A stretch of 64,000 nucleotides of DNA, from the NCBI RefSeq assembly GCF_000316665.1, contig NC_019678.1, forward strand, positions 5,146,001 to 5,210,000. Reading direction: 5' to 3'. The notes under the pieces are model-generated. The model saw nothing but the letters and a program-made list of their open reading frames with translations, made no database searches and was not told the DNA's origin. The position numbers were made by a program, and so were the translations under genes. This DNA is from Rivularia sp. PCC 7116 (GTDB lineage Bacteria; Cyanobacteriota; Cyanobacteriia; Cyanobacteriales; Nostocaceae). Shown here in pieces: positions 1 to 64,000 of this stretch (its first letter is position 1; each line of letters starts with the position of its first letter).

Positions 1-2
1 GT

Positions 3-161
3 GGAGACCTTTACGTTTTTAATAGTAATGGTAAAGTGACTTCCAAAATTGATGTTTATGAGTCAAAGAAAATAAATAATATCAGCGCAGAGGATCGCAA
101 ACAAGCTGAACAAAACTTGTACGTTAATTACAAAGACATTTTCAAAGTTTTTAATCTTTAA
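3..161 (+). CDS. C-terminal end of an unidentified protein (partial)
   Basis: An open frame enters from the left edge and ends with TAA at 159-161, leaving 52 residues. The tail is polar and Lys/Asn-rich, ends in KDIFKVFNL, and has no membrane segment or motif that I recognise. The following DNA is a typical interspersed palindrome, so the gene probably ends here naturally. The start and function lie outside the window. It could also be a chance frame, but 52 stop-free codons in AT-rich DNA with sensible composition favour a real gene end. Confidence 0.5.
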   Translation, partial: GDLYVFNSNGKVTSKIDVYESKKINNISAEDRKQAEQNLYVNYKDIFKVFNL

Positions 162-180
162 GGATATAGCAGTAGCTTTT

Positions 181-230
181 CCCCTCTCCTTAACAAGGAG
201 AGGGGTGCCCGTAGGCGGGGTGAGGTTGCG
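181..230. repeat. Interspersed palindromic repeat
   Basis: The palindrome CCCCTCTCCT-TAACA-AGGAGAGGGG (181-205) is followed by a G/C-rich tail ending GGGGTGAGG. The same element recurs near 17131-17202, 49439-49475, 49621-49676 and, inside a coding region, 50950-50990. It is a dispersed intergenic hairpin repeat common in filamentous cyanobacteria. Confidence 0.85.
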
Positions 231-280
231 GATGTTAATTATCAAAAACCCGGTTTTTCAACAAATCAGCTTTTCAATCA

Positions 281-1486
281 TTACCTTTTAGTTTTACTAT
301 TTCTACGCTTCTTATTTAGATTTAGTACATACTTTGCTTGTTGTAAATCTGCTTGTGCTTTTTGTTTATTTCCTAATCTGATGTAAGTAACTGCTCTCCC
401 CAGATAAGCAACCGCAGCGTAATTACTTCTTCTATCAATTCTTAATGAAGCATTAAAATCACGAACAGAACCACGGTAATCTTTTAAAATATTTCGAGTC
501 ATTCCTCTTTTTATATAAGCAATAGAATTCCTCGGATTTAACCGCAATACTTTGTCATAAGATGCTTTCGCTTTTTGATAACTCTTTAATTTATAAAAAG
601 CATCTCCTAATTTCATATGAGCGTCTTCATATCTTGGATTTAAGTTTACTGCTTTAGATAAGTCTGTGACGGCAGCTTGATAGTTTTTATTTTTAAACTT
701 ACTACCTCCTCGTAGGTAAAAGTCATCAGCTTTAGGCTTTTTAGCAACGGTAGTAGGAGGTTTTTTGATGCTAGGTTTTGTATCTTTAAAAGCATAAAGC
801 TGTTTAAAGGTATTAATCGGAACCCCCAAATTAAAACCAGTTTTGATAATAATATTAGGATTAGCTTCCGATATTTGATAATTTTGAGTTGTATCTCCTC
901 TACCGTGAATTCCGATTAATTCTCCTCTTTGATTCAATACTGGACCACCGCTCATTCCTGGTAAAGTATCGATGGTGTAAACTAGTGCGTAGCCTTCGCG
1001 TAAAGGTTTAGAAGCATTAGCACTTATTCTTCCATCGAGAAAAGTGTAAATAGATTCCGAAATTGCTGCCGTGGGTTTGGGAAATCCTGCAACGTAAACT
1101 GTTGTTCCTTCAGTGCTAGTATCTGAGTTGCCAATTTTAGCCGAAGTGTAATTATTATTATTATTATTAGTAAAATTCACCACTGCTAAATCAACATTAG
1201 GTAACTTTTTGACGCTACTAATAGCATGACGTTGATTATCGTTAGTAATAATTTCGTATTTATCTTGTCTCCCCACCACATGAGCGGCAGTTAATACTGT
1301 ATAGTTATTTCCCAATTTATTGATTATTACACCAGAACCACTACTATTGTCGCTATTAATTAAAACAGTAATTTCTTTTGCAATTTTTGCAACTTGAGGT
1401 GAAGATTGGGCTGTAGCTGATTGCGGCTGTATTAATGTAGTTGATGTTCCTATTAGTAACGGTAACAGTAGATGATTATATCTCAT
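281..1486 (-). CDS. Secreted trypsin-like serine protease with TPR tail
   Basis: A 401-residue exported protease of the trypsin/HtrA-like S1 type. Residues 1-27 form a signal peptide ending SATAQ. The catalytic triad is visible as His69 (TAAHVV), Asp99 (NVDLAV) and Ser179 (GMSGGP). From about residue 255 to 380 there are three TPR-like repeats, which probably bind peptides or partners. There is no PDZ domain, unlike classical DegP/HtrA. A run of six Asn (107-112), encoded by a triplet microsatellite, lies in a surface loop. It is first in a set of three related protease genes on the same strand followed by a COP23 gene, suggesting periplasmic or extracellular work. The protease fold is clear but the substrate is unknown. 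Confidence 0.85.
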   Translation of the reverse strand: MRYNHLLLPLLIGTSTTLIQPQSATAQSSPQVAKIAKEITVLINSDNSSGSGVIINKLGNNYTVLTAAHVVGRQDKYEIITNDNQRHAISSVKKLPNVDLAVVNFTNNNNNNYTSAKIGNSDTSTEGTTVYVAGFPKPTAAISESIYTFLDGRISANASKPLREGYALVYTIDTLPGMSGGPVLNQRGELIGIHGRGDTTQNYQISEANPNIIIKTGFNLGVPINTFKQLYAFKDTKPSIKKPPTTVAKKPKADDFYLRGGSKFKNKNYQAAVTDLSKAVNLNPRYEDAHMKLGDAFYKLKSYQKAKASYDKVLRLNPRNSIAYIKRGMTRNILKDYRGSVRDFNASLRIDRRSNYAAVAYLGRAVTYIRLGNKQKAQADLQQAKYVLNLNKKRRNSKTKR

Positions 1487-1595
1487 GATTAAAGTCCTAA
1501 AACTATCCTTACAGGCTGGATTATACTGATAAAAGTGTAAATAAAAGAAATTAAAGTTAACTGAAGAGCAGCTTTAATTTCTAAATTTAAACTTA

Positions 1596-3554
1596 TTAGT
1601 TAATCATGCTAATTAACTTCATAACTTCATTGTAAGAAGCTTTATCTCCTCGCAATTGATACAGATTTGCAGACCTTTGTAAATTATTTTTAGCTTCTGG
1701 TTTATTCCCTTGTAAAGCGCTTTTAATTCCTTTATACATGTATTTATCAGCATCACTAACAACGTATCTAATTGCATTATTAATATCTGCTAGCGCTCGT
1801 TGTCGATCTTTTTGCTGAATGCGGATAATTGTGCGGAAAAAATAAGCTTTATCTTGAGAAGGGTCTAAACTCAAAGCTTTATTTAGATCGGTTAATGCTC
1901 CCTGAGAATCTTTTTGTTGAACTAAGCGTATCGAGGCTCTACTTGTATAAGCACTAGCGTCATTAGGATTAATACGAATCGCTTGAGCATAGTCAGCTAA
2001 TGCTTTTTTTATATTTCCATTTCTGCTGTAAACATCTCCTCGTAACTCATACATTTCTGCATCTTGAGGATTAGCTTTTATCGCTTTTGTAAATGAATTA
2101 ATTGCTGCTGGATAATTATTTGATAGTTGGAAAGCTAAAGCTTGAGAACCATGTGCATAAGATTGGTTTCCTTGAGCAGCTAGTAGTTGAGAAGCTTTAT
2201 TAAAAGTAGTAATAGCTTTTGGTGTATCCCCGAAATTATAGTGAATCACACCAAGTATTAGATAAGGAAGCGCATAATTAGGAGCAATGCTGATGGCTTG
2301 ATTTACATCGGCGATCGCACTTATTTTGTCTTGAAGTTTCAAATGAGTAAAACTCCTACCCATATAGGCATAAGCATCGCTGGGTTGAAGGGATAAACTC
2401 TTGTTATAATCGGCGAGCGCTCCCTTTAAATCTCCCGACTGTACCCGAGTCATTCCCCTTTCGTTATAAGCATCGGTATCTTTAGGATTGAGTTTAATTG
2501 CTTGAGAAAAAGCCGCAATTGCTCCCGGATAATCTTGTTTCAACATCCGCATCGAACCTTGGCTTCTAAAAGCATCGCTCTTATTACCTTGCTCGGAAAA
2601 CAACTCGGCAGCTTTCTGTAAATCCTTAATCGCTTTTTCGCGCTCTCCAGTATTTTGTCTGGCTTCAGCACGACGGTAATAAGCAAAAGCATATTTAGGA
2701 TTTATTTTAATAGCTTGATTTAAATCTTTGATAGCTCCTTGAAAATCTGCTTTATTTCGCTTTTCAACACTTTGTAGATAAAAATCGTCAGCTAATGGTT
2801 TATTGGTAGCGGCATTATTTGGAGCCGCAGCAACTTTTGGCGTATCTAAACCAGCCGTTTTAAACTGCTTGGTAAAAGTACTAATAGGAATACCTAAATT
2901 TCTACCGGTTTTAATAATTATATTAGGGTTAACATCAGAAATGTTGAAATTTTCGGTAGTATCTCCCCTGCCGTGAACACCGATTAATTCACCCTTTTGA
3001 TTTAATATCGGACCACCACTCATTCCTGGTAAAGTATCGATACTATAAACTAAAGAATAGCCATCACGTAAAGACTGAGAAGCATTAGCAATAATTCGCC
3101 CATCCATAAAAGTATAAAGCGAATTAGAAACCGCCGCAGTGGGCTTAGGAAAACCAGCGACATAAGCAGTAGTTCCTTCCGTAGAGTTACTAGAATTTCC
3201 CAGCTTCGCAGTCGCATATTGTTGATTGCTGTCAAATTGAACAACAGCCAAATCAACACCTTGTAAGGGTTTAATATTGCTTTTATTCAACTTATAACGC
3301 TGCCCATCGGAAGTGACGATATTGTAATCGCTCGTTTTTCTGACAACATGAGCAGCAGTAAGAACAGTATAAGTATTTCCAGAACGTTGGATAATAACTC
3401 CACTACCCGGAGAATCTTGATTATCAATTAAAACAGTAATTTTCTTCGCAATCTTTGCCACATCAGCAGAAGATTGAGCCAAAGCAAACTGAGGCTGTAC
3501 CAATATAGTTGATACAGTCAACATTACAGGAGAAAGTGCGTAAATTAATTTCAT
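1596..3554 (-). CDS. Secreted trypsin-like serine protease with long TPR array
   Basis: A paralog of the preceding protease with a much longer TPR region. I start it at the ATG at 3552-3554, not the upstream alternative, because GGAG lies 8 bases before it and the protein then begins with a clean signal peptide (MKLIYALSP...ALAQ). That gives 652 residues. The triad is His69 (TAAHVV), Asp101 (GVDLAV) and Ser179 (GMSGGP). From about residue 260 to the end there are roughly nine TPR units with the usual A-Y/G-x-A spacing. The protease domain is very close to the 281-1486 gene, which points to tandem duplication followed by expansion of the TPR part. A role in protein turnover or complex assembly outside the plasma membrane is likely but unproven. 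Confidence 0.85.
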   Translation of the reverse strand: MKLIYALSPVMLTVSTILVQPQFALAQSSADVAKIAKKITVLIDNQDSPGSGVIIQRSGNTYTVLTAAHVVRKTSDYNIVTSDGQRYKLNKSNIKPLQGVDLAVVQFDSNQQYATAKLGNSSNSTEGTTAYVAGFPKPTAAVSNSLYTFMDGRIIANASQSLRDGYSLVYSIDTLPGMSGGPILNQKGELIGVHGRGDTTENFNISDVNPNIIIKTGRNLGIPISTFTKQFKTAGLDTPKVAAAPNNAATNKPLADDFYLQSVEKRNKADFQGAIKDLNQAIKINPKYAFAYYRRAEARQNTGEREKAIKDLQKAAELFSEQGNKSDAFRSQGSMRMLKQDYPGAIAAFSQAIKLNPKDTDAYNERGMTRVQSGDLKGALADYNKSLSLQPSDAYAYMGRSFTHLKLQDKISAIADVNQAISIAPNYALPYLILGVIHYNFGDTPKAITTFNKASQLLAAQGNQSYAHGSQALAFQLSNNYPAAINSFTKAIKANPQDAEMYELRGDVYSRNGNIKKALADYAQAIRINPNDASAYTSRASIRLVQQKDSQGALTDLNKALSLDPSQDKAYFFRTIIRIQQKDRQRALADINNAIRYVVSDADKYMYKGIKSALQGNKPEAKNNLQRSANLYQLRGDKASYNEVMKLISMIN

Positions 3555-3597
3555 TTGTTCAACTCCGAAAGCACAATTACCAATTACCAATTACCCA

Positions 3598-4386
3598 TTA
3601 CCTATTCAATCTTTCAACCTTCTGCATCGGCACAGCCCAACTTAAACGAACAATCTTTTCATGCAAAGCCTTATCAGCCTCTTCTCCCGACTCAAATACA
3701 GAAGGAATATCCCACAATGGAAAAGCGTGCATCCCATTGACACCGACAACTTCACCTCGAAGATTCAACAAAGCGCCACCGCTCATTCCCTTTTGAATAT
3801 CGTTGGTATAACCAATTTGATATCCTCCCTGTAAAGCTTTATCTAAAACTAAAGAAACCTTACCGGCAGTCAACCGAAACTTGACACGAGTATCGCCTTC
3901 AACAAAAGGAAACCCAGCAGCAACAACTGCCGTACCTGGAATTGGCTTTACTCCAATAGGAGCAACAGGATAAGACTCGCCTCTAGTACGAAACTCTAAT
4001 ATTGCTAAATCATCACCTTTCTCAGAAGCAACATATCGTGTTTGAGCTTCCCAAATGCGATTATCTGAAGTTTTAATCCGATAGGGAGGTTTACCAGCTC
4101 GCAATACATGAGCATTAGTTACCACCGTATAAACACAACCCTGTTTTTTGAGTAAAAATCCCGTTCCTACAATACTTGGAGCCATGACGTTTACAGAAAT
4201 CTGTTCCGCTCGATGGCGTAGTTGTTTTGCTGATAATATTGATGACTGTTTTGCTTGAGATTGATTTTCGCAAACAGCATTAGTGCTTCCAGCCGAAAGA
4301 GTACAGCATAAATTCGACACAGACAGCACCAGCGATAAACAGCTAAAACAGCCGATAAATTTCCATCTGTGCCAAAAATGCATCAT
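3598..4386 (-). CDS. Trypsin-like serine protease without TPR
   Basis: A 262-residue third member of the protease cluster. An N-terminal hydrophobic stretch (about residues 8-30, Cys-rich) suggests export or membrane anchoring. The triad is His93 (TNAHVL), Asp126 (GDDLAI) and Ser202 (GMSGGA). It ends shortly after the protease domain and lacks the TPR tail of its two neighbours. The stop codon lies at the edge of a heptamer repeat tract. It is more divergent from the other two than they are from each other. Two adjacent ATG codons are possible starts. Confidence 0.8.
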   Translation of the reverse strand: MMHFWHRWKFIGCFSCLSLVLSVSNLCCTLSAGSTNAVCENQSQAKQSSILSAKQLRHRAEQISVNVMAPSIVGTGFLLKKQGCVYTVVTNAHVLRAGKPPYRIKTSDNRIWEAQTRYVASEKGDDLAILEFRTRGESYPVAPIGVKPIPGTAVVAAGFPFVEGDTRVKFRLTAGKVSLVLDKALQGGYQIGYTNDIQKGMSGGALLNLRGEVVGVNGMHAFPLWDIPSVFESGEEADKALHEKIVRLSWAVPMQKVERLNR

Positions 4387-4487
4387 ATATTTTTACATTG
4401 GATTTTGCACAAAGTTAGCAAAAAGAAGTTTCGCGAAACTTTTCAAACTAGTACTACTTTTCATAAAATCTGATGGGTTTTCTCTCA

Positions 4488-4552
4488 TACCCGCTCGGGG
4501 TTGCAACCCCCGGCGGTGTTGAGAATGGTGCAAGATGTAAGATTCATAGGAC
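4488..4552. repeat. Interspersed repeat fragment
   Basis: G/C-rich GGGGTTGCAACCCCCGGCGG followed by a stretch ending AAGATTCATAGGAC. Very similar stretches occur near 13323-13360 and 20247-20380, within the duplicated CRISPR-flanking block. It is a dispersed repeat with no coding signal. Confidence 0.65.
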
Positions 4553-4640
4553 TAAAATAAAAATCGTCAAAACTAATGAAAAGAACTACTACTCCGCCAC
4601 ATTAATTCTGAGGGGTATACGGAAAAAATAAAAAATGATT

Positions 4641-5192
4641 CTATTTCCTCTTCCTCGCTTCATTGCTACCGCTTTGTAAATACATTTCAAAATCGACATC
4701 TACAGAATTAGCGCTTTCGTTGAGTACCATTCCTCCGGCTAATCCACGTCTATCTAACAACCTGCGTATAGTCGCTTGAGGATTGCTACCCGGTTTCAAA
4801 GTAAATAAAACAGTGTCGCTAGTACAGCCAATTCCCGGACTCGGAGTAGCACACAATACAGGCTGTCCTTTGAGAGTATCGGCGGTAATGTACCTTAGAA
4901 TACCGTGGTCGTAAAACCTTTGAAACTTGTTCGATACTGCTCCACAACGCTTCTTTGGTGTCCACGGTGGTGGAAAGTAATTGCTAATCCACCGAACTAT
5001 CGGCACTTTTTTACCATCTTGAGTGCGAGCAAAAGTTGTAGGAACAGACTTATTCCTATACGTGCTTGTACCGCAATAAAAAGTTGCACCTCCAGCATAG
5101 GAAGGCTGGTTACTAAAAGTTACTGCGGTGAATACAGTCAAAGAACTTATAGCAGCTCCACTTAATACTCTTACAAGTAAACCCAGTTTCAT
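4641..5192 (-). CDS. COP23-domain secreted protein
   Basis: A 183-residue protein with a signal peptide (about residues 1-33, ending PSYAGG) and a mature part matching the COP23 (circadian oscillating polypeptide) domain: FYCGTS near the start, WISNYF, then CGxVSxxFQRFYDxG and the CATPSPGIGC segment. Four conserved cysteines could form disulfides. COP23 was described as a membrane-associated, clock-regulated cyanobacterial protein; its biochemical role is unknown. Such genes often neighbour trypsin-like protease genes, as here, suggesting shared extracytoplasmic function. The C terminus is Lys/Arg-rich. Confidence 0.75.
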   Translation of the reverse strand: MKLGLLVRVLSGAAISSLTVFTAVTFSNQPSYAGGATFYCGTSTYRNKSVPTTFARTQDGKKVPIVRWISNYFPPPWTPKKRCGAVSNKFQRFYDHGILRYITADTLKGQPVLCATPSPGIGCTSDTVLFTLKPGSNPQATIRRLLDRRGLAGGMVLNESANSVDVDFEMYLQSGSNEARKRK

Positions 5193-5573
5193 AAATCAAC
5201 GCCACTCTATATAAAAGCGTAAATTCGACTTTTCTGTTAACTTTTTCCAGCTACAAGCGTAAGGAGTAGCATTTCGGATTATGCCTAGATATATCACTGT
5301 TCTTATCGCTTTTTTAATAAAGATATTGTTAAGAGCAAAATTAACTAAGTATATTTTTGTATAAAAAAATAATCTTTCAGATAGAGATAGTAAGGATTTA
5401 CAAATAGCTAATGGAGAATAATTAATAGATGCGGTAAGATACAACGCATAATTTGTAAAAAAATATTAAGTCAAGACTATATTGCTGCTGAAAAAAACCG
5501 TCACTTATTGGAGAATAAAAGTTATCCAACTTGCTGTAATTTATCCAATTCCAGAGAAAGAGATTAATCATTT
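5193..5573. other. Intergenic region upstream of pcxA and the COP23 gene
   Basis: 381 bases between divergently transcribed genes. It should hold both promoters, but I could not pick out convincing boxes. The open frames here have no ribosome-binding site and low-complexity translations. No RNA gene or repeat recognised. Confidence 0.4.
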
Positions 5574-6842
5574 ATGTACAAATCTAAAAAATCACTCTTT
5601 CAGGCAATTCAACAGAGTTGGCGTTTTATCAACAAATGGTTTTTGGATACACCCCAAAGGGCGCTGTTATTAGCTTATGAAGCGGCGTTAAAGATTAGGG
5701 ATATTGAAGATAAACATTTTTCAGGAAACAAAATATCTGAAGAATCTAATATATATACAGCAAACGTTTTATCTTATTGGCAAGCAGAGCTTGAAAAATA
5801 TCTGAAAACAATTAATTTTAGGTTAGCAGAATTTCAACGCAGCAGTTCGTTGTTAACTGTAACCGATAAAACATTTTTAGATAAACTCAAGTTTATTGAT
5901 GAAGTTACCGCAAGATATGCAGTTGACAAAGAATTTACTACTAAAAGAAGAATAGTTACAACCCAATCAAATACTCAAGAACAGAAAGAACATTATGAAT
6001 TAGATTATGACGATACAGATATAAATAAAATGAAAGTTAAGCCCGTGACTGTAAAAACGGGCTTGTTTCCGGGTTCAATTACTAGAAGTTTCAAAAAAAT
6101 AATTAAGGAATTATCTCCACGGGCAGAAGAAAAAACTGTCAGAGATTTCAGAACTTCCAGCAAAAGAACGAGAATAGCTCTGAAATTTTTAGCTACCTTA
6201 ATAATAGTACCTTTTTTAACATATTTATTTTTAAAACAATTAGTAATTTATCCGATAGTAGAGCGAGTCAGAACCGATGCAGCTACCGATGCTTTTCTGA
6301 ATAGTCATATTGAAGAGCAAGTTTTGCAAGAATTCAAATTCTATCAGCAAGAACTTAAATTTGAAAAACTAATTCTGCAAGCTCCATTATTATCTTCAGA
6401 AATACAGCAAAAACAAAAAGAAAGAGCAATAAAAATAGCAGAAGAATTTCATCACAAAAATAACAGCGCCATCAGCAACGTATTCGCCGATATCATCTCA
6501 TTAATCGTATTTGCATTCATAATTGCTACTAGTAAAAGAGAAGTAGCAATACTACAATTATTTATTGATGATACAGTCTACGGACTTAGTGACAGTGCCA
6601 AAGCTTTTTTAATTATTTTATTAACAGACATGTTTGTCGGTTTCCACTCACCCCACGGATGGGAAGTACTGCTTGAAGGAATCGCAAAACATTTAGGAAT
6701 TACACCCACAAGAGATGTAATATTTCTATTCATCGCCACATTCCCCGTCATCCTAGATACTATTTGTAAATACTGGATATTTCGTTATTTAAGTCGTATC
6801 TCACCTTCGGCATTGGCTACATTTAAAGAAATGAATGAGTAA
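5574..6842 (+). CDS. pcxA: Proton extrusion protein PcxA (CemA family)
   Basis: A 422-residue inner-membrane protein of the CemA/PcxA family, which supports light-induced proton extrusion and, indirectly, inorganic carbon uptake in cyanobacteria and chloroplasts. The N-terminal signature (TPQRALLLAYEAA, then IRDIEDKHFSG) is typical. A soluble charged region follows to about residue 195, then a first membrane span (about 200-222), a long coiled stretch with many Gln/Glu/Lys, and three more spans in the last 140 residues. Length fits cyanobacterial PcxA. AGAAAGAGAT before the ATG can serve as ribosome-binding site. The TAA is followed at once by a heptamer repeat tract. Confidence 0.9.
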   Translation: MYKSKKSLFQAIQQSWRFINKWFLDTPQRALLLAYEAALKIRDIEDKHFSGNKISEESNIYTANVLSYWQAELEKYLKTINFRLAEFQRSSSLLTVTDKTFLDKLKFIDEVTARYAVDKEFTTKRRIVTTQSNTQEQKEHYELDYDDTDINKMKVKPVTVKTGLFPGSITRSFKKIIKELSPRAEEKTVRDFRTSSKRTRIALKFLATLIIVPFLTYLFLKQLVIYPIVERVRTDAATDAFLNSHIEEQVLQEFKFYQQELKFEKLILQAPLLSSEIQQKQKERAIKIAEEFHHKNNSAISNVFADIISLIVFAFIIATSKREVAILQLFIDDTVYGLSDSAKAFLIILLTDMFVGFHSPHGWEVLLEGIAKHLGITPTRDVIFLFIATFPVILDTICKYWIFRYLSRISPSALATFKEMNE

Positions 6843-7016
6843 TTGGGAATTGGGCATGGGGCATGGGTAATTGGTAATTGGTAATTGGTAATTGGTAATT
6901 GGTAATTGGGAAGAGGGAGTAGAGGGGGAAGAAAATTCTTACTTCTTAACTATTCACTATTCACTATTCACTGTTCACTGTTCACTGCTCACTGTTAACT
7001 GCTCACTGTCAACTGA
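6842..7016. repeat. Short tandemly repeated repeats (heptamers)
   Basis: Two heptamer tracts. The first (6842-6916) has TTGGGAA/TTGGGCA units followed by about six TTGGTAA units. The second (6948-7016) has TTCACTA, TTCACTG and related units. These are the STRR sequences typical of heterocystous cyanobacteria. The first starts at the pcxA stop codon and the second supplies the stop of the acylphosphatase gene. Confidence 0.9.
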
Positions 7017-7302
7017 CTATCTCAAACCCCTGCAAACCTTCTAATTGCGAATATTCTACTTGCACATCTTTGACAACAGCAGCATCTGAACCTTGATGGC
7101 ACCAGCGAATCATTTTTTCTACAGTTTCCGAAGCACCTTCAAAAACAGCTTCAACGCGACTGTCGGGAAGATTTTTTACCCATCCGTTTAAACCCAAGTT
7201 TCTAGCTGCATTCATCGTAGAGTAACGATAGCCGACTCCTTGAACTTTTCCCGAGATGAATACATGAGCGCGAGTTTGTTTTGGTAAAGTGGGATTTGAC
7301 AT
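7009..7302 (-). CDS. acyP: Acylphosphatase
   Basis: A cytoplasmic enzyme hydrolysing acyl phosphates to carboxylate and phosphate. The ATG at 7300-7302 gives 97 residues, the usual family size; the longer open frame adds 27 residues that read through a heptamer tract and are not credible. The signature VFISGKVQGVGYRYST carries the phosphate-binding loop and catalytic Arg, and GWVKNLPDSRVEAVFEG carries the catalytic Asn (NGWVKN). The C-terminal GFEIVS closes the fold. The stop codon lies in a heptamer repeat array. The upstream gap to DUF1823 is divergent and AT-rich. Confidence 0.9.
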   Translation of the reverse strand: MSNPTLPKQTRAHVFISGKVQGVGYRYSTMNAARNLGLNGWVKNLPDSRVEAVFEGASETVEKMIRWCHQGSDAAVVKDVQVEYSQLEGLQGFEIVS

Positions 7303-7575
7303 GATTTTACAGTTATCAGTGAACAGCGAACAGTTATCAGTCAAAGGTGTATGATGCGTTAAAACCTTCCGTTTATAATACACCCCACAAAGGAAGATAT
7401 TAGATAATTATGATTTTTTATCTGCGCTTACACCGTAGTATTAAAGAAGAGGGTAAAAGTGAGATTTTCGTACTTTATTCAATATAAAATCAATTTAAAA
7501 TAAAAATTTTTAAACTCAACACCTATAAACTTAACAATATATACAAAATCCAAAATCTACAATCTAAAATTCAAA

Positions 7576-7944
7576 ATGGAATTACCTCCCCTCACTACAG
7601 ATACAATTTGGGCAATTCTTAACAAAGAAATTGACGATACTACTGTTAACCAGTTGGTATGGCATTACTTGGGTTATGGTTACGATGAATCTACGGGTAA
7701 GTGGGATGCAAATAATGCCTCTGAAGAATGGCGTAGCGAATATCCAGAGCCACCAGATTTTATTGCTAATCGTCCGCCAACGGTTAAGTTAACCCGTTCG
7801 ATTCCCAAGGAAAACAAACAAATGCTCAAGGAATTTTTGGGATTTACTGGTTACAAAATAGGCGAATTTGGTCCTAGGGAAACACGTAGAGCAACTGCTG
7901 CAAATTGGTTACTCAGCTATATGAAAATTAATGGTTATTGTTAG
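7576..7944 (+). CDS. DUF1823 family protein
   Basis: A 122-residue soluble protein of the cyanobacterial DUF1823 family. Recognisable segments are TIWAILNKEIDD at the N terminus, GYGYDESTGKWD, the YPEPPDFI motif, VKLTRSIPKENKQ and the C-terminal RRATAANWLLSY. No signal peptide or membrane segment. Function unknown; the family is conserved in cyanobacteria and plastids. The upstream 190 bases are AT-rich without a clear promoter. It is followed by a CCTTTAA repeat tract. Confidence 0.8.
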   Translation: MELPPLTTDTIWAILNKEIDDTTVNQLVWHYLGYGYDESTGKWDANNASEEWRSEYPEPPDFIANRPPTVKLTRSIPKENKQMLKEFLGFTGYKIGEFGPRETRRATAANWLLSYMKINGYC

Positions 7945-7987
7945 CGAGTAGTAAGTAATGAGTAACAAGTAGCTAATAGATAATTCT

Positions 7988-8026
7988 ACACCTTTAACCT
8001 TTAACCTTTAACCTTTAACCTTTAAA
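7988..8026. repeat. CCTTTAA heptamer tandem repeat
   Basis: Five or so consecutive (C)CTTTAA units directly before the ATG of the next gene, so the ribosome-binding region of that gene lies within the repeat. The same heptamer recurs at 12840-12875 and, as ACCTTTG, at 44443-44482 and 63120-63155. Confidence 0.85.
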
Positions 8027-8027
8027 A

Positions 8028-9209
8028 ATGCGTTTTTCTAAATTACTATTATCTTCCATAGCTGTCTGCATTACGGTTGGTTTGGTGTTAATAAATAATC
8101 CTGTCAATGCACAGAGGAATCTACCGCAGGAAAAAACTGTCGGCAATATTGAAACAGTTGCAACTTTCAACGATGCTATGCCTACCGGTGTGACGGTATC
8201 GCAAACGGGAAGAGTTTTTGTTAATTTTCCCCGTTGGGGAGACAAGGTTGATTTTACGGTGGCTGAGGTCAAAAATAATCGTAGTATTCCTTATCCCAAT
8301 GCTGAAATTAATGTTGCAAATAAAGATAAACCCAAGGATTCTTTACTTTCAGTACAGAGTGTAGTTATTGATGCTTTAGACCGTTTGTGGATTTTAGATA
8401 CGGGAAGCATTGAATTTGCTCCGACAATCAATGGTGGTGCAAAATTAGTCGGAGTTGACTTAAAGACAAATAAGATTTTCAAGAAAATAGTTTTCCCAGA
8501 AGACGTAGCCTTGAAAACCACATATTTAAATGATGTTCGCTTCGACTTGCGACGGGGCAAGGAAGGAATGGCTTTTATCACCGATTCGTCACTAACTGGA
8601 GCAAATGCGATTATTATCGTTGATTTGGCTACGGGGAAAAGCTGGAGAAGATTAAACAATCATCCATCAACAAAAGCAGAAGATATTGACAAATTTTTGC
8701 CCATAGTGGAAGGACAACCTTTAATGTCTCGTCCACCAAATGCAGAACCCAGTCCTTTTAAAGTTGGTGCAGACGGAATTGCAATTAGTAGCGATGGCGG
8801 AAGATTGTATTACTGTCCGCTTTCAGGTAGAACTTTGTACAGCGTCAATGTAGACGCATTAGTACAGCCAGCATCGGAAGAACAAGTTGCCAAAACTGTA
8901 ATTAATCACGGCGATAAAGGTGGTGCTTCCGACGGATTAGAATCCGATGCCCAAAACCGGATTTACGTTACCAACTATGAAGACAACGCGATATTGCGAC
9001 GTTTACCAAATGGAATGTACGAAACCGTAGTTCACGATTCCCGCTTATTGTGGCCAGATACATTATCATTAGCTACAAACGGATATTTGTACTTCACCGC
9101 CAACCAGCTTCACCGTCAGCCCAATTTTCACAACGGCAAAGATTTACGCCAGAAACCCTACAGCATATTTCGTACCAAAGTTGATGCCAAACCCGTTTTG
9201 TTAAAGTAG
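8028..9209 (+). CDS. Secreted MRJP/Yellow-family protein
   Basis: A 393-residue exported beta-propeller-type protein resembling the major royal jelly/Yellow family. Residues 1-28 form a signal peptide ending PVNAQ. Family segments are PTGVTVSQTGRVFVNFPRW near the start, VDALDRLWILDTGS-like text in the middle, NDVRFD, FITDSS and the C-terminal WPDTLSLATNGYLYFTANQ. Bacterial members are uncharacterised; insect Yellow proteins act in melanin pathways, and dopachrome-conversion activity is often assumed rather than shown. It has no operon partner. No Shine-Dalgarno sequence is visible because a heptamer repeat abuts the ATG. Confidence 0.8.
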   Translation: MRFSKLLLSSIAVCITVGLVLINNPVNAQRNLPQEKTVGNIETVATFNDAMPTGVTVSQTGRVFVNFPRWGDKVDFTVAEVKNNRSIPYPNAEINVANKDKPKDSLLSVQSVVIDALDRLWILDTGSIEFAPTINGGAKLVGVDLKTNKIFKKIVFPEDVALKTTYLNDVRFDLRRGKEGMAFITDSSLTGANAIIIVDLATGKSWRRLNNHPSTKAEDIDKFLPIVEGQPLMSRPPNAEPSPFKVGADGIAISSDGGRLYYCPLSGRTLYSVNVDALVQPASEEQVAKTVINHGDKGGASDGLESDAQNRIYVTNYEDNAILRRLPNGMYETVVHDSRLLWPDTLSLATNGYLYFTANQLHRQPNFHNGKDLRQKPYSIFRTKVDAKPVLLK

Positions 9210-9212
9210 CGA

Positions 9213-9376
9213 AAAAAGAGTAGCAAGTAGTAAGTAGTAAGTAGTAAGTAGTAAGTAGCAAGTAGTAAGTAGTAAGTAGCAAGTAGCAAGTAGATAGTTA
9301 ATAATTTTCCCCTATTCCCAATTACCAATTACCAATGCCCCATGCCCCATGCCCAATGCCCAATTCCCAATCCCAA
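9213..9376. repeat. Heptamer repeat tracts after the MRJP gene
   Basis: About ten TAAGTAG/CAAGTAG units (9218-9296), then ATTACCA and TGCCCCA/TGCCCAA units (9314-9376). Two different heptamer families lie side by side, a pattern repeated elsewhere in the window. No gene present. Confidence 0.85.
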
Positions 9377-9450
9377 CTTAACTATATGCCCGAAATAGAA
9401 TACAATAGTTTGAGGAAAATATGATAAATGTTTTCTGGGATTTTTTTAAG

Positions 9451-9475
9451 GCGATCGCTCTATAACGGCGATCGC
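9451..9475. repeat. Pair of HIP1 sites upstream of ileS
   Basis: Two GCGATCGC octamers separated by nine bases (CTCTATAAC...), followed by a T-rich stretch. HIP1 is over-represented in cyanobacterial genomes. The pair could form a hairpin, but a terminator role is uncertain. The rest of 9476-9647 holds only the presumed ileS promoter region. Confidence 0.6.
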
Positions 9476-9647
9476 TTTTGCTTTTGTTTGCGGTTGGTGA
9501 ATTCCGCCTTTTCAAATTATTTTCCCTTAAGTTAAAGAGTTTGGGTAAGATTACCGTAATGGGAATTACAAATAAAATATTGAAAATATAGAATTGCCCT
9601 AACACCTTCTTTGAAGAAGCAAACTAAAACCCAAAACCCAAAATCGA

Positions 9648-12536
9648 ATGACTGAATCAGGAAGCTACAAAAAAACGGTAAATTTACCTAAGACTAAGTT
9701 TGATATGCGGGCTAATGCTACGAAGCGCGAACCCGAAATCCAAAAGTTTTGGGCTGAAAATAAAGTTTACGAACGCCTTTCTCAAGAGAATCCTGGCGAA
9801 TTATTTATATTACATGACGGACCGCCCTACGCAAACGGTTCGCTACATATTGGTCACGCTTTAAATAAAATTCTTAAAGATATTATTAACCGCTACAAGA
9901 TATTACAAGGTCGTAAAATTAGCTATGTACCCGGTTGGGACTGTCACGGTTTGCCAATTGAATTAAAAGTTTTGCAAACCATGAAGTCTTCGGAGCGTCA
10001 GGAATTAACTCCTTTGAAGCTGCGAAATAAAGCCAAAGACTTTGCTTGGGAAGCTGTCAACGAGCAGCGCGAAAGTTTTAAGAGATATGGTGTTTGGGGT
10101 GATTGGGAGCATCCTTATTTAACTTCCAATCCTCAATATGAAGCCGAACAGATTGCTGTTTTTGGCGATATGTTTTTGAAAGGTTACATCTATCGCGGTT
10201 TAAAACCCGTACATTGGAGTCCTAGCTCAAAAACTGCTTTGGCTGAAGCTGAATTAGAATATCCCGAAGGACATACTTCACCGAGTATCTATGCTGCTTT
10301 CCCGATGACCAATTTAGCGGATGCAGCAAAGGATAAATTATCAGAGTTTTTACCCGATTTGGGTGTAGCAATTTGGACGACAACACCTTGGACAATTCCC
10401 GGTAACTTAGCCGTCGCGGTGAATCCAGACCTTAATTATGCTGTGGTGGAAGTTGAGAATTTATCTGCTGTAGACTTTAAATATCTCATCGTTGCTGCGG
10501 ATTTAGCCGAGCGTCTTTCCGAAACATTTGGCGCTAAATTAACCGTCAAAGCGACTTTCAAAGGAAAAGAATTAGAAAATTCTACTTACCGTCATCCCTT
10601 ATTTGACAGAGAATCTCCAGTAATTATCGGTGGAGATTACATCACCACAGAATCCGGTACCGGCTTAGTTCATACCGCACCAGGTCACGGTCAAGAAGAC
10701 TACATCGTCGGACAAAAGTATAATTTACCAATTTTGGCTCCAGTAGACGCAAACGGAAAGTTTACCGAAGAAGCAGGGAAGTTTGTTGGATTAAAAGTCG
10801 TTGGTGCAAAAGACCAAATCAGCGAAGGTAATCAAGCAATCATCGACGCATTAACCGAAGCCAAATCGCTAATCAAACACGAACCCTACGCTCACAAATA
10901 TCCTTACGACTGGAGAACCAAAAAACCAACCATTTTCCGAGCTACCGAACAGTGGTTTGCTTCCGTAGAGAAATTCCGCGAAACAGCACTCGAACAAATC
11001 AAATCCGTCCAGTGGATTCCCGCTCAAGGACAAAACCGGATAACACCAATGGTTGCCGATAGAAATGACTGGTGTATTTCTCGTCAAAGAAGTTGGGGTG
11101 TTCCGATTCCGGTATTTTACGACGAAGAAACCAACGAAGTGGTATTGAACGAAGACACCATCAAACACGTTCAAGCAATTATCGCCGAAAAAGGTTCCGA
11201 TGCTTGGTGGGAACTGTCCGTAGAAGATTTAATGCCCGAAAAATACCGAAACGACGGCAGAAAATACCGTAAAGGTATGGACACGATGGATGTATGGTTT
11301 GATTCCGGTTCCTCCTGGGCATCCGTAGTCGAACAGCGTCCCGAACTGCGCTATCCCGCCGACGTATATTTAGAAGGTTCCGACCAGCACCGGGGTTGGT
11401 TCCAATCGAGCTTACTTACCAGCGTCGCAGTTAACGGTGTCGCACCTTATAAAACAGTGTTGACTCACGGTTACACTTTAGACGAGAAAGGTTTCAAGCA
11501 AAGTAAATCCTTGGGTAACGTAATTGACCCCAGAGTAGTTATTGAAGGTGGTAAAAATCAAAAGCAAGAACCTGCTTATGGTGCTGACGTATTGCGGTTG
11601 TGGGTTTCATCGGTAGACTATACCAACGATGTCGGAATTGGTAAAAATACCTTGAAGCAAATCATGGATATCCGTAACAAGATTCGCAACACAACGCGCT
11701 TCTTATTGGGTAACTTACATGATTTCAACCCCGAGACAGATGCAGTAGCTTTTGAAGAATTAGCCGAAATCGACAAATACATGCTGCATCGGATGACAGA
11801 AGTGTTTACCGAAATTACCAATGCATACGAAACATTTCAATTTTCTCGCTTCTTCCAAGCAGTACAGAACTTTTGCATCGTCGATTTATCCAACTTCTAC
11901 CTAGATGTCGGTAAAGATAGATTGTATATCAGCAGTGAAAACGGTTCCCGTCGTCGCAGCTGTCAAACAGTAATGCAAATCGCGCTAGAGAACTTAACCA
12001 AAGCCATTGCTCCGGTATTGGCTCATATGGCAGAAGACATCTGGCAATTTATCCCCTATGAAACCCCGCAAAAATCAGTATTTGAAGCCGGTTGGGTACA
12101 GTTAGAAGATAAATGGAAAAATCCCGACATCGTAAAATTCTGGGATAAAATCCGTCAAATTCGTAACGACGTAAATAAAGTATTAGAAGAAGCCAGAATT
12201 GATAAAATGATTGGTTCTTCCTTAGAAGCGAAAGTATTGCTTTACGTCAAAGACGAAGAATTGCGGAATGCGATTAAATCATTAAATGATAATAGTAATA
12301 ACAACGTAGACGAACTTCGCTACCTGTTTCTGACATCTCAAGCAGAAATATTAGATAATCCCGGAGTTGATGATTGTAAACACAAAATGCAGTCAGATAA
12401 CTGGGAAATTGGTGTCGCAAAAGCAGATGGGCACAAATGCGATAGATGCTGGAATTACTCCACCAAAGTCGGAGAATCAACAGAGCATCCGCTGTTGTGC
12501 GAAAGATGCGTTAATGCATTAGCAGGGGAATTCTAA
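9648..12536 (+). CDS. ileS: Isoleucyl-tRNA synthetase
   Basis: A class I aminoacyl-tRNA synthetase of 962 residues that charges tRNA-Ile. The ATP-binding HIGH motif is at residues 67-70 (GSLHIGHALNK) and the KMSKS loop appears as KQSKS near residue 618. The CP1 editing domain lies between them (WTTTPWTIPGN and GTGLVHTAPGHG, with its conserved Asp/Thr residues). The C-terminal zinc finger is present as CDRCW (about 930) and CERC (about 953), marking the bacterial-type enzyme. Length is normal. It stands alone, with repeats on both sides. The final 20 codons and the zinc ligands appear intact. Confidence 0.97.
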   Translation: MTESGSYKKTVNLPKTKFDMRANATKREPEIQKFWAENKVYERLSQENPGELFILHDGPPYANGSLHIGHALNKILKDIINRYKILQGRKISYVPGWDCHGLPIELKVLQTMKSSERQELTPLKLRNKAKDFAWEAVNEQRESFKRYGVWGDWEHPYLTSNPQYEAEQIAVFGDMFLKGYIYRGLKPVHWSPSSKTALAEAELEYPEGHTSPSIYAAFPMTNLADAAKDKLSEFLPDLGVAIWTTTPWTIPGNLAVAVNPDLNYAVVEVENLSAVDFKYLIVAADLAERLSETFGAKLTVKATFKGKELENSTYRHPLFDRESPVIIGGDYITTESGTGLVHTAPGHGQEDYIVGQKYNLPILAPVDANGKFTEEAGKFVGLKVVGAKDQISEGNQAIIDALTEAKSLIKHEPYAHKYPYDWRTKKPTIFRATEQWFASVEKFRETALEQIKSVQWIPAQGQNRITPMVADRNDWCISRQRSWGVPIPVFYDEETNEVVLNEDTIKHVQAIIAEKGSDAWWELSVEDLMPEKYRNDGRKYRKGMDTMDVWFDSGSSWASVVEQRPELRYPADVYLEGSDQHRGWFQSSLLTSVAVNGVAPYKTVLTHGYTLDEKGFKQSKSLGNVIDPRVVIEGGKNQKQEPAYGADVLRLWVSSVDYTNDVGIGKNTLKQIMDIRNKIRNTTRFLLGNLHDFNPETDAVAFEELAEIDKYMLHRMTEVFTEITNAYETFQFSRFFQAVQNFCIVDLSNFYLDVGKDRLYISSENGSRRRSCQTVMQIALENLTKAIAPVLAHMAEDIWQFIPYETPQKSVFEAGWVQLEDKWKNPDIVKFWDKIRQIRNDVNKVLEEARIDKMIGSSLEAKVLLYVKDEELRNAIKSLNDNSNNNVDELRYLFLTSQAEILDNPGVDDCKHKMQSDNWEIGVAKADGHKCDRCWNYSTKVGESTEHPLLCERCVNALAGEF

Positions 12537-12553
12537 AATACACAGTCACCAAT

Positions 12554-12580
12554 GTAGAGACGTAGCAGTGCTACGTCTCC
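12554..12580. repeat. Palindromic GAGACGTAGCA repeat
   Basis: GTAGAGACGTAGCA followed by its complement TGCTACGTCTCC forms a near-perfect palindrome just after ileS. Copies are at 35949-35974 and 47239-47286. It may act as a transcription terminator but looks mainly like a dispersed repeat. Confidence 0.8.
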
Positions 12581-12654
12581 CCGCATTTAGGATTGTACCG
12601 ATAACTTCCTAAAACAAAATCCTTCACCAACAAAACACACAAAAATAAGAAATA

Positions 12655-13576
12655 TTGTAGCGCTCAAAATCGCCTAGGATTGAAAATCCCAGGCTAATAG
12701 CTCAACTCTACTTAAGTAGACTGAAAATCTTTCCCAGTCATATTTATCTCCTAACTAACACATTTTCAAACCCTTATACAGTAAAGCTTTTAGCCAAAGT
12801 AAAAAAAAGGGTTAGTTTCATTTGTTGTGAAGGATTTTAACACCTTTGACCTTCGACCTTTAACCTTTAACCTTCATCGGAGGCTCACATCTTGCACCAT
12901 CTTCAACAACCGCTTGAGAATTTATTCTCAGGCTCATACACGAAGTCTGATAAATCAGACTGGGTAAGAGTTTTAGTGCGTTTTAACGCACTTTGTATAT
13001 TAGCCTGGGAATTTATTCCAAGGCGGTTATCGCGACTGGTGCAAGATATCAGATAAATATGACTTTTGCTATCAGACGGAGAGCAGCGCGTTGCCGAGGT
13101 TCCCTCGGTTGTAGCGACTGCGGGGGGTTTGCAACTAGGCTGTGTACTTTGATAAAATTTCGACATTTTTGATTCATACAACTTTTATGTCGGGAATAAT
13201 CGAAATATTAAGCCCTCACCCCGCCTTCGGCTCCCCTCTCCCAAGCTTGGGAGAGGGCAATATCTTTAGGCTAAGACACGTTTTTGTATGGATTTTTATG
13301 CTTTAAAAAACACAAAGTACACAGCCTAGTTTGCAACCCCCGGTGGTGTAGAGAATGCTGCTGTTCGGTCAGTTCAACCCAACCTACCACTAAAAAAACG
13401 CATCCGTTGTTAAAATCGTTATTCCTGCCGAAGTTTGTAGCTCATCGAAAATCCCTCAACCCCACCATTCATATAATTCAAACTTATATTGATTTTGGCG
13501 ATCGCAGCTTATTCGCTTATCAATTAAAATTTTATCGATATCAATAACGTTGCACTTGGTGCGTTTAAGGTGATTG
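12655..13576. repeat. Left copy of the CRISPR-flanking repeat block
   Basis: No gene is supported in this 0.9 kb. It is a mosaic that reappears at 19952-20889: a 80-base segment starting TGTAGCGCTCAAAATCGCC (12655 and 19952), a nested inverted repeat (12908-13030), a G/C-rich stretch around 13080-13140, a shared stretch from about 13365 (CAGTTCAACCCAACCTACCA) to 13470, and the GGCGATCGC...TATCGATATCAATAA segment near 13497-13550 (present twice at 20649 and 20752). This shows that the array and its outer flank were duplicated together. Confidence 0.75.
12908..13030. repeat. Nested inverted-repeat element, copy 1
   Basis: Arms of roughly 40 bases (starting AACCGCTTGAGAAT on the left and ending GGCGGTTATCG on the right) flank a 48-base centre (12945-12992) that itself contains two small palindromes (GTCTGATAAATCAGAC and GTGCGTTTTAACGCAC). 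In the copy at 20140-20250 the centre is in the opposite orientation relative to the flanks. Confidence 0.7.
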
Positions 13577-13654
13577 GCTTTCATCCCCGTTGAGGGGAAT
13601 TGGTTTGGAAAGTTTTGAAAAATCTCCCGATTTTTAAGGGGGCGCTTAAGTTTA

Positions 13655-13730
13655 ATGGGTGGGTCAGGGATATCGCTACCCCCTTCCCCCCGACAAACCG
13701 GACAAGCAAGTTACCAAGCATCCGGCTTTA
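13655..13730 (-). ncRNA. Group II intron domains V and VI
   Basis: Read on the minus strand, the domain V hairpin has a 5' arm AGCCGGATGC, a distal TTGGTAACTTGC part and a 3' arm GTCCGGTTT. It is followed by a G-rich stem closed by a GCGA tetraloop and a C-rich return strand containing an unpaired A, the expected domain VI branch point. The maturase stop codon overlaps the first bases of domain V. Confidence 0.75.
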
Positions 13731-15521
13731 GCCAATCCTAACGCTTCCAGGGACTGGGTTTAATTCTTGTAAGTCCTGCACAAATACCTCGTCTTCACAC
13801 CCAGGGGCTACTGAATGTACTTGTCGGTGACAGTAGTAATGCATCAATTCTAGATTAGCGTAAGTATCTTTACCACCCCTACTTTGAGGAACTTTGTGAT
13901 GTTTTTGAATTGGTTCATCATTAAACAATGATTCCCCACAAACGCAACACTTATATCCTTGTTTTCGGGCTAGCTTTTGGTAAGAAGGAATTAGATTTTG
14001 AGATTTTCTCTTAGTTCTTGACTCCCAATATTTAACCAAATCTGGGTTATCATAAGAAGCATCACCTTTGACTAAAGTGTGCCTTCTAATATTGAACCAA
14101 CTAAACTTGAGAAGATACTGACCTGTCCGCTTATCCCCCTCCGGGTTCACCAGTTTGCTTATGCCGGGGAACCCGTCCACCGCAACTGGTTCACCGAACA
14201 CCCAGTTATCATTTCTATCAAAGTTTAGTCGTCCCCAGTACTTATGTTTACGCCATCCAGAACTTTTCTTTGGATGCACTCTTTTGGCGTACCTGTTTTC
14301 TCTGACATACATCCAAGTATCTAGTTTGTGGAATATGTGGGAGGAAACGACTGTACGGTAATAATTAGCAACTCCGCGAATAATCGGGTTAAGTTTGGAT
14401 ATCAAATAATTAACATTACTGCTCTTATTTTCTAACCAAACTTGCTTAATCTTATTCCGTACATCTTGCAACGCTTCTTTACTGGGTTTAATCAGTACTT
14501 TCCGCCCAATTTTGGTATTTTTATCCTTGTACCATCTGATGTTAAAGCTCAAGAAGTTGAATCCTTCACTCAGATGTACTATGTTAGTTTTAGCTTTGGA
14601 TAAAGCCAAACCTTTAGATTTCATCCAGTGGGATAGCGTCTCAACCACGCAAGCGGCATCTTCTTGAGTTTTGCAGAAAACCACAAGGTCATCTGCGTAG
14701 CGCACGATACCACGATTTCCAATAGTATGACCGTGTTTATCGTATCTAATGCCGAGCGCAGACTCCATACCGTGTAAAGCAATATTCGCAAGCAAAGGCG
14801 AGATTATTCCGCCTTGAGGTACACCAGTTTCTGTATCGTTAAAAACGCCCTTGTCTACATATCCAGCCTTTAACCACTGTTGAATTAACTTCTTTGCGGG
14901 GAAGTTACCAATGGTTTTAAGTAAAGGGGAGTGAGCGATATTATCAAAACAACCCTCAATATCTGCATCCACAACCCAGCTTTTAGTTGAGTTGGCTTTA
15001 GACATTGAATGTATTCTTTCTATCGCATCATGTACGCCTCTACCGGGGCGGAAACCGTAAGATGTTCTCTCGAATTGTGCTTCCCAATAAGGTTCTAAAG
15101 CATTTTTCACAATGGCTTGTAAACACCTATCGATGACACAAGGGATTCCGAGGGGACGTTGTTTACCGTTGGATTTACGGATATAAACCCGTTTTACTGG
15201 TAGTGGTTTCCAGGGAGGACACCTTGTTAAAATATCAACCAAAGTTCCTCTAGCTCCTGGGGTCAAAACCAGTAATTTATCCACACCCGCAGTTTTCTTA
15301 CCAGAATTTAATTGCGTGACTCGTCTAACGGAAAGTACTATGTTAGAATAGCTACGCATGAGTAGCTTTTGAAGACTACGAATCTTTTTTAAGTCACCGT
15401 CTCTGGTTGCCTTGAAAATTCTTTGTCTAAGTCTGGTGACTACCCGGTTAGCATGTTTCCATTTAATGCTATTCCAGTCGGTAGCCCTCTCGGTTACGTT
15501 CACAATTGTAGATTGCACCAT
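13728..15521 (-). CDS. ltrA: Group II intron reverse transcriptase/maturase with HNH domain
   Basis: A 597-residue intron-encoded protein. An N-terminal RT-0 region leads into RT domains with RVYIRKSNGKQRPLGIP, SYGFRPGRGVHDAI, VDADIEGCFDNI, GVPQGGIISPLLAN and the catalytic VRYADDLVVF. A maturase domain X follows (about 340-450, YYRTVVSSHIFHKL). The C terminus is an HNH endonuclease: CCVCGESL, then HHKVPQSRGG and a final CH..VH group. All catalytic residues appear present, so the intron may still be mobile. It supports its own splicing and retrohoming. The frame runs to the start of domain V as expected for an ORF in domain IV. Confidence 0.95.
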   Translation of the reverse strand: MVQSTIVNVTERATDWNSIKWKHANRVVTRLRQRIFKATRDGDLKKIRSLQKLLMRSYSNIVLSVRRVTQLNSGKKTAGVDKLLVLTPGARGTLVDILTRCPPWKPLPVKRVYIRKSNGKQRPLGIPCVIDRCLQAIVKNALEPYWEAQFERTSYGFRPGRGVHDAIERIHSMSKANSTKSWVVDADIEGCFDNIAHSPLLKTIGNFPAKKLIQQWLKAGYVDKGVFNDTETGVPQGGIISPLLANIALHGMESALGIRYDKHGHTIGNRGIVRYADDLVVFCKTQEDAACVVETLSHWMKSKGLALSKAKTNIVHLSEGFNFLSFNIRWYKDKNTKIGRKVLIKPSKEALQDVRNKIKQVWLENKSSNVNYLISKLNPIIRGVANYYRTVVSSHIFHKLDTWMYVRENRYAKRVHPKKSSGWRKHKYWGRLNFDRNDNWVFGEPVAVDGFPGISKLVNPEGDKRTGQYLLKFSWFNIRRHTLVKGDASYDNPDLVKYWESRTKRKSQNLIPSYQKLARKQGYKCCVCGESLFNDEPIQKHHKVPQSRGGKDTYANLELMHYYCHRQVHSVAPGCEDEVFVQDLQELNPVPGSVRIG

Positions 15522-16565
15522 AACTTTTCCCGAAAAGTTAACTTTTCTTGTTGCATAGAATTCAAGGGATTCACTCGCTACACGTCAGCACTCTTTCGGG
15601 TTAGTCATTAGACCTATCTGCCCAGTTATGATTTCCTGTTTACCGTTGGGCTTGGCAGCATTCGCTTCTTGTAGCGTCTTACACCCACTGTGGAATTAAA
15701 AATCGGATTACTCCAATCCCTACTTACAGCGTCGATTCTAGTTGTAAGACCTCAATGGGGTTACTTCATATCACACACAAGAGATACAACCATTACGGGT
15801 TCCTTCTATACACCGGAAGTTGTTTGATGCCTTATATTCCGAGGACAGGGCGAAATATCTAACTCCATTTATCGTGTCAGCCGTTTCGATAATTCCTCAT
15901 CACGGTGCCTCGTCAAAGATTCACTTTCGTTAACCCAAAAATGATTTTACCCTAGCGCCTCATCCACTTTTCGGCTAGTAGATTTTACGCATTTCCCTCT
16001 AGCTCTGAGACATCATAGTTACCCGTGATGCCCCTTCGGGCAGGTACTGGTCAGACATTAACCAGGAGTAGTTACAAGCTACTCACTCTCGTGAGCGACT
16101 GATAGTCGCACCCATCCCCGCTGAGGGGAGTTGGTTTGGAAAGAGAAAGTGCCCGAAAGGAACTTTCTTAATGAGAAGGTTTCCATCCCCGCTGAGGGGA
16201 GCTGGTTTGGAAAGAATTATGCGTCACTTTAGATCCTTTGCGTTTTGGAATAGTTTCCATCCCCGCTGAGGGGAGTTGGTTTGGAAAGTGCCCCAAAAGG
16301 TCACGATAACATCAGGGTGATAGTTTCCATCCCCGCTGAGGTGAGTTGGTTTGGAAAGGTCTTAGAACTTACTCTCTAAAGGATAAGCCGAGTTTCCATC
16401 CCCGCTGAGGGGAGTTGGTTTGGAAAGCATCAGGGTGATACGACTAGAGGAACAGCAGAGTTTCCATCCCCGCTGAGGGGAGTTGGTTTGGAAAGGCCTT
16501 CTGCTACTGAAAAAGCAGTGACAGCAGCTGTTTCCATCCCCGCTGAGGGGAGTTGGTTTGGAAAG

Positions 16566-16805
16566 ATGAGTTCACTTCTAGAACCCTTACACAGCAGGGG
16601 TTTGGAATACCCCAATCGACGCATCTCGAAAAAATGGAAAAATATTTCGAGAAAATTGCCATTTTCGTCGTCTGAAAGCTTTGCTGTGTAAGCAATCGAC
16701 GCATCTCAACGAAGTTATAGGGTTTTCAAGGTTCGGGCGAGATGCGTCGATTTTGATGTATCGCAACTCTGTGAATAATCTAAGTGTAATCAAATTAATA
16801 GTCAA
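16566..16805 (-). promoter_or_regulatory. CRISPR leader 1 with promoter and triplicated hairpin element
   Basis: Leader of array 1, read leftward. A sigma70-type promoter lies at 16777-16805: TTGACT (complement of 16800-16805), 17 bases, TAGATT (complement of 16777-16782). Downstream are element C (16739-16752), B (16694-16707) and A (16614-16628). A and B read AATCGACGCATCTC on the plus strand and C is their exact inverse. C can pair with B (14 bp, 31-base loop) or A (15 bp), but not both. The block is homologous to 21506-21742, where the promoter is the same and the three elements have co-ordinately changed sequences. Homology continues to about 16965. Confidence 0.75.
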
Positions 16806-17035
16806 CTACTTAGAAATAAATTGAAACAATTAAATAGGGGAAATATCCTGTGGAGAAGGAAATCAGGAATCTACGATGATTGACAAGTATATTGAAATTA
16901 GCATTTATATTGTGATTGAAAGTACAATACCTACTTAACAAACACTTAGCCAATATTAATAGAATTTTTTCCATTAGAATTATAGGTTGGATTGAAAGTT
17001 GTGTAAACCAAGCTTTTTTAGCAGAGGAATTTTAG

Positions 17036-17080
17036 TTGATTGTAGTCAGGAGCGCAATCAAGAATAATAAAATTGTGCCC
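17036..17080 (-). pseudogene. parA remnant next to CRISPR leader 1
   Basis: The complement translates to GHNFIILDCAPDYNQ, matching the Walker B region of the intact parA at 21989-22873 (YDFILLDCAPGYNLL). The DNA identity is obvious (both contain GGAGCGCAATC). Frame and similarity are lost within a few codons on both sides. The position relative to the leader is the same as for the intact gene on the right, so this is what is left of a duplicated parA. Confidence 0.7.
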
Positions 17081-17130
17081 AGAATTTTTACTATCGCTGT
17101 TCCCAATTTATTGAGGTACAGTACACCTCA

Positions 17131-17202
17131 AGACCTCACCCCCAACCCCTCTCCTTAACAAGGAGAGGGGAGATAAAGCACAGCTTTATCGGGGGTGAGG
17201 TA
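17131..17202. repeat. Interspersed palindromic repeat
   Basis: An element of the 181-230 family: CCTCACCCCCAACCCCTC, the AACAAGGAGAGGGG hairpin, and an end repeating GGGGGTGAGG, with AAAGCACAGCTTT as an inner hairpin. The remaining bases up to katG (17203-17534) contain heptamer units near 17340-17400 and presumably the katG promoter; no gene is supported. Confidence 0.8.
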
Positions 17203-17534
17203 ATTTTTGTATCTCAGGCGATTAAGCGCAGCCTCATACAGAATTGGTACGCAATGCTGGTGCGTGACACTGAATACATTGTTACTACGTTCACAGTTAC
17301 TCAAAGTGTCACAGCACCCTACAAAAAAATGTGCCGGTTGCGTAAGTCCTATACTTATTACTCACTACTTACTACTCATTACTCACTACTTAATATTACT
17401 TATCAAGTAACGCCGAAATCCTTATCTTCCATATAATGTAGGAATTGCTGTGACACAAACTTTAGCCTACACAATCTCCTCAAGTAAAACCTCTAACTAA
17501 ACCATCACAACAACTATAGAAAGGACTGAACTCA

Positions 17535-19820
17535 ATGAACAACAACCCTCAAAGCGCTCCCGCACAATGTCCCTTTCGTGGAACCCGCGTTGGAGGAGCG
17601 CTCGGTTCTAAGCCGCAAACTGATGACTGGTGGCCGAATCGGCTTCAGGTGGAGCTGCTTCACCAAAATTCACCCCTGGCTAACCCGCTAGGAGATTTTG
17701 ACTATAAACAAGCGTTTCAAAAGATTGATTTCCAACAGTTGAAGAAGGATATCAAAACTCTACTGACAGATTCAAAAGACTGGTGGCCAGCCGATTACGG
17801 CAACTACGGACCTCAGATGATCCGCATGGCATGGCACGCTGCGGGAACCTACCGCATTGCAGACGGTCGCGGGGGAGCGAGCCGAGGTATGCAGCGTTTC
17901 GCCCCGATTAATTCTTGGTGGGATAATGGCAACACAGATAAATCACGAAGACTGCTCTGGCCAATCAAGCAGAAATACGGTGCAGCACTAAGTTGGGCAG
18001 ATTTAATGATTTTGGTCGGCAACTGCTCGCTGGAAATCATGGGTCTGAAGACCTTTGGCTACGGTGGTGGTCGCATTGATGCTTGGGAAGCAGACCGCGC
18101 CACCTACTGGGGTCCCGAGTTCTGGAATGGTGAAGCCTTCGGAGAAAATGGCAAGGAACACGAGGGACATCCAAATGAGATGGTGACTCGAACAATTCGC
18201 TGGGAAGGCGAACCGAAAGATGAATACTACGACCTCGAAAACCCCTTGGGAGCTTCGCACCAGGCTTTAATTTACGTAGATCCAGAAGGTCCTGATGGCA
18301 GCGGAGACCCGCTTGCATCTGCCCGCGACATCCGCGAGACTTTTGCTCGCATGGCAATGAACGATGAGGAAACTGTAGCGCTGATTGCGGGTGGTCATGC
18401 TTTTGGTAAAAGCCACGGTATGGTTGCGGCAGACAAAATTGGGCCAGCCCCCGAAGGTGCGCCGATTCAGGCAATGGGCTTGGGATGGCAGAATCCCGAA
18501 GGTACTGGTTTTGCTGAATACACCATGACCAATGGGATTGAAGGTTCATGGACACCAAACCCAACTCAATGGGATAACAGCTACCTAGAAAATCTGTTTA
18601 AATACGATTGGGAAAAAACCAAAAGCCCAACCGGTGCTATTCAGTGGAAGCCAGTTGACCCCGGTGCGCCAAAGACACCAGACGCGCACAAAACTGGTGT
18701 CGAACATGCGTTAATGATGATGACTTCGGACGTTGCCTTGAAGGAAGATTCTGCATATCATCAAGTTTGTCAACGCTTTCTCGGTGACTTCGAGTACTTT
18801 AGCGATACATTTGCCCGTGCTTGGTATAAGCTGACTCATCGGGACATGGGACCAAAAGTACGCTATCTTGGCCCAGAAGTTCCGGAAGAAGACCTGACTT
18901 GGCAAGATCCAATTCCACAACTCGACCACGATGTTGTTAATGATGCCGATATTAGTTCTCTTAAAAACAAGATTTTGGCGAGTGGACTTTCCGTATCGGC
19001 GCTGGTGTCCGCAGCTTGGGCTTCCGCATCAAACTATCGCGACTCCGACAAGCGCGGTGGTGCGAATGGCGCTCGCGTTCGTTTAGACCCCCAAAAAGAT
19101 TGGGAAGTAAACCGTCCGCAAGAACTCAGTCAGGTTTTATCCACTCTTGAGCGAATTCAAGCAGAATTTAACGGCAATCAGTCGGGTAACAAAAAAGTCT
19201 CAATGGCAGACCTGATTGTCCTCGGTGGCTGCGCTGCTGTGGAAAAAGCTGCGAAAGATGCTGGAATTGATACCAGTGTTCCATTCACACCAGGTCGAAT
19301 GGATACTACTCTAGAAGTGACAGATGTTGAAAGCTTTGAATGGCTCAAACCAGTCTCCGACGGTTTCAGAAATTATCATAACGAGGCTGTGGGCTATAAA
19401 GTGAAGGCAGAGCGCATCTTCCTCGACCGCGCACAGCTTCTGACACTCACAGCCCCCGAGTGGACAGTTCTTGTTGGTGGACTTCGCGCCCTCGACCAAA
19501 ACTGGGATAATTCAAAGCACGGTATATTCACTGACCGACCCGGTGTTTTAACCAACGACTTTTTCCGTGTCTTGACCAGCATGGAATACGAGTGGAAGCC
19601 AATCGACAATCGCGAGATGCTCTTTAATATCTGCGATCGCAACACCGGTGAAACGAAATTTACCGCGACACGCTGCGATTTGATTTTCGGTTCAAATGCC
19701 GAACTGCGTCAGGTAGCAGAAGTTTATGGTGCAGATGACGGTCACGAGCGCATGATTAAAGACTTTGTTGCAGCTTGGAACAAAGTCATGATGCTCGACC
19801 GCTTTGACGTTAGCGCTTAG
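17535..19820 (+). CDS. katG: Catalase-peroxidase KatG
   Basis: A 761-residue bifunctional haem enzyme removing hydrogen peroxide by catalase and peroxidase chemistry. The distal haem pocket is [13 protein letters not shown] near residues 95-107 (Arg, Trp, His), and the proximal ligand His lies in [10 protein letters not shown] near residue 288. LIYVDPEGP holds the Tyr of the Met-Tyr-Trp adduct. A second, degenerate peroxidase-like domain makes up the C-terminal half, as in all KatG. AAAGGA precedes the ATG by 11 bases. Base composition is less AT-rich than the surrounding repeats. It is the only ordinary gene between the duplicated CRISPR blocks, which may help the segment recombine. Confidence 0.97.
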
Positions 19821-20139
19821 TTTGCAATTGTTGTACCGGATGAGTCCGTTTAATCGGGCTTGTTCGGTTAAAGATGAAAGAATTTTAGATTTTAGATTCT
19901 GGATTTTAAATGGTTTCAAGTTTCAACAAAAAATCCAAAAAGAAGAAATAATGTAGCGCTCAAAATCGCCTAGGATTGAAAATCCCAGGCTAATAGCTCA
20001 AGTCTACTTAAGTAGACTAAAAGTCTTGCCCAGTCCTATTTATCTGACATCTTCCACCAGTGTCGTTAAGCCCGAATACCCGCCTTGTAAGCCGGAGGCT
20101 TTCTAGCCCGCACGCTCTGCGTGAACGCAGAGAAATTAA

Positions 20140-20250
20140 TTTCAAGGCTCATACACAAAGTACGTTAAAACGCACTCAAAGCATTACCCAGTCTGATTTA
20201 TCAGACTTTGTATATTAGCCTGAGAATTTATTCTAAGGCGGTTGTTGATA
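20140..20250. repeat. Nested inverted-repeat element, copy 2
   Basis: Same family as 12908-13030. The 48-base centre (20159-20206) is the reverse complement, with a few changes, of the centre of copy 1, while the flanks (GGCTCATACAC and TTGTATATTAGCCTG) keep the same orientation. Confidence 0.7.
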
Positions 20251-20811
20251 ATGATGCAAGATGTAAGATTCATAGGACTTTTGCTATCAGACGGAGAGCA
20301 GCGCGTTGCCGAGGTTCCCCCCGTTGTAGCGACTGCGGGGGGTTTGCAACCCCCGGTGGTGTTGAGAATGGCGTAAGATGTCAGTTCAACCCAACCTACC
20401 ATTAAAAAAACACATCCGTTGTTAAAATCGTTATTCCTGCCGAAGTTTGTGGCTCATCAAAAATCCCACAAGCCCACCATTCATAAGTAGGTATGTAAAA
20501 TTATTTATGTCATTACGAGCGATAGCGAAGTAATCTCAAAGTGTTGCGATGATCCACACCTTCGGTGAATGCTTCGTTTCACTCGTAATGACAAATACAC
20601 AATTAATTTTGGCGATCGCGACTTATAATTTAAAATTATATTAAATTTGGCGATCGCGACTTATTCGCTTATCAATTGAAATTTTATCGATATCAATAAT
20701 CTTGCGTTTGGTTGATAATGTTGGGTTTCACTTCGTTCAACCCAACCTACCACTTCTTCGCTTATCAATTAAAATTTTATCGATATCAATAATCTTGCAC
20801 TTATACCATTT

Positions 20812-20889
20812 CTTTATTTATAAAGATGCGCCTAATTTAGCCCCTGAAGAGGGGCTTAGTTTGTTTAGCCCCACTCTTCCAGAGTGAGG
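20812..20889. repeat. Truncated MITE-like repeat at the array 2 trailer
   Basis: Starts ATACCATTTCTTTAT and matches the left two thirds of the element at 36019-36134, including the GCCCCACTCTT...AGAGTGAGGG hairpin. It stops exactly where the degenerate first CRISPR repeat begins (20890); the right terminal inverted repeat is missing. Confidence 0.6.
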
Positions 20890-21505
20890 GCTTTCATCCC
20901 CGCTGAGGGGAGTTGGTTTGGAAAGACCGAGGCAAAGGCTTTATTATCTTTTATATTAGAAAGTTTCCATCCCCGTTGAGGGGAGTTGGTTTGGAAAGAA
21001 ACCCAAAACTTCTTGTAGCTTCAAGAAAAGCCACAGTTTCCATCCCCGTTGAGGGGAGTTGGTTTGGAAAGTAGCGTCCGATGTTGGATTATTCCGGCAT
21101 TATATGTTTCCATCCCCGTTGAGGGGAGTTGGTTTGGAAAGTGAAGTTCTGGTGTACGAAACAGCAGACGGAAAGTTTCCATCCCCGTTGAGGGGAGTTG
21201 GTTTGGAAAGATATCAAGACGCTATCCAATGGGAAGGCGCATCTATTGGTTTCCATCCCCGTTGAGGGGAGTTGGTTTGGAAAGTTCTCAAATGCTAGCT
21301 TATTAGATTCTGGAAACTCTAGAACGTTTCCATCCCCGTTGAGGGGAGTTGGTTTGGAAAGGCTAAGAAGGAAAAGCCAGTGCCCACCCCCTCACCTGTT
21401 TCCATCCCCGTTGAGGGGAGTTGGTTTGGAAAGGTTGCAAAAATGGCAGCCGCAAATTTTGCTGTGATTGTTTCCATCCCCGTTGAGGGGAGTTGGTTTG
21501 GAAAG
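20890..21505 (-). CRISPR. CRISPR array 2 (9 repeats, 8 spacers)
   Basis: 36-base repeats of the same family as array 1 at 20890, 20963, 21036, 21106, 21175, 21249, 21326, 21398 and 21470. Spacers are 33-41 bases. Eight repeats have CCCCGTTGAGGGG in the hairpin; the leftmost has CCCCGCTGAGGGG and a degenerate start (GCTTTCATC), marking the trailer end. The leader is on the right, so crRNA is on the minus strand with the ATGGAAAC handle. No spacer is shared with array 1 by eye. No cas genes nearby; parA is the nearest gene on the leader side. Confidence 0.96.
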
Positions 21506-21742
21506 AGTTCACTTTTGAAACCCTTACACAACAGGGGTTTGAGATGCCCCAATCGACACACTCCGAAAAAATGGAAAAATTTTCCGGGCAAATGTTGATT
21601 TTCGTCGCCTGAAAGCCTTGCTGGGTAAGCAATCGACACACTCCAACGAAATTATAGGGTTTTCAAGGTTCTGGCGGAGTGTGTCGATTTTGATGTATCG
21701 CAACTCTGTAGTTAATCTAAGTGTAATCAAATTCATAGTCAA
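21506..21742 (-). promoter_or_regulatory. CRISPR leader 2 with promoter and triplicated hairpin element
   Basis: Homologous to leader 1. The promoter is TTGACT (complement of 21737-21742), 17 bases, TAGATT (complement of 21714-21719). Elements A (21551-21565), B (21631-21644) and inverted C (21675-21689) read AATCGACACACTCC or its inverse. Each differs from leader 1 at the same four positions. The A-C (15 bp) and B-C (14 bp, 31-base loop) pairings are perfect here too. The stretch 21743-21988 continues the homology to about 21895 and otherwise holds nothing I recognise. Confidence 0.75.
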
Positions 21743-21988
21743 CTACTTAGAAACATATTGAAACAATTAAATAGGTGAAATATTTGATGGAACAGGAAAT
21801 TAAGAGTGTATGGTAATTGATAATTAGATTTAAATTGGCATCTTCCAATGTAGTTTATGATATAACTCGTAATTAGCAAACACTTAACCAAGATTAAATG
21901 CTAGATTTTGGATTAAATCTAAAATCCGTCTTAGAAAGTTTGACGCGAAAAACGTCTCCACGTCAACTTTCCGCAAAATCCAAAATTG

Positions 21989-22873
21989 TTAAAGTTTATT
22001 CAACAATTCCTGAGTCAATTGATTAAACGCTTTTGAACCTCCCGATTGAGGACTATTTAACACCACAGGCATAAAACTATCAACAGCTTTAGCGACGTTT
22101 ACATCAACGGGAATTTGCGTTTGACAGATTTTTTCGGCACCGTAATCTTGATAAACGCGGTTAATAACTTGCTTGTAATATCTCCCGGTTAACATATTAC
22201 TGTTAGACATTGTAAACACAATTCCTAACATAGAGATATCAATATTTGCCTCATGTTCGTGACTTTCCTTTAACTGAGCAATCCGTCTTTCCAACAATTG
22301 AATACCCACCACAGATAAAGGTTCTGGTTTTGCAGGAAGAACGTAAAAATTACTGGTAGCTAAAGCACTGCGAGTCAAAAGATTGTAACCGGGAGCGCAA
22401 TCGAGCAAAATAAAGTCGTAGTCATTGCGTACAGGTTCTAATATCTTACCCAGCAAAACTCTTTCAAACCGATTCCAAATTACTTCAAAGTCATTTTCGC
22501 TCAAGTTGACAGCTTGTTGGTGTAGCATTTGTGAGACAACAAATTCATCGTAGAGATCGATGTCTCCAGGTAGCAAATCAAGTCCGGAAAGATTGTTAAC
22601 TGAAGGTTGAATGATTTCTTGAATTGACAACTTTGCCTTATCCGATGACTTGACAATATCATCGATTAAATATCTTAAAGTCCGTCTTTTTTTCCGCAGC
22701 TTGGCAAACTCAATCGGTGACATCAAGCTGAGAGTCGCACTGATTTGAGTATCCAAATCCAGCACCAGCACCCGTTTACCATGATTTTTAGCCAAACAAG
22801 TCGCCAAATTGACGGTAAGAGTAGTTTTACCCACTCCGCCCTTCATATTTGCAGTTGAAATTACATATCCCAT
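21989..22873 (-). CDS. ParA/Soj-type ATPase
   Basis: A 294-residue ParA-family P-loop ATPase, as used in plasmid or chromosome segregation and in positioning of large complexes. The deviant Walker A is KGGVGKTT (residues 10-18), with the D-L-D-T-Q switch after VLVLDLD, and Walker B is FILLDCAPG. Length is typical of chromosomal or large plasmid ParA. No parB or centromere-like iterons are seen beside it, so it may act alone. It sits on the leader side of CRISPR array 2, and a remnant lies in the same place by array 1, so the pair has been duplicated as a unit. A link to mobile DNA is suggested but not shown. Confidence 0.85.
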   Translation of the reverse strand: MGYVISTANMKGGVGKTTLTVNLATCLAKNHGKRVLVLDLDTQISATLSLMSPIEFAKLRKKRRTLRYLIDDIVKSSDKAKLSIQEIIQPSVNNLSGLDLLPGDIDLYDEFVVSQMLHQQAVNLSENDFEVIWNRFERVLLGKILEPVRNDYDFILLDCAPGYNLLTRSALATSNFYVLPAKPEPLSVVGIQLLERRIAQLKESHEHEANIDISMLGIVFTMSNSNMLTGRYYKQVINRVYQDYGAEKICQTQIPVDVNVAKAVDSFMPVVLNSPQSGGSKAFNQLTQELLNKL

Positions 22874-23616
22874 TCAAAAAGTCCTCTGTCAACGCATTCC
22901 TATTTCGTTCAAGCAAACGTATCTATAAGAGTCAATTAGATTTTAGATTGGTCGGTTAATTTGAGCGCGAGATTTAAGATTTTCAATACTCCAAAAATAA
23001 AATTGGACTTGTTTTGTTATTTAAAGCAGTCAGATTATACCTGTGTGTTGATGATTGGTAAACCTAATTAATGTATTTCTTTAATTATTTGTTATTAGTT
23101 CTTGAATATACTGTCCTAGTCTTAAAAAAATATTTAACTAAAGACGATATTTGTATAATCAACAACTTTCTTAAGGCTTCGGCTATAATCCTGGAAATTT
23201 ATTTCAGGGCGGTTATAAAGATTGCTGCAAGAAGCTCTCGCTACAAACTTCAAAATAAAGAAAAAATGTAACTAATATTGTTAAGCTGCTGTAAGCATTG
23301 TCAGAAAAGCATTTCAGTCATCATAGAAAACAATAATCGACATGATTCGTAAAATAAATTTACAATAATTAACATTTAATGGTAGTCTGATTTACAGAAA
23401 GGTAAAACTGATGATAGGGTGAATTTAAAACCACCTTGTTGTTGAGCCGGAGATGTATCTGTTAGGTACACCTGGGATTGGTTGAATAAACTGCTTTTGA
23501 AAAGTGAGCATCTTAACCGTAATGCTTGGTTATTATGGCTTTGAGAGTTTGGGTGTATCTGCTTTGAGAATCTTCGGTAGTTGAGAAATAGATCGGACTT
23601 ATAAGAGATTAAAATT
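22874..23616. other. Intergenic region upstream of ocp
   Basis: 743 bases, AT-rich. A short stretch at 23185-23220 (TTTATTTCAGGGCGGTTAT) resembles the right arm of the nested inverted repeat at 13005-13030. The open frame 23071-23271 has no ribosome-binding site and an implausible product. The ocp promoter is presumably close to 23560, but no clear -10/-35 pair was identified. Confidence 0.45.
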
Positions 23617-24582
23617 ATGGCTTTAACTATCGATTCCGCTCAGAATATTTTTGCTGGAACCCAGGTTCCCAGTCCAATACCTGCGACCATCGCGCTGTTT
23701 GACCAGCTTAGTGTAGACGACAAATTAGCATATTTGTGGTATGCATATACCGAAATGGGCAAAACAATTACCCCCGCAGCACCCGGAGCAGCAAGGTTGC
23801 AGCTAGCAGAAAGTTTGCTCAAGCAAATTAAAGAAATGTCTGCTGAGGAACAAACTCGAGTAATGCGGGATTTAGCTAACCGCTCTGATAGCCCCATCAG
23901 CCGTTCTTATGGTTTCTTCAGCGTTAACACCAAGTTAGCTTTTTGGTTTGAGTTAGGAGAATTGATGAAGCAGGGAGTAGTCGCTCCGATTCCTGCGAAT
24001 TATCAAATGTCCGAGGGTGTGAAAGTAGTTCTCGAAGCAACTAAGAAGCTTGATGCAGGTCAGCAAATTACAGTACTGCGTAACACCGTAGTAGACATGG
24101 GATTCGACACTTCCGGAATGGCTCCAAGTAGTTCTAAAGCTCCCGCAGAGCCTATGTTTGAGCGTAGTGGAGAGACTGTGAGTGATGTAAAAATCGAGGG
24201 TGTTAACGAGCCTGCGGTAACTAAGTATATTGAAGCGATGAACGCGGACAATTTCGATGCTGCCGTATCATTATTTGCTGATGATGGTGCGCTGCAACCA
24301 CCATTCCACAAGCCAATCGTTGGCAAGCAAGCAATTGGTAAATACATGCGCGAAGAAGCCCAAGGATTGAATATGATGCCTAAAAAAGGTATCTCCGAGA
24401 GTCGTCCAGATGGTTCCAAGCAGTTAAAAATCACTGGTGTGGTAGAAACACCTTGGTTTGGTGCAAATGTAGGAATGAATATTGCATGGCGATTTTTGGT
24501 AAATCCTCAAGGCAAGATTTTCTTTGTGGCTATCGATATGCTTGCATCTCCTCAAGAGTTGTTGAATTTGGGTCGTAAATAG
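23617..24582 (+). CDS. ocp: Orange carotenoid protein
   Basis: A 321-residue water-soluble keto-carotenoid protein that quenches phycobilisome excitation after blue-green light activation and scavenges singlet oxygen. The N-terminal all-helical carotenoid domain (about 18-165) has Tyr44, Trp110 and Arg155 at the expected places; the linker runs to about 195; the C-terminal NTF2-like domain has Tyr204, Glu247, Trp280 and Trp291, matching Tyr201, Glu244, Trp277 and Trp288 of the Synechocystis protein shifted by three. All photoswitch residues are thus present. No frp gene, needed to relax OCP1, lies nearby. It may be an OCP2 or other FRP-independent form, but the class cannot be decided by eye. 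Confidence 0.96.
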   Translation: MALTIDSAQNIFAGTQVPSPIPATIALFDQLSVDDKLAYLWYAYTEMGKTITPAAPGAARLQLAESLLKQIKEMSAEEQTRVMRDLANRSDSPISRSYGFFSVNTKLAFWFELGELMKQGVVAPIPANYQMSEGVKVVLEATKKLDAGQQITVLRNTVVDMGFDTSGMAPSSSKAPAEPMFERSGETVSDVKIEGVNEPAVTKYIEAMNADNFDAAVSLFADDGALQPPFHKPIVGKQAIGKYMREEAQGLNMMPKKGISESRPDGSKQLKITGVVETPWFGANVGMNIAWRFLVNPQGKIFFVAIDMLASPQELLNLGRK

Positions 24583-24675
24583 GTACTAACCTAACCCCCA
24601 ATCGCCTCCCCTGCAATGGAAGGCGAGTGATAGAAAGGTTTATAGTTAATTAAGTTTAGATTTCGCAGCAGTGTC

Positions 24676-24744
24676 AGAAACCGGGTTTCTTTTTGTGAAA
24701 GCATGATTTTTTGATTGTGCGATCGCTAAGAAACCTGGTTTCTT
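24676..24744. repeat. Two AGAAACC-GGTTTCT palindromes
   Basis: AGAAACCGGGTTTCT (24676-24690) and AGAAACCTGGTTTCT (24729-24743) bracket a HIP1 site between the convergent ocp and the nuclease-FtsK operon. A weak hairpin TCGCCT...AGGCGA (24602-24625) lies just after ocp. Any of these may terminate transcription; none has a strong T tract. Confidence 0.55.
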
Positions 24745-24775
24745 TCGGCTTGTTGAGGATGATGCAAGAAGTCAG

Positions 24776-27397
24776 TTAAGGTAATTTAATCTTCTTCGCA
24801 TACAAACTTTGCAACCGATGCAGTTTAGCACCTACCTGATATAGCAAATCACCTTTACCTAATAAATAAGCCGCAGCAGTTTTTTTACCACCTAAAACGA
24901 TTGTAGAATCTGCTTCGCTTGCTGTTCGTAAAGCAACTCTTCCCGGTAAATTAGAGCGAATTATCGGTGTAACTACTTTAGCTTCCGGACGTTGAGTCGC
25001 AATAATTAAATGAATTCCGGCAGCGCGAGCCATTGCACCCAAACGTTTTATACTTTGTTCTAAAGCATTACGGGATTCTTTTTCAGCCATAAAATCGGCG
25101 TATTCATCAAAAATGCAAACAATTCGCGCTAAAGGTTGATCGGAGCGTTGATTATAACTACCTAAGTCCGCACATTCGGTTTTTTCAAATTGCTGATAGC
25201 GGAATTCCATTTCCGAAACCAACTTATCCATCAAGTCGATAGCTTTTTCACTATCCTTTACCACCGAAGAATACAGCCAAGGCATTTTTTCAAACTCGGG
25301 AAAAGTGACTCGTTTGGGATCTACCAAAGCAATTTTTAGCTGTTGAGGAGAATAGCGAATTAATAAACTCAGAAGCTGCGATCGCAAAAATTCACTTTTC
25401 CCGCTTCCGGTGGTACCACCAACCAAAAAGTGACAGGTATTGGGATCTGATAAATCGGCTTCTACTAATTTTCCTTCTAAATTCACTCCAATCGCAATTT
25501 TCACTGAAGCAGTTATCTGTGATTTTTGCGGCTTGAGATAATCATCAAAAAAAGCAGCCTTTCTATTAGGGTTAGGTAAATCAACGCTGACATAACCAGC
25601 TTGAGGAGCAATTAACGGCGGATTTTCCAATCCCATTTGTATCTGTAAATCCGCGTATAGCTTTTGAATCGAATTAAACTTTACACCCAACTGCGGCTTT
25701 AATTTCACCCTAATAAAGCTCGGAGCAACCGCAGCACCAACAAAATCCACATTAATTCCGAAAGATTGTAACGTTGTCACCAATTCCTCGGCAGTGGCAT
25801 CAGCATTAACAGAATTTTCTTCTTTAAGCTTCTCTTTCTCAGGAGGGGTTGAAGGTATCTGAATATCTGGAACAATATATTTTTTATTTTCTCTATCTAA
25901 ATCTTCCTCATCCTTAAGCCCTGCTTCATTTAGGGGGGTTGGGGGGATCTCAATTGAATCACCAAAATAACTTTGACACTTTTCTTGCTGCGGACAAATT
26001 TCGCATAAATAAGGCTGAGTCGTTGACGGTGGGCAATTAGGTTGAGACGGTTTCCAACTCAACCATTCCTGCATCTGCTGTAATTTGTAGGGTATTAACT
26101 GATTGACAGTATTTTCTAATTCTTCCCAACCATAATAATATTCCTTAAACTCCGGTAAAACGCAGTAAACAGCCGAATCTACGGGAACTTGCTTTTGTTG
26201 AAAAAGCATATAACCATACAAAGAAACTTGAGCTAATTGCGCCGATGGATCGATACTTTGATAAGTTTTAAATTCCAGCAAACACAACCGTTGACGTTCA
26301 AAATTATAAGTTAAACAGTCATACTCTCCCCTAATCAACTGTCGGGTTTTATTAGGTAAATCAAAAAAATGTTCTAATTGTCGTGCTTCGGAAACAAAAG
26401 TTTTGCGAATTACACTTGAACCACTGCAATAACCTCTATTTACTATTAGTATTTGAGCGAAACGTTTAATTACATTTTGCAATCCCTGCCAAACTAGCAG
26501 CAGAGGTGTAGCTCTACTTTTGTCTGTTTTAGTAACTTGTTGTAAATAAGGATAAAATTTAGCTTTATAAAAAAGCTGCTGCATTTCTACAGCAACTTCT
26601 TCAATATCTAACTGCGATGCTTCTGCCTTAAATAATTCTTTAAATCTAGGCTCGCGTAAAGTGAAGCGAACAAATTCATCTGCGAAAGAGTGAAATACAG
26701 AACCTATTCCAGTTGCGGTATCTTTAGGAAGGAATAATGTTTTTCCACCAAACTTATCATTTATGTAAAACAAACGCGGACATTCAAATGCAATTCTAAC
26801 TTTAGTAACAGTTAATTTATTTTTATTAGCTGCCATTTTTAGAATACTGTTTTTATCAACAGAATTAAAAGAGATTAATTGGCGATGCACCGCAGCTAAA
26901 TAAACCACATCCATAGCCGCATAATACAACTGTTTTCCTATCAAAGGACGTTTACCCCAATCGCTAGCTCCAGATTCAGTATCAACATCGGTAAATTGAC
27001 AAAGTTCTGTTGCTAAGGTTTTAAGTTTTAAATTAGAAGTTTTTAATTTATAGCGAGTAATCTTTCTCGCTATTTTCAGCGTACAGGTGACATTTGGAAT
27101 TAACTTTCCCCCCAAATATTTTAAATCAAAACTGGCATTGTGAAATACCTTTTCTATTTGGGGATTAACCATAATCTGGTCGATAAAATATCTTGCCAAA
27201 TCTGGTTTATCTAAAACATCAAGAATATAAGCAAACTCACCTGTTGAATCATCAGGATTCGCTAATACTTGAATTAAAGATAATCTAGGGTTGGGAGTCC
27301 GACAATCCGCAACTTCTGTATCCAGCCATAATATTTTAGACGAGCGGAATTGATTAATTGTAGCTCTTATTTGAGCCGTATCTGTCAGGTAATGCAT
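24776..27397 (-). CDS. DEDD exonuclease / PD-(D/E)XK nuclease / FtsK translocase fusion
   Basis: An 873-residue protein joining three activities on DNA. Residues 1-180 are a DEDDy 3'-5' exonuclease of the RNase D/WRN type (LDTE at 25-28, HNASFDLKYLGG, and YYAAMDVVYL near 160). Residues about 195-470 look like a Cas4/AddB-type PD-(D/E)XK nuclease (GEYDCL near 357, LLEFKTYQS near 376) ending in a Cys cluster (CEIC..QEKC) that could hold an Fe-S centre. A low-complexity linker containing repeat-derived sequence follows, then an FtsK alpha-like domain and a SpoIIIE/FtsK motor with Walker A GGTTGSGKSEF (about 657) and Walker B CIFDEYADF (about 760). There are no membrane spans and no gamma domain. 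It is last in a three-gene operon with an ATPase and a winged-helix protein. It may process or destroy DNA. Confidence 0.85.
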   Translation of the reverse strand: MHYLTDTAQIRATINQFRSSKILWLDTEVADCRTPNPRLSLIQVLANPDDSTGEFAYILDVLDKPDLARYFIDQIMVNPQIEKVFHNASFDLKYLGGKLIPNVTCTLKIARKITRYKLKTSNLKLKTLATELCQFTDVDTESGASDWGKRPLIGKQLYYAAMDVVYLAAVHRQLISFNSVDKNSILKMAANKNKLTVTKVRIAFECPRLFYINDKFGGKTLFLPKDTATGIGSVFHSFADEFVRFTLREPRFKELFKAEASQLDIEEVAVEMQQLFYKAKFYPYLQQVTKTDKSRATPLLLVWQGLQNVIKRFAQILIVNRGYCSGSSVIRKTFVSEARQLEHFFDLPNKTRQLIRGEYDCLTYNFERQRLCLLEFKTYQSIDPSAQLAQVSLYGYMLFQQKQVPVDSAVYCVLPEFKEYYYGWEELENTVNQLIPYKLQQMQEWLSWKPSQPNCPPSTTQPYLCEICPQQEKCQSYFGDSIEIPPTPLNEAGLKDEEDLDRENKKYIVPDIQIPSTPPEKEKLKEENSVNADATAEELVTTLQSFGINVDFVGAAVAPSFIRVKLKPQLGVKFNSIQKLYADLQIQMGLENPPLIAPQAGYVSVDLPNPNRKAAFFDDYLKPQKSQITASVKIAIGVNLEGKLVEADLSDPNTCHFLVGGTTGSGKSEFLRSQLLSLLIRYSPQQLKIALVDPKRVTFPEFEKMPWLYSSVVKDSEKAIDLMDKLVSEMEFRYQQFEKTECADLGSYNQRSDQPLARIVCIFDEYADFMAEKESRNALEQSIKRLGAMARAAGIHLIIATQRPEAKVVTPIIRSNLPGRVALRTASEADSTIVLGGKKTAAAYLLGKGDLLYQVGAKLHRLQSLYAKKIKLP

Positions 27398-27407
27398 TTA
27401 GAATGTA

Positions 27408-27573
27408 TATTAATTAAATATTATTTAAAACTCTCACTATCTCGTTACAAGGTTCTACCTCCAGAGTCAAGGCGGAGCCTTCTGTTAGGGATTCACAGTC
27501 TCCGGCTGGGAACCAGTTTCTATTAATTAAATATTATTTAAAACTCTCACTATCTCGTTATAAGGTTCTACCT
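27408..27573. repeat. Direct repeat within the operon spacer
   Basis: A 53-base sequence starting TATTAATTAAATATTATTT and ending GGTTCTACCT occurs at 27408-27460 and again, with one change, at 27521-27573. Between and after them are fragments of the CCCAGTCTC/GGCTGGGAACC family also seen at 47389 and 49480. The insertion enlarges the gap between the ATPase and nuclease-FtsK genes to 269 bases. Confidence 0.75.
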
Positions 27574-27666
27574 TGTAATGCATTTACGGAGGCTCCGCCT
27601 CCACTCCAAGAGTTTTCAACCAGAGACTAGCAACCAGTTAAAACCGGTATAATTATTAAGCAATTA

Positions 27667-29754
27667 TTAAGCAATCAAACAAATTAATTGGTCTTCCGAT
27701 TTCGCTTTTGGATCAATAATTTTAACTTTTTCTTCTTGACATAAATCTTGAATTAACATTTTTACATCATCCTCCCTCGCATCAGAAAACTGAGTCATAC
27801 ATTGCGAAATTAAAGTAGGAACCCCCATAAAACCTTGAGTTTTGACTAAATTAAATAAGAAATCATTCACAGGCGTTAAGTCTATGACATCTTCACCATC
27901 TTCTGAATCATCTGGTTCGGGAACAACTTTTAAATCTTGTAATAAAGTGCATTTTTCAAAAATTAGAGAATTACGAATTAATTCTTGTAGTTCATCTAAT
28001 TTAATAACTCTTCCAGAAAGTACTAATTCTTGAGCCACGGCAGAATTAACCAAATTATGATAAGTCGCTAATTGATGCACTGAAGCAAGACTCGGCTTAA
28101 GATGAATATGTTTAGAGCTTTTAGAGCTATGAAAAATTTTCTGATATAGTTGATAACCCTTAAGCTTAGAAGTTCCAACAGAACCGCTTCTTATTAAATA
28201 TAAAGTTTCACAACCCTTAGACTGAATAACTTTTTGCGAAGCTGACATCACATTATAAAAACTTGCCATCCCGGAATCTTCCGTCCAAACTATTCCAATT
28301 TGATTCCCTTTTTTAGACTTGCGATAGCTCAAAGAATAACTCGTATATTTTCCTCGTAAAAGCTTAGTTTTGATATCTGGTACTTCTAGCGCTTGCAAAG
28401 CTTCTTCCAGCATCCGAATTAAATCGGGTGCGGAGAACAAAGTTATTTTCTGGTTCTTTCCCTGAGTTTTTTTGTATTCCTTCTGCCATAATAGTTGAAA
28501 CTCTGCATCAATTGTTTCAGCTTGTATTTGTGGCTGCGGTACTGGTAACTTTATTTCTTCGGGAACAGTAATTACTTCCGGTTCTGGAATCGGTTTAACA
28601 ACTGTAGAATCAACCAGCGAAAACTTATATTTCTTATATTCTTTTTGACCTATAACTAATACTTCTCTGGGGAGAGTTTTACCGCTGGGAAAACTTTGCT
28701 GCAACAGCTTTCTATTTAACGGAAAAATCGGCGATATAGGCTGAGGTTTAACTTGATGATGCAAAGGCTTGAGACGATAAGCCCAAAGCGCTTCTGCTTG
28801 CTCTAAATTAATCCGTTTTAATCGTAATTCTTTATCAATTCTAACTTTATCCGCTTGCTGAATGCGGTCGGAATTTAATTTCCATGTATTAGTAATAATG
28901 CTGACAACAACTAAAAAGTTTTTCAGATAGTTATTATGAATAGTTGTATTGACATTAAATAAAGATTGAAAATCCTGAGATTCGTCTGACAAACGAGGAA
29001 TATTATCTAAATTATCAAAGCATAAAACAATAGGTTGAGTTTGAATTGAAATTCTACCAAAGTTTGCCAAAATATTTTTTGCAGCATCTTCGGTATCAAT
29101 ACAGCTTTTCACCTTCAAGATTTGCATCGACTCTTCACTTAAGTCATCTCCCCGCAGCCATTCGCAGGCAATAGGGTATAATTCGGGATCTGTTAAATCG
29201 TGCAAAACACCAAAGAAAAAATCAGGATTGTATAATCCAGCTTGACTATAGGTTGTTTTTAAATGATGAATAAACTTGCGGCGATCGCTTTGCATAAATT
29301 GCCAAATGCTATCGCTAAAAAGCCGCTGTTTGAGGTTGCGTCTGGTGAATGCGGATAAACTTTTTAACCATAGTATTAACTGCGATTCTTCCCGACCTTC
29401 CGGAATTTGAATTAAGCTATCAACAGTAGAGCGTAAAACATGTCGCCAAATATAATCGCTATCAGCCCAAGGACCAATATAAGCGAAAAAAGCTTTTTTG
29501 TTCAGCGTCCGTTTGAGACGACCTAACAAATAACTTTTACCGGAACCAGAATCACCCAAAAGCAGCACGCTGCGACTGCGATTATCCTGATTAACTGAAT
29601 CGAGAAGCCCTTCGATTTCAGTAATAACTTCTTGATGAATTGAGTCAACGCTGTTATCAGAATCTTGTTTCTCTCCCCAAAAATTTCCCGGTTTTAAATT
29701 AATCAGGTCAAAAGGATTAAGCTCGCGTTTAATAATGTTGTTGATGGGTGTCAT
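27667..29754 (-). CDS. AAA-type ATPase, middle gene of the nuclease-FtsK operon
   Basis: A 695-residue ATPase. I start it at the ATG at 29752-29754 (MTPINNII) with a TTTGAG site before it, rather than at the TTG 36 bases upstream. The N-terminal half is an ORC/Cdc6- or BrxC-like P-loop domain: GDSGSGKSYLLGRL Walker A (about 65-78), VLCFDNLDNIPR Walker B (about 255), followed by a sensor segment. The central region is Pro/Glu-rich (about 365-415). A C-terminal alpha/beta region (GIVWTEDSG, ETLYLIRSG) is unidentified, and the last 70 residues resemble a winged helix. It lies 66 bases after the 285-residue gene and before the nuclease-FtsK gene on one strand. I infer that it loads or regulates the fusion nuclease. 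Confidence 0.75.
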   Translation of the reverse strand: MTPINNIIKRELNPFDLINLKPGNFWGEKQDSDNSVDSIHQEVITEIEGLLDSVNQDNRSRSVLLLGDSGSGKSYLLGRLKRTLNKKAFFAYIGPWADSDYIWRHVLRSTVDSLIQIPEGREESQLILWLKSLSAFTRRNLKQRLFSDSIWQFMQSDRRKFIHHLKTTYSQAGLYNPDFFFGVLHDLTDPELYPIACEWLRGDDLSEESMQILKVKSCIDTEDAAKNILANFGRISIQTQPIVLCFDNLDNIPRLSDESQDFQSLFNVNTTIHNNYLKNFLVVVSIITNTWKLNSDRIQQADKVRIDKELRLKRINLEQAEALWAYRLKPLHHQVKPQPISPIFPLNRKLLQQSFPSGKTLPREVLVIGQKEYKKYKFSLVDSTVVKPIPEPEVITVPEEIKLPVPQPQIQAETIDAEFQLLWQKEYKKTQGKNQKITLFSAPDLIRMLEEALQALEVPDIKTKLLRGKYTSYSLSYRKSKKGNQIGIVWTEDSGMASFYNVMSASQKVIQSKGCETLYLIRSGSVGTSKLKGYQLYQKIFHSSKSSKHIHLKPSLASVHQLATYHNLVNSAVAQELVLSGRVIKLDELQELIRNSLIFEKCTLLQDLKVVPEPDDSEDGEDVIDLTPVNDFLFNLVKTQGFMGVPTLISQCMTQFSDAREDDVKMLIQDLCQEEKVKIIDPKAKSEDQLICLIA

Positions 29755-29820
29755 GCTCAAACGATAATAATAGCGAATATTTGGCAGCAAAAAATATTAT
29801 TGATAGCTAATTATTGACAG

Positions 29821-30678
29821 CTAAAATATAGAGATAAAGAACAACGGACCGCCAACATTTTGTTTAATTCCACTCTCAATTTGTTCTGGTGTATAAGCAC
29901 TAGCTTCCTGCAAAGTACTCAATTCAATTTTGTCATCAGCTTGCAGTTTAAAAAGCACTTGGTCTAATTCATTCCGCGACATTGAAGGCTGTAATTTTTC
30001 TCGTAAATAAAAAATAGGTAAATAATCCTTAGTACCCAACTCGTTATCTAATTTCTGGATAATTTGTAAAATTTCTTCATCGTTAATCGCTTTACTCTTC
30101 TGAGTAACCGGCTCGCTGTTATTAATAGGTGCAGTAACAGTAGCTTCTTGCGACTGACTTTTCAAAGACTTCCGCAAAAAACGCAAATAATTATTCAGCA
30201 AATCTAAACTGATGGCAGGATTAGCCCCTTTCTTCGGACTAAAATCATCGCGTAAAAACTCAATCCCTCGTTGTGTTAGCCAAACTTCCGCTTTCTTCTT
30301 CTTCAGCTTGATTTCAGCTTCAATCAATCCTCTATCGCTTAAGCTTCTTAAAATTTCTTCCTTCTGTGCAGCTTTTAAAGAAGATTTTATCTTGCTAGGA
30401 GCCACCTTACCCGAAACTTTAGCAACATTCTCCAATATCCGAAGTTCCTTCTCCTCAATCGGAACCTCCGCAGCATCCAACTTTAACAACGCTTGTCCGG
30501 GAGGTAAAATCTTTACAGCAGCAACCTCCCGCGAAAAATCAATAATTTCGCGATCGCCTAAATTTTGGCAAATTGTATTTTTACCCTTAAACGACTTAAA
30601 AGCATTCCCGCTTAAAGTCGAGCGATAATTTTCACAACCCAATAACTTAAGTAAGAACTTTAATTCATTCGTATCCAT
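29821..30678 (-). CDS. Winged-helix-like protein, first gene of the nuclease-FtsK operon
   Basis: A 285-residue soluble protein with no family I can name. Residues about 75-145 (ELRILENVAKVSG...SLSDRGLIEAE...VWLTQRGIEFL) look like a winged helix, as do about 205-275 (YLPIFYLREKLQPSMSRNELDQ...QADDKIELS). A Lys- and Ser-rich stretch joins them. The two folds suggest DNA binding or a partner-recruiting subunit. It is first in the operon; the ATPase follows after 66 bases. The next upstream gene (glycosyltransferase) is on the same strand but downstream in transcription comes first from another promoter, so the promoter is expected in 30679-30844. Confidence 0.6.
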   Translation of the reverse strand: MDTNELKFLLKLLGCENYRSTLSGNAFKSFKGKNTICQNLGDREIIDFSREVAAVKILPPGQALLKLDAAEVPIEEKELRILENVAKVSGKVAPSKIKSSLKAAQKEEILRSLSDRGLIEAEIKLKKKKAEVWLTQRGIEFLRDDFSPKKGANPAISLDLLNNYLRFLRKSLKSQSQEATVTAPINNSEPVTQKSKAINDEEILQIIQKLDNELGTKDYLPIFYLREKLQPSMSRNELDQVLFKLQADDKIELSTLQEASAYTPEQIESGIKQNVGGPLFFISIF

Positions 30679-30844
30679 ACAAGTAATCTTGCCCGAATCT
30701 TAACCAGCACCACTTTACCTCGAAGGGCATAAGTTTTGTTTACTTATTTATACTAACCTTCATGTGCTGTTAGTACGCTGCTAGATTCGTTGTGAAAAAG
30801 ACTTAAGTTAGAATTGGAAATTGGTTCAAATGTATTTCTATCAG

Positions 30845-31792
30845 TCACCCTTTTACCTTCCGCAAAGCATCAAAAGCCTTACCCCGAACACCAACGGGTA
30901 ATAAAGATAACCCCAACCCAGTCCACGCTTTTGCGGTAGAAAAAGATTTACCTTTGTTAACCAACTCTCTCCCTTTCTCAGTTTCACCGCTTTCAATCAG
31001 TCGCAAACCCAATAATAACTGAGTTTCCCGCAAGCGATTTAATCGAATATTCTCTAATTCCTGCGAATCAAACTTATAGCTTTGCAAATACTGCTGCTTG
31101 CCTGTTAAATAAGGGATGGCGCGATTAATTCCCTGTTGTTCGGCATGAACTCGATATTCCATCAGCAACTTTGGCAAGTAATAACCTTTCTTCCCGGCTA
31201 AAGCCAAACGCACGAATAAATCGTTATCCTCACAATTTTGCCAATTTGGCTGCATAAACCCGACTTCAACCACAGTTTGGCGGCGAAACAAAGTTGCACC
31301 AATTTGAAAACTTTGATTTACAAACACCGCTTGCAAAAGATTATTTACCACACCTCCGGGTAAATCTTCTCTTCCCCATTGACGCGAATTTTCTTCAGTT
31401 TGAGTTTGATCGCGGACATTATCAATATCAATTATCCAATGGTCGGTACCAACAAAATCTATATTAGAATCTCTATCAAGAATTGCAGCAGTCTCCGCGA
31501 TAAAATTAGGAGTTAATCTATCATCATCGTCAAACTTAATAAAATAATCGCCCGTCGCAGCATCGAAACCGGAAAGCATATTGTTGCTTTTACCAATATT
31601 CTGCCGATGGCGGATATATTTAATGCGACTATCTTCATACTTTGACATTAAATCCGCAGTACCATCGCTAGAACCATCATCGCAAACAATCAACTCAAAA
31701 TCTTGATAAGTTTGTTTCAATACGCTATCTATGGCGAAAGGTAATAAATCAATGCGATTAAATGTAGGGATACAAATACTAACTTTTGGCAC
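30845..31792 (-). CDS. Family 2 glycosyltransferase
   Basis: A 315-residue GT-A fold enzyme that moves a sugar from a nucleotide donor to a surface glycan. The N terminus VSICIPTFNR is typical, followed by ELIVCDDGSSDGT (nucleotide binding), the metal-binding FDDDDRLTP (about 92-100) and ENCEDNDLFVRLALAG with the catalytic acid. The C terminus has no membrane anchor. It starts with GTG (31790-31792). It lies in a cluster of surface-polysaccharide genes on the same strand with a pyruvyl transferase and another transferase. Acceptor unknown. Confidence 0.9.
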   Translation of the reverse strand: MPKVSICIPTFNRIDLLPFAIDSVLKQTYQDFELIVCDDGSSDGTADLMSKYEDSRIKYIRHRQNIGKSNNMLSGFDAATGDYFIKFDDDDRLTPNFIAETAAILDRDSNIDFVGTDHWIIDIDNVRDQTQTEENSRQWGREDLPGGVVNNLLQAVFVNQSFQIGATLFRRQTVVEVGFMQPNWQNCEDNDLFVRLALAGKKGYYLPKLLMEYRVHAEQQGINRAIPYLTGKQQYLQSYKFDSQELENIRLNRLRETQLLLGLRLIESGETEKGRELVNKGKSFSTAKAWTGLGLSLLPVGVRGKAFDALRKVKG

Positions 31793-32058
31793 AAACCGAT
31801 TCTCTATTTACAAAACTACAATCAACATTTTAAATAAAAAAGTTTTAATAGATACAAGACTTACGCAACCAGCACATTTTTATATTAGGGTGCTAGTACA
31901 CTGATTGATTCTAACGTAGTTATAAGGTTTTCAGTGTCACGCACCAGCCGAGTGTTATGACAGTTGCGGCTATTCCTAAATAGATAAAATATAATATTAT
32001 ATAAATTGGGATAAACTGTAGTCAAAAAGGTGAACTACAATTTATCTTCTCACAAATT

Positions 32059-32979
32059 TTAGTTAGAGACAGCAAAACAACCAGCAGTTAGATCTTCTTG
32101 GAATTGCTGCAATCTTTCTTCCAACTGTAGGGTTAATTGTTGAATACGAGTGTCGCTGCTCAAATTCGGCTTAGAAGTCTTGGCAATATCTGCTAATTGA
32201 TTTGCCATTTTTTGAGACTCCTTTTGCAATAAAGTTTTGAATAAGCGTATTGGAGCTTGACATGCATAATTTTTCTTGAAACGAAGTGATGAGACAGTTC
32301 CATGACCTGGTGAATACACATTTTCCCAAGGCATAAGGTATTGGGGCTTGTAATCTACGCCGACAGTTAAACACCAATCCTGCCATTTCCACGGAAAAAT
32401 TCTGGTACTAGTCAATACTGGAATCCAAGGTACTCGCAGTGCATCGGCAATTATAGCACCGTGCATCGCTTCCGTTAGCAATACCTCTGTCTCACAGATA
32501 GCAGATAATACTTCTTCAGTTGACCAACGCGGGTCAATATATGAAATACCAGCCTCTTCACAAATATCTTTCCAAGCATTACCCCCATGAATAATGTGGG
32601 TAATATGAGGCATATATGCAAACTTTGTTTTCTTAATAGAACTCGGCTCATATACCTTTCTGATGAGTAAAGCACCGTCAGTTACGGCTAATTGTGGATC
32701 TATTCCCAGCTTTTTAGCCGATAGCGGACCTCTCACACAGTAAATTTTCCAAGACTCATCAATTGCAGGTAAACCTTTGCTATAACCTACACCGGAAGCA
32801 AATACAGCGGTTTTATTGGCTTTAGGAACGTAATCATTTAATAGCGTCCCAATTCCCACAAAAATACTTTTATTATCTTGGTCAAAAACACCAGGTAGTA
32901 GTTTTTCCCACAACCAAGGGTTTAAATCGTCTCCAAAATTACTCATTCCGTTAGGAAAGCTAAAGTAAAATAGTTTCAT
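32059..32979 (-). CDS. Polysaccharide pyruvyl transferase family protein
   Basis: A 306-residue enzyme of the PS_pyruv_trans family, which adds pyruvate ketals to exopolysaccharide sugars from phosphoenolpyruvate. Family features are SNFGDDLNPWLW near the N terminus, FVGIGTLL, the VRGPLSAKKLG segment and LLTEAMHGAIIADALRVPWIP in the C-terminal half (conserved Glu, His and Gly). Gap to the next transferase gene upstream is 152 bases; no clear promoter was picked out. It probably modifies the sheath or capsule polysaccharide built by its neighbours. Confidence 0.85.
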   Translation of the reverse strand: MKLFYFSFPNGMSNFGDDLNPWLWEKLLPGVFDQDNKSIFVGIGTLLNDYVPKANKTAVFASGVGYSKGLPAIDESWKIYCVRGPLSAKKLGIDPQLAVTDGALLIRKVYEPSSIKKTKFAYMPHITHIIHGGNAWKDICEEAGISYIDPRWSTEEVLSAICETEVLLTEAMHGAIIADALRVPWIPVLTSTRIFPWKWQDWCLTVGVDYKPQYLMPWENVYSPGHGTVSSLRFKKNYACQAPIRLFKTLLQKESQKMANQLADIAKTSKPNLSSDTRIQQLTLQLEERLQQFQEDLTAGCFAVSN

Positions 32980-33131
32980 AAATTTTTTCCTAAATTTTTA
33001 CTATCAATCGAACCGAACGCAATCTTTAAATTTAATTTTTATCAGGACTTATAAAGGTCCTATTTTTTCGCGGGGTTTGGAAATATCATTTTCTGAAACA
33101 TCATATTTCCGGTTGATATTTGCTGCCGCCA

Positions 33132-34145
33132 TTAAGAAACAGCTAATCTAACTTTATTCATCGCCTTTTTGATGTAATAGTTCGCTTTAGATACTAAACC
33201 TGGTTTTTTCAGGCGCAGAGGTTTTTTCTCTGGTTCTTTCAAGAAGCGGTAATGCAAAAATTCATCACGATAGCGAATATTTAAATCTTCACCTTTACAT
33301 AAACGTACAAAGTCATTAGTAGAATAGTTCATGTAATGTAAACGATAAATTGGCTTTAAACCCTGCTGGTTATAAAGAACATTATCTATATTTACAAACG
33401 GGTCAGCATTCGCACAGTTTCCAGTTCTTTCTTCCCCATTCGGACTTAAAGTAAAATTAAATAATTGACATTCGGTTCGTAAAGTCAAGTAATTAAACAA
33501 AAAGGCATCATCCCACCAACGGGTGACCCATTCAATTTCATTTTTCTCAATCAATAATGTCTTCAATCTTTCAATTTCTTCAGGTGCCAAAAGACCTTGC
33601 TTTGAAGCAAAAAAACTAGAACAATGTAATTTTGGGCGGACATCCTCTTCAGCATACAAACCTGATTTTTCTATCAGAGGTATGTTTAATGCTGCAACAT
33701 CAGAAGACTTTCCATGCTCCCAATCATCAAAAATAAAATCATATTCATCAAGCCTAGAAAACAAATCTTCTAGTGGCTTCATTGCCAAACTATCAGCATC
33801 GTAAAATACAAATTTTTCAAAGTCACCATCAAGAGCAGCCAATTTTCTCAAAAGAGGACTTTTGTATAAAGTATTACGGGATAATTTAGAATTTTTTGCA
33901 TAGGGATGAGCTGCCCAAACTTCTTCTGCAAATTCATCCCATCTTTGAATAGATTCAATATTATCAAATAAAGTTACGTTTTCTCGACGGTTAATTTCCT
34001 GCTTTACTAAATCTAAGCGATTATTATAAGGAATAATACAAACGGAAATATCTGGACTAACATTAACTTCTATGCTGTTCAATAATGCAACTAACTGGTC
34101 ATAAACAATATCATTAGCTAAAGTATAGATACCGAATCTTTGCAT
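33132..34145 (-). CDS. Putative glycosyltransferase (GT-A-like)
   Basis: A 337-residue protein resembling an uncharacterised group of cyanobacterial transferases. The N terminus (GIYTLANDIVYDQLVALLNSI) lacks a signal peptide. A likely metal-binding motif FVFYDADSLAMKP lies near residue 115, and WWDDAFLFNYL near 215 is a probable active-site element. The C terminus is basic (KKPLRLKKPG...YYIKKAMNKV) and may bind the membrane. It is the upstream member of the minus-strand polysaccharide cluster. Donor and acceptor cannot be told from sequence. Confidence 0.65.
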   Translation of the reverse strand: MQRFGIYTLANDIVYDQLVALLNSIEVNVSPDISVCIIPYNNRLDLVKQEINRRENVTLFDNIESIQRWDEFAEEVWAAHPYAKNSKLSRNTLYKSPLLRKLAALDGDFEKFVFYDADSLAMKPLEDLFSRLDEYDFIFDDWEHGKSSDVAALNIPLIEKSGLYAEEDVRPKLHCSSFFASKQGLLAPEEIERLKTLLIEKNEIEWVTRWWDDAFLFNYLTLRTECQLFNFTLSPNGEERTGNCANADPFVNIDNVLYNQQGLKPIYRLHYMNYSTNDFVRLCKGEDLNIRYRDEFLHYRFLKEPEKKPLRLKKPGLVSKANYYIKKAMNKVRLAVS

Positions 34146-34613
34146 AATAAAAAAACCTATTAATAACTACAAAACTAATTTAAATCTACTGATGCGAAAA
34201 TATTAATATTATTTTTTATTGTAACTACTACCTTTTTTAACGTTTCATTTTTAATGAAACCATAGTAAAAATACTGATTTTTTTGGAAGCTATAGAATAA
34301 TTTTGGTATATTTTCAATACTTGCAATTATTTGAATGTATTACTATTTAGTAAAAGTATTTTTTATATTTTGAGAATAGACTTGACTTATATAATTATTT
34401 TACTGATTGCTTTAATAACTAATGTATGTATATATTTGTAAATGAAAATATTGTAAATGATTTCATATATATAAAAATATCTAGATATTGTCGAATTAGA
34501 ACTAACACTGGATATCTTTATTTTTAATAAAATACTTTAAATAGTAACTACTTTATTTAAATGAAATAACATATATTAAGAAAAATATTAATTACTAATT
34601 AAATTGAATTGAG
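34146..34613. other. AT-rich divergent intergenic region
   Basis: 468 bases, about 80% A+T, between divergent glycosyltransferase genes. It should contain both promoters. No repeats, hairpins or reading frames worth noting. Confidence 0.5.
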
Positions 34614-35837
34614 ATGAAAATTTTAATGTTGTCCTCTACATTCCCTTATCCTCCAACTCGTGGTGGAACTCAAGTTAGAACTTTTAATTTACTTAAGTAT
34701 TTAACAAAAAATCATCGCGTAACCTTAGTGACTCAACCTGAAACTGGAGTTACTGAATCAGAAATTACAGGATTACGGGATTGTGTAGATGAACTAGTCC
34801 TTTTTAATCGTCCTCATGACTCCGGTACCACCGGAGGAATACTGAAAAAAGTTCAGCGTCTAACGAAATTTGTCGGCAAAGGTATCCCACCAAGCGTATT
34901 AAATCGCTACTCTGTGGATATGCAAAACTGGATTGATAATTATGTCGAAGCTGGTAAATGCGACACCATTACCAGCGAACACAGCGTTAATGAAATCTAC
35001 ATACGTCCTAATTTTCATAAAAAGATACGTACTGTAGTCAACGTTCACAGTTCGGTATACGGTACCTGTCTCAATCAGTTACAAAATGGGATATCTGAAA
35101 ATACTTTCAGAGATAGAATTAACTTACCTTTATTGCGTCGTTACGAAAATACTTACTGCAATAAATTTTCGGCAATTGTCGCAACAACCGAAGAAGATAA
35201 GATTCAATTACGGGAATTCAACTCTGAGAGTGAAATGATGGTGATTCCCAACGGCGTAGATTTAGTCATGTTTCCCAATCGTATCGCAGATCCAGGAGGG
35301 CATCGTTTAGTTTTTATTGGTGCAATGGATAATTTGGCAAACATTGATGCTGTATGCTTTTTCTGTAACGAAGTATTACCCGAAGTTCAAAAAAAATATC
35401 CCAATACAACTTTTGATATTGTCGGTTCTCGTCCCGTTGCCGAGGTATTAGCGCTTAAAGAGAAACCGGGAGTCAACGTAACTGGAAAGGTGCCTTCAAT
35501 GGCAGAATATTTGCACAAATCTACAGTTTGTATAGTGTCCATGCGGACTGGTTTCGGAATCAAAAACAAAACCTTAGAAGCAATGGCTGCTGGTATACCA
35601 GTCGTCGGCAGCGATAGGGGTTTAGAAGGATTGAATGTAGACGGTGACAGCCTAGAATTGCGAGCATTACGAGCCAATCAACCGCAAGAATACATAAACG
35701 CTATTAGTAAGTTATTTGAAAATCCCCAATTAAGAGCAGAATTATCTTACAACGCCAGAAAATTAGTCGAAACCGAGTTTACCTGGGAAAGCGCGGGAAG
35801 ACGTTACGAGCAGGTTTGTGTCGGTAAAGGTTCGTAG
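34614..35837 (+). CDS. Family 1/4 glycosyltransferase
   Basis: A 407-residue GT-B fold transferase. The N-terminal MLSSTFPYPPTRGGTQVRTF has the glycine-rich acceptor-side loop, VIPNGVDLVMFP starts the C-terminal nucleotide-sugar domain, and MRTGFGIKNKTLEAMAAGIPVV carries the donor-binding Glu pair region. Length is normal. It reads divergently from the three minus-strand polysaccharide genes and probably belongs to the same pathway. A hairpin-forming repeat begins at its stop codon. Confidence 0.88.
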   Translation: MKILMLSSTFPYPPTRGGTQVRTFNLLKYLTKNHRVTLVTQPETGVTESEITGLRDCVDELVLFNRPHDSGTTGGILKKVQRLTKFVGKGIPPSVLNRYSVDMQNWIDNYVEAGKCDTITSEHSVNEIYIRPNFHKKIRTVVNVHSSVYGTCLNQLQNGISENTFRDRINLPLLRRYENTYCNKFSAIVATTEEDKIQLREFNSESEMMVIPNGVDLVMFPNRIADPGGHRLVFIGAMDNLANIDAVCFFCNEVLPEVQKKYPNTTFDIVGSRPVAEVLALKEKPGVNVTGKVPSMAEYLHKSTVCIVSMRTGFGIKNKTLEAMAAGIPVVGSDRGLEGLNVDGDSLELRALRANQPQEYINAISKLFENPQLRAELSYNARKLVETEFTWESAGRRYEQVCVGKGS

Positions 35838-35974
35838 TTGCGCTTTAGCGCCAAAGCACCTAAAAACATGCGGGAGAATGGTAGCTCCGCATATTCATAT
35901 TTGGGATTAGCTCACTAAAACACAACTAAGAATTCTATAAAACATTAAGAGACGTAGCAGTGCTACGTCTCTAC
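35831..35974. repeat. Two interspersed repeats after the glycosyltransferase
   Basis: GTTCGTAGTTGCGCTTTAGC at 35831, shared with the hairpin at 54573-54627 but here without its right arm, and the GAGACGTAGCA palindrome at 35949-35974, also at 12554 and 47239. Confidence 0.75.
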
Positions 35975-36018
35975 ATTTAATTACATCGGTTTATTCGCTA
36001 TTTTATTTTTAACTCCTA

Positions 36019-36134
36019 ATACCATTTCTTTATAAAGATGCGCCGAATTTAGCCCGTGTAGACGGGCTTTGTTTAGGTAGCCCCACTCTTATAGAGTGAG
36101 GGCAATTGAGCGCAGCCTCATACAGAATTGGTAT
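36019..36134. repeat. MITE-like element
   Basis: 116 bases with imperfect terminal inverted repeats (ATACCATTTCTTTAT... on the left, ATACCAATTCTGTAT... read inward from the right, both reaching GCGC) and two internal hairpins (GCCCGTGTAGACGGGC and CCCACTC...GAGTGAGGG). The left part recurs at 20812-20889 and the right part at 17217-17241. It has no coding capacity, so a non-autonomous transposable element is likely. Confidence 0.55.
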
Positions 36135-36146
36135 AACTATTTACAG

Positions 36147-36440
36147 TTATTGACTTAACCATCCAATCCGACTGTGTAACAGATTTTTCCGTACAGGTTC
36201 CTCAGTGTTAGCAGTTGCTGATGAGGATTGTGATTGGGAAATCTTAATAGCCTCGTTTTGATTAGCAGCTTTTGATTTTTTCAACTTTGATACTATGCTT
36301 TCATTACTTATGGAAGATTGGGAAGATACAGCTATATTCTGGTTATTTTCTGCTCCTGTTTGTGCATGAGATGGAACTGCAACCAAAGCAGAACCAACTG
36401 CTAAAACTAACGCAAGCAGATAAGAAGTATTTTTATGCAT
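36147..36440 (-). CDS. Small secreted protein of unknown function
   Basis: 97 residues with a clear signal peptide (about 1-26, ending PSHAQ) and a polar, Ser/Asn/Gln-rich mature part (about 70 residues) without cysteines or recognisable domain. It ends LHSRIGWLSQ. It lies alone between a MITE-like element and the porin region. Composition suggests a disordered extracellular protein. The signal peptide is the main evidence that the gene is real. Confidence 0.55.
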   Translation of the reverse strand: MHKNTSYLLALVLAVGSALVAVPSHAQTGAENNQNIAVSSQSSISNESIVSKLKKSKAANQNEAIKISQSQSSSATANTEEPVRKNLLHSRIGWLSQ

Positions 36441-37043
36441 TTTAATTCCTAATTTCTTCTAAAATTGGATAAAAATCTTGTTTTCAATATCTTTGTTGCA
36501 CCAAAAAATGTTTTTTTTATAAAGCAACTAGATATAACACAAGAAAAGCAAAAATTTTTGAAAAAAGGCTGTCGGTGCCTCAACGACATATATAGAATTC
36601 ATAGATGCACTCATAAAATCAGATTTTTGTTAGAACATGGCTTAAGTGCAACTACTCAAAATGTAGTACTAAATCAATATTCTTTCCAAGAGGAAAAATA
36701 CTGAAGCGAGGTATTCATTTTGTTGCTAAGATTTTTAAAATCGCACTACCGCATATTTAACTATTTTGTTTAACTATATGAATTCTTTATGGTGAATAGG
36801 AATTGGGCATGGGGCATCGGGGATTGGGCATGTACTAACATATTTTAGATAAATAAATATTGGAAAACTCATTTTTAAAATTGCATAAAAATAAAATAAT
36901 AATAATTAACTCGTAGAAAAAATAATTAAAGAATCATATCTAAAAAAAAGAAAGATAAATGCTCTGAATAACTATATTTACGAATACAATAAGGCACTTA
37001 ATTATAATTTAACTTCCAATGCCCTATCCCCTACTCCCTATTC
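36441..37043. other. Intergenic region between secreted protein and porin
   Basis: 603 bases, AT-rich, with one small heptamer tract (36795-36835, TTGGGCA-like). The 79-codon plus-strand frame at 36465-36704 has no ribosome-binding site and unusual composition, so I do not call it. No RNA gene recognised. Confidence 0.45.
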
Positions 37044-38783
37044 TTAAAAAGTAAAACTAGTTCGTAAAATACCAATAGTAACTGAATTACTATCTGGTGT
37101 ATGACCGGGTTCAATAATATGAATAAATCCGGGAGTCAAACTTATATTGTCATTCAATCGCCAACGGTAAAAAGCTTCAATATGAGTAGTTGTTCCGGGT
37201 TGCCCCCCTTCGCTTCCATTACCACCGTTTAAAAGGTCGGGTACATTATTACCTACAGGCAAGTCGCTACTAACAATTTTCGGTGGCTGCCCTACATAAA
37301 CTCCACCTAAATTACCCCTACCAAATAAATCGGGAAAATTGAGATAAACCATATAGTTTGTCATTTCAACATCTCCCGATTCTCCAGGTATACGAGAATT
37401 GGTATAACCAGCCCAACCACCTAATGTAATTTTTCGTGAAATCTCCCAGTTAACGGTAGCTCCAAAGCCATTTGTTTGTAAAGGTCTTCCTGGAACTGCA
37501 AAACAATTAACAGCAGTTAAACAGCTGTCGCCAGCATAACTAAACAAAGAGCCATTAGGCGAATAATTGTTAACGTAGTATAAACTTACATCTAACGTCC
37601 TAGCAGGTGTTAGTAACAATTGTGCGGCTGCTGTCGTATTTCCATCAAATAGGCCTGCGCGTTTTCCCGGATTGCCTATATCCCGAGCGCTATAAATTGC
37701 TTGTAAGCTGGCACGTTTTGCAAATTGCCAATCAAAAGCAATACCACCATTCTCGAAATCTAAATTTAAAATTGGGTTTCTCTGTGCAAAAAATGATAAA
37801 GGTCCGTTAGCTGCACTTTCAGCGCGGTTGGGACCTCGAAATGAACGTACCATATCTACACCTTTGGTTCCCACCATCATCGCTAAATTTTTAGTCAGAA
37901 GTTGGTGAAAATGCAAATCGCTTAATTGAAAATCGTTACCAAAATCATATTCATAACCAAGTATGAAATCGTTGCTTAATTTAGGTCGAGTACCACCCTC
38001 ACCAGCTAGAAGTCCGGTTACTAAGAAACTACGGGGGTTGAATTGGCTAGTTAAATACAGTTGATTAAAATTACTAACATTAATATTGGTACCTGGATCG
38101 TTAGTATCTCTTACCCCATCTCTCGGAGAAGTGTCAGCACGATTTTCCCCTCTTCCCTGGATACCAACAATTGTGATTCCGCTAAGTTTAGTTGTTGTAG
38201 AAAATTGTTTGGCTTCAATATCAGCAGCGCGAGATTCTAAAGCATCAACTCGCCCTCTTAATGTTGCTAATTCAGCAGCAAATTCTTCTTGTAATTTTTG
38301 TAAAGTTGCTAAATCATTACGGGTGACTACATTATTCGCAGCAGTCGCAATTAGCTCATTGACTCTTTCCAAACAAGCATTCAAACCTGCTGCAAATTCA
38401 TAACGTGTTAAAGCACGATTTCCGCGATAAGTTCCATTAGGATAACCAGCTATACATCCGTAACGCTCCACCAAAGACTGCAAAGCTTGAAACGCCCAGT
38501 CGGTTGGCTGTACATCTCGAAGTTGAGAAACCGAATTAACTTGTCCCATCGGATTTTCATCCAATGAGGTTTTGTCGATAGATTCAACCAGAGGCTGAGA
38601 AATTTTAAATTGCTCTGTATTCTTACTCTCAAACTGTTTTGTTTCTAGCGCCTCTTTCCCAGAGATAGTAAAATCTAAATCTAAATCTACAGAAGCTTGT
38701 TCCTTAGACACTGCTTTATCTTGGAACCCGGTAATTCCCGCAGCTAAAAAACAGATTATTAGGGAAATTTTACTAGCTTTCAA
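37044..38783 (-). CDS. SLH-domain OprB-type porin
   Basis: A 579-residue outer-membrane porin of the cyanobacterial SLH-OprB class, thought to carry small solutes including inorganic ions and, in some cases, iron. A signal peptide (about 1-27) is followed by an SLH domain (about 87-145: DVQPTDWAFQALQSLVERYG, GYPNGTYRGNRALTRYEF) that binds peptidoglycan-linked polymer, a coiled coil (about 145-195), and an OprB beta-barrel ending in the typical aromatic residue (RTSFTF). The start used here is TTG; no ATG lies close, so the exact N terminus is uncertain by a few codons. Monocistronic. Confidence 0.88.
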   Translation of the reverse strand: MKASKISLIICFLAAGITGFQDKAVSKEQASVDLDLDFTISGKEALETKQFESKNTEQFKISQPLVESIDKTSLDENPMGQVNSVSQLRDVQPTDWAFQALQSLVERYGCIAGYPNGTYRGNRALTRYEFAAGLNACLERVNELIATAANNVVTRNDLATLQKLQEEFAAELATLRGRVDALESRAADIEAKQFSTTTKLSGITIVGIQGRGENRADTSPRDGVRDTNDPGTNINVSNFNQLYLTSQFNPRSFLVTGLLAGEGGTRPKLSNDFILGYEYDFGNDFQLSDLHFHQLLTKNLAMMVGTKGVDMVRSFRGPNRAESAANGPLSFFAQRNPILNLDFENGGIAFDWQFAKRASLQAIYSARDIGNPGKRAGLFDGNTTAAAQLLLTPARTLDVSLYYVNNYSPNGSLFSYAGDSCLTAVNCFAVPGRPLQTNGFGATVNWEISRKITLGGWAGYTNSRIPGESGDVEMTNYMVYLNFPDLFGRGNLGGVYVGQPPKIVSSDLPVGNNVPDLLNGGNGSEGGQPGTTTHIEAFYRWRLNDNISLTPGFIHIIEPGHTPDSNSVTIGILRTSFTF

Positions 38784-39127
38784 TTTTTTACACTTTTGTA
38801 TATATATAACGGTTGAGCTTATTCAATAAATGATGCGGATGGCATGAGTAATTATACGTAAATAATACAACCGCCAATTTGATAAAAATTGGGCAATATC
38901 TCTGAAGCGCGAGTATAAAATAAAAAGTTAGTACTGTTAGGGGGAGTTAAAATCTTCATCTTAGTTTTATTGAAGAGCCTTATTTATATTTAACTGCGTT
39001 TAATTTCAATATTAATTTTTTTACCGTAATTTACTAACAAAGTCTTTTTATATTCCAGTTTCAACAGTCGAATAAAACCTGCGGCATTAATCTATAATCC
39101 GCAATTCTAAATCGAGTAACGATTAGC
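38784..39127. other. Divergent intergenic region
   Basis: 344 AT-rich bases between the porin and the following plus-strand gene. Two promoters are expected. Nothing specific seen. Confidence 0.4.
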
Positions 39128-40627
39128 ATGGCAAATACTTCGCGTTCATCAAAACCAATAAATAAAGGTCAAACGCAGCCCAATACGAAGGTTCGCAAGC
39201 TTCGCACAAAAATAAAAAAATCTAAAAATAATCTTAAGCATAAAACCGCTCCTACTAAAGGAATTCGTTCTTATTCACGCCATCGCCAAAAAGCTAAAAA
39301 ACGAAAAACTTTAGCAACATCAATGTTTGTTGCTGTTACCTTACTCTCAAGTGCAGGTATGGTGATAGCTATTGGCTGGATTAGCATTTTATTTATATTC
39401 AATCCGCAAATGGTGAGCTGGTTAAATCCATTTTTACCAGAATGGGCACAAATTACATCTGGTTCAAAAAAGCCCCATACACTAAAGCAGATTAAGGCAC
39501 AAATAAAAAGACAAAAACGTATATCCGGAAAAATTCTTCCTTTAGAAAACAATACCGATGAATCTTTTTTGTTACCTATTTATCTCGATCGCAAAAATTG
39601 TAATTCCGATTGTAAATATATAGTTGAACTCAGAACTTATCAACGAGCTACGGATTTTGAATGGCAGTCTAGTATAGAGAAATACTATCATCTCACTAAC
39701 AATTTTGCTGTTACCGGGCCAGAAGAATTTGAAGTCATAGCTCCCTTGGTGGAAGCAGGTATAGAAGAAAACCCCGGTTCTACGATTGCTTTACCGGTAA
39801 CAGAAATTAAACGTTTTGAGAAAGATGCTCCCAAATCGGGAATTTGGTACTATTTACGCGGCAACCGTTCTTCAGGTTCAAATCTTACCGCTTACGGCTA
39901 TATTCTTCACTACAATTTAAAACGCCGTAAACTACAAACAATGATATCTTGGACAAGCCCTACAGGAGATTTACCCCAATGGCAACAGGTAACTGGTGAC
40001 GGTGACAAAGAATTAGTCATACGTCAAACAATTGGTTTAGAACCTCGTCTGCGAATTTACCAAACTAAACCCAGCGAATTTGTCATCAATCCAATCACAT
40101 TAGCTGAAATCACCCTCAAACCACCTGCTTTAAAAGATAGGGCTTACAAAAATGCATTATTAATTGCTAGAAATGGGCTATGGACACCATCTAACAAATG
40201 GCTGCAATTTATTAAAAAACAGCAGAAAGCAAAAATAACCCCGGCGGCGCAAGCACAAATCGATTTGATTAGCGAACATTCTCAACTTACCAAAAAATTA
40301 GCCGATACAAGCTGGGCAAGCCCTTCTCAACAAGTTTTAGCTTATTTAATTGATGGTAGATGGGGAGAAGCTTTAAAAGTATTTGAAGCATTACCGCAAA
40401 ACCCCGCAGAGATCAGAAATTTACTCAAATCTGATACGGGAAGGATAGAAAGTCGCATTGATGCAGCATTAGAAGTAAATCCCAATCGTTCGGAAGTACA
40501 AGCTTGGAAAGCTTTAATCATTGCATCCAAACAAAGCACAAACCAAGGTTACTACTGGCTTAAAACACAATCTAATATTTCTAAAACTTCACAAACCTAT
40601 ATTCAAAAGCTTTTAGCGCAAATTTAA
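39128..40627 (+). CDS. Conserved membrane-anchored protein of unknown function
   Basis: 499 residues. The first 60 are very basic (Lys/Arg/Ser-rich) and probably cytoplasmic; one membrane span follows (about 67-92, ending ISILFIF); the rest (about 400 residues) is likely periplasmic or luminal. It includes a Cys pair in DRKNCNSDCKY, a YYLRGNRSSG segment and an alpha-helical C-terminal part with TPR-like spacing (SEVQAWKALIIAS). I do not recognise the family beyond a resemblance to proteins conserved in filamentous cyanobacteria. A hairpin terminator follows directly. Confidence 0.7.
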   Translation: MANTSRSSKPINKGQTQPNTKVRKLRTKIKKSKNNLKHKTAPTKGIRSYSRHRQKAKKRKTLATSMFVAVTLLSSAGMVIAIGWISILFIFNPQMVSWLNPFLPEWAQITSGSKKPHTLKQIKAQIKRQKRISGKILPLENNTDESFLLPIYLDRKNCNSDCKYIVELRTYQRATDFEWQSSIEKYYHLTNNFAVTGPEEFEVIAPLVEAGIEENPGSTIALPVTEIKRFEKDAPKSGIWYYLRGNRSSGSNLTAYGYILHYNLKRRKLQTMISWTSPTGDLPQWQQVTGDGDKELVIRQTIGLEPRLRIYQTKPSEFVINPITLAEITLKPPALKDRAYKNALLIARNGLWTPSNKWLQFIKKQQKAKITPAAQAQIDLISEHSQLTKKLADTSWASPSQQVLAYLIDGRWGEALKVFEALPQNPAEIRNLLKSDTGRIESRIDAALEVNPNRSEVQAWKALIIASKQSTNQGYYWLKTQSNISKTSQTYIQKLLAQI

Positions 40628-40630
40628 AAC

Positions 40631-40656
40631 GCGGAAATAGTTGATACTATTTCCGC
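40631..40656 (+). terminator. Hairpin after the membrane-anchored protein gene
   Basis: GCGGAAATAG, 6-base loop, CTATTTCCGC: a perfect 10-bp stem four bases after the stop codon. It lacks a long T tract, so it is a probable rather than certain terminator. Confidence 0.55.
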
Positions 40657-40923
40657 TAAGGCTATGAAGTATTCAACTCAATCAGTACATCTAATCAAAA
40701 ATAACACTAAAAAAATCACGTATATGCACCCAAAATATGATTAGTAGTGCTAAAGTAAGTTAAAGTAGCATTCATCAGGGCTAATTGCAGTCATTATCTA
40801 CTCACAAAAGATTTGCAGTAAGGCTGAAAAATGCACTACTACTTCTACTAAAAAAATAGCCATAAGTAATAACCATAAATAAGATTAAACGCTGGTTGTA
40901 AGATAAGCAGCGCTTTATTTGTT

Positions 40924-40969
40924 AGTGCTTGCCATAGGTTTAATCAAATATGAGATATAGGCAAGCACT
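40924..40969. terminator. Hairpin between convergent genes
   Basis: AGTGCTTGCC (40924-40933) and GGCAAGCACT (40960-40969) form a perfect 10-bp stem with a 26-base loop, just downstream of the small minus-strand gene. The rest of 40657-40983 contains nothing I recognise. Confidence 0.45.
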
Positions 40970-40983
40970 TGCTCGAAATAGAT

Positions 40984-41169
40984 TTAACAAGATTGTTCGT
41001 GAGTACAAACATCTTTTTGCTGCTTAAGTTTTTGTAACTTTAACAACAGTAAATCTACCTCTGCTTGCAAGTCCATCAATTTTACTTGTTGGTCAACTTT
41101 GTAACAAGTATCAATTGAATTGAGAACAGACTTTTCGGATTTGCGTTCGGAAACACTAGATACAGACAT
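40984..41169 (-). CDS. Small conserved coiled-coil protein
   Basis: 61 residues from the ATG at 41167-41169 (MSVSSVSERKSEKSV); a 71-residue version starts upstream. The C-terminal half has a leucine heptad pattern (LQAEVDLLLLKLQKLKQQ) typical of a short coiled coil, with a terminal Cys pair. Similar small proteins are frequent in Nostocales, but I cannot name a family. No strong ribosome-binding site. Real gene probable, function unknown. Confidence 0.55.
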   Translation of the reverse strand: MSVSSVSERKSEKSVLNSIDTCYKVDQQVKLMDLQAEVDLLLLKLQKLKQQKDVCTHEQSC

Positions 41170-41199
41170 ACTACTTATTAAGTCCAAAACTCTACTCAC

Positions 41200-41574
41200 A
41201 CCATTAGAGATATTATAATAGTGTAATTTAAAGAATCATTAAATCTTTGTATAGCTGGTATTAGTTGCTGCAATATAAATGATTTTTTTTGCTATGCAAC
41301 ATCTATGAGATGACAATATAGATTAGGATTTTGTTCCGAAAATAAAAAGAACTTGGGCATGGGTCATAGGGAAAAATAATGAGTCGTGAGTAGCGAGTAG
41401 CGATTAAAAATTGTGATGGGGTGATGTATCTATTACCCATAATTTCCAATCCCCCATGCCCAATGCCCATCCCAAATTTTGATAAAAATTATCGTAATAC
41501 TTCCCACCGATACAGTAAAAAGGATAAACTGGCATTCGACATCACCTTAAAAATAAGTAGCTTTATAAAATCCC
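41200..41574. other. Intergenic region upstream of thrC
   Basis: 375 bases with a GTGAGTAGCGAGTAG-type and a TGCCCAA-type heptamer tract (about 41350-41475). The plus-strand frame at 41421-41660 is out of frame with thrC and not credible. No clear promoter boxes. Confidence 0.45.
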
Positions 41575-42669
41575 GTGACCTTAAGCCTGTCTGCTGTAAA
41601 ATCTCATCGCCAACCTTGGCAAGGATTAATCGAACAGTATCGCCAATACTTACCTGTTAATGAAAATACGCCGGTTGTTACGCTTTTGGAAGGCAATACG
41701 CCTTTAATTCCCGTTCCATCGATTGCGCGTCACATTGGCAAACAAGTACGTGTTTTTGTGAAATACGACGGTTTGAACCCTACCGGTAGCTTCAAGGATA
41801 GGGGAATGACTATGGCGGTTACTAAAGCCAAGGAAGCCGGGGCTAAAGCTGTGATTTGCGCGAGTACTGGTAATACTTCGGCAGCAGCAGCAGCTTATGC
41901 TAGACGCGGGGGATTGCGTCCTTTTGTAATCATTCCTGACGGTTATGTCGCTCTGGGTAAGTTAGCCCAAGCTTTGGTATATGGTGCCGAAGTTTTAGCT
42001 ATTAAAGGGAATTTTGATAAGGCTTTGGAAATTGTTCGAGATATAGCTGAAGAATATCCGGTAACTTTGGTCAATTCCGTTAATCCTTATCGCTTGGAAG
42101 GTCAAAAAACCGGCGCTTTTGAAGTTGTAGATATTTTGGGTGATGCTCCAGACTGGCTGTGTATTCCGGTGGGTAATGCGGGAAATATCACTGCATACTG
42201 GATGGGTTTTTGTCAGTATCACCAAGATGGTAAATGCGGACGTTTGCCTCAGATGATGGGTTTTCAAGCTGCGGGTGCTGCACCGTTGGTGAATGGTGAA
42301 GTTGTAAGCAATCCGGAAACTTTAGCTACAGCAATTAGAATTGGTAATCCTGCAAGTTGGGATAAAGCGGTAGCTGCTGCTGGAGCTAGTCAAGGTGAAT
42401 TTAATTCTGTCACCGATGAAGAAATTTTAGAGGCTTATCGAATTTTAGCTGGGGAAGAAGGCGTTTTTTGCGAGCCAGCAAGTGCGGCTTCTGTAGCAGG
42501 CTTACTGAAAGTTAAAGACAGAGTTCCTACAGGTGCCACTGTGGTTTGTGTGTTGACTGGTAATGGCTTGAAAGACCCCGATACAGCAATTAAACACAAT
42601 AAAAGTCAGTTTACTCAAGGTATTGAACCGGATATTAAAACTGTTGCGAAAGTGATGGGATTTGAATAA
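41575..42669 (+). CDS. thrC: Threonine synthase
   Basis: A 364-residue PLP enzyme converting O-phosphohomoserine to threonine, the last step of threonine synthesis. The PLP-lysine motif [11 protein letters not shown] is near residue 65, [18 protein letters not shown] is the phosphate-binding loop, and [25 protein letters not shown] and [11 protein letters not shown] complete the fold. This is the short bacterial form. Translation appears to start at GTG ([10 protein letters not shown]). It is flanked by repeats on the left and a hairpin on the right. Confusion with the related ThrC-like enzymes of other pathways is unlikely. Confidence 0.93.
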
Positions 42670-42690
42670 GTATTTATTCAAACGCAAATT

Positions 42691-42727
42691 TATGATTACC
42701 TGTGTTTATTTAAGAGAGGTAATCATA
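42691..42727 (+). terminator. Hairpin after thrC
   Basis: TATGATTACCT and AGGTAATCATA form an 11-bp stem with a 15-base loop 21 bases past the thrC stop. No U tract follows. The rest of 42728-43147 is AT-rich without recognisable features. Confidence 0.5.
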
Positions 42728-43147
42728 AATTCGTAATTGCGAATTCAGAATGTATAGATTTGTTACATAGATAAATCAATGAAGCACTTTTGTGATGCTT
42801 ATAGTTTTGCTTTTCGGCATCGAGTAAAGAAAATTTGAATTACCGCTACATTATCGAAAAGCCACTAGTTGAGAATTAAAAAACTAAGTTTTTTCAGAAA
42901 ATCAAGTTTCTGAATAGCTCAAATTATTACAACTCATATAAAATTGCTATAGAAACCTTCATATTTGAAATACTACCAATTTTCAGGAAAGCGCGTCTGT
43001 CTTCCCCTGTAATTAATGATTTCAAGTAACGAGCGAATTAAAGTTAAACTTATAACGATAAGAAACAGGAAAATCTTTACCCATATAGTGTTATAACTAT
43101 TTGGATTAAATTTTTGAGCCAAGAAAGATGAGTAGTGACTATAGAAA

Positions 43148-43492
43148 ATGGAACCAGTAAAAAAAAGACCTATTAAACCTAAAAGCTATATATCGTTCCT
43201 TTATATTTACTCAACTAATTGGGGAACTGCTGGTGATATCTGTTTAATCCGCGAAACCGTCGCTGAGGCTAGTACATCTAAATTTGTCGGTCGTAAGGTT
43301 AAATTAGCCCTTCCCAGAGGAATGGAAAAGCATAAAGTTGAAGGTTACCAGGTAATCAAAGTTGCCGGTCATGTTGGTGAAGGACATCCCAAAGATCCAG
43401 GCTCCGAATGGGAAGCTTACGAAGGCATAACTAGAGAAACTGCGATCGCGGTTTTGAAGCCTTGGGGGTTTAAGTTGGTTGAACCGGAATAA
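43148..43492 (+). CDS. Conserved hypothetical protein
   Basis: A 114-residue soluble protein with a basic N terminus and a conserved-looking core (VGRKVKLALPRGMEKHKVEGYQ in two parts, then AGHVGEGHPKDPGSEWEAYEGI). No signal peptide or membrane span. A HIP1 site is within the coding region. I do not recognise the family. Codon use matches neighbours and the reading frame is well formed, so I think it is real. Isolated, with hairpin repeats downstream. Confidence 0.55.
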   Translation: MEPVKKRPIKPKSYISFLYIYSTNWGTAGDICLIRETVAEASTSKFVGRKVKLALPRGMEKHKVEGYQVIKVAGHVGEGHPKDPGSEWEAYEGITRETAIAVLKPWGFKLVEPE

Positions 43493-43579
43493 AGCTGCTT
43501 TGCGCTCGGAAAAATAAAGGTTCAGTTAGTAAAGGCTTAGACAAACTCCAAAGATAGCGATTCGCACGCTCAATATGCC

Positions 43580-43634
43580 GTAACCCAACAATTTATTCTT
43601 ACTGTTGTGATTTGCAATCATAATATTGGGTTAC
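43580..43634. repeat. Inverted repeat CGTAACCCAA/TTGGGTTACG
   Basis: CGTAACCCAA (about 43582) and TTGGGTTACG (about 43625) enclose about 35 bases that include a TTGTGATTTGCAA palindrome. This resembles the dispersed hairpin elements of this genome. Confidence 0.6.
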
Positions 43635-43707
43635 GACACATTACTATTTATTTTATTAAGTTACGTTCACATTATCCTGCCACTCCATATATAGAAATGA
43701 CACAAAA

Positions 43708-43732
43708 CCCCAAACTGATACAAAGCTTGGGG
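43708..43732 (-). terminator. Intrinsic terminator of tsaB
   Basis: On the minus strand, CCCCAAGCTTTGTATCAG then TTTGGGG, followed by TTTTGTG: a GC-rich stem with a T run 48 bases after the tsaB stop. Confidence 0.65.
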
Positions 43733-43779
43733 AAATTTTAAGATTCTAATATTTTTTACTTTTTGCTTAAAATTCCTAA

Positions 43780-44400
43780 CTAACTATTAACGGGATGCTG
43801 CCCATAAAAAGGTAAAGCTTCCGTCCAGTGTGGGAGTTTCCCTTGCTGATAATCTAAATGCGCTAATTGCAGCATACTCGCGACTGTGGCAGCTAAACCA
43901 GAATCTGCTTTCAAAAGCCGATAATTATCCTTCAAATCGGCTAACTTTTCTTCCCACGCTTCTGGAGTTAATACCACATCAGGTATTTCGGTAGAAAGTC
44001 CGCTACCATCTGGCATAACCTGATAAATCCCACAGAACAACATACCGCCACGAGCAGGCATTTGTACGGCTATAAAAGTATCATCACTTCGGTTTTCCCA
44101 AGCAAATGCAGCCATTGTAGAAACAGCAAATACTGGAATATTTAATTGTTGTCCCAAAGTTCGAGCAGCTACCACGCCGATACGAGTTCCCGTAAACCCC
44201 CCAGGTCCCTTTGCTACAGCAATAAAAGCCATATCAGACCAAGTTTGAGGTTTAACGAAATCTATCATGTATTGATGCATCAAATTAGAAACGTTACGGT
44301 CTAATTTCCAGACATCAGAACGCGAATCATCAGCGAAATTACTGATTGCTAAACCTAATTCGGGAGTTGTCGTATGTAGTGCGAAGCCGTATTCTTTCAT
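43780..44400 (-). CDS. tsaB: tRNA threonylcarbamoyladenosine biosynthesis protein TsaB
   Basis: A 206-residue pseudo-ASKHA protein that pairs with TsaD to make t6A37 in ANN-decoding tRNAs. Typical segments are the N-terminal ALHTTTPELGLAI, SNLMHQYM, and FIAVAKGPGGFTGTRIGVVAARTLGQQL around residues 60-90. Residues binding metal in TsaD are absent, as expected for TsaB. Length is normal. Heptamer tracts separate it from ycf34 upstream; the two might share a transcript. Confidence 0.9.
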   Translation of the reverse strand: MKEYGFALHTTTPELGLAISNFADDSRSDVWKLDRNVSNLMHQYMIDFVKPQTWSDMAFIAVAKGPGGFTGTRIGVVAARTLGQQLNIPVFAVSTMAAFAWENRSDDTFIAVQMPARGGMLFCGIYQVMPDGSGLSTEIPDVVLTPEAWEEKLADLKDNYRLLKADSGLAATVASMLQLAHLDYQQGKLPHWTEALPFYGQHPVNS

Positions 44401-44439
44401 TTAAGAGAAGGAAGGACAAGGAGAAAAGGGGACAAAGAT

Positions 44440-44524
44440 AATTTTAACCTTTGACCTTTGACCTTTGACCTTTGACCTTTAATCTTAATTACTCCCAACT
44501 GCTCACTGCTCACTGCTCACTGTT
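44440..44524. repeat. ACCTTTG and CACTGCT heptamer tracts
   Basis: About five (G)ACCTTTG units, then ACTGCTC units. The second tract runs into the stop codon of ycf34. Confidence 0.85.
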
Positions 44525-44771
44525 AAGTTGGCACCAATTCACCGGGACGTAATTTAGACCATTTGCCTTTTTCTTCTTTAAAACTCAAACATCCCACAAC
44601 GTCCCATTCCATTTCAATCACTTCGCCTTCGGTGCGGATATTTACGTTTATACTGGGTTCGTTGGGATCAAAGGTTGGTGTTTCTGTTAAATGAGGTTGT
44701 TGGTGCTGTGTTTCTACTGCATTGTAGGTAATACAGCGGTCTACATAATGACAATTTACGCAAATACACAT
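44523..44771 (-). CDS. ycf34: Ycf34 family protein
   Basis: An 82-residue protein of the Ycf34 family, found in cyanobacteria and red-lineage plastids. Cysteines CICVNCxYVDRC at the N terminus and the later Cys in VVGCLSF match the proposed Fe-S cluster ligands. In Synechocystis it has been linked to photosynthetic electron transport. The C terminus WSKLRPGELVPT is conserved. The gene ends in a heptamer repeat. Confidence 0.88.
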   Translation of the reverse strand: MCICVNCHYVDRCITYNAVETQHQQPHLTETPTFDPNEPSINVNIRTEGEVIEMEWDVVGCLSFKEEKGKWSKLRPGELVPT

Positions 44772-44862
44772 ATTAAAACCAACTTATATTTGTTTTGCTC
44801 TGCTTTTAATCTAGCTCAAGCCACACTGTTGTTGCCTAGCCTAATGGTTTATTTTTATTACA

Positions 44863-46137
44863 ATGTACGGTTCAATTCTGTCTAAATTTACACCAGATTC
44901 TTTACCTTTTAATCTGGAATTGTTGCCACAACCGGCTTATTTAGTAGGTGGTGCGGTGCGGGATGCTCTTTTAGAAAGAAGTCGGGATTATTTAGATTTA
45001 GATTTTATTTTACCTGCGGAAGCGGTAAATGTAGCTCGCAAGATAGCAAAATATCATCAAGCTGGTTTTGTTTTACTTGACGAGCAGAGGCAAATTGCTC
45101 GCGTGGTGTTTGCCGATGCTACCGTTGATATTGCCCAGCAGGAAGGGGATTCTGTAGAAGCTGATTTGCATCGGCGAGATTTTACAATCAATGCGATCGC
45201 CTACAACATTCATACTCAAGAAATCATCGATCCGCTACAAGGTGGTGCAGATTTAGAAAAGGGTGTTTTACGCATGATATCACCCGCAAATCTGGAAGAT
45301 GACCCTTTACGGTTAATGCGGGGATATCGTCAAGCTGCACAGTTGGGTTTTACAATAGAAGCAGAAACCCATTCTACAATTCGCGCTTTAGCTTCTCATT
45401 TAGAAAAAGTTGCTGCGGAACGAATCCGAGTAGAATTGGGATATATGTTGGCGAATCCTCAAGGAACACCTTGGTTGATAAAAGCTTACGAAGATGGCTT
45501 ACTAAAATCTTCCTTTGAATACGCTACATCTCAAAGTTGTGCAATAGTAGCAGAAGTTGACAAAGTAGCTTTGCAGCTTACAGAAGATTTTCCAACCTTG
45601 AAGGGAATACTGCAAAAAAATATTAGAGATACTGTAAAAACAACTTGGTTAGGTATTGCAAAACTAGCTTGTTTAGTTAATTCCAAGCCAGAAATTGCAG
45701 AAGCGGAGTTAGAAAAACTTACCTATAGTAAAGCGGAAATTCAAAGCGTAACCACAGCTTTGAGAACATTTCCCAAGCTCGACGCGCAATTATCTTTGAG
45801 AGAACAATATTTTTTATTTCGAGAAGCGGGTAGCGTATTCCCGACTACAGCCATTTTAGCAACAGCTTATGGTAATGTAGTCAGGGATATGTCCGAAGAC
45901 AAGCCACTAATAACATACGCATCTTTACTATCCCGCTACTTAACCCCTGATGATCCGGTTGCACATCCCACTCAATTGTTAAGTGGGACACACATTATAT
46001 CATCATTAAACATACCTTCGTCACCACTTATTGGTAAATTACTGACAGAAATTGCAGTGGCACAAGTCGAAGGCAAAATTTCGACATCTTATGAAGCGAT
46101 AGAATTTGCGCGAAATTTTATTCAAGAGAATGGGTAA
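44863..46137 (+). CDS. cca: CCA tRNA nucleotidyltransferase / poly(A) polymerase family
   Basis: A 424-residue class II nucleotidyltransferase. LVGGAVRDALLERSRDYLDLDF holds the G-G-x-V-R-D and D-x-D catalytic motifs; RRDFTINAIAYN, DPLQGGADLEKG, and LEDDPLRLMRGYR follow in the expected order. The enzyme adds CCA (or, in species with split enzymes, CC or A) to tRNA 3' ends; which cannot be told by eye. The last residues (QENG) and stop fall at the start of a heptamer tract. It is divergent from ycf34 with only 91 bases between. Confidence 0.9.
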   Translation: MYGSILSKFTPDSLPFNLELLPQPAYLVGGAVRDALLERSRDYLDLDFILPAEAVNVARKIAKYHQAGFVLLDEQRQIARVVFADATVDIAQQEGDSVEADLHRRDFTINAIAYNIHTQEIIDPLQGGADLEKGVLRMISPANLEDDPLRLMRGYRQAAQLGFTIEAETHSTIRALASHLEKVAAERIRVELGYMLANPQGTPWLIKAYEDGLLKSSFEYATSQSCAIVAEVDKVALQLTEDFPTLKGILQKNIRDTVKTTWLGIAKLACLVNSKPEIAEAELEKLTYSKAEIQSVTTALRTFPKLDAQLSLREQYFLFREAGSVFPTTAILATAYGNVVRDMSEDKPLITYASLLSRYLTPDDPVAHPTQLLSGTHIISSLNIPSSPLIGKLLTEIAVAQVEGKISTSYEAIEFARNFIQENG

Positions 46138-46205
46138 TTGGGGATTGGGGATTGTGAAAAAATCAAGGGAGCTTTCCGGCTCCCACTACAGATGTTTCGA
46201 TAATT

Positions 46206-46248
46206 CTTAATTACCGATTACCGATTACCGATTACCTATTACCTATTT
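46206..46248. repeat. ATTACCG/ATTACCT heptamer tract
   Basis: Six consecutive units, reaching into the stop codon of the 46243-46461 gene. Confidence 0.85.
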
Positions 46249-46461
46249 TTCCGCTTTTTCTACCAATTTCTTAAAGTACAAATACGCTTCTTCTGGTGTT
46301 AGTGCTTCGGATTTGTCGTCGTGAGCAATAAAGTATTCTCTGCTGTCGGCAAAGAAACGTACTGTAAAGCTTGGTATTAAACCTAATTTTAAAGCTTGTT
46401 TACCGAGTTCGTCGGTTGTGTCTGCTAAAGAATATCCGTCATGAAATTTAGAAGTAGACAT
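46243..46461 (-). CDS. Small conserved hypothetical protein
   Basis: 72 residues. Features: TDELGKQALKLGLIPSF, FFADSREYFIAHDDKS and EEAYLYFKKLVEK. It has no signal peptide or membrane span. Small proteins of this kind are common in Nostocales; function unknown. It precedes the DUF3181 gene and another small gene in a minus-strand group that could be co-transcribed, with 80-base gaps. Confidence 0.65.
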   Translation of the reverse strand: MSTSKFHDGYSLADTTDELGKQALKLGLIPSFTVRFFADSREYFIAHDDKSEALTPEEAYLYFKKLVEKAEK

Positions 46462-46541
46462 TTTCCCCTCTCTTTATTATTTATCTATTTATTAAAAGTT
46501 TTCGATGCCATTTTTGTAGAAAGGCACCAAAAACTTAATTG

Positions 46542-46847
46542 TTACATTTCTTGCTGATATTTTTCTAAGATATCTACCAAACTGACTTGACACTGTGATG
46601 GAACCAAATCTAACAAAGGTATTTCACCTTTACCACCGCCAACCTTGATGGGGATAGACTGTAAAACACGAATGACATCATCTTCATCCACGGATTTACT
46701 AGTACTTATTAAAGGATAGACTTGTTCGGCGACGACGGTATGCAGTTTGGCATCGGACAAATAAAGGTGCCACTTAGCAATATCTATATAGACATTTTCG
46801 CCAATTTCAGCGGCTAGGGCTTCCATGAATTCAGCGTTGTTACTCAT
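46542..46847 (-). CDS. DUF3181 family protein
   Basis: A 101-residue soluble protein matching the cyanobacterial DUF3181 family: EALAAEIGENVYIDIAKWHL at the N terminus, then LYLSDAKLHTVVAEQVYPL and the C-terminal VDILEKYQ. No cofactor motif. Function unknown. It lies in a run of three small minus-strand genes. Confidence 0.75.
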   Translation of the reverse strand: MSNNAEFMEALAAEIGENVYIDIAKWHLYLSDAKLHTVVAEQVYPLISTSKSVDEDDVIRVLQSIPIKVGGGKGEIPLLDLVPSQCQVSLVDILEKYQQEM

Positions 46848-46943
46848 AGCCTTTAATTTAAAATTACTTGAGAATTATGCTGAAATTCTCAAATTAACTC
46901 TACCACCACAGGTCACAATAGCCTTCATTTTAATAGTCCATCT

Positions 46944-47204
46944 TCAGGTAGATTTTGTTGGAGTATCTGAATAATCTGCAATGACTGAAATATAAATCAG
47001 ATGTGAAACTAATATCCCCAACCAGCTTAATGTCAGAATGGGCAACCATTGCCAGTTAGTTGAAAGAAAATTGTGAAAAAACCACAAGCCGGAATTGAAT
47101 AAAGCAAATGTCGCTACATGAACGGCGAAATTCATTCTATCGTCTAGTTTGCGGTAAGCTGGGTCATTTTTACGGTCTGGTTCGCGCGGCCAACGTGGAG
47201 GCAT
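46944..47204 (-). CDS. 2TM domain-containing protein
   Basis: 86 residues with two membrane spans (about 25-45 and 53-74). The pre-span segment AYRKLDDRMNFAVHVATFA and the FxxFNSGLWFFxNF core match the 2TM domain found in bacterial membrane proteins and some kinases. The basic, Pro-rich N terminus is probably cytoplasmic. Role unknown. Confidence 0.75.
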   Translation of the reverse strand: MPPRWPREPDRKNDPAYRKLDDRMNFAVHVATFALFNSGLWFFHNFLSTNWQWLPILTLSWLGILVSHLIYISVIADYSDTPTKST

Positions 47205-47238
47205 ATAATATTAATTAAAAAATAAACGATAATGTCGG

Positions 47239-47516
47239 TGTAGAGACGCGGCATTGATCGAAGACGTAGCAGTGCTACGTCTCTACATTATTAATTTTAA
47301 TGTTATCCGGGTCACAAATCTAATTTACTTAGAATAGAAGCAACAATCCAAAACAAAAACATCCGCTATTAAAGAGTTTGTATGATAACTAGTTCCCAGT
47401 CTCTGGCTGGGAACACTTATGTAGAACGCTCTGCCTTCGGTTGAGGGAAGAAGGCAGAGCCTTATGAAATGCATTACAAGGTAGAACCTTGTAACGAGAA
47501 AACGAGAAAATAAAAA
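47239..47516. repeat. Interspersed repeats between minus-strand genes
   Basis: GAGACG...GCAGTGCTACGTCTC palindrome (47239-47286) with an inserted stretch, then (47389-47516) the CCCAGTCTCTGGCTGGGAAC element with CTCTGCCTTC...GGCAGAG and CAAGGTAGAACCTTGTAACG hairpins, repeated nearly intact at 49480-49612. Confidence 0.8.
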
Positions 47517-47578
47517 AACCGCGCACTTTATTGGTATCCCTTCGTAAATATCTCAGGACTAGACTGCTCAACTCAAGG

Positions 47579-47650
47579 GGTATCCACCCCTAGTAGGGAA
47601 TTTAACTTCACGGAAGTCAAACCGTAAATCCCTACTAGGGGTGAGATACC
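47579..47650. repeat. Long perfect hairpin
   Basis: CACCCCTAGTAGGGA (47585-47599) pairs with TCCCTACTAGGGGTG (47629-47643), with outer arms GGTATC/GATACC and an internal ACTTCACGGAAGT palindrome in the loop. It may be a structured RNA, a terminator or another dispersed element; no similar copy was seen in the window. Confidence 0.6.
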
Positions 47651-47769
47651 ACACAGTCAAGAGCAGGCTAGTGATGCGTGTCTGGACTATACACAAGGAT
47701 GACGATACATCATCCGGGTTGCAAGGATTATTTACCAATTAGTGCGCGATTTATTTAGTTTTCATTTAG

Positions 47770-49398
47770 TTATTGACACTGACGTGCGTGTTGCATTCGT
47801 AGTGCAAGAATGTGTTCGCATGGCCCTTTAAACAGTTTATTTTGTTTATGCCAGTTGCAGGTACATTCTGCATTTATTATACGCTCGTCGGAATCAATCG
47901 TCAAACTTGGATTGTAGTTATTTACGGTTCCTTGTAAGGTTGTTTTCCCGTCTCTATCATTTACCGATAAAACCCTTACTCTATTACTATTTAAGAATTT
48001 AGTAGCGCTTGATTCTCGTTCGTTGGCGAAGCGCAATCTATCCATCGGTAAAGGTTCTCTACTCAGTTCTCGCACGCGATACACTTGTTTATTCAGGTCG
48101 TAGATAACTCTTCCGGCTTGGGTGTAAACACTTAAAGCGCCAGTCACCGCAGCACGACTTAAATTCAACTTTTGGGCTAAACTATCGGCAGTTTCTTGCC
48201 AGTTTTCTCGCAAACCGTTAAAAATTAATTTTTGCGTCCATTCATCGACATCGGCACGGGGTGCCATTAAATCAAAGTTACCAGATTGCGACCAATCGTT
48301 TGCAGTCCAACCGGATAAACCCAAGGTAAATGACATATCACCTAAGTCAGCGACGTAAAATGATGGCATTCCGGTACCCAAAAGATGCACGGTGAATTTT
48401 TTGGCTATGGGAATGAGTCTTTCGAGGATATGTAAACGTCGTCTTCCCCATACGCGGATGGTTTCTTCTTGGTTTCCAGTATAGGGCGATCGCGCACAAA
48501 CTACTTCAATATCCCACGGTTCAAACACGATTCGCACTGGTTCCCCTGGTTTAAGATGATAGCGGATGCTGCGGGGACCTTTTTTTTCTTTGTGACGACG
48601 CAAAACCAAGCAGATATTATAGATATCCATTGGATGTAAGTCGAATTGAATGCTCGGTAAACACATTGCGGAGCTTACTTGTAAGAAACCTCTCACCCAG
48701 CTATCTGGCAAATCGATTTTGACTTCTTTATAAGCTTCTTCGTTGGTAGTTTGAACTTCAAAGCCGGATGGATCGACTTGAAATTGTGTGGTTTTGTAGC
48801 TGCGGATTTTTTGGAATTCGTCGTATAAAGCGGCGGAATAATCGATGTTTGTGGTACCGCAAGCGAATTCGTTGATATTTTTGAAAACTTCGTAACTTGC
48901 ACCAAGTCTTCCATAGGTTGATTCGTCTTCGCTGAAGCATTCAAAAAATACTTCATCGGGATGTACTGTAATTACTGGGTCGAGTACATACCACATATCA
49001 TAATCTTTTTTATAAAGGTAATCAAAGTACTTTCTTTGTGCCCTGTAATAAGGTTGATATCTTTGATTTTTTCGCTTATTTAATTCGTTTAATTCTTCTT
49101 GTAAAGGTCTAATTTTAGCTGCAACTTCTTGTTTCATTGCTGCAACTAAATCCCAGTCTATTTCATCTTGTTGTTTGCGCCATTCTAGATAAGCAGCTTT
49201 ATCTTTTGGTTTGAATCTTAAGTCGGAAACTACGACATCATGTAAGGCGCTAATTGCTTCGCGAAAGGATACGTTTTGATGTAATTCTCCGACGAAGTAT
49301 GTGGGGGGACGTTTGGTGTCTGGGGAGAATGACATTTGGGTTTGATTCGCGCTTTGATTGACGGATGTGTTTCCTTTATATGAGTAGTTAAATTCCAT
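47770..49398 (-). CDS. SWIM zinc-finger protein
   Basis: A 542-residue protein whose C terminus has the SWIM zinc motif ECTCNWHKQNKLF...CEHILAL (CxC...CxH, about 508-528). The N-terminal 400 residues are not recognised; they are charged, with a coiled stretch (about 65-115). A winged-helix-like part (about 390-440: AQKLNLSRAAVTGALSVYTQAGRVIYDL) precedes the SWIM domain. Bacterial SWIM genes are often beside WGR, MoxR and vWA genes; here the next gene upstream encodes a WGR/HEAT protein, so the pair probably acts together. Function unknown. Confidence 0.8.
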   Translation of the reverse strand: MEFNYSYKGNTSVNQSANQTQMSFSPDTKRPPTYFVGELHQNVSFREAISALHDVVVSDLRFKPKDKAAYLEWRKQQDEIDWDLVAAMKQEVAAKIRPLQEELNELNKRKNQRYQPYYRAQRKYFDYLYKKDYDMWYVLDPVITVHPDEVFFECFSEDESTYGRLGASYEVFKNINEFACGTTNIDYSAALYDEFQKIRSYKTTQFQVDPSGFEVQTTNEEAYKEVKIDLPDSWVRGFLQVSSAMCLPSIQFDLHPMDIYNICLVLRRHKEKKGPRSIRYHLKPGEPVRIVFEPWDIEVVCARSPYTGNQEETIRVWGRRRLHILERLIPIAKKFTVHLLGTGMPSFYVADLGDMSFTLGLSGWTANDWSQSGNFDLMAPRADVDEWTQKLIFNGLRENWQETADSLAQKLNLSRAAVTGALSVYTQAGRVIYDLNKQVYRVRELSREPLPMDRLRFANERESSATKFLNSNRVRVLSVNDRDGKTTLQGTVNNYNPSLTIDSDERIINAECTCNWHKQNKLFKGPCEHILALRMQHARQCQ

Positions 49399-49438
49399 TT
49401 TTTTGTGTTTTTATTTGTTAAATGAACCGTAGGATATA

Positions 49439-49676
49439 ACCTCACCCCCAGCCCCTCTCCTTGTTAAGGAGAGGGGTGTATTTCTGGTTCCCAGTCTCTG
49501 GCTATTTCTGGTTCCCAGTCTCTGGCTGGGAACGAGGATTTAGAAGGCTCTGCCTTCGGTTGAGGAAAAGGCAGAGCCTTATGAAATGCGTTACAAGGTA
49601 GAACCTTGTAACGATAAAATTTCCTTCCCCCTCTGTTTATTTAGGAGAGGGGTGCCCGTAAGGGCGGGGTGAGGTT
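49439..49676. repeat. Repeat cluster between the SWIM and WGR genes
   Basis: Two copies of the CCCCTCTCC...GGAGAGGGG hairpin family (49439-49475 and 49621-49676) flank a CCCAGTCTCTGGCTGGGAAC element (49480-49612) whose first 20 bases are tandemly duplicated. Confidence 0.85.
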
Positions 49677-52600
49677 TAACTCCTGACTTCTACTACTGGT
49701 TTTACTTCAATTGGTAATGCTAAGTGTGGATATTTTTTATGAATTTTCAACATGATTTGTATGGCTGATGATTTATCGGCGACTGCCATTGTTACTGATT
49801 GTCTTGTCATGATTGCTGCTACTATTTTGGCAGCTTTTTCACTTTTTTGGGCTTCTGCTTCAAGAAATTCAAATGTCCGTTTTTTGGCGATGCTGCCGCG
49901 ATTGACGCGAGATAATATACTAATAAAAAATGGTGCTAGCTGTTGGAGTTTTTCGGTGTCGTCTTTGGCGTAGGTTTCGAGGTAGTTGGTAGCAAATAAC
50001 TGCATATCTGCTGATGGATGTTCGCTGAATTTTAAGAGGTATTCTTCTCCGTCTAAACTTTGGAAGTTTTTAGTTAATAAATCTCTTCCGAGTCTTCTTG
50101 CTTCTTCTCGCACGCTATCACAAATAGTTACTAAAACTTCGGGGGTAAATTCATTTTCTGTGAATTCGGTTGTGAATAATTCAAATGCAAAATCGCGGGA
50201 GTCTTGCCATTTTGCTTCTAACATTCTCACTGCTGCTACCATTTCTTGAGAATCTGCTCGCAGACGATTTAATATTTGGGATAGCATTTGTTGGGAAGCG
50301 TTTCTGACTGCTGCAATTTCATGATTGCTGAGTTTGACGATTTCACTGGTGGTAAATTCTTCTATCCAGGTTTGATAATTGGCTGATAATAACAAACCTC
50401 CTAATTCTTGCGGTGCGGATGTTTTGGTTTTGAGCAGTTGTAATGTGGTTTCTTGGGAAATGCTTGTCATCCATCCCGGTAATTCTTTTAAAAGATTGAC
50501 GAGGAAGCTGTGTAAACCTTCGTGTTTTTCTTTTGTCAGTAAGATTTCAATGAATTCTGATGCGATATCAACGGTGAAATCGGGGTTTGCTGCTGCTAAA
50601 CGATTGATGACGGGTTTGATAGCGTTGCGGATTTCTGGGTTAGGATTAATTGCGATCGCGATTATTAATTCTTTTTCTTCGTTAATTAGTTTATCATCGG
50701 GTAGTTGTCCGAATAGTCGGATACCAAGGATTCGCAATGATTCGTTTTCGGATGCTAGCAGCGATTCGATGATATGAGCGGGTAAGTCTTTGGCGGGAAT
50801 TTCATGATTTAATAAAATTCTTGCTCCTAATTCTTGGATTTCAACGATGGGATGGGTTAGTAAGTCGTTGATGACGTTTAAATTTAAGGTGCGGAGTTGA
50901 GAAGGGAAGGTTAATAGTAAAATTTCGCTGGCTTCTTTGATTAATTCGGAATTAACCTCCCCTAACCCCTCCTTGTTAAGGAGGGGAAAAGAGAGTAATT
51001 CAACAAGGATTTTACCGATAATAATTTGAGCAGTAGATTCGTTGATAACTGCTTTACCTAAAAAGGTTTTTGCAAATTGACGAGTTTCGCTTTGATTGCT
51101 GAGAATTAAACCCGCAATAAAGCTACTGTCTTTAAGAAATTTACCTTGATTTTGTTTAATCCATTTATGAGCTTGCTTTCTAGCAGGTTTGGATAGACAA
51201 TTCGCAAGAGCAAGAATTAAATTAGTATCTGGGTTTTGAGAATCGTATTTTTTTAACGCTAATTTATAACCAAATTGTGCGGTAATTTCATAAGGTTTGT
51301 TAACAAGCTCGATAATGTTATCTATATTAATAGAAGCCAGGAATTTATGACAGCTTCGTAATGCTTTAACAGCGAAATGATGAACGGGATTGCATTCGCT
51401 TTCTACAAGTAACTTTAATAATGCTTCCGGTTGTTGTTCCCAAAGTTGAGGAAATGCTTCTTCTCTAACTGTAGGCTCAGGATTATTTGGTTTATAGCCT
51501 CGTTTCCAACCCCATGATTTTCCATACCATAAAGTATATCGGGGACTGTTTTCGTAGAGAATATGATTAAAAGTTAAATAATAAGCGAAAGCATTTGGAT
51601 AATAATTATTGATTCCATCTCTCTCGGAATATTGAAGTAAAACACTAACAGCCAATTTTATATAATCGGGATTGCTTTCTTTTCCCAACTTTTCTAAAGT
51701 CTTCCATACACGACGACGGAAATACTCGCGAGTTTTATTACTATAAGCAATTCGAGAATTAGGCTTTTTAAGTTCTTCTATTATGTCATTACTCCATCTA
51801 CTAGACTGTAAATAATCACCATCATCGAGTATTAAACTCCTATATAAATCATGACAAAAATTTTCTTTTTCTTTCTCAAACCGATAAGCAAGAATCCCAA
51901 AAACTTCTTCATCAAGACGATATTCAGCGACTTTAAAAATATGACGAATCCGCTGAAAATAATTCGGTTTGAAAGGTGCTTTTGATATAACATCAATTAA
52001 TCCAGGGCGTACAATCTCATTATCAATTTCATATATGATTTCCAGAATTTCAAAATCTTCATAATCACAATCTGCTAAATAAGCATTTAACTCAGTTGTA
52101 AAATCATCAGACGAATCTTGTTTTAATAACTCTTGAAAAAATGACGGTAAATATTTAATCGCTTCCGCTTGTAATTGTGCTTTCTTCACCTCATCGCAAA
52201 TTTTTAATGTAGCTTCAAAAGCAATACCGCTGACAAAATCTGCTGTTTCATCACTTTGATAAAGCTTCGTTAACACTCCAATCACATCTTGATTGTTGGA
52301 ATTTTCACAACACCAACCCAAAGCCCAAGCAATACAATAATCCCGTAAATCTTCCCCAGTACCCAACAAATCAATCAACAACGGAGTTGCTTCTGTTATC
52401 TTCAACTCTCCCGCTTTCCAAATTGCCCTTTCCAACTTCCAACTACTGGGTTTATCATCTGCAAGACGGTTGAGAATCGCTTGAATTCTGGGGTTATCAA
52501 CAGTTGCTACTGGTTGTGTTGGGGTAGTAACGCTACTTGCCGAGACATCAACATATCCCTTCCTCGTCTTCTCCGCCACCAACTTATCAAAAACCTGCTC

Positions 52601-52780
52601 AGCCTTAGTCAAAGCAACAGGTTGAGTAGTTTTCGTACCTTCCTTTAAATTAGCTCCGCGTCTACCATAACGGAAATTGACAAGATATTTATTTTCAGCA
52701 ACCTCGCATAAATCAACTTCGTATACCTTATCAGAAGCATCTTTTTGATAATGAAGAGTCTTGCGTTTAATTAATTTCAT
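49676..52780 (-). CDS. WGR-domain protein with HEAT-like repeats
   Basis: A 1034-residue protein. Residues 1-75 are a WGR domain (KRKTLHYQKDASDKVYEVDL, then YLVNFRYGRRG), the module that in PARP enzymes helps bind DNA breaks. From about residue 100 to the end there are many alpha-helical HEAT/armadillo-like repeats (for example LIDLLGTGEDLRDYCIAWAL and VEIQELGARILL). At about 594-608 the coding region includes an inserted interspersed repeat read as LLNKEGLGE. There is no catalytic domain. It is next to a SWIM gene on the same strand, and a broken WGR copy lies upstream. WGR-SWIM clusters are known in bacteria but their role is not settled; DNA repair or defence is possible. Confidence 0.8.
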   Translation of the reverse strand: MKLIKRKTLHYQKDASDKVYEVDLCEVAENKYLVNFRYGRRGANLKEGTKTTQPVALTKAEQVFDKLVAEKTRKGYVDVSASSVTTPTQPVATVDNPRIQAILNRLADDKPSSWKLERAIWKAGELKITEATPLLIDLLGTGEDLRDYCIAWALGWCCENSNNQDVIGVLTKLYQSDETADFVSGIAFEATLKICDEVKKAQLQAEAIKYLPSFFQELLKQDSSDDFTTELNAYLADCDYEDFEILEIIYEIDNEIVRPGLIDVISKAPFKPNYFQRIRHIFKVAEYRLDEEVFGILAYRFEKEKENFCHDLYRSLILDDGDYLQSSRWSNDIIEELKKPNSRIAYSNKTREYFRRRVWKTLEKLGKESNPDYIKLAVSVLLQYSERDGINNYYPNAFAYYLTFNHILYENSPRYTLWYGKSWGWKRGYKPNNPEPTVREEAFPQLWEQQPEALLKLLVESECNPVHHFAVKALRSCHKFLASINIDNIIELVNKPYEITAQFGYKLALKKYDSQNPDTNLILALANCLSKPARKQAHKWIKQNQGKFLKDSSFIAGLILSNQSETRQFAKTFLGKAVINESTAQIIIGKILVELLSFPLLNKEGLGEVNSELIKEASEILLLTFPSQLRTLNLNVINDLLTHPIVEIQELGARILLNHEIPAKDLPAHIIESLLASENESLRILGIRLFGQLPDDKLINEEKELIIAIAINPNPEIRNAIKPVINRLAAANPDFTVDIASEFIEILLTKEKHEGLHSFLVNLLKELPGWMTSISQETTLQLLKTKTSAPQELGGLLLSANYQTWIEEFTTSEIVKLSNHEIAAVRNASQQMLSQILNRLRADSQEMVAAVRMLEAKWQDSRDFAFELFTTEFTENEFTPEVLVTICDSVREEARRLGRDLLTKNFQSLDGEEYLLKFSEHPSADMQLFATNYLETYAKDDTEKLQQLAPFFISILSRVNRGSIAKKRTFEFLEAEAQKSEKAAKIVAAIMTRQSVTMAVADKSSAIQIMLKIHKKYPHLALPIEVKPVVEVRS

Positions 52781-52878
52781 ATATTCCCTCTCACCCGATG
52801 TTTTATTTTCGTATACTTTTTCGGGAGTCGCCAGTTTTGAAGAGTTGGGAGTGACGAATTATGAATTAAGAATGTTTA

Positions 52879-53004
52879 TCAAATAGCTACCTGATTAATA
52901 CCAGTCACTTCATATTTTTCTTCCTCCATTTCCCATAGATTCACCTCGTAAATGTTCTGAGGATTTGCTGAGTCATTAAGTGTTGTACGTTTAATTGATT
53001 TCAT
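52879..53004 (-). pseudogene. Truncated WGR-domain gene
   Basis: A 41-codon frame starting MKSIKRTTLNDSA and ending in TGA aligns with the first 40 residues of the neighbouring WGR protein (MKLIKRKTLHYQK; YEVDLCEVAENKYLV versus YEVNLWEMEEEKYEV), then stops before the YGRRG core. It is the broken start of a duplicated WGR gene. The rest of 52781-53288 is non-coding. Confidence 0.7.
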
Positions 53005-53288
53005 AAATTTTGGTTTACACCTCGATAATAAATTGTAGATAAACTATCTCTGTTTAACTCTTCCCTCAGCGCTCTTTGCGCGCCACTTGCTACAACGGAG
53101 GGAGCCTCCGCAACGCAGTGGCTTGTCTCTGCGGTTTTTTCCAATTCTAATTTTTATTTATAAGTCTAAAAAAGCACAAATCACTATAATCAAAAATATA
53201 TTTTCGCCTACTTTTTCGGAATTTGCCAATGTCAAATTTGTAGTAATTAACTAAACTGAGTTTTTATCGGGGAATCATAAATATTACT

Positions 53289-54566
53289 ATGTCGAGTAAA
53301 AAGAAAGAGCCAAGCGGATGCGGATGTTTAAATATTCCAATATCAGTAATCGTACTGTTTTTAGGAGGTGGCATCTGGCTATTTACTCAGAGAGATAACT
53401 TAGGTATCAGCAAAATTATTCCTGATAGCGAGCAATTAAATATTCCTTTTATTTCTGCAAAACCTACTCAGGATAATTCAAAACTTCCTTCAAATCCGGC
53501 TCCAGTTGTTTCTTCAAATCCCAAACAATCAACTCAGAAACTTCCTTCAAATCCGGCTCCAATTGCTTCTCCAAAACCGATACCAAAAGTAACTCCCGCT
53601 CCTACAGTTTCTCAATCTCCAGAAATCAAAACTCAGACAAAAGCAGTTGCTATTAAACCCAAACCAGTACCTAAGACACCTTGGGAGAAAAAAGAAATTA
53701 GGGGAATTTATCTAAGTCGCTACCAAGTTACTAATAATGCTAGCGAGCAAATGATTCGTCAAAGAGTTCGTTACTACAAGAGTAAAGGATTTAATACTAT
53801 CATTCATGGTGTTTGGGGAAATGCTTGCACCATGTATAAAAGCGAAGTCATGCAGAAAACCCTCGGCTTTAAAAGTTGTCCCAATCTGTTTCGAGATAAA
53901 TGGTTGGATTGGTTAATTGATGAAGCCCACAAACAGGGAATGGAAGTTCATGCTTATTTTGAAAAAGGAATAAAAATCGATAAGAATAGTCCGATATTCG
54001 ATTTAGCAGTTGAGAAAAGATGGATTGTTGCCGGTATAGATAAAACCTATGCTGGAATCGATCATTATGTACTTGATGTTGAGATTCCTGAAGTTGCGAA
54101 TTTCTTTAAAGATATTTTAGTCGAATTTGTACAAAAATATCCCAAAATTGATGCAGTTCAATGGGATGATTATTTAGGTTATCATGCAGAATTACCAGGT
54201 AAAGTTAATCGCACCGATAAATTAACGAAATTTACCCAGCAAATGATAACTGCAATGAAGCAAGCAAACCCTTCAGTTAGTTTTGATATTTGTCATCATA
54301 ATCCTTATTGGGCTAAAAGATATTTCGCTGCTGATTATCAAAAATGGAAGGTTGATAGAATTTTTATTCAGGCATATAACGAAAAAGGTTTTCAAGATGA
54401 ATTAAATTACGCTAAAAAGGTTGATGGAATTGCCATAAGTGACAGACAGTTTCATCGTGTAGAAGAATTAGTTAAGAATAAAGAGATTAAGAGTATTTTA
54501 GTATTTCCCATTGCTGGGAAGCCTAGAGAAACGGCTGCTGAACTAAATAAATTGATATCGAAATAG
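53289..54566 (+). CDS. GHL10-type putative glycoside hydrolase, membrane-anchored
   Basis: A 425-residue protein with a cytoplasmic Cys-rich start (SGCGCLN), one membrane span (about 16-33), a Pro/Ser-rich linker (about 60-135) containing a duplicated KLPSNPAP unit, and a C-terminal domain like the family 10-like (GHL10/DUF187) hydrolases: EIRGIYLSRYQVTN, AHKQGMEVHAYFEKG, and IDAVQWDDYLG with acidic residues that fit a TIM-barrel active site. Likely periplasmic or surface polysaccharide hydrolase; substrate unknown. A strong hairpin terminates it. Confidence 0.78.
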   Translation: MSSKKKEPSGCGCLNIPISVIVLFLGGGIWLFTQRDNLGISKIIPDSEQLNIPFISAKPTQDNSKLPSNPAPVVSSNPKQSTQKLPSNPAPIASPKPIPKVTPAPTVSQSPEIKTQTKAVAIKPKPVPKTPWEKKEIRGIYLSRYQVTNNASEQMIRQRVRYYKSKGFNTIIHGVWGNACTMYKSEVMQKTLGFKSCPNLFRDKWLDWLIDEAHKQGMEVHAYFEKGIKIDKNSPIFDLAVEKRWIVAGIDKTYAGIDHYVLDVEIPEVANFFKDILVEFVQKYPKIDAVQWDDYLGYHAELPGKVNRTDKLTKFTQQMITAMKQANPSVSFDICHHNPYWAKRYFAADYQKWKVDRIFIQAYNEKGFQDELNYAKKVDGIAISDRQFHRVEELVKNKEIKSILVFPIAGKPRETAAELNKLISK

Positions 54567-54572
54567 ATATAA

Positions 54573-54627
54573 GTTCGTAGTTGCGCTTTAGCGCTAAAGT
54601 TTTTGGCGCTAAAGCGCAACTACGAAC
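54573..54627. terminator. Perfect 22-bp hairpin between convergent genes
   Basis: The left arm 54573-54594 (GTTCGTAGTTGCGCTTTAGC...) and right arm 54606-54627 are exact inverse copies with an 11-base loop. The location, between the GHL10 gene and a convergent small gene, suits a bidirectional terminator. The left arm also occurs at 35831. Confidence 0.65.
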
Positions 54628-54635
54628 CTGTTTTT

Positions 54636-54929
54636 TTAATTCAATTCCCACATTAGTGCTTTTGATTCTTTATCTTTAGCTCTATTAATAAAGTTCAATT
54701 TCTCTAAAGTCCGTAAATAAATTTTACAGGTATTACTATTTAATCCCGTACCTTTGATTATTTCTTCCGTACTCAGTTTATTATCAGATTTTTTTTTAAT
54801 TTCTAAAAGTATATGATTTGCAGTATTTATATAAGAAACAAAACACGGATTGGTTATTTCAGAAGGTTTAACTAAATCTTGTTTCTTTGCTTCTTTCAAA
54901 ATTGAAAATACTTTTTGCTCGTTTGCCAT
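54636..54929 (-). CDS. Small winged-helix-like protein
   Basis: 97 residues. The C-terminal two thirds (LSTEEIIKGTGLNSNTCKIYLRTLEKLNFI) has the pattern of a winged helix DNA-binding domain. No sensor or dimer domain. Could be a small transcriptional regulator or the DNA-binding half of a toxin-antitoxin pair; no partner is evident. Confidence 0.55.
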   Translation of the reverse strand: MANEQKVFSILKEAKKQDLVKPSEITNPCFVSYINTANHILLEIKKKSDNKLSTEEIIKGTGLNSNTCKIYLRTLEKLNFINRAKDKESKALMWELN

Positions 54930-55036
54930 TTTTCAGTGCAATCCTTTTTAGGGATTTTATCATTTTTCGTTACAATCCCGGTTCTTTTTACCTTTCTCAA
55001 ATAATTATTTGTGAATCACAACGAATTGATATAGCT

Positions 55037-55151
55037 TTATTCAGATCTAACTTCTTTACCAGCATCGGCAAAAAATTCATAAGACAGCTTCCTCAAAGGT
55101 TTCTTTGATTAGACTTTTGAGTTCTTTGACGCTCATATCTTTAATTTGCAT
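55037..55151 (-). pseudogene. Frameshifted antitoxin-like remnant
   Basis: A 24-codon frame starts MQIKDMSVKELKSLIKETFEEA, the typical beginning of small cyanobacterial antitoxin-like proteins. It then hits TGA, but another frame continues as FFADAGKEVRSE before a stop, as expected after a frameshift. No toxin gene follows. The remainder of 54930-55036 is non-coding. Confidence 0.4.
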
Positions 55152-55197
55152 ATTAATCTCTTCATGAATTTAAAAAGCAGGCGTTGCTGATTAAAAG

Positions 55198-55282
55198 TAT
55201 GAATTGCCCCTAACCCCCAATTATGGGGGAAGAAGATAATTGAAAGTCCCCTATTTTTGGGGGATTTAGGGGGCATCACTAT
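55198..55282. repeat. Interspersed CCCCTAACCCCC/GGGGGATTTAGGGGG repeat
   Basis: CCCCTAACCCCCAATTATGG, then a second hairpin CCCCTATTTTTGGGG followed by GATTTAGGGGGCATC; a long imperfect inverted repeat. The family is common in cyanobacteria, and one CRISPR spacer (13613-13649) resembles its centre. Confidence 0.75.
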
Positions 55283-55325
55283 GAAGGAAAAAATAAATTC
55301 ATACCCGGATTCAGCAACGCCAAAA

Positions 55326-55345
55326 AGCAGACTAGAAAGCCTGCT
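55326..55345 (-). terminator. Hairpin after the MBL-fold gene
   Basis: On the minus strand AGCAGG...TCTGCT followed by TTTTTGG, 23 bases past the stop of the MBL-fold gene. It looks like a short intrinsic terminator. Confidence 0.55.
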
Positions 55346-55368
55346 CTAAAAAAACTTATAAATCTGTT

Positions 55369-56139
55369 TTAAAAGTTGTAGCTAAAAACCTGAATTGTGC
55401 TATTTTCTGGTATTTTACCAGGGCTTACGCTAATAGTATCGCTGTTACTACGGCGTACCTTCATTCCACCCATTACATTTAGAAAATCATCTAAAGGTGC
55501 AATATCACAATTATCGTTGTCAGCAGCTTGGGTACGATAATGAGTAGGAACTACCAACTTAGGATTCAGAATCTGAATTGCTTTTCTGGCTTCCTCAGCA
55601 TTATAAGCCTTAGCACTACCACCTACAGGTACTAATAGCACGTCAGGACGACCCATCAAAATTTTCTGCTCTAATGAAATAGGTGCAGCAGCTCCTCCTA
55701 AATGCAAGATATTAACTCCTGCTTGCTTCCACTGCCAAGCTGTATTTATTCCAAAACGTTTTCCACCAATGCGATCGTGATCTATCGCTATGCCTTGAAA
55801 CTTAATTCCTTTAAACTGGTAAACCCCCGGTTGATACATTAATTTAGGGCTTCCGGGTAAACCCTCCACCGCACCTTCATCTAAAAGTTGACTGCTAATT
55901 AATACTAAATCAGCAGTAACCTTGGGTGGACGATAGCCAGCAGTACAGCCTATAGTACGAAAAGGGTTTACTAAAATTGTTGTGCCGCCACCCGTAAACA
56001 AAAAGCTAGTATGCCCCAACCATTTAATTGATAGCGAGCCACCAGATTGGGCATTTACTCGCAACCCAGAACCTAAGTTAGCAAACAACGCACCTGCTAA
56101 CCCCGCTCCAGCGTAGCCCATCAACTGTCGTCGTTTCAT
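55369..56139 (-). CDS. MBL-fold protein with incomplete metal site
   Basis: A 256-residue exported protein. The N terminus MKRRQLMGYAGAGLAGALF looks like a twin-arginine signal. The fold resembles UlaG-type metallo-hydrolases (IKWLGHTSFLF, TILVNPF, LHLGGAA, VPTHYR). The usual HxHxDH motif is replaced by ISSQLLDEG, so at least two metal ligands are missing, although AIDHDR, LHLGG and PTHYR keep others. It may bind metal differently or be non-catalytic. Its ATG overlaps the stop of the trpG-type gene by four bases, so they are co-transcribed. Confidence 0.8.
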   Translation of the reverse strand: MKRRQLMGYAGAGLAGALFANLGSGLRVNAQSGGSLSIKWLGHTSFLFTGGGTTILVNPFRTIGCTAGYRPPKVTADLVLISSQLLDEGAVEGLPGSPKLMYQPGVYQFKGIKFQGIAIDHDRIGGKRFGINTAWQWKQAGVNILHLGGAAAPISLEQKILMGRPDVLLVPVGGSAKAYNAEEARKAIQILNPKLVVPTHYRTQAADNDNCDIAPLDDFLNVMGGMKVRRSNSDTISVSPGKIPENSTIQVFSYNF

Positions 56140-56738
56140 TTACTTATCAAAGGTAATTTTTCTAGAAAGTTTTGCAATAATTGCTTTCCCGAATTCGTCA
56201 GGATACTCTCTGGATGAAATTGGACACCTTCTATGTGAGGAAAGTTCCTGTGTCGTACTCCCATAATTGTTCCATCTTCAACCCAGGCAGTAATTTCCAA
56301 CGTATCCGGAATTGTATCTCGCTCTATTACCAAACTATGATACCTGGTTGCGGTCATCGGATTATCTAATCCCCGAAAAACTCCTACCCCTGCATGAAAA
56401 ACTTCTGAAGTTTTACCGTGCATCAACTCTGGAGCAGAAACTATCTTACCACCAAACACCTGACCTATACTTTGATGCCCCAAACATACGCCCAAAATTG
56501 GATAATCTGCACCTAATTCTTCTATTAATTTTAAAGAAATTCCTGCATCTTCCGGTTTTCCAGGACCCGGAGATATTACTATACCATCCGGCTTCAATGC
56601 CCGGATGTCACCTAAAGATATCTTATTGTTACGAAACACTTTAATCTGTTTTGCAACAGAAAAGTTTACAGCTAATTCCCCTAAATATTGTACCAAATTA
56701 TAGGTAAAGCTGTCGTAGTTATCTATGACTATCAGCAC
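56136..56738 (-). CDS. Glutamine amidotransferase, anthranilate/aminodeoxychorismate synthase component II
   Basis: A 200-residue class I amidotransferase supplying ammonia for anthranilate (TrpG) or aminodeoxychorismate (PabA) synthesis. The N terminus MLIVIDNYDSFTYNLVQYL is diagnostic, and the triad is Cys in GVCLGHQSIGQ (about 83) with His/Glu in GVQFHPESI (about 174). Start codon GTG. It is translationally coupled to the downstream MBL-fold gene (ATGA overlap). TrpG and PabA cannot be separated by eye. Confidence 0.9.
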   Translation of the reverse strand: MLIVIDNYDSFTYNLVQYLGELAVNFSVAKQIKVFRNNKISLGDIRALKPDGIVISPGPGKPEDAGISLKLIEELGADYPILGVCLGHQSIGQVFGGKIVSAPELMHGKTSEVFHAGVGVFRGLDNPMTATRYHSLVIERDTIPDTLEITAWVEDGTIMGVRHRNFPHIEGVQFHPESILTNSGKQLLQNFLEKLPLISK

Positions 56739-56813
56739 AGCGATTAAACCCCCAAGTTTTATCTAGCTATGCCAAACTTGTCCGACTGTGTTAGCTAAAG
56801 TAAACCACAAAAT

Positions 56814-57275
56814 TCACAGAGACGATAGAATCAACTCGAACAAAGGAGGCAATATAAGCATAGCAGCAACTAATAATGCGACCAAAGCCGATACTAATAC
56901 CGCACCAGCAGCACAGTCTTTAGCAATTTTCGCTAATTCATGATACTTTTGCTCGACAGTCAAATCAACAACAGATTCAACAGCAGTATTTAACAGTTCC
57001 AAAGCTAAAACTAAGCCGCTAGTAACTGCGATTACTGCTACTTCTACCGGCTTCAGATGTAAAAAAACGCTCAAACCAATTGCCAAAGCGCAAACAGATA
57101 CGTGAATGCGAAAATTACGCTGAGTTTGGAAAGCATAGGTAATTCCAGCCCAAGCATATTTAAAACTGACAAACAAGTTGGAGGCAACTGCCCAAGATAA
57201 ATCTCTTTGTTTAGACACTACGGTTTCTAAACGGTTTGTTTTGGGTGAAGATGAAATTTGCTGGGACATAGGCAT
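56814..57275 (-). CDS. Diacylglycerol kinase family protein
   Basis: A 153-residue membrane kinase of the DgkA/undecaprenol kinase type. After a 25-residue cytoplasmic start come AWAGITYAFQTQRNFRIH, a span (about 55-75), ELLNTAVESVVDLTV (the ATP/metal-binding signature with Glu and Asn) and two more spans. It probably phosphorylates a lipid alcohol such as undecaprenol. It lies downstream of ybeY on the same strand, a pairing common in bacteria. Confidence 0.88.
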   Translation of the reverse strand: MPMSQQISSSPKTNRLETVVSKQRDLSWAVASNLFVSFKYAWAGITYAFQTQRNFRIHVSVCALAIGLSVFLHLKPVEVAVIAVTSGLVLALELLNTAVESVVDLTVEQKYHELAKIAKDCAAGAVLVSALVALLVAAMLILPPLFELILSSL

Positions 57276-57411
57276 AAAAGTATGATTGCTCCAATTGTAG
57301 GATAGAAGTTTTTCCAGAATTTTAAAGGTCGAATCAACTTTTGATAATTTTCTACAGAAATATTTTAAAAAGACAACTTGAAGGCAGGATTAAACTAGTT
57401 GATAAACGTAT

Positions 57412-57954
57412 CTATTCTATGTCTACCTCAATACTTAATGTCTTCAGTAGCATTACTTGCTTTTCTAGCATTCGCTGTAAACTTTCTTCATCAGGATGAT
57501 CCCAGCCTATTAAATGTAGGAAACCGTGAGATGACAGCCAAGCAAGTTCTGTTTTTAATGAATGTTTTTGTTGTATAGCTTGCCTTTGAGCAGTATCAAC
57601 AGAAACTATGATATCGCCAAGGTATAAAGGTTCATCCTCGGTTTCCATTTCTGTTACATGTGGAGAATCTACTTCTAAAGCCGCAAAAGCCAAAACATCT
57701 GTGGGCTTATCTTGATTGCGGTATTGATAATTCAGGGTTTGAATTTCTGAATCATTAGTCAAGCGTAGCCCAATTTCGTAAGCAGAGGATGCCTGAATAT
57801 CGCATTGCATCATATGCATCCACTTACAAAACCAGTTTTCCCAAGTTTTTACACCAATAGGCAAGTTCTCATCGTCATTCTCCACAGGCTCTGTTGGAGA
57901 AGATTGATAAAAATTATCCTGCACGTAAACCTCAACACAAAGCTGTTTATCCAC
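57412..57954 (-). CDS. ybeY: Endoribonuclease YbeY (rRNA maturation)
   Basis: A 180-residue zinc-dependent RNase in 16S rRNA 3' maturation and ribosome quality control. The zinc motif is SSHGFLHLIGWDH (about 148-160), with three His ligands. NYQYRNQDKPTDVLAFA is the conserved core upstream. A roughly 20-residue insertion (about 90-112) is typical of cyanobacterial members. Starts with GTG. It is followed by the dgkA-type gene on the same strand and preceded by DUF3285 with only 14 bases between. Confidence 0.92.
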   Translation of the reverse strand: MDKQLCVEVYVQDNFYQSSPTEPVENDDENLPIGVKTWENWFCKWMHMMQCDIQASSAYEIGLRLTNDSEIQTLNYQYRNQDKPTDVLAFAALEVDSPHVTEMETEDEPLYLGDIIVSVDTAQRQAIQQKHSLKTELAWLSSHGFLHLIGWDHPDEESLQRMLEKQVMLLKTLSIEVDIE

Positions 57955-57968
57955 TTTATCTCCCCTCG

Positions 57969-58124
57969 TTAACGAGTTAGATAAGCAAGACCAACCAAAA
58001 CAGCGAGCAGTCCAACAGTAGTAAGTGCAAAATGTTTTAGCGAGGTGCCACCCTTTTGCACCATATTCCGCATAGCCAGTTTAGTATAACTAGGTTTATC
58101 TTCCTTGGTAGAAGAATCGCTCAT
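57969..58124 (-). CDS. DUF3285 family small membrane protein
   Basis: A 51-residue protein. I choose the ATG at 58122-58124 (MSDSSTKEDKPSYTKLAMRN) because family members start with this segment and GGAA lies upstream; the longer frame adds 20 unlikely residues. One membrane span at the C terminus (about 30-49). Conserved in cyanobacteria, function unknown. Probable operon with ybeY and the dgkA-type gene. Confidence 0.8.
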   Translation of the reverse strand: MSDSSTKEDKPSYTKLAMRNMVQKGGTSLKHFALTTVGLLAVLVGLAYLTR

Positions 58125-58205
58125 AATGATTCCATAACAAACTCTTCTACTAATGTAACAAATTGTTGAGATATGGAGCGCCAATTTGGCATTTTCTATG
58201 AATTT

Positions 58206-58360
58206 CGGAATTGGTAATTGGTAATTGGTAATGGGTAATTGGTAATAGTTAATTAGGAACAGTGAAAAGCTAAGAGTTAAAAGTTAATAATTCTTTTTGC
58301 CCAATGCCCAATGCCCAATGCCCAATGCCCCATTACCCATTACCCATTACCCATTCTCAG
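58206..58360. repeat. Heptamer tracts downstream of prfB
   Basis: TTGGTAA units (58206-58245) and TGCCCAA/TTACCCA units (58298-58357). The latter supplies the last codons and stop of prfB. Confidence 0.9.
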
Positions 58361-59463
58361 TTACTTGGTTTTCCTGCCTTAGATAAGCTTGAATGAAGGA
58401 ATCTAATTCTCCATTCATTACGTCAGTTATAGCCGTTGTTTCGATGTTGGTACGCAAGTCTTTCACCATCTGGTAAGGATGGAATACGTAGTTACGTATT
58501 TGGTTTCCCCAGCTTGCTTCTACCATATCGCCGCGAATTTCAGCGATTTCTTGGGCGTGCTGTTCTTGAGCCACAACCAACAGCTTGGCTTTCAGACGAG
58601 CGAGGGCTTTTTCTTTGTTTTGTAATTGCGAACGTTCTTCAGTACATCGCACGGCGATATTTGTTGGAATATGCACAATTCGTACAGCGGTTTCTACTTT
58701 GTTAACGTTTTGTCCGCCTTTACCGCCAGCCCTAGATGTAGTAATTTCTAAATCCTTGTCGGGGATATCTAACTCTACATTGTCATCTATCTGCGGCATG
58801 ATTTCCACGCCTGCAAAACTAGTTTGTCGCTTACCGTTGGCGTTGAAAGGAGAAATCCTTACCAAGCGATGGGTGCCCATTTCCGAACGTAAATAGCCGT
58901 AGGCATAGCGTCCCGTAATTTCCAGCGTTACCGATTTTATACCAGCTTCATCTCCGTCTGATTTATCGGTGATAGCAACTTTGTAGCCGTGACTTTCTCC
59001 CCAACGGGTATACATTCGCAGCATCATTTCCGCCCAGTCTTGAGCATCAGTACCGCCAGCACCGGCTGTAATAGTAAGTAAAGCGCCTTTACTATCGTAG
59101 GGACCAGAAAGTAACTGCTGCAACTCCCACTGGTCGAGTTCGCGGTTGAGAACTGTAACGTTAGATACAGCTTCGCTAAGTAGGGACTCGTCAGTTTCGG
59201 ATTCCAAAAGTTCGACAACTGCCTTGGTATCCTCTAAGCTAGAATGCCAGTCATGATACTGCTGCAAATGTTCTTTGAGTTCGTTAAGCTCTTGCATCGT
59301 ATCTTGAGCCTTATTTTGATCTTCCCAAAACTCTGGCTGCGCTGCGATTTGTTCTAAATCTTGAATTTTAGCTTTGAGTGCGGGTAAGTCAAAGATAGTC
59401 CTGAGTTTTACCCAGGCGATTAGATAACGTTTCGATTTCGCGTTTGATTTCTAGAACTTCCAT
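58347..59463 (-). CDS. prfB: Peptide chain release factor 2 (programmed +1 frameshift)
   Basis: RF2, which ends translation at UGA and UAA. The full gene starts at ATG 59461-59463, reads 24 codons ([17 protein letters not shown]...), meets an in-frame TGA at 59389-59391 and shifts +1 at CTT-TGA-C to continue as [14 protein letters not shown], giving 371 residues. The stop-reading SPF motif is in [10 protein letters not shown], and the peptidyl-tRNA hydrolysis GGQ is in [13 protein letters not shown]. Length is normal. The stop is inside a heptamer repeat. A divergent tandem paralog lies upstream at 59695-60781. Confidence 0.96.
59386..59403 (-). promoter_or_regulatory. prfB programmed frameshift site
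   Basis: On the minus strand AGGACTATCTTTGAC. CTTTGAC is the classic RF2 slip site: low RF2 lets the ribosome shift at CTT before TGA is read, restoring RF2. AGGA three codons upstream acts as the internal Shine-Dalgarno sequence, weaker than the E. coli AGGGGG. Confidence 0.92.
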
Positions 59464-59694
59464 ATTTGTTTCTATTTGTTAGCTTTGATGCTTCTAGAAT
59501 CTGTGTGTATTTTATATTCCTTTTTGATTCTAGCGATTGTCTGGAAATTTTTCTCGTTTTAAAAAGTGAATTGAGAATTGAGAATTGGGCATTGGGCATT
59601 GGGCATTGGATATTAATTACAGATGGTGCGTGACGGCAATTTCGATTTATTCCGTTGTGTTTGGAAATTTATCATCTGCGTACACACCCGAAAA

Positions 59695-60781
59695 TTAATG
59701 CATTTGTTTGAGATAGGCTTTGGTAAACAAATCCAGATTCCCTTTCATCACTTCCTCAATCTCAACCGTTTCTACGTTGGTACGTGAATCTTTGACTTTT
59801 TGGTAAGGATGAAAGATGTATTCGCGGATTGGGTTATCGAGTGTAGTTTTCGGGGATGGCTTTTTGACATCCTTAAGTGCAACACCTTGAATTTGCATTA
59901 GTGCGAATAATTTGCTTTTGACACAAACTAAAGCTTTTTCCAGATTAGCTAAGTGATTACGCTTTTCAGTAGATGTGACGGAAATACCGGTAGGAATATG
60001 AGTTACTTTTGCTAATGGACTTGGCCCGCGCATATAAGTATGTTTGCCTCTGAGAACTTCCAAATCCCGTTGTGGAATCTCAAAATCCATCGACTCATCC
60101 ACAATCGGCGCAACTTCTAACTTTGCAAAACTAGTTTTGATTGCAGGCTTTTTGCGAAAAGGTGAAATTCGCTTTAGCTGATGAATTCCTTGTTCGGATT
60201 TTAGATATCCGTAAGCATATTTACCAGAAATTTCCAAAGTCACATAGTTAAATCCGCAAAATTCTCCTATGGATTCATCCAAAAACCGAAGCTTGCAGTC
60301 ATGATTATCGCACCAGTGGGCGTACATTCGTTGGAGCATTTCTACCCAATCTTGGCAATCTATATTGCGATCGCAAGCAGTAATAGTAACAAATGCTCCT
60401 TTATCATCAAAAGGTTGATTCAAAAGATTTAGAATCTCAACATGTTTGAGTTTGCTGCTTAAAAATTCATATGTAGTTCGCAATTCTTGTTCTAACTGTT
60501 CGTCAGATTCCGATTCCAGAAGCTGTAAAGCTGCTTTGGCATCGTTTAAACAAGTCTGCCATTCTCGGTATTCTTCTTGCTCGCGGAATATTAAATCAGA
60601 TAATTCTTGAAGGGAGTTTTGAGCAATTAGAGTGTCTTGCCAGAATTCAGCTGTGATGAGTTGCTTTTCTAAATTCCGAACTCTTGCTCTTATTTTATGA
60701 ATGTCAAAGACAGTCTTGGGGTTGGCTGAGGAACTTAGATAACATTTCGATTTCTTGTTTTACTCGTGATAGTGCCAGCAT
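59695..60781 (-). CDS. RF2 paralog lacking the GGQ motif, with retained frameshift site
   Basis: A release-factor-2 homolog in tandem with prfB. The complete gene starts at ATG 60779-60781 (MLALSRVKQEIEM), runs 25 codons to TGA at 60704-60706 and, if shifted +1 at CTTTGAC, continues DIHKIRARVRNLEKQ through AEFWQD and the rest to 59695, giving 361 residues. The domain-2 stop-codon motif SPF is kept (LKRISPFRKK), as are IPTG and FHPYQKVKDSRTN. The GGQ loop is replaced: where RF2 has [13 protein letters not shown] this has a shorter HTYMRGPSPLAK. It cannot hydrolyse peptidyl-tRNA by the known mechanism. It may compete with RF2 or have a regulatory or rescue role. Annotation from the inner TTG alone (262 residues) would hide the N-terminal domain. 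Confidence 0.85.
60701..60718 (-). promoter_or_regulatory. Frameshift site in the RF2 paralog
   Basis: On the minus strand AAGACTGTCTTTGAC. CTTTGAC matches that of prfB, and the preceding text differs only slightly; the internal Shine-Dalgarno-like AGGA is AAGA here, which may lower shifting. Confidence 0.8.
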
Positions 60782-60955
60782 TATTTTATTTTTTTAAGGA
60801 CACGTTATGTATTGTAGTACAAATACAGGTCAAAGGTTAAAAGTTAGAGTTTCATAATGGATGGTGCGTGACGGCACTTTCAATTTATCTCGTTGTGCTT
60901 CGATCATTTATCGTAGCCGTCGCGCACCCTACAATATTTATTTGCAAATTGTGAC

Positions 60956-60985
60956 AAAAAAAAGGCAGGCTGGAAGCCTACCTGA
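60956..60985 (-). terminator. Intrinsic terminator of the Bax-inhibitor-1 gene
   Basis: On the minus strand AGGTAGGCT-TCC-AGCCTGCCT followed by a run of about nine T, 65 bases after the stop. A strong, typical Rho-independent terminator. Confidence 0.85.
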
Positions 60986-61049
60986 TAAGTCAATTACTTT
61001 TTAATTCCTAACTATCCCCATGCCCTATGCCCAATTTTCTTAAATTTTC

Positions 61050-61784
61050 TTAGTCTCTTCCGCCGCCGCTAATGGCAATTAAAAGACGTAAGATGAAGAC
61101 GAATAAATTGATGTAGGTAAGGTACATCGATAATGCTGCGGGTAAATATTCGTCATCTTGATAGGTACGAGGTAGTACGTAGAAGTCAACTACCGCAGCA
61201 CCAGCGAATAAACATACGCCCAAGCCAGAGATACCTATTTCCAACCAACCGGGGGTATATACGCCAAATAAGGAAAGTCCTAGTTGCAGAATCATCACTG
61301 CAATTAAGGCAATTACACCCAAGCGGACGGTTTTGGTTAAAGCCATACCGTCAGAGTCGGAAAGGTTTGAACCGATTTGACGGGCTGCGATAAAGGTGAC
61401 TCCACAACCGAGAGCGGCAATACCAATACCTTCAATGCCTACTCCTTGAGTTCTCAACGCGACAAATACTAATCCGCTAAGGGTATACCCAGATAAGAGG
61501 CTGTAGGCTGCTAGTAGAGGTAATGCAACTTGCTTATTACCTTTAGAAGCTACATTTTGAGCGACGAAAAATAAAATTAGAGAAACGATTAACGCTCCGA
61601 AAAAAGTGGGATAAAACAGTTGAGGATTATTGCGGATAACACCAAGTCCACCGTAAGTTCCCAAAGCAGTAAGTACTAACCCACCACCGACATAGGGTAG
61701 TGCGTTAGCAATTACATTAGGTCCCACAAGGGCTTGATTTTTTGCGTCACGAATGGCGTTTCGGAAATTGCTCGTATTACTCAT
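61050..61784 (-). CDS. Bax inhibitor-1 family membrane protein
   Basis: A 244-residue integral membrane protein of the BI-1/YccA group with seven predicted spans and the C-terminal family ending (ALSMYLTYINLFVFILRLL). The Asp residues of the last helices that sense pH or calcium in bacterial BsYetJ may correspond to the DFYVLPRTYQDDEYLP segment. Function in cyanobacteria is unknown; homologs are calcium-leak channels or regulators of membrane proteases. Single gene with its own terminator. Confidence 0.88.
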   Translation of the reverse strand: MSNTSNFRNAIRDAKNQALVGPNVIANALPYVGGGLVLTALGTYGGLGVIRNNPQLFYPTFFGALIVSLILFFVAQNVASKGNKQVALPLLAAYSLLSGYTLSGLVFVALRTQGVGIEGIGIAALGCGVTFIAARQIGSNLSDSDGMALTKTVRLGVIALIAVMILQLGLSLFGVYTPGWLEIGISGLGVCLFAGAAVVDFYVLPRTYQDDEYLPAALSMYLTYINLFVFILRLLIAISGGGRD

Positions 61785-62129
61785 ATTTACAACAAGTTCT
61801 TAATTGAGATATTGCTCTTTCTTCTATTTTTACGCAATTTATTTGAATCCTGACGAGTGGATGGTTCTTTTAAGAACAATTTAATAAATGCAAAAGTTAG
61901 TCCAGTCAAAGTTTCAAGCCAATGATAGTTATTTGTCTTGACATACAAACAAATTAATGAACATTAATAAAATGCGTACAAATACGTATGCAAGGGGTCT
62001 GACTCCTTGTAAATTCAGTAGAACAACGAATGGTGTGAAAAAGGATTCGCAAGGAAAATAATTACAGCTTTGATAAAACTTTACTCGGCTCGGTTTTTTA
62101 AAGGAAAAAGAGTCCCTAAAGGAAATTAT
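61785..62129. other. Divergent intergenic region upstream of sigma factor gene
   Basis: 345 bases between divergent genes. Contains a small hairpin CAAGGGGTCTGACTCCTTG (61991-62009). Promoters of both genes are expected; none is clear. The AAAGGA site at 62118-62123 belongs to the sigma factor gene. Confidence 0.45.
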
Positions 62130-62918
62130 ATGGCAGTAATTCAGTCCTCTCTCCGGTCTGATGGTATGGAATTATTATGTCTATATCACCAGAATCCTTC
62201 GATTAAACTTCGTAACAGACTCGTAAAATTGCATAGTGGTTTAGTGCGAAAAATGGCTCATAAATTTAGTCATCAATGTAACGAACCTTATGAAGATTTA
62301 GAACAAATTGGTTACTTCGGTTTAATAAGAGCAATTGAACGTTTCGATCCCACTCAAGGATATGCATTTAGTTCCTTTGCTGTCCCTTATATTCGGGGTG
62401 AAATGCTGCACTTCTTACGAGACCGTAGTACTTTATTGAAAATACCCCGTCGTTGGCAAGAACTGTACAACGAAGGTCAAAAAATACGTAAAGAATTAGC
62501 ACATATCTTAGGAAGACAACCCAAAGATTTAGAAATTGCTCGCGAACTTAAAGTATCGGTACAAGAATGGCAAGAAACCAAGTTAGCTGTTCAAAATAGA
62601 ATGCCTTTAAGCCTAGATGCAACAGTGGTTAACTACATTGATTGTCAAATCACATTAGGTGAAGCGTTACCTTGTCCCCAAACTGCGGCTCAACAGCATT
62701 TAGAAGAAGAACGCCAACAACTTCATGGGGCTATGGGAATGTTAGAAGACAAGCCCCGGATGGCTGTTGAATTAGTATTTTTGAAAGAATTTTCTCGCAA
62801 AGATGCAGCTAAAAAAATTGGTACTAGCCCAATGACAGTAACGCGGTATTTGCAGAAAGGAATTGATGATTTAATGGGTTTAATGCAACAACCGCAAGCA
62901 GTAGCTACGGTCACATGA
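62130..62918 (+). CDS. Group 3 sigma factor (SigF/SigJ type)
   Basis: A 262-residue alternative sigma factor. I start at the ATG at 62130 (MAVIQSSLRSDG) because AAAGGA precedes it by seven bases; an upstream start would add 20 residues. Region 2 contains NRLVKLHSGLVRKMAHKF, EDLEQIGYFGLIRAIERFDPTQGYAFSSFA (core and -10 recognition), region 3 LGRQPKDLEIARELKV, and region 4 EFSRKDAAKKIGTSPMTVTRYL. Relatives in cyanobacteria act in motility, salt or other stress. SigF and SigJ cannot be separated by eye. No anti-sigma gene adjoins. Confidence 0.85.
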   Translation: MAVIQSSLRSDGMELLCLYHQNPSIKLRNRLVKLHSGLVRKMAHKFSHQCNEPYEDLEQIGYFGLIRAIERFDPTQGYAFSSFAVPYIRGEMLHFLRDRSTLLKIPRRWQELYNEGQKIRKELAHILGRQPKDLEIARELKVSVQEWQETKLAVQNRMPLSLDATVVNYIDCQITLGEALPCPQTAAQQHLEEERQQLHGAMGMLEDKPRMAVELVFLKEFSRKDAAKKIGTSPMTVTRYLQKGIDDLMGLMQQPQAVATVT

Positions 62919-63218
62919 TAGGTCGAAAATGTCACAAAATTTATCGGTTTGAACATGGCTGTTGATATAGCCATGAAAATTTTATTGCACCTCAGAATTT
63001 TGTCATTTATTAAAGCTGTATATAAGTTAACGAAATTAGTCGCGTGCCAATTGCACGAAGGCTTTACATCTTCCCCAACATCGACAACAGATTTTGAAGT
63101 TTTTAACTAAATTAAATATTTTAGGTTAAAGGTCAAAGGTCAAAGGTTAAAGTTGAACTCCCTTTGTCCCTTTGTCCCTTTGTTCCTCATCTTCCTATGC
63201 TCAACTTTTACTTAATAA
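62919..63218. other. Intergenic region between convergent genes
   Basis: 300 bases containing heptamer units AAAGGTC/AAAGGTT (63124-63155) and CCCTTTGT units (63160-63185). No terminator with a clear T tract was found. Confidence 0.5.

Positions 63219-64000
<782 letters not shown>

What the first reader, a model, noticed from the sequence alone, without database searches (positions are those of the whole stretch)
59695..60781. A GGQ-less RF2 paralog that keeps both the SPF motif and the prfB frameshift site
Directly upstream of prfB is a full-length RF2 homolog (361 residues after a +1 shift). Seen in sequence: an N-terminal domain in a second frame, CTTTGAC at the same codon position, SPF retained, and HTYMRGPSPLAK where RF2 has [13 protein letters not shown]. 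By known mechanism GGQ is essential for peptide release, so this protein should read UGA/UAA without releasing. Its reading frame is otherwise intact, which argues against simple decay. Inference: a competitor, regulator of RF2-dependent frameshifting, or a ribosome rescue or recoding factor. I know of no described family with this combination.
Basis: partly seen in the sequence, partly recalled or inferred. Interest (0 to 1): 0.9.

Follow-up and report, generated by a model that had tools for sequence, protein, structure and literature searches.

The report
Release-factor-2 twin lacking its catalytic motif
A cyanobacterium related to Rivularia carries, next to its normal release factor 2 gene, a conserved twin that lost the part that frees finished proteins but kept the unusual frame-shift switch, which suggests a real gene with a new and untested job.

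Summary
At 59695-60781 (-), 231 nt upstream of prfB, lies a 361-residue RF2 homolog. It has an ATG-started zero-frame leader, CTT_TGA_C, then an open +1 frame. SPF is kept and GGQ is replaced.

It is not a local oddity. I recovered 53 distinct near-full copies: 37 from the window's family, 16 from contigs labelled Nostoc (15) or Nostocales (1). GGQ is absent in 52 of 53. All 53 keep an ATG exactly 24 codons before the shift site and a zero-frame stop there; 50 of 53 keep CTTTGAC.

Selection acts on the zero frame before the site (omega 0.29) and the +1 frame after it (0.32-0.36). The other phases tested give omega above 1. So protein and frameshift layout both look maintained.

The gene is dispensable: 24 stop-free full-length copies in 23 of 192 family genomes, broken copies in others. 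SPF is kept in only 25 of 53.

Best reading: a lineage-specific, non-hydrolytic RF2 paralog, probably an A-site modulator made when RF2 is short. Its biochemical role is untested. Nearest known analogue: plant PrfB3.

The parts
59695..60781 (-). GGQ-less RF2 paralog, complete gene (361 aa after +1 frameshift)
   Evidence: homologs
60707..60781 (-). Zero-frame leader, 25 codons from ATG through the CTT of the shift site (MLALSRVKQEIEMLSKFLSQPQDCL)
   Evidence: ATG 24 codons before CTT in 53 of 53 copies; omega 0.285 in this frame, 2.69 in the +1 phase
60703..60709 (-). +1 frameshift heptamer CTT_TGA_C
   Evidence: CTTTGAC in 50 of 53 copies, the other 3 still have a zero-frame stop
59695..60705 (-). 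+1-frame body of the paralog, including stop codon
   Evidence: omega 0.32 in both halves of 32 intact copies
60157..60165 (-). SPF tripeptide (stop-codon recognition motif of RF2)
   Evidence: SPF in 25 of 53 copies
60007..60042 (-). HTYMRGPSPLAK, replaces the GGQ loop of RF2
60811..60816 (-). TACAAT, -10-like element upstream of the paralog ATG; TACAAT or a TAGAAT-like variant recurs at about the same place upstream of many homologs (judged by eye)
   Evidence: upstream stretches printed side by side; pattern scan (number of promoter-like sites not above shuffles)
58347..59463 (-). prfB, canonical RF2 with GGQ, SPF and its own CTTTGAC at 59388-59394

Best explanation
It is a functional, lineage-specific paralog of RF2 that arose by duplication of prfB and lost the GGQ loop. 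It is still made only when a ribosome shifts +1 at CTT_UGA_C, so, as for prfB itself, its synthesis should rise when RF2 at UGA is limiting. The product cannot release peptides. The most likely action is that it engages ribosomes in the RF2 way (A site, with or without stop-codon recognition) as a non-hydrolytic modulator: it would slow or reshape termination, raise frameshifting on prfB, or hold stalled ribosomes. Shown by sequence: frames, motif loss, selection on both frames, position next to prfB. Inferred from known RF2 biology: RF2-responsive frameshifting and no release. Guess: A-site modulation.
For: GGQ column empty or changed in 52 of 53 copies, against GGQ in 77 of 77 RF2. The loop is 4 to 7 residues shorter in most copies (5 in the window), and a Trp replaces the Ala of VETAV in 49 of 53, though not in the window copy, which has Leu. 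Ten positions are at least 90% uniform in the 32 intact paralogs and in RF2 but differ between them. Omega 0.33 for 37 paralogs, 0.056 for 57 RF2; same-genus copies 0.29, 2dlnL 174; 32 intact copies 0.318 and 0.317 in the two halves, 2dlnL 407 and 449. Zero frame before the site 0.285, +1-phase control 2.69; +1 frame after it 0.363, other phases 1.54 and 1.30. All 53 keep the ATG at -24 and a zero-frame stop. In the tree one branch separates 32 paralogs from 76 RF2 and 20 out-of-family RF2, with support 0.756. PCRF and RF-1 domains are both over their cut-offs.
Against: The decoding tripeptide is not conserved (SPF 25 of 53), and the SPF and GGQ regions are the most variable, so stop-codon reading may be lost in many members. 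The gene is absent or broken in most family genomes, and 4 of 8 sampled genomes of the window's own genus have no near-full copy. Copies recombine: trees of the two halves disagree. In one small subset (four copies with an internal TGA) the half before the TGA gives omega 0.68, not distinguishable from neutral (2dlnL 3.2). In the window the internal Shine-Dalgarno-like stretch before the shift site is weaker than in prfB (CCCCAAGAC against ACTCAGGAC). No transcript, protein or binding data; no structure model.
Confidence: 0.45

Rival explanations
1. PrfB3-like exaptation: the RF2 scaffold became an RNA-binding or mRNA-stabilising factor, and stop-codon reading and release were both discarded.
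For: PrfB3 of land plants is an RF2 paralog without SPF and GGQ that binds the petB 3' UTR (PMC5897788 passages). In 28 of 53 cyanobacterial copies the SPF tripeptide is changed, so codon recognition seems not to be the conserved feature.
Against: 23 of 32 intact copies keep SPF. Retention of an RF2-type frameshift site in 50 of 53 copies fits a role in termination better. No target RNA is known.
Confidence: 0.22
2. A slowly dying duplicate: long-lived but now under relaxed constraint, being lost strain by strain; no present function in many hosts.
For: 12 of 37 near-full copies in the family sample have in-frame stops and one is frameshifted; fragments in other genomes; omega about six times that of RF2.
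Against: Five same-genus copies have 0 stops against about 44 expected if neutral and omega 0.29. Neutral decay would not keep an ATG 24 codons before a zero-frame stop in 53 of 53 copies nor switch the selected frame at the shift site.
Confidence: 0.15
3. Ribosome hibernation or rescue factor by convergence with Balon, which is an aeRF1-type, GGQ-less A-site protein.
For: Balon lacks GGQ and the stop-reading motif yet binds the A site (PMC10901736 passages), so loss of GGQ in a release-factor-like protein can go with such a role.
Against: No match to aeRF1-type families: Pfam lists only PCRF and RF-1 at E up to 0.001. Retention of the RF2-type frameshift has no obvious role in hibernation.
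Confidence: 0.13
4. A cis-acting leader: translation of the upstream copy, rather than its product, tunes prfB expression.
For: Same strand and directly upstream of prfB, with a gap of 102-439 nt in 47 of the 50 copies measured.
Against: Purifying selection covers both halves of the protein. Gaps are long and variable; two genomes have 4.26 kb in between.
Confidence: 0.05

Closest known systems
Peptide chain release factor 2 (prfB, TIGR00020)
   Same: Two Pfam domains in the same order, +1 frameshift architecture, SPF in the window copy, adjacent to prfB.
   Different: No GGQ; scores 276.5 bits or 272.4 bits against a cut-off of 370; about six-fold higher omega.
PrfB3 of land-plant chloroplasts
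   Same: RF2-derived paralog without GGQ, retained beside a working RF2 (PMC5897788).
   Different: PrfB3 also lost SPF; the window copy keeps SPF and the bacterial frameshift site. Common origin not tested (no PrfB3 sequence at hand).
Balon (bacterial hibernation factor)
   Same: Release-factor-like protein without a GGQ motif that binds the A site (PMC10901736).
   Different: aeRF1-type; the window protein matches only bacterial class-I RF domains.
PrfH
   Same: Class-I release-factor homolog, distinct from RF1/RF2.
   Different: P0002 scores 28.5 bits against a cut-off of 166.65.

Membership tests
RF2 (prfB) as working release factor | GGQ motif | tested here: not met
   HTYMRGPSPLAK in its place; absent in 52 of 53 homologs
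RF2 (prfB) as working release factor | SPF stop-codon recognition tripeptide | tested here: met
   Present in the window copy; across copies only 25 of 53
RF2 (prfB) as working release factor | NCBIfam TIGR00020 score over cut-off 370 | tested here: not met
   276.5 bits; 272.4 bits in the genome search
RF2 (prfB) as working release factor | PCRF and RF-1 domains | tested here: met
   127.9 bits (cut-off 24) and 38.1 bits (cut-off 35)
RF2-type autoregulated +1 frameshift gene | Zero-frame ORF from ATG to CTT_TGA_C, then open +1 frame | tested here: met
   selection in the two frames
RF2-type autoregulated +1 frameshift gene | Upstream Shine-Dalgarno-like stimulator | tested here: inconclusive
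   GAGGA/GAAGG-like in many copies, weak in the window (CCCCAAGAC) (by eye)
RF2-type autoregulated +1 frameshift gene | Frameshifting occurs and responds to RF2 level | not testable with these tools
   needs reporter or proteomics
PrfB3 | RF2 paralog lacking GGQ | tested here: met
   definition from PMC5897788
PrfB3 | SPF also lost | tested here: not met
   SPF kept in the window copy and in 23 of 32 intact copies
PrfB3 | Binds and stabilises a specific mRNA 3' end | not testable with these tools
   needs RNA-binding experiments
PrfH | TIGR03072 score over cut-off | tested here: not met
   28.5 against 166.65 bits
Pseudogene | Neutral evolution (omega near 1, stops accumulate) | tested here: not met
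   same-genus copies: omega 0.289, 2dlnL 174; 0 stops against 44.5 expected

The most novel reading that the evidence does not exclude
A non-hydrolytic RF2 decoy: when RF2 is scarce, ribosomes shift on both tandem genes, and the GGQ-less product occupies UGA-programmed A sites without releasing. This prolongs the pause, raises frameshifting on prfB (feed-forward) and UGA readthrough elsewhere. Thirteen Nostoc-type copies carry a second in-frame UGA at codon 165, with the frame behind it still under purifying selection (omega 0.38), so the family may itself depend on UGA recoding twice.
Probability: 0.22. Interest if true: 0.88.

Novelty: new variant of a known kind. Interest (0 to 1): 0.66.

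Why it matters
GGQ is regarded as the indispensable part of a class-I release factor (recalled). A bacterial RF2 twin without it, conserved over several genera and still laid out with the textbook prfB frameshift, would be a natural separation-of-function mutant. It could show whether a release factor can act by occupancy alone, and it gives a prokaryotic parallel to plant PrfB3. Such genes are also easy to mis-annotate: even for prfB itself, 17 of 428 genes were annotated as pseudogenes or left out in one survey (PMC3711429, passage).

Tried and rejected
Rejected: assembly artefact or one-off pseudogene (homologs in many genomes). No support for a mobile origin: in the plasmid collection all 98 matching records are under 60% identity, and no viral contig encodes a confirmed relative; the phage collection was not searched. 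Rejected: the GGQ-bearing exception L042 as recent conversion from the prfB genes held; its GGQ segment is only about 73% identical to them. No remnant was found upstream of prfB in 12 genomes without a copy there (1.3-2.5 kb held, best tblastn E 0.13); one of the 12, G140, has a weak RF-like match on another contig that I did not pursue. Inconclusive: dating the duplication; the branch splitting paralogs from RF2 plus 20 out-of-family RF2 has SH-like support 0.756, and fast evolution invites long-branch error. An IQ-TREE run was stopped at the time limit and replaced by FastTree. Not inspected: third and fourth matches in some out-of-family genomes.

Dropped before counts: matches in one frame over fewer than 240 model positions, or starting after model position 3 (fragments, e.g. 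parts of L070-L080), are not among the 53, so the set leans towards unbroken frames; in-frame stops were not filtered. A copy without a CTTT(A/G)(A/G) site would have been printed as 'nosite' and dropped; none was. Copies were called RF2 if the codon before CTT was TAT and paralog otherwise; the 77 distinct RF2 so called all have GGQ and SPF. Exact duplicates were counted once.

Full report
OBSERVATION. The minus strand at 59695-60781 encodes an RF2 homolog: ATG at 60779-60781, 24 codons, CTT_TGA_C at 60703-60709, then a frame open to the stop at 59695-59697. With the +1 step it is 361 residues. prfB lies 231 nt downstream on the same strand (58347-59463; 371 residues by the same step). Pfam finds PCRF (E 5.5e-37) and a weakened RF-1 domain (E 1.7e-9, starting at profile position 35, i.e. 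without the GGQ end); RF2 itself scores 8.2e-38 for RF-1. NCBIfam prfB gives 276.5 bits against a cut-off of 370. The genome (8.73 Mb, 3 contigs, completeness 100) has four RF-1-domain genes: canonical RF2, this paralog, a 370-codon frame with GGQ that looks like RF1 (not scored with the prfA model), and a 137-codon frame.

DISTRIBUTION. Each of 192 family genomes (drawn from a larger group, own genome included) had at least one match, and 51 had three or more. I searched the 50 others of these 51 with a paralog alignment and fetched regions. Near-full paralogs: 37 copies in 36 of the 192 genomes. Of the 37, 24 (in 23 genomes) are full length without an internal stop, 12 have one or more in-frame stops, one is frameshifted. 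Others hold only fragments. Of the 141 genomes with fewer than three matches, only those drawn again in the order search met the more sensitive alignment, so fragments may be missed. In 388 genomes of the order (family members included), all matches over 490 bits lie in the window's family; the list is sorted and cut at the weak end, fragments would score lower, and extra weak matches in some out-of-family genomes were not inspected. Named relatives from genome contigs include Rivularia sp. MS3 (77-78% identity), an uncultured Calothrix, Calothrix parasitica NIES-267 (two tandem copies before prfB), Nostoc, Komarekiella and Amazonocrinis. No close plasmid and no viral relatives. Twelve genomes without a copy upstream of prfB show no remnant there.

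ANATOMY ACROSS 53 DISTINCT NEAR-FULL COPIES (37 from family genomes, 16 from named contigs). ATG exactly 24 codons before the shift codon: 53 of 53; prfB has 23 in the copies read. Site TGT_CTT_TGA_C: 50 of 53. The three exceptions are CTT_TAG_C twice (Calothrix parasitica copy 1; Nostoc sp. CHAB 5824) and CTT_TAA_C once, all still a zero-frame stop. GGQ is missing in 52 of 53; the exception is a Nostoc MAG copy (L042). In RF2 it is 77 of 77. The loop is 4 residues shorter in most copies, 4 to 7 in the window's genus (5 in the window); Trp replaces Ala of VETAV in 49 of 53, Leu in the window. The C-terminal region is the best kept large region (69% mean identity; only a short 8-residue stretch, 196-203, is higher at 76%). 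The SPF region (50%) and the GGQ end (55%) are the least kept. Upstream sequences printed side by side show a recurring TACAAT or TAGAAT-like element roughly 30-40 nt before the ATG in many copies; this was judged by eye, and the pattern scan alone is not above shuffles.

SELECTION. Codon models (GY+F3X4) give omega 0.33 for 37 paralogs and 0.056 for 57 RF2. Subsets against omega=1: window genus 0.289 (2dlnL 174); four other genus groups 0.32-0.51 (2dlnL 13-53); four copies with an internal TGA, 0.68 before it (2dlnL 3.2, not significant) and 0.30 after it (2dlnL 26). For 32 intact copies the two halves give 0.318 and 0.317 (2dlnL 407, 449). The selected frame switches at the shift site: before it, zero frame 0.285 (2dlnL 64) against 2.69 in the +1 phase; after it, the +1 frame gives 0.363 against 1.54 and 1.30 in the other phases. 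If neutral, the five same-genus copies should have taken about 44 stop-creating hits and have none; for all 53 about 331 expected, 25 stop cells observed, 13 of them one shared codon. Caveats: copies recombine (half-trees disagree), the 53 were picked as long single-frame matches, and omega tests assume one tree.

A SECOND UGA. Thirteen Nostoc-type copies share TGA at codon 165 after the shift, context TATGGC_TGA. Behind it the frame has no further stop in the 13 (21 expected if neutral), in front of it 2 (36 expected). Omega is 0.383 behind it (2dlnL 83.8) and 0.563 in front of it (2dlnL 17.8), weaker than in intact copies. The 13 do not form one clade in either half-tree, and one copy nested among them (Nostoc CHAB 5824, L127) has TGG there and also lost the UGA of the shift site. 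Readthrough is one reading; alleles moved by recombination, or early decay, are others. I do not build on it.

MECHANISM. Shown: a protein-coding gene under long-term purifying selection whose maintained reading requires the +1 shift, next to prfB, without GGQ. From established RF2 biology (GGQ recalled; the prfB signal is described in PMC3711429, passages): frameshifting at CTT_UGA_C rises when RF2 is limiting, and GGQ is needed for release. Inferred: the protein is made under RF2 shortage and cannot release. Most likely it then acts on the ribosome as a non-hydrolytic modulator (about 0.45). A PrfB3-like RNA-binding role (0.22), a dying duplicate (0.15), a Balon-like hibernation role (0.13) and a cis leader (0.05) are rivals.

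LITERATURE. Two recent prfB-frameshift papers do not contain the words paralog or cyanobacteri in their main text, and the only hits for GGQ or duplicat are reference titles (PMC12421855, PMC13245932; term searches only). Full-text searches listed no description of a GGQ-less bacterial RF2 paralog; for most listed papers I saw title and start of abstract only, some lists were cut, and the library lacks most subscription papers. PrfB3 is the nearest described case (PMC5897788, passages); Balon is a functional parallel (PMC10901736, passages).

VERDICT. Its action is unknown and testable.

Noticed in passing
L044, L048, L049, L063, L066, L103, L104, L111, L113, L115, L122, L124, L131 (codon 165 after the shift): Thirteen Nostoc-type paralog copies share an in-frame TGA, 12 of them followed by C, with the frame behind it still under purifying selection. 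L127 has TGG there.
   Followed up: partly
L038 copy 1 (Calothrix parasitica) and L127 (Nostoc CHAB 5824): The zero-frame stop of the shift site is TAG instead of TGA, so control would pass from RF2 to RF1 while the frameshift layout stays.
   Followed up: partly
L042 (Nostoc MAG NMS2): The only one of 53 paralog copies with GGQ; that segment is about 73% identical to RF2 genes held, so not a recent conversion from them.
   Followed up: partly
L065 (G136): Here prfB itself is split between two frames near model position 260-273 while the paralog is intact; a sequencing error is possible.
   Followed up: no
window 59606-59665 and 60844-60935: A dispersed repeat of about 75 bases lies on both sides of the paralog; 27 matches in the genome, itself included.
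   Followed up: partly
L043 and L045 (G141, G003): Paralog and prfB are separated by about 4.26 kb instead of 0.1-0.4 kb, and both copies carry stops.
   Followed up: no
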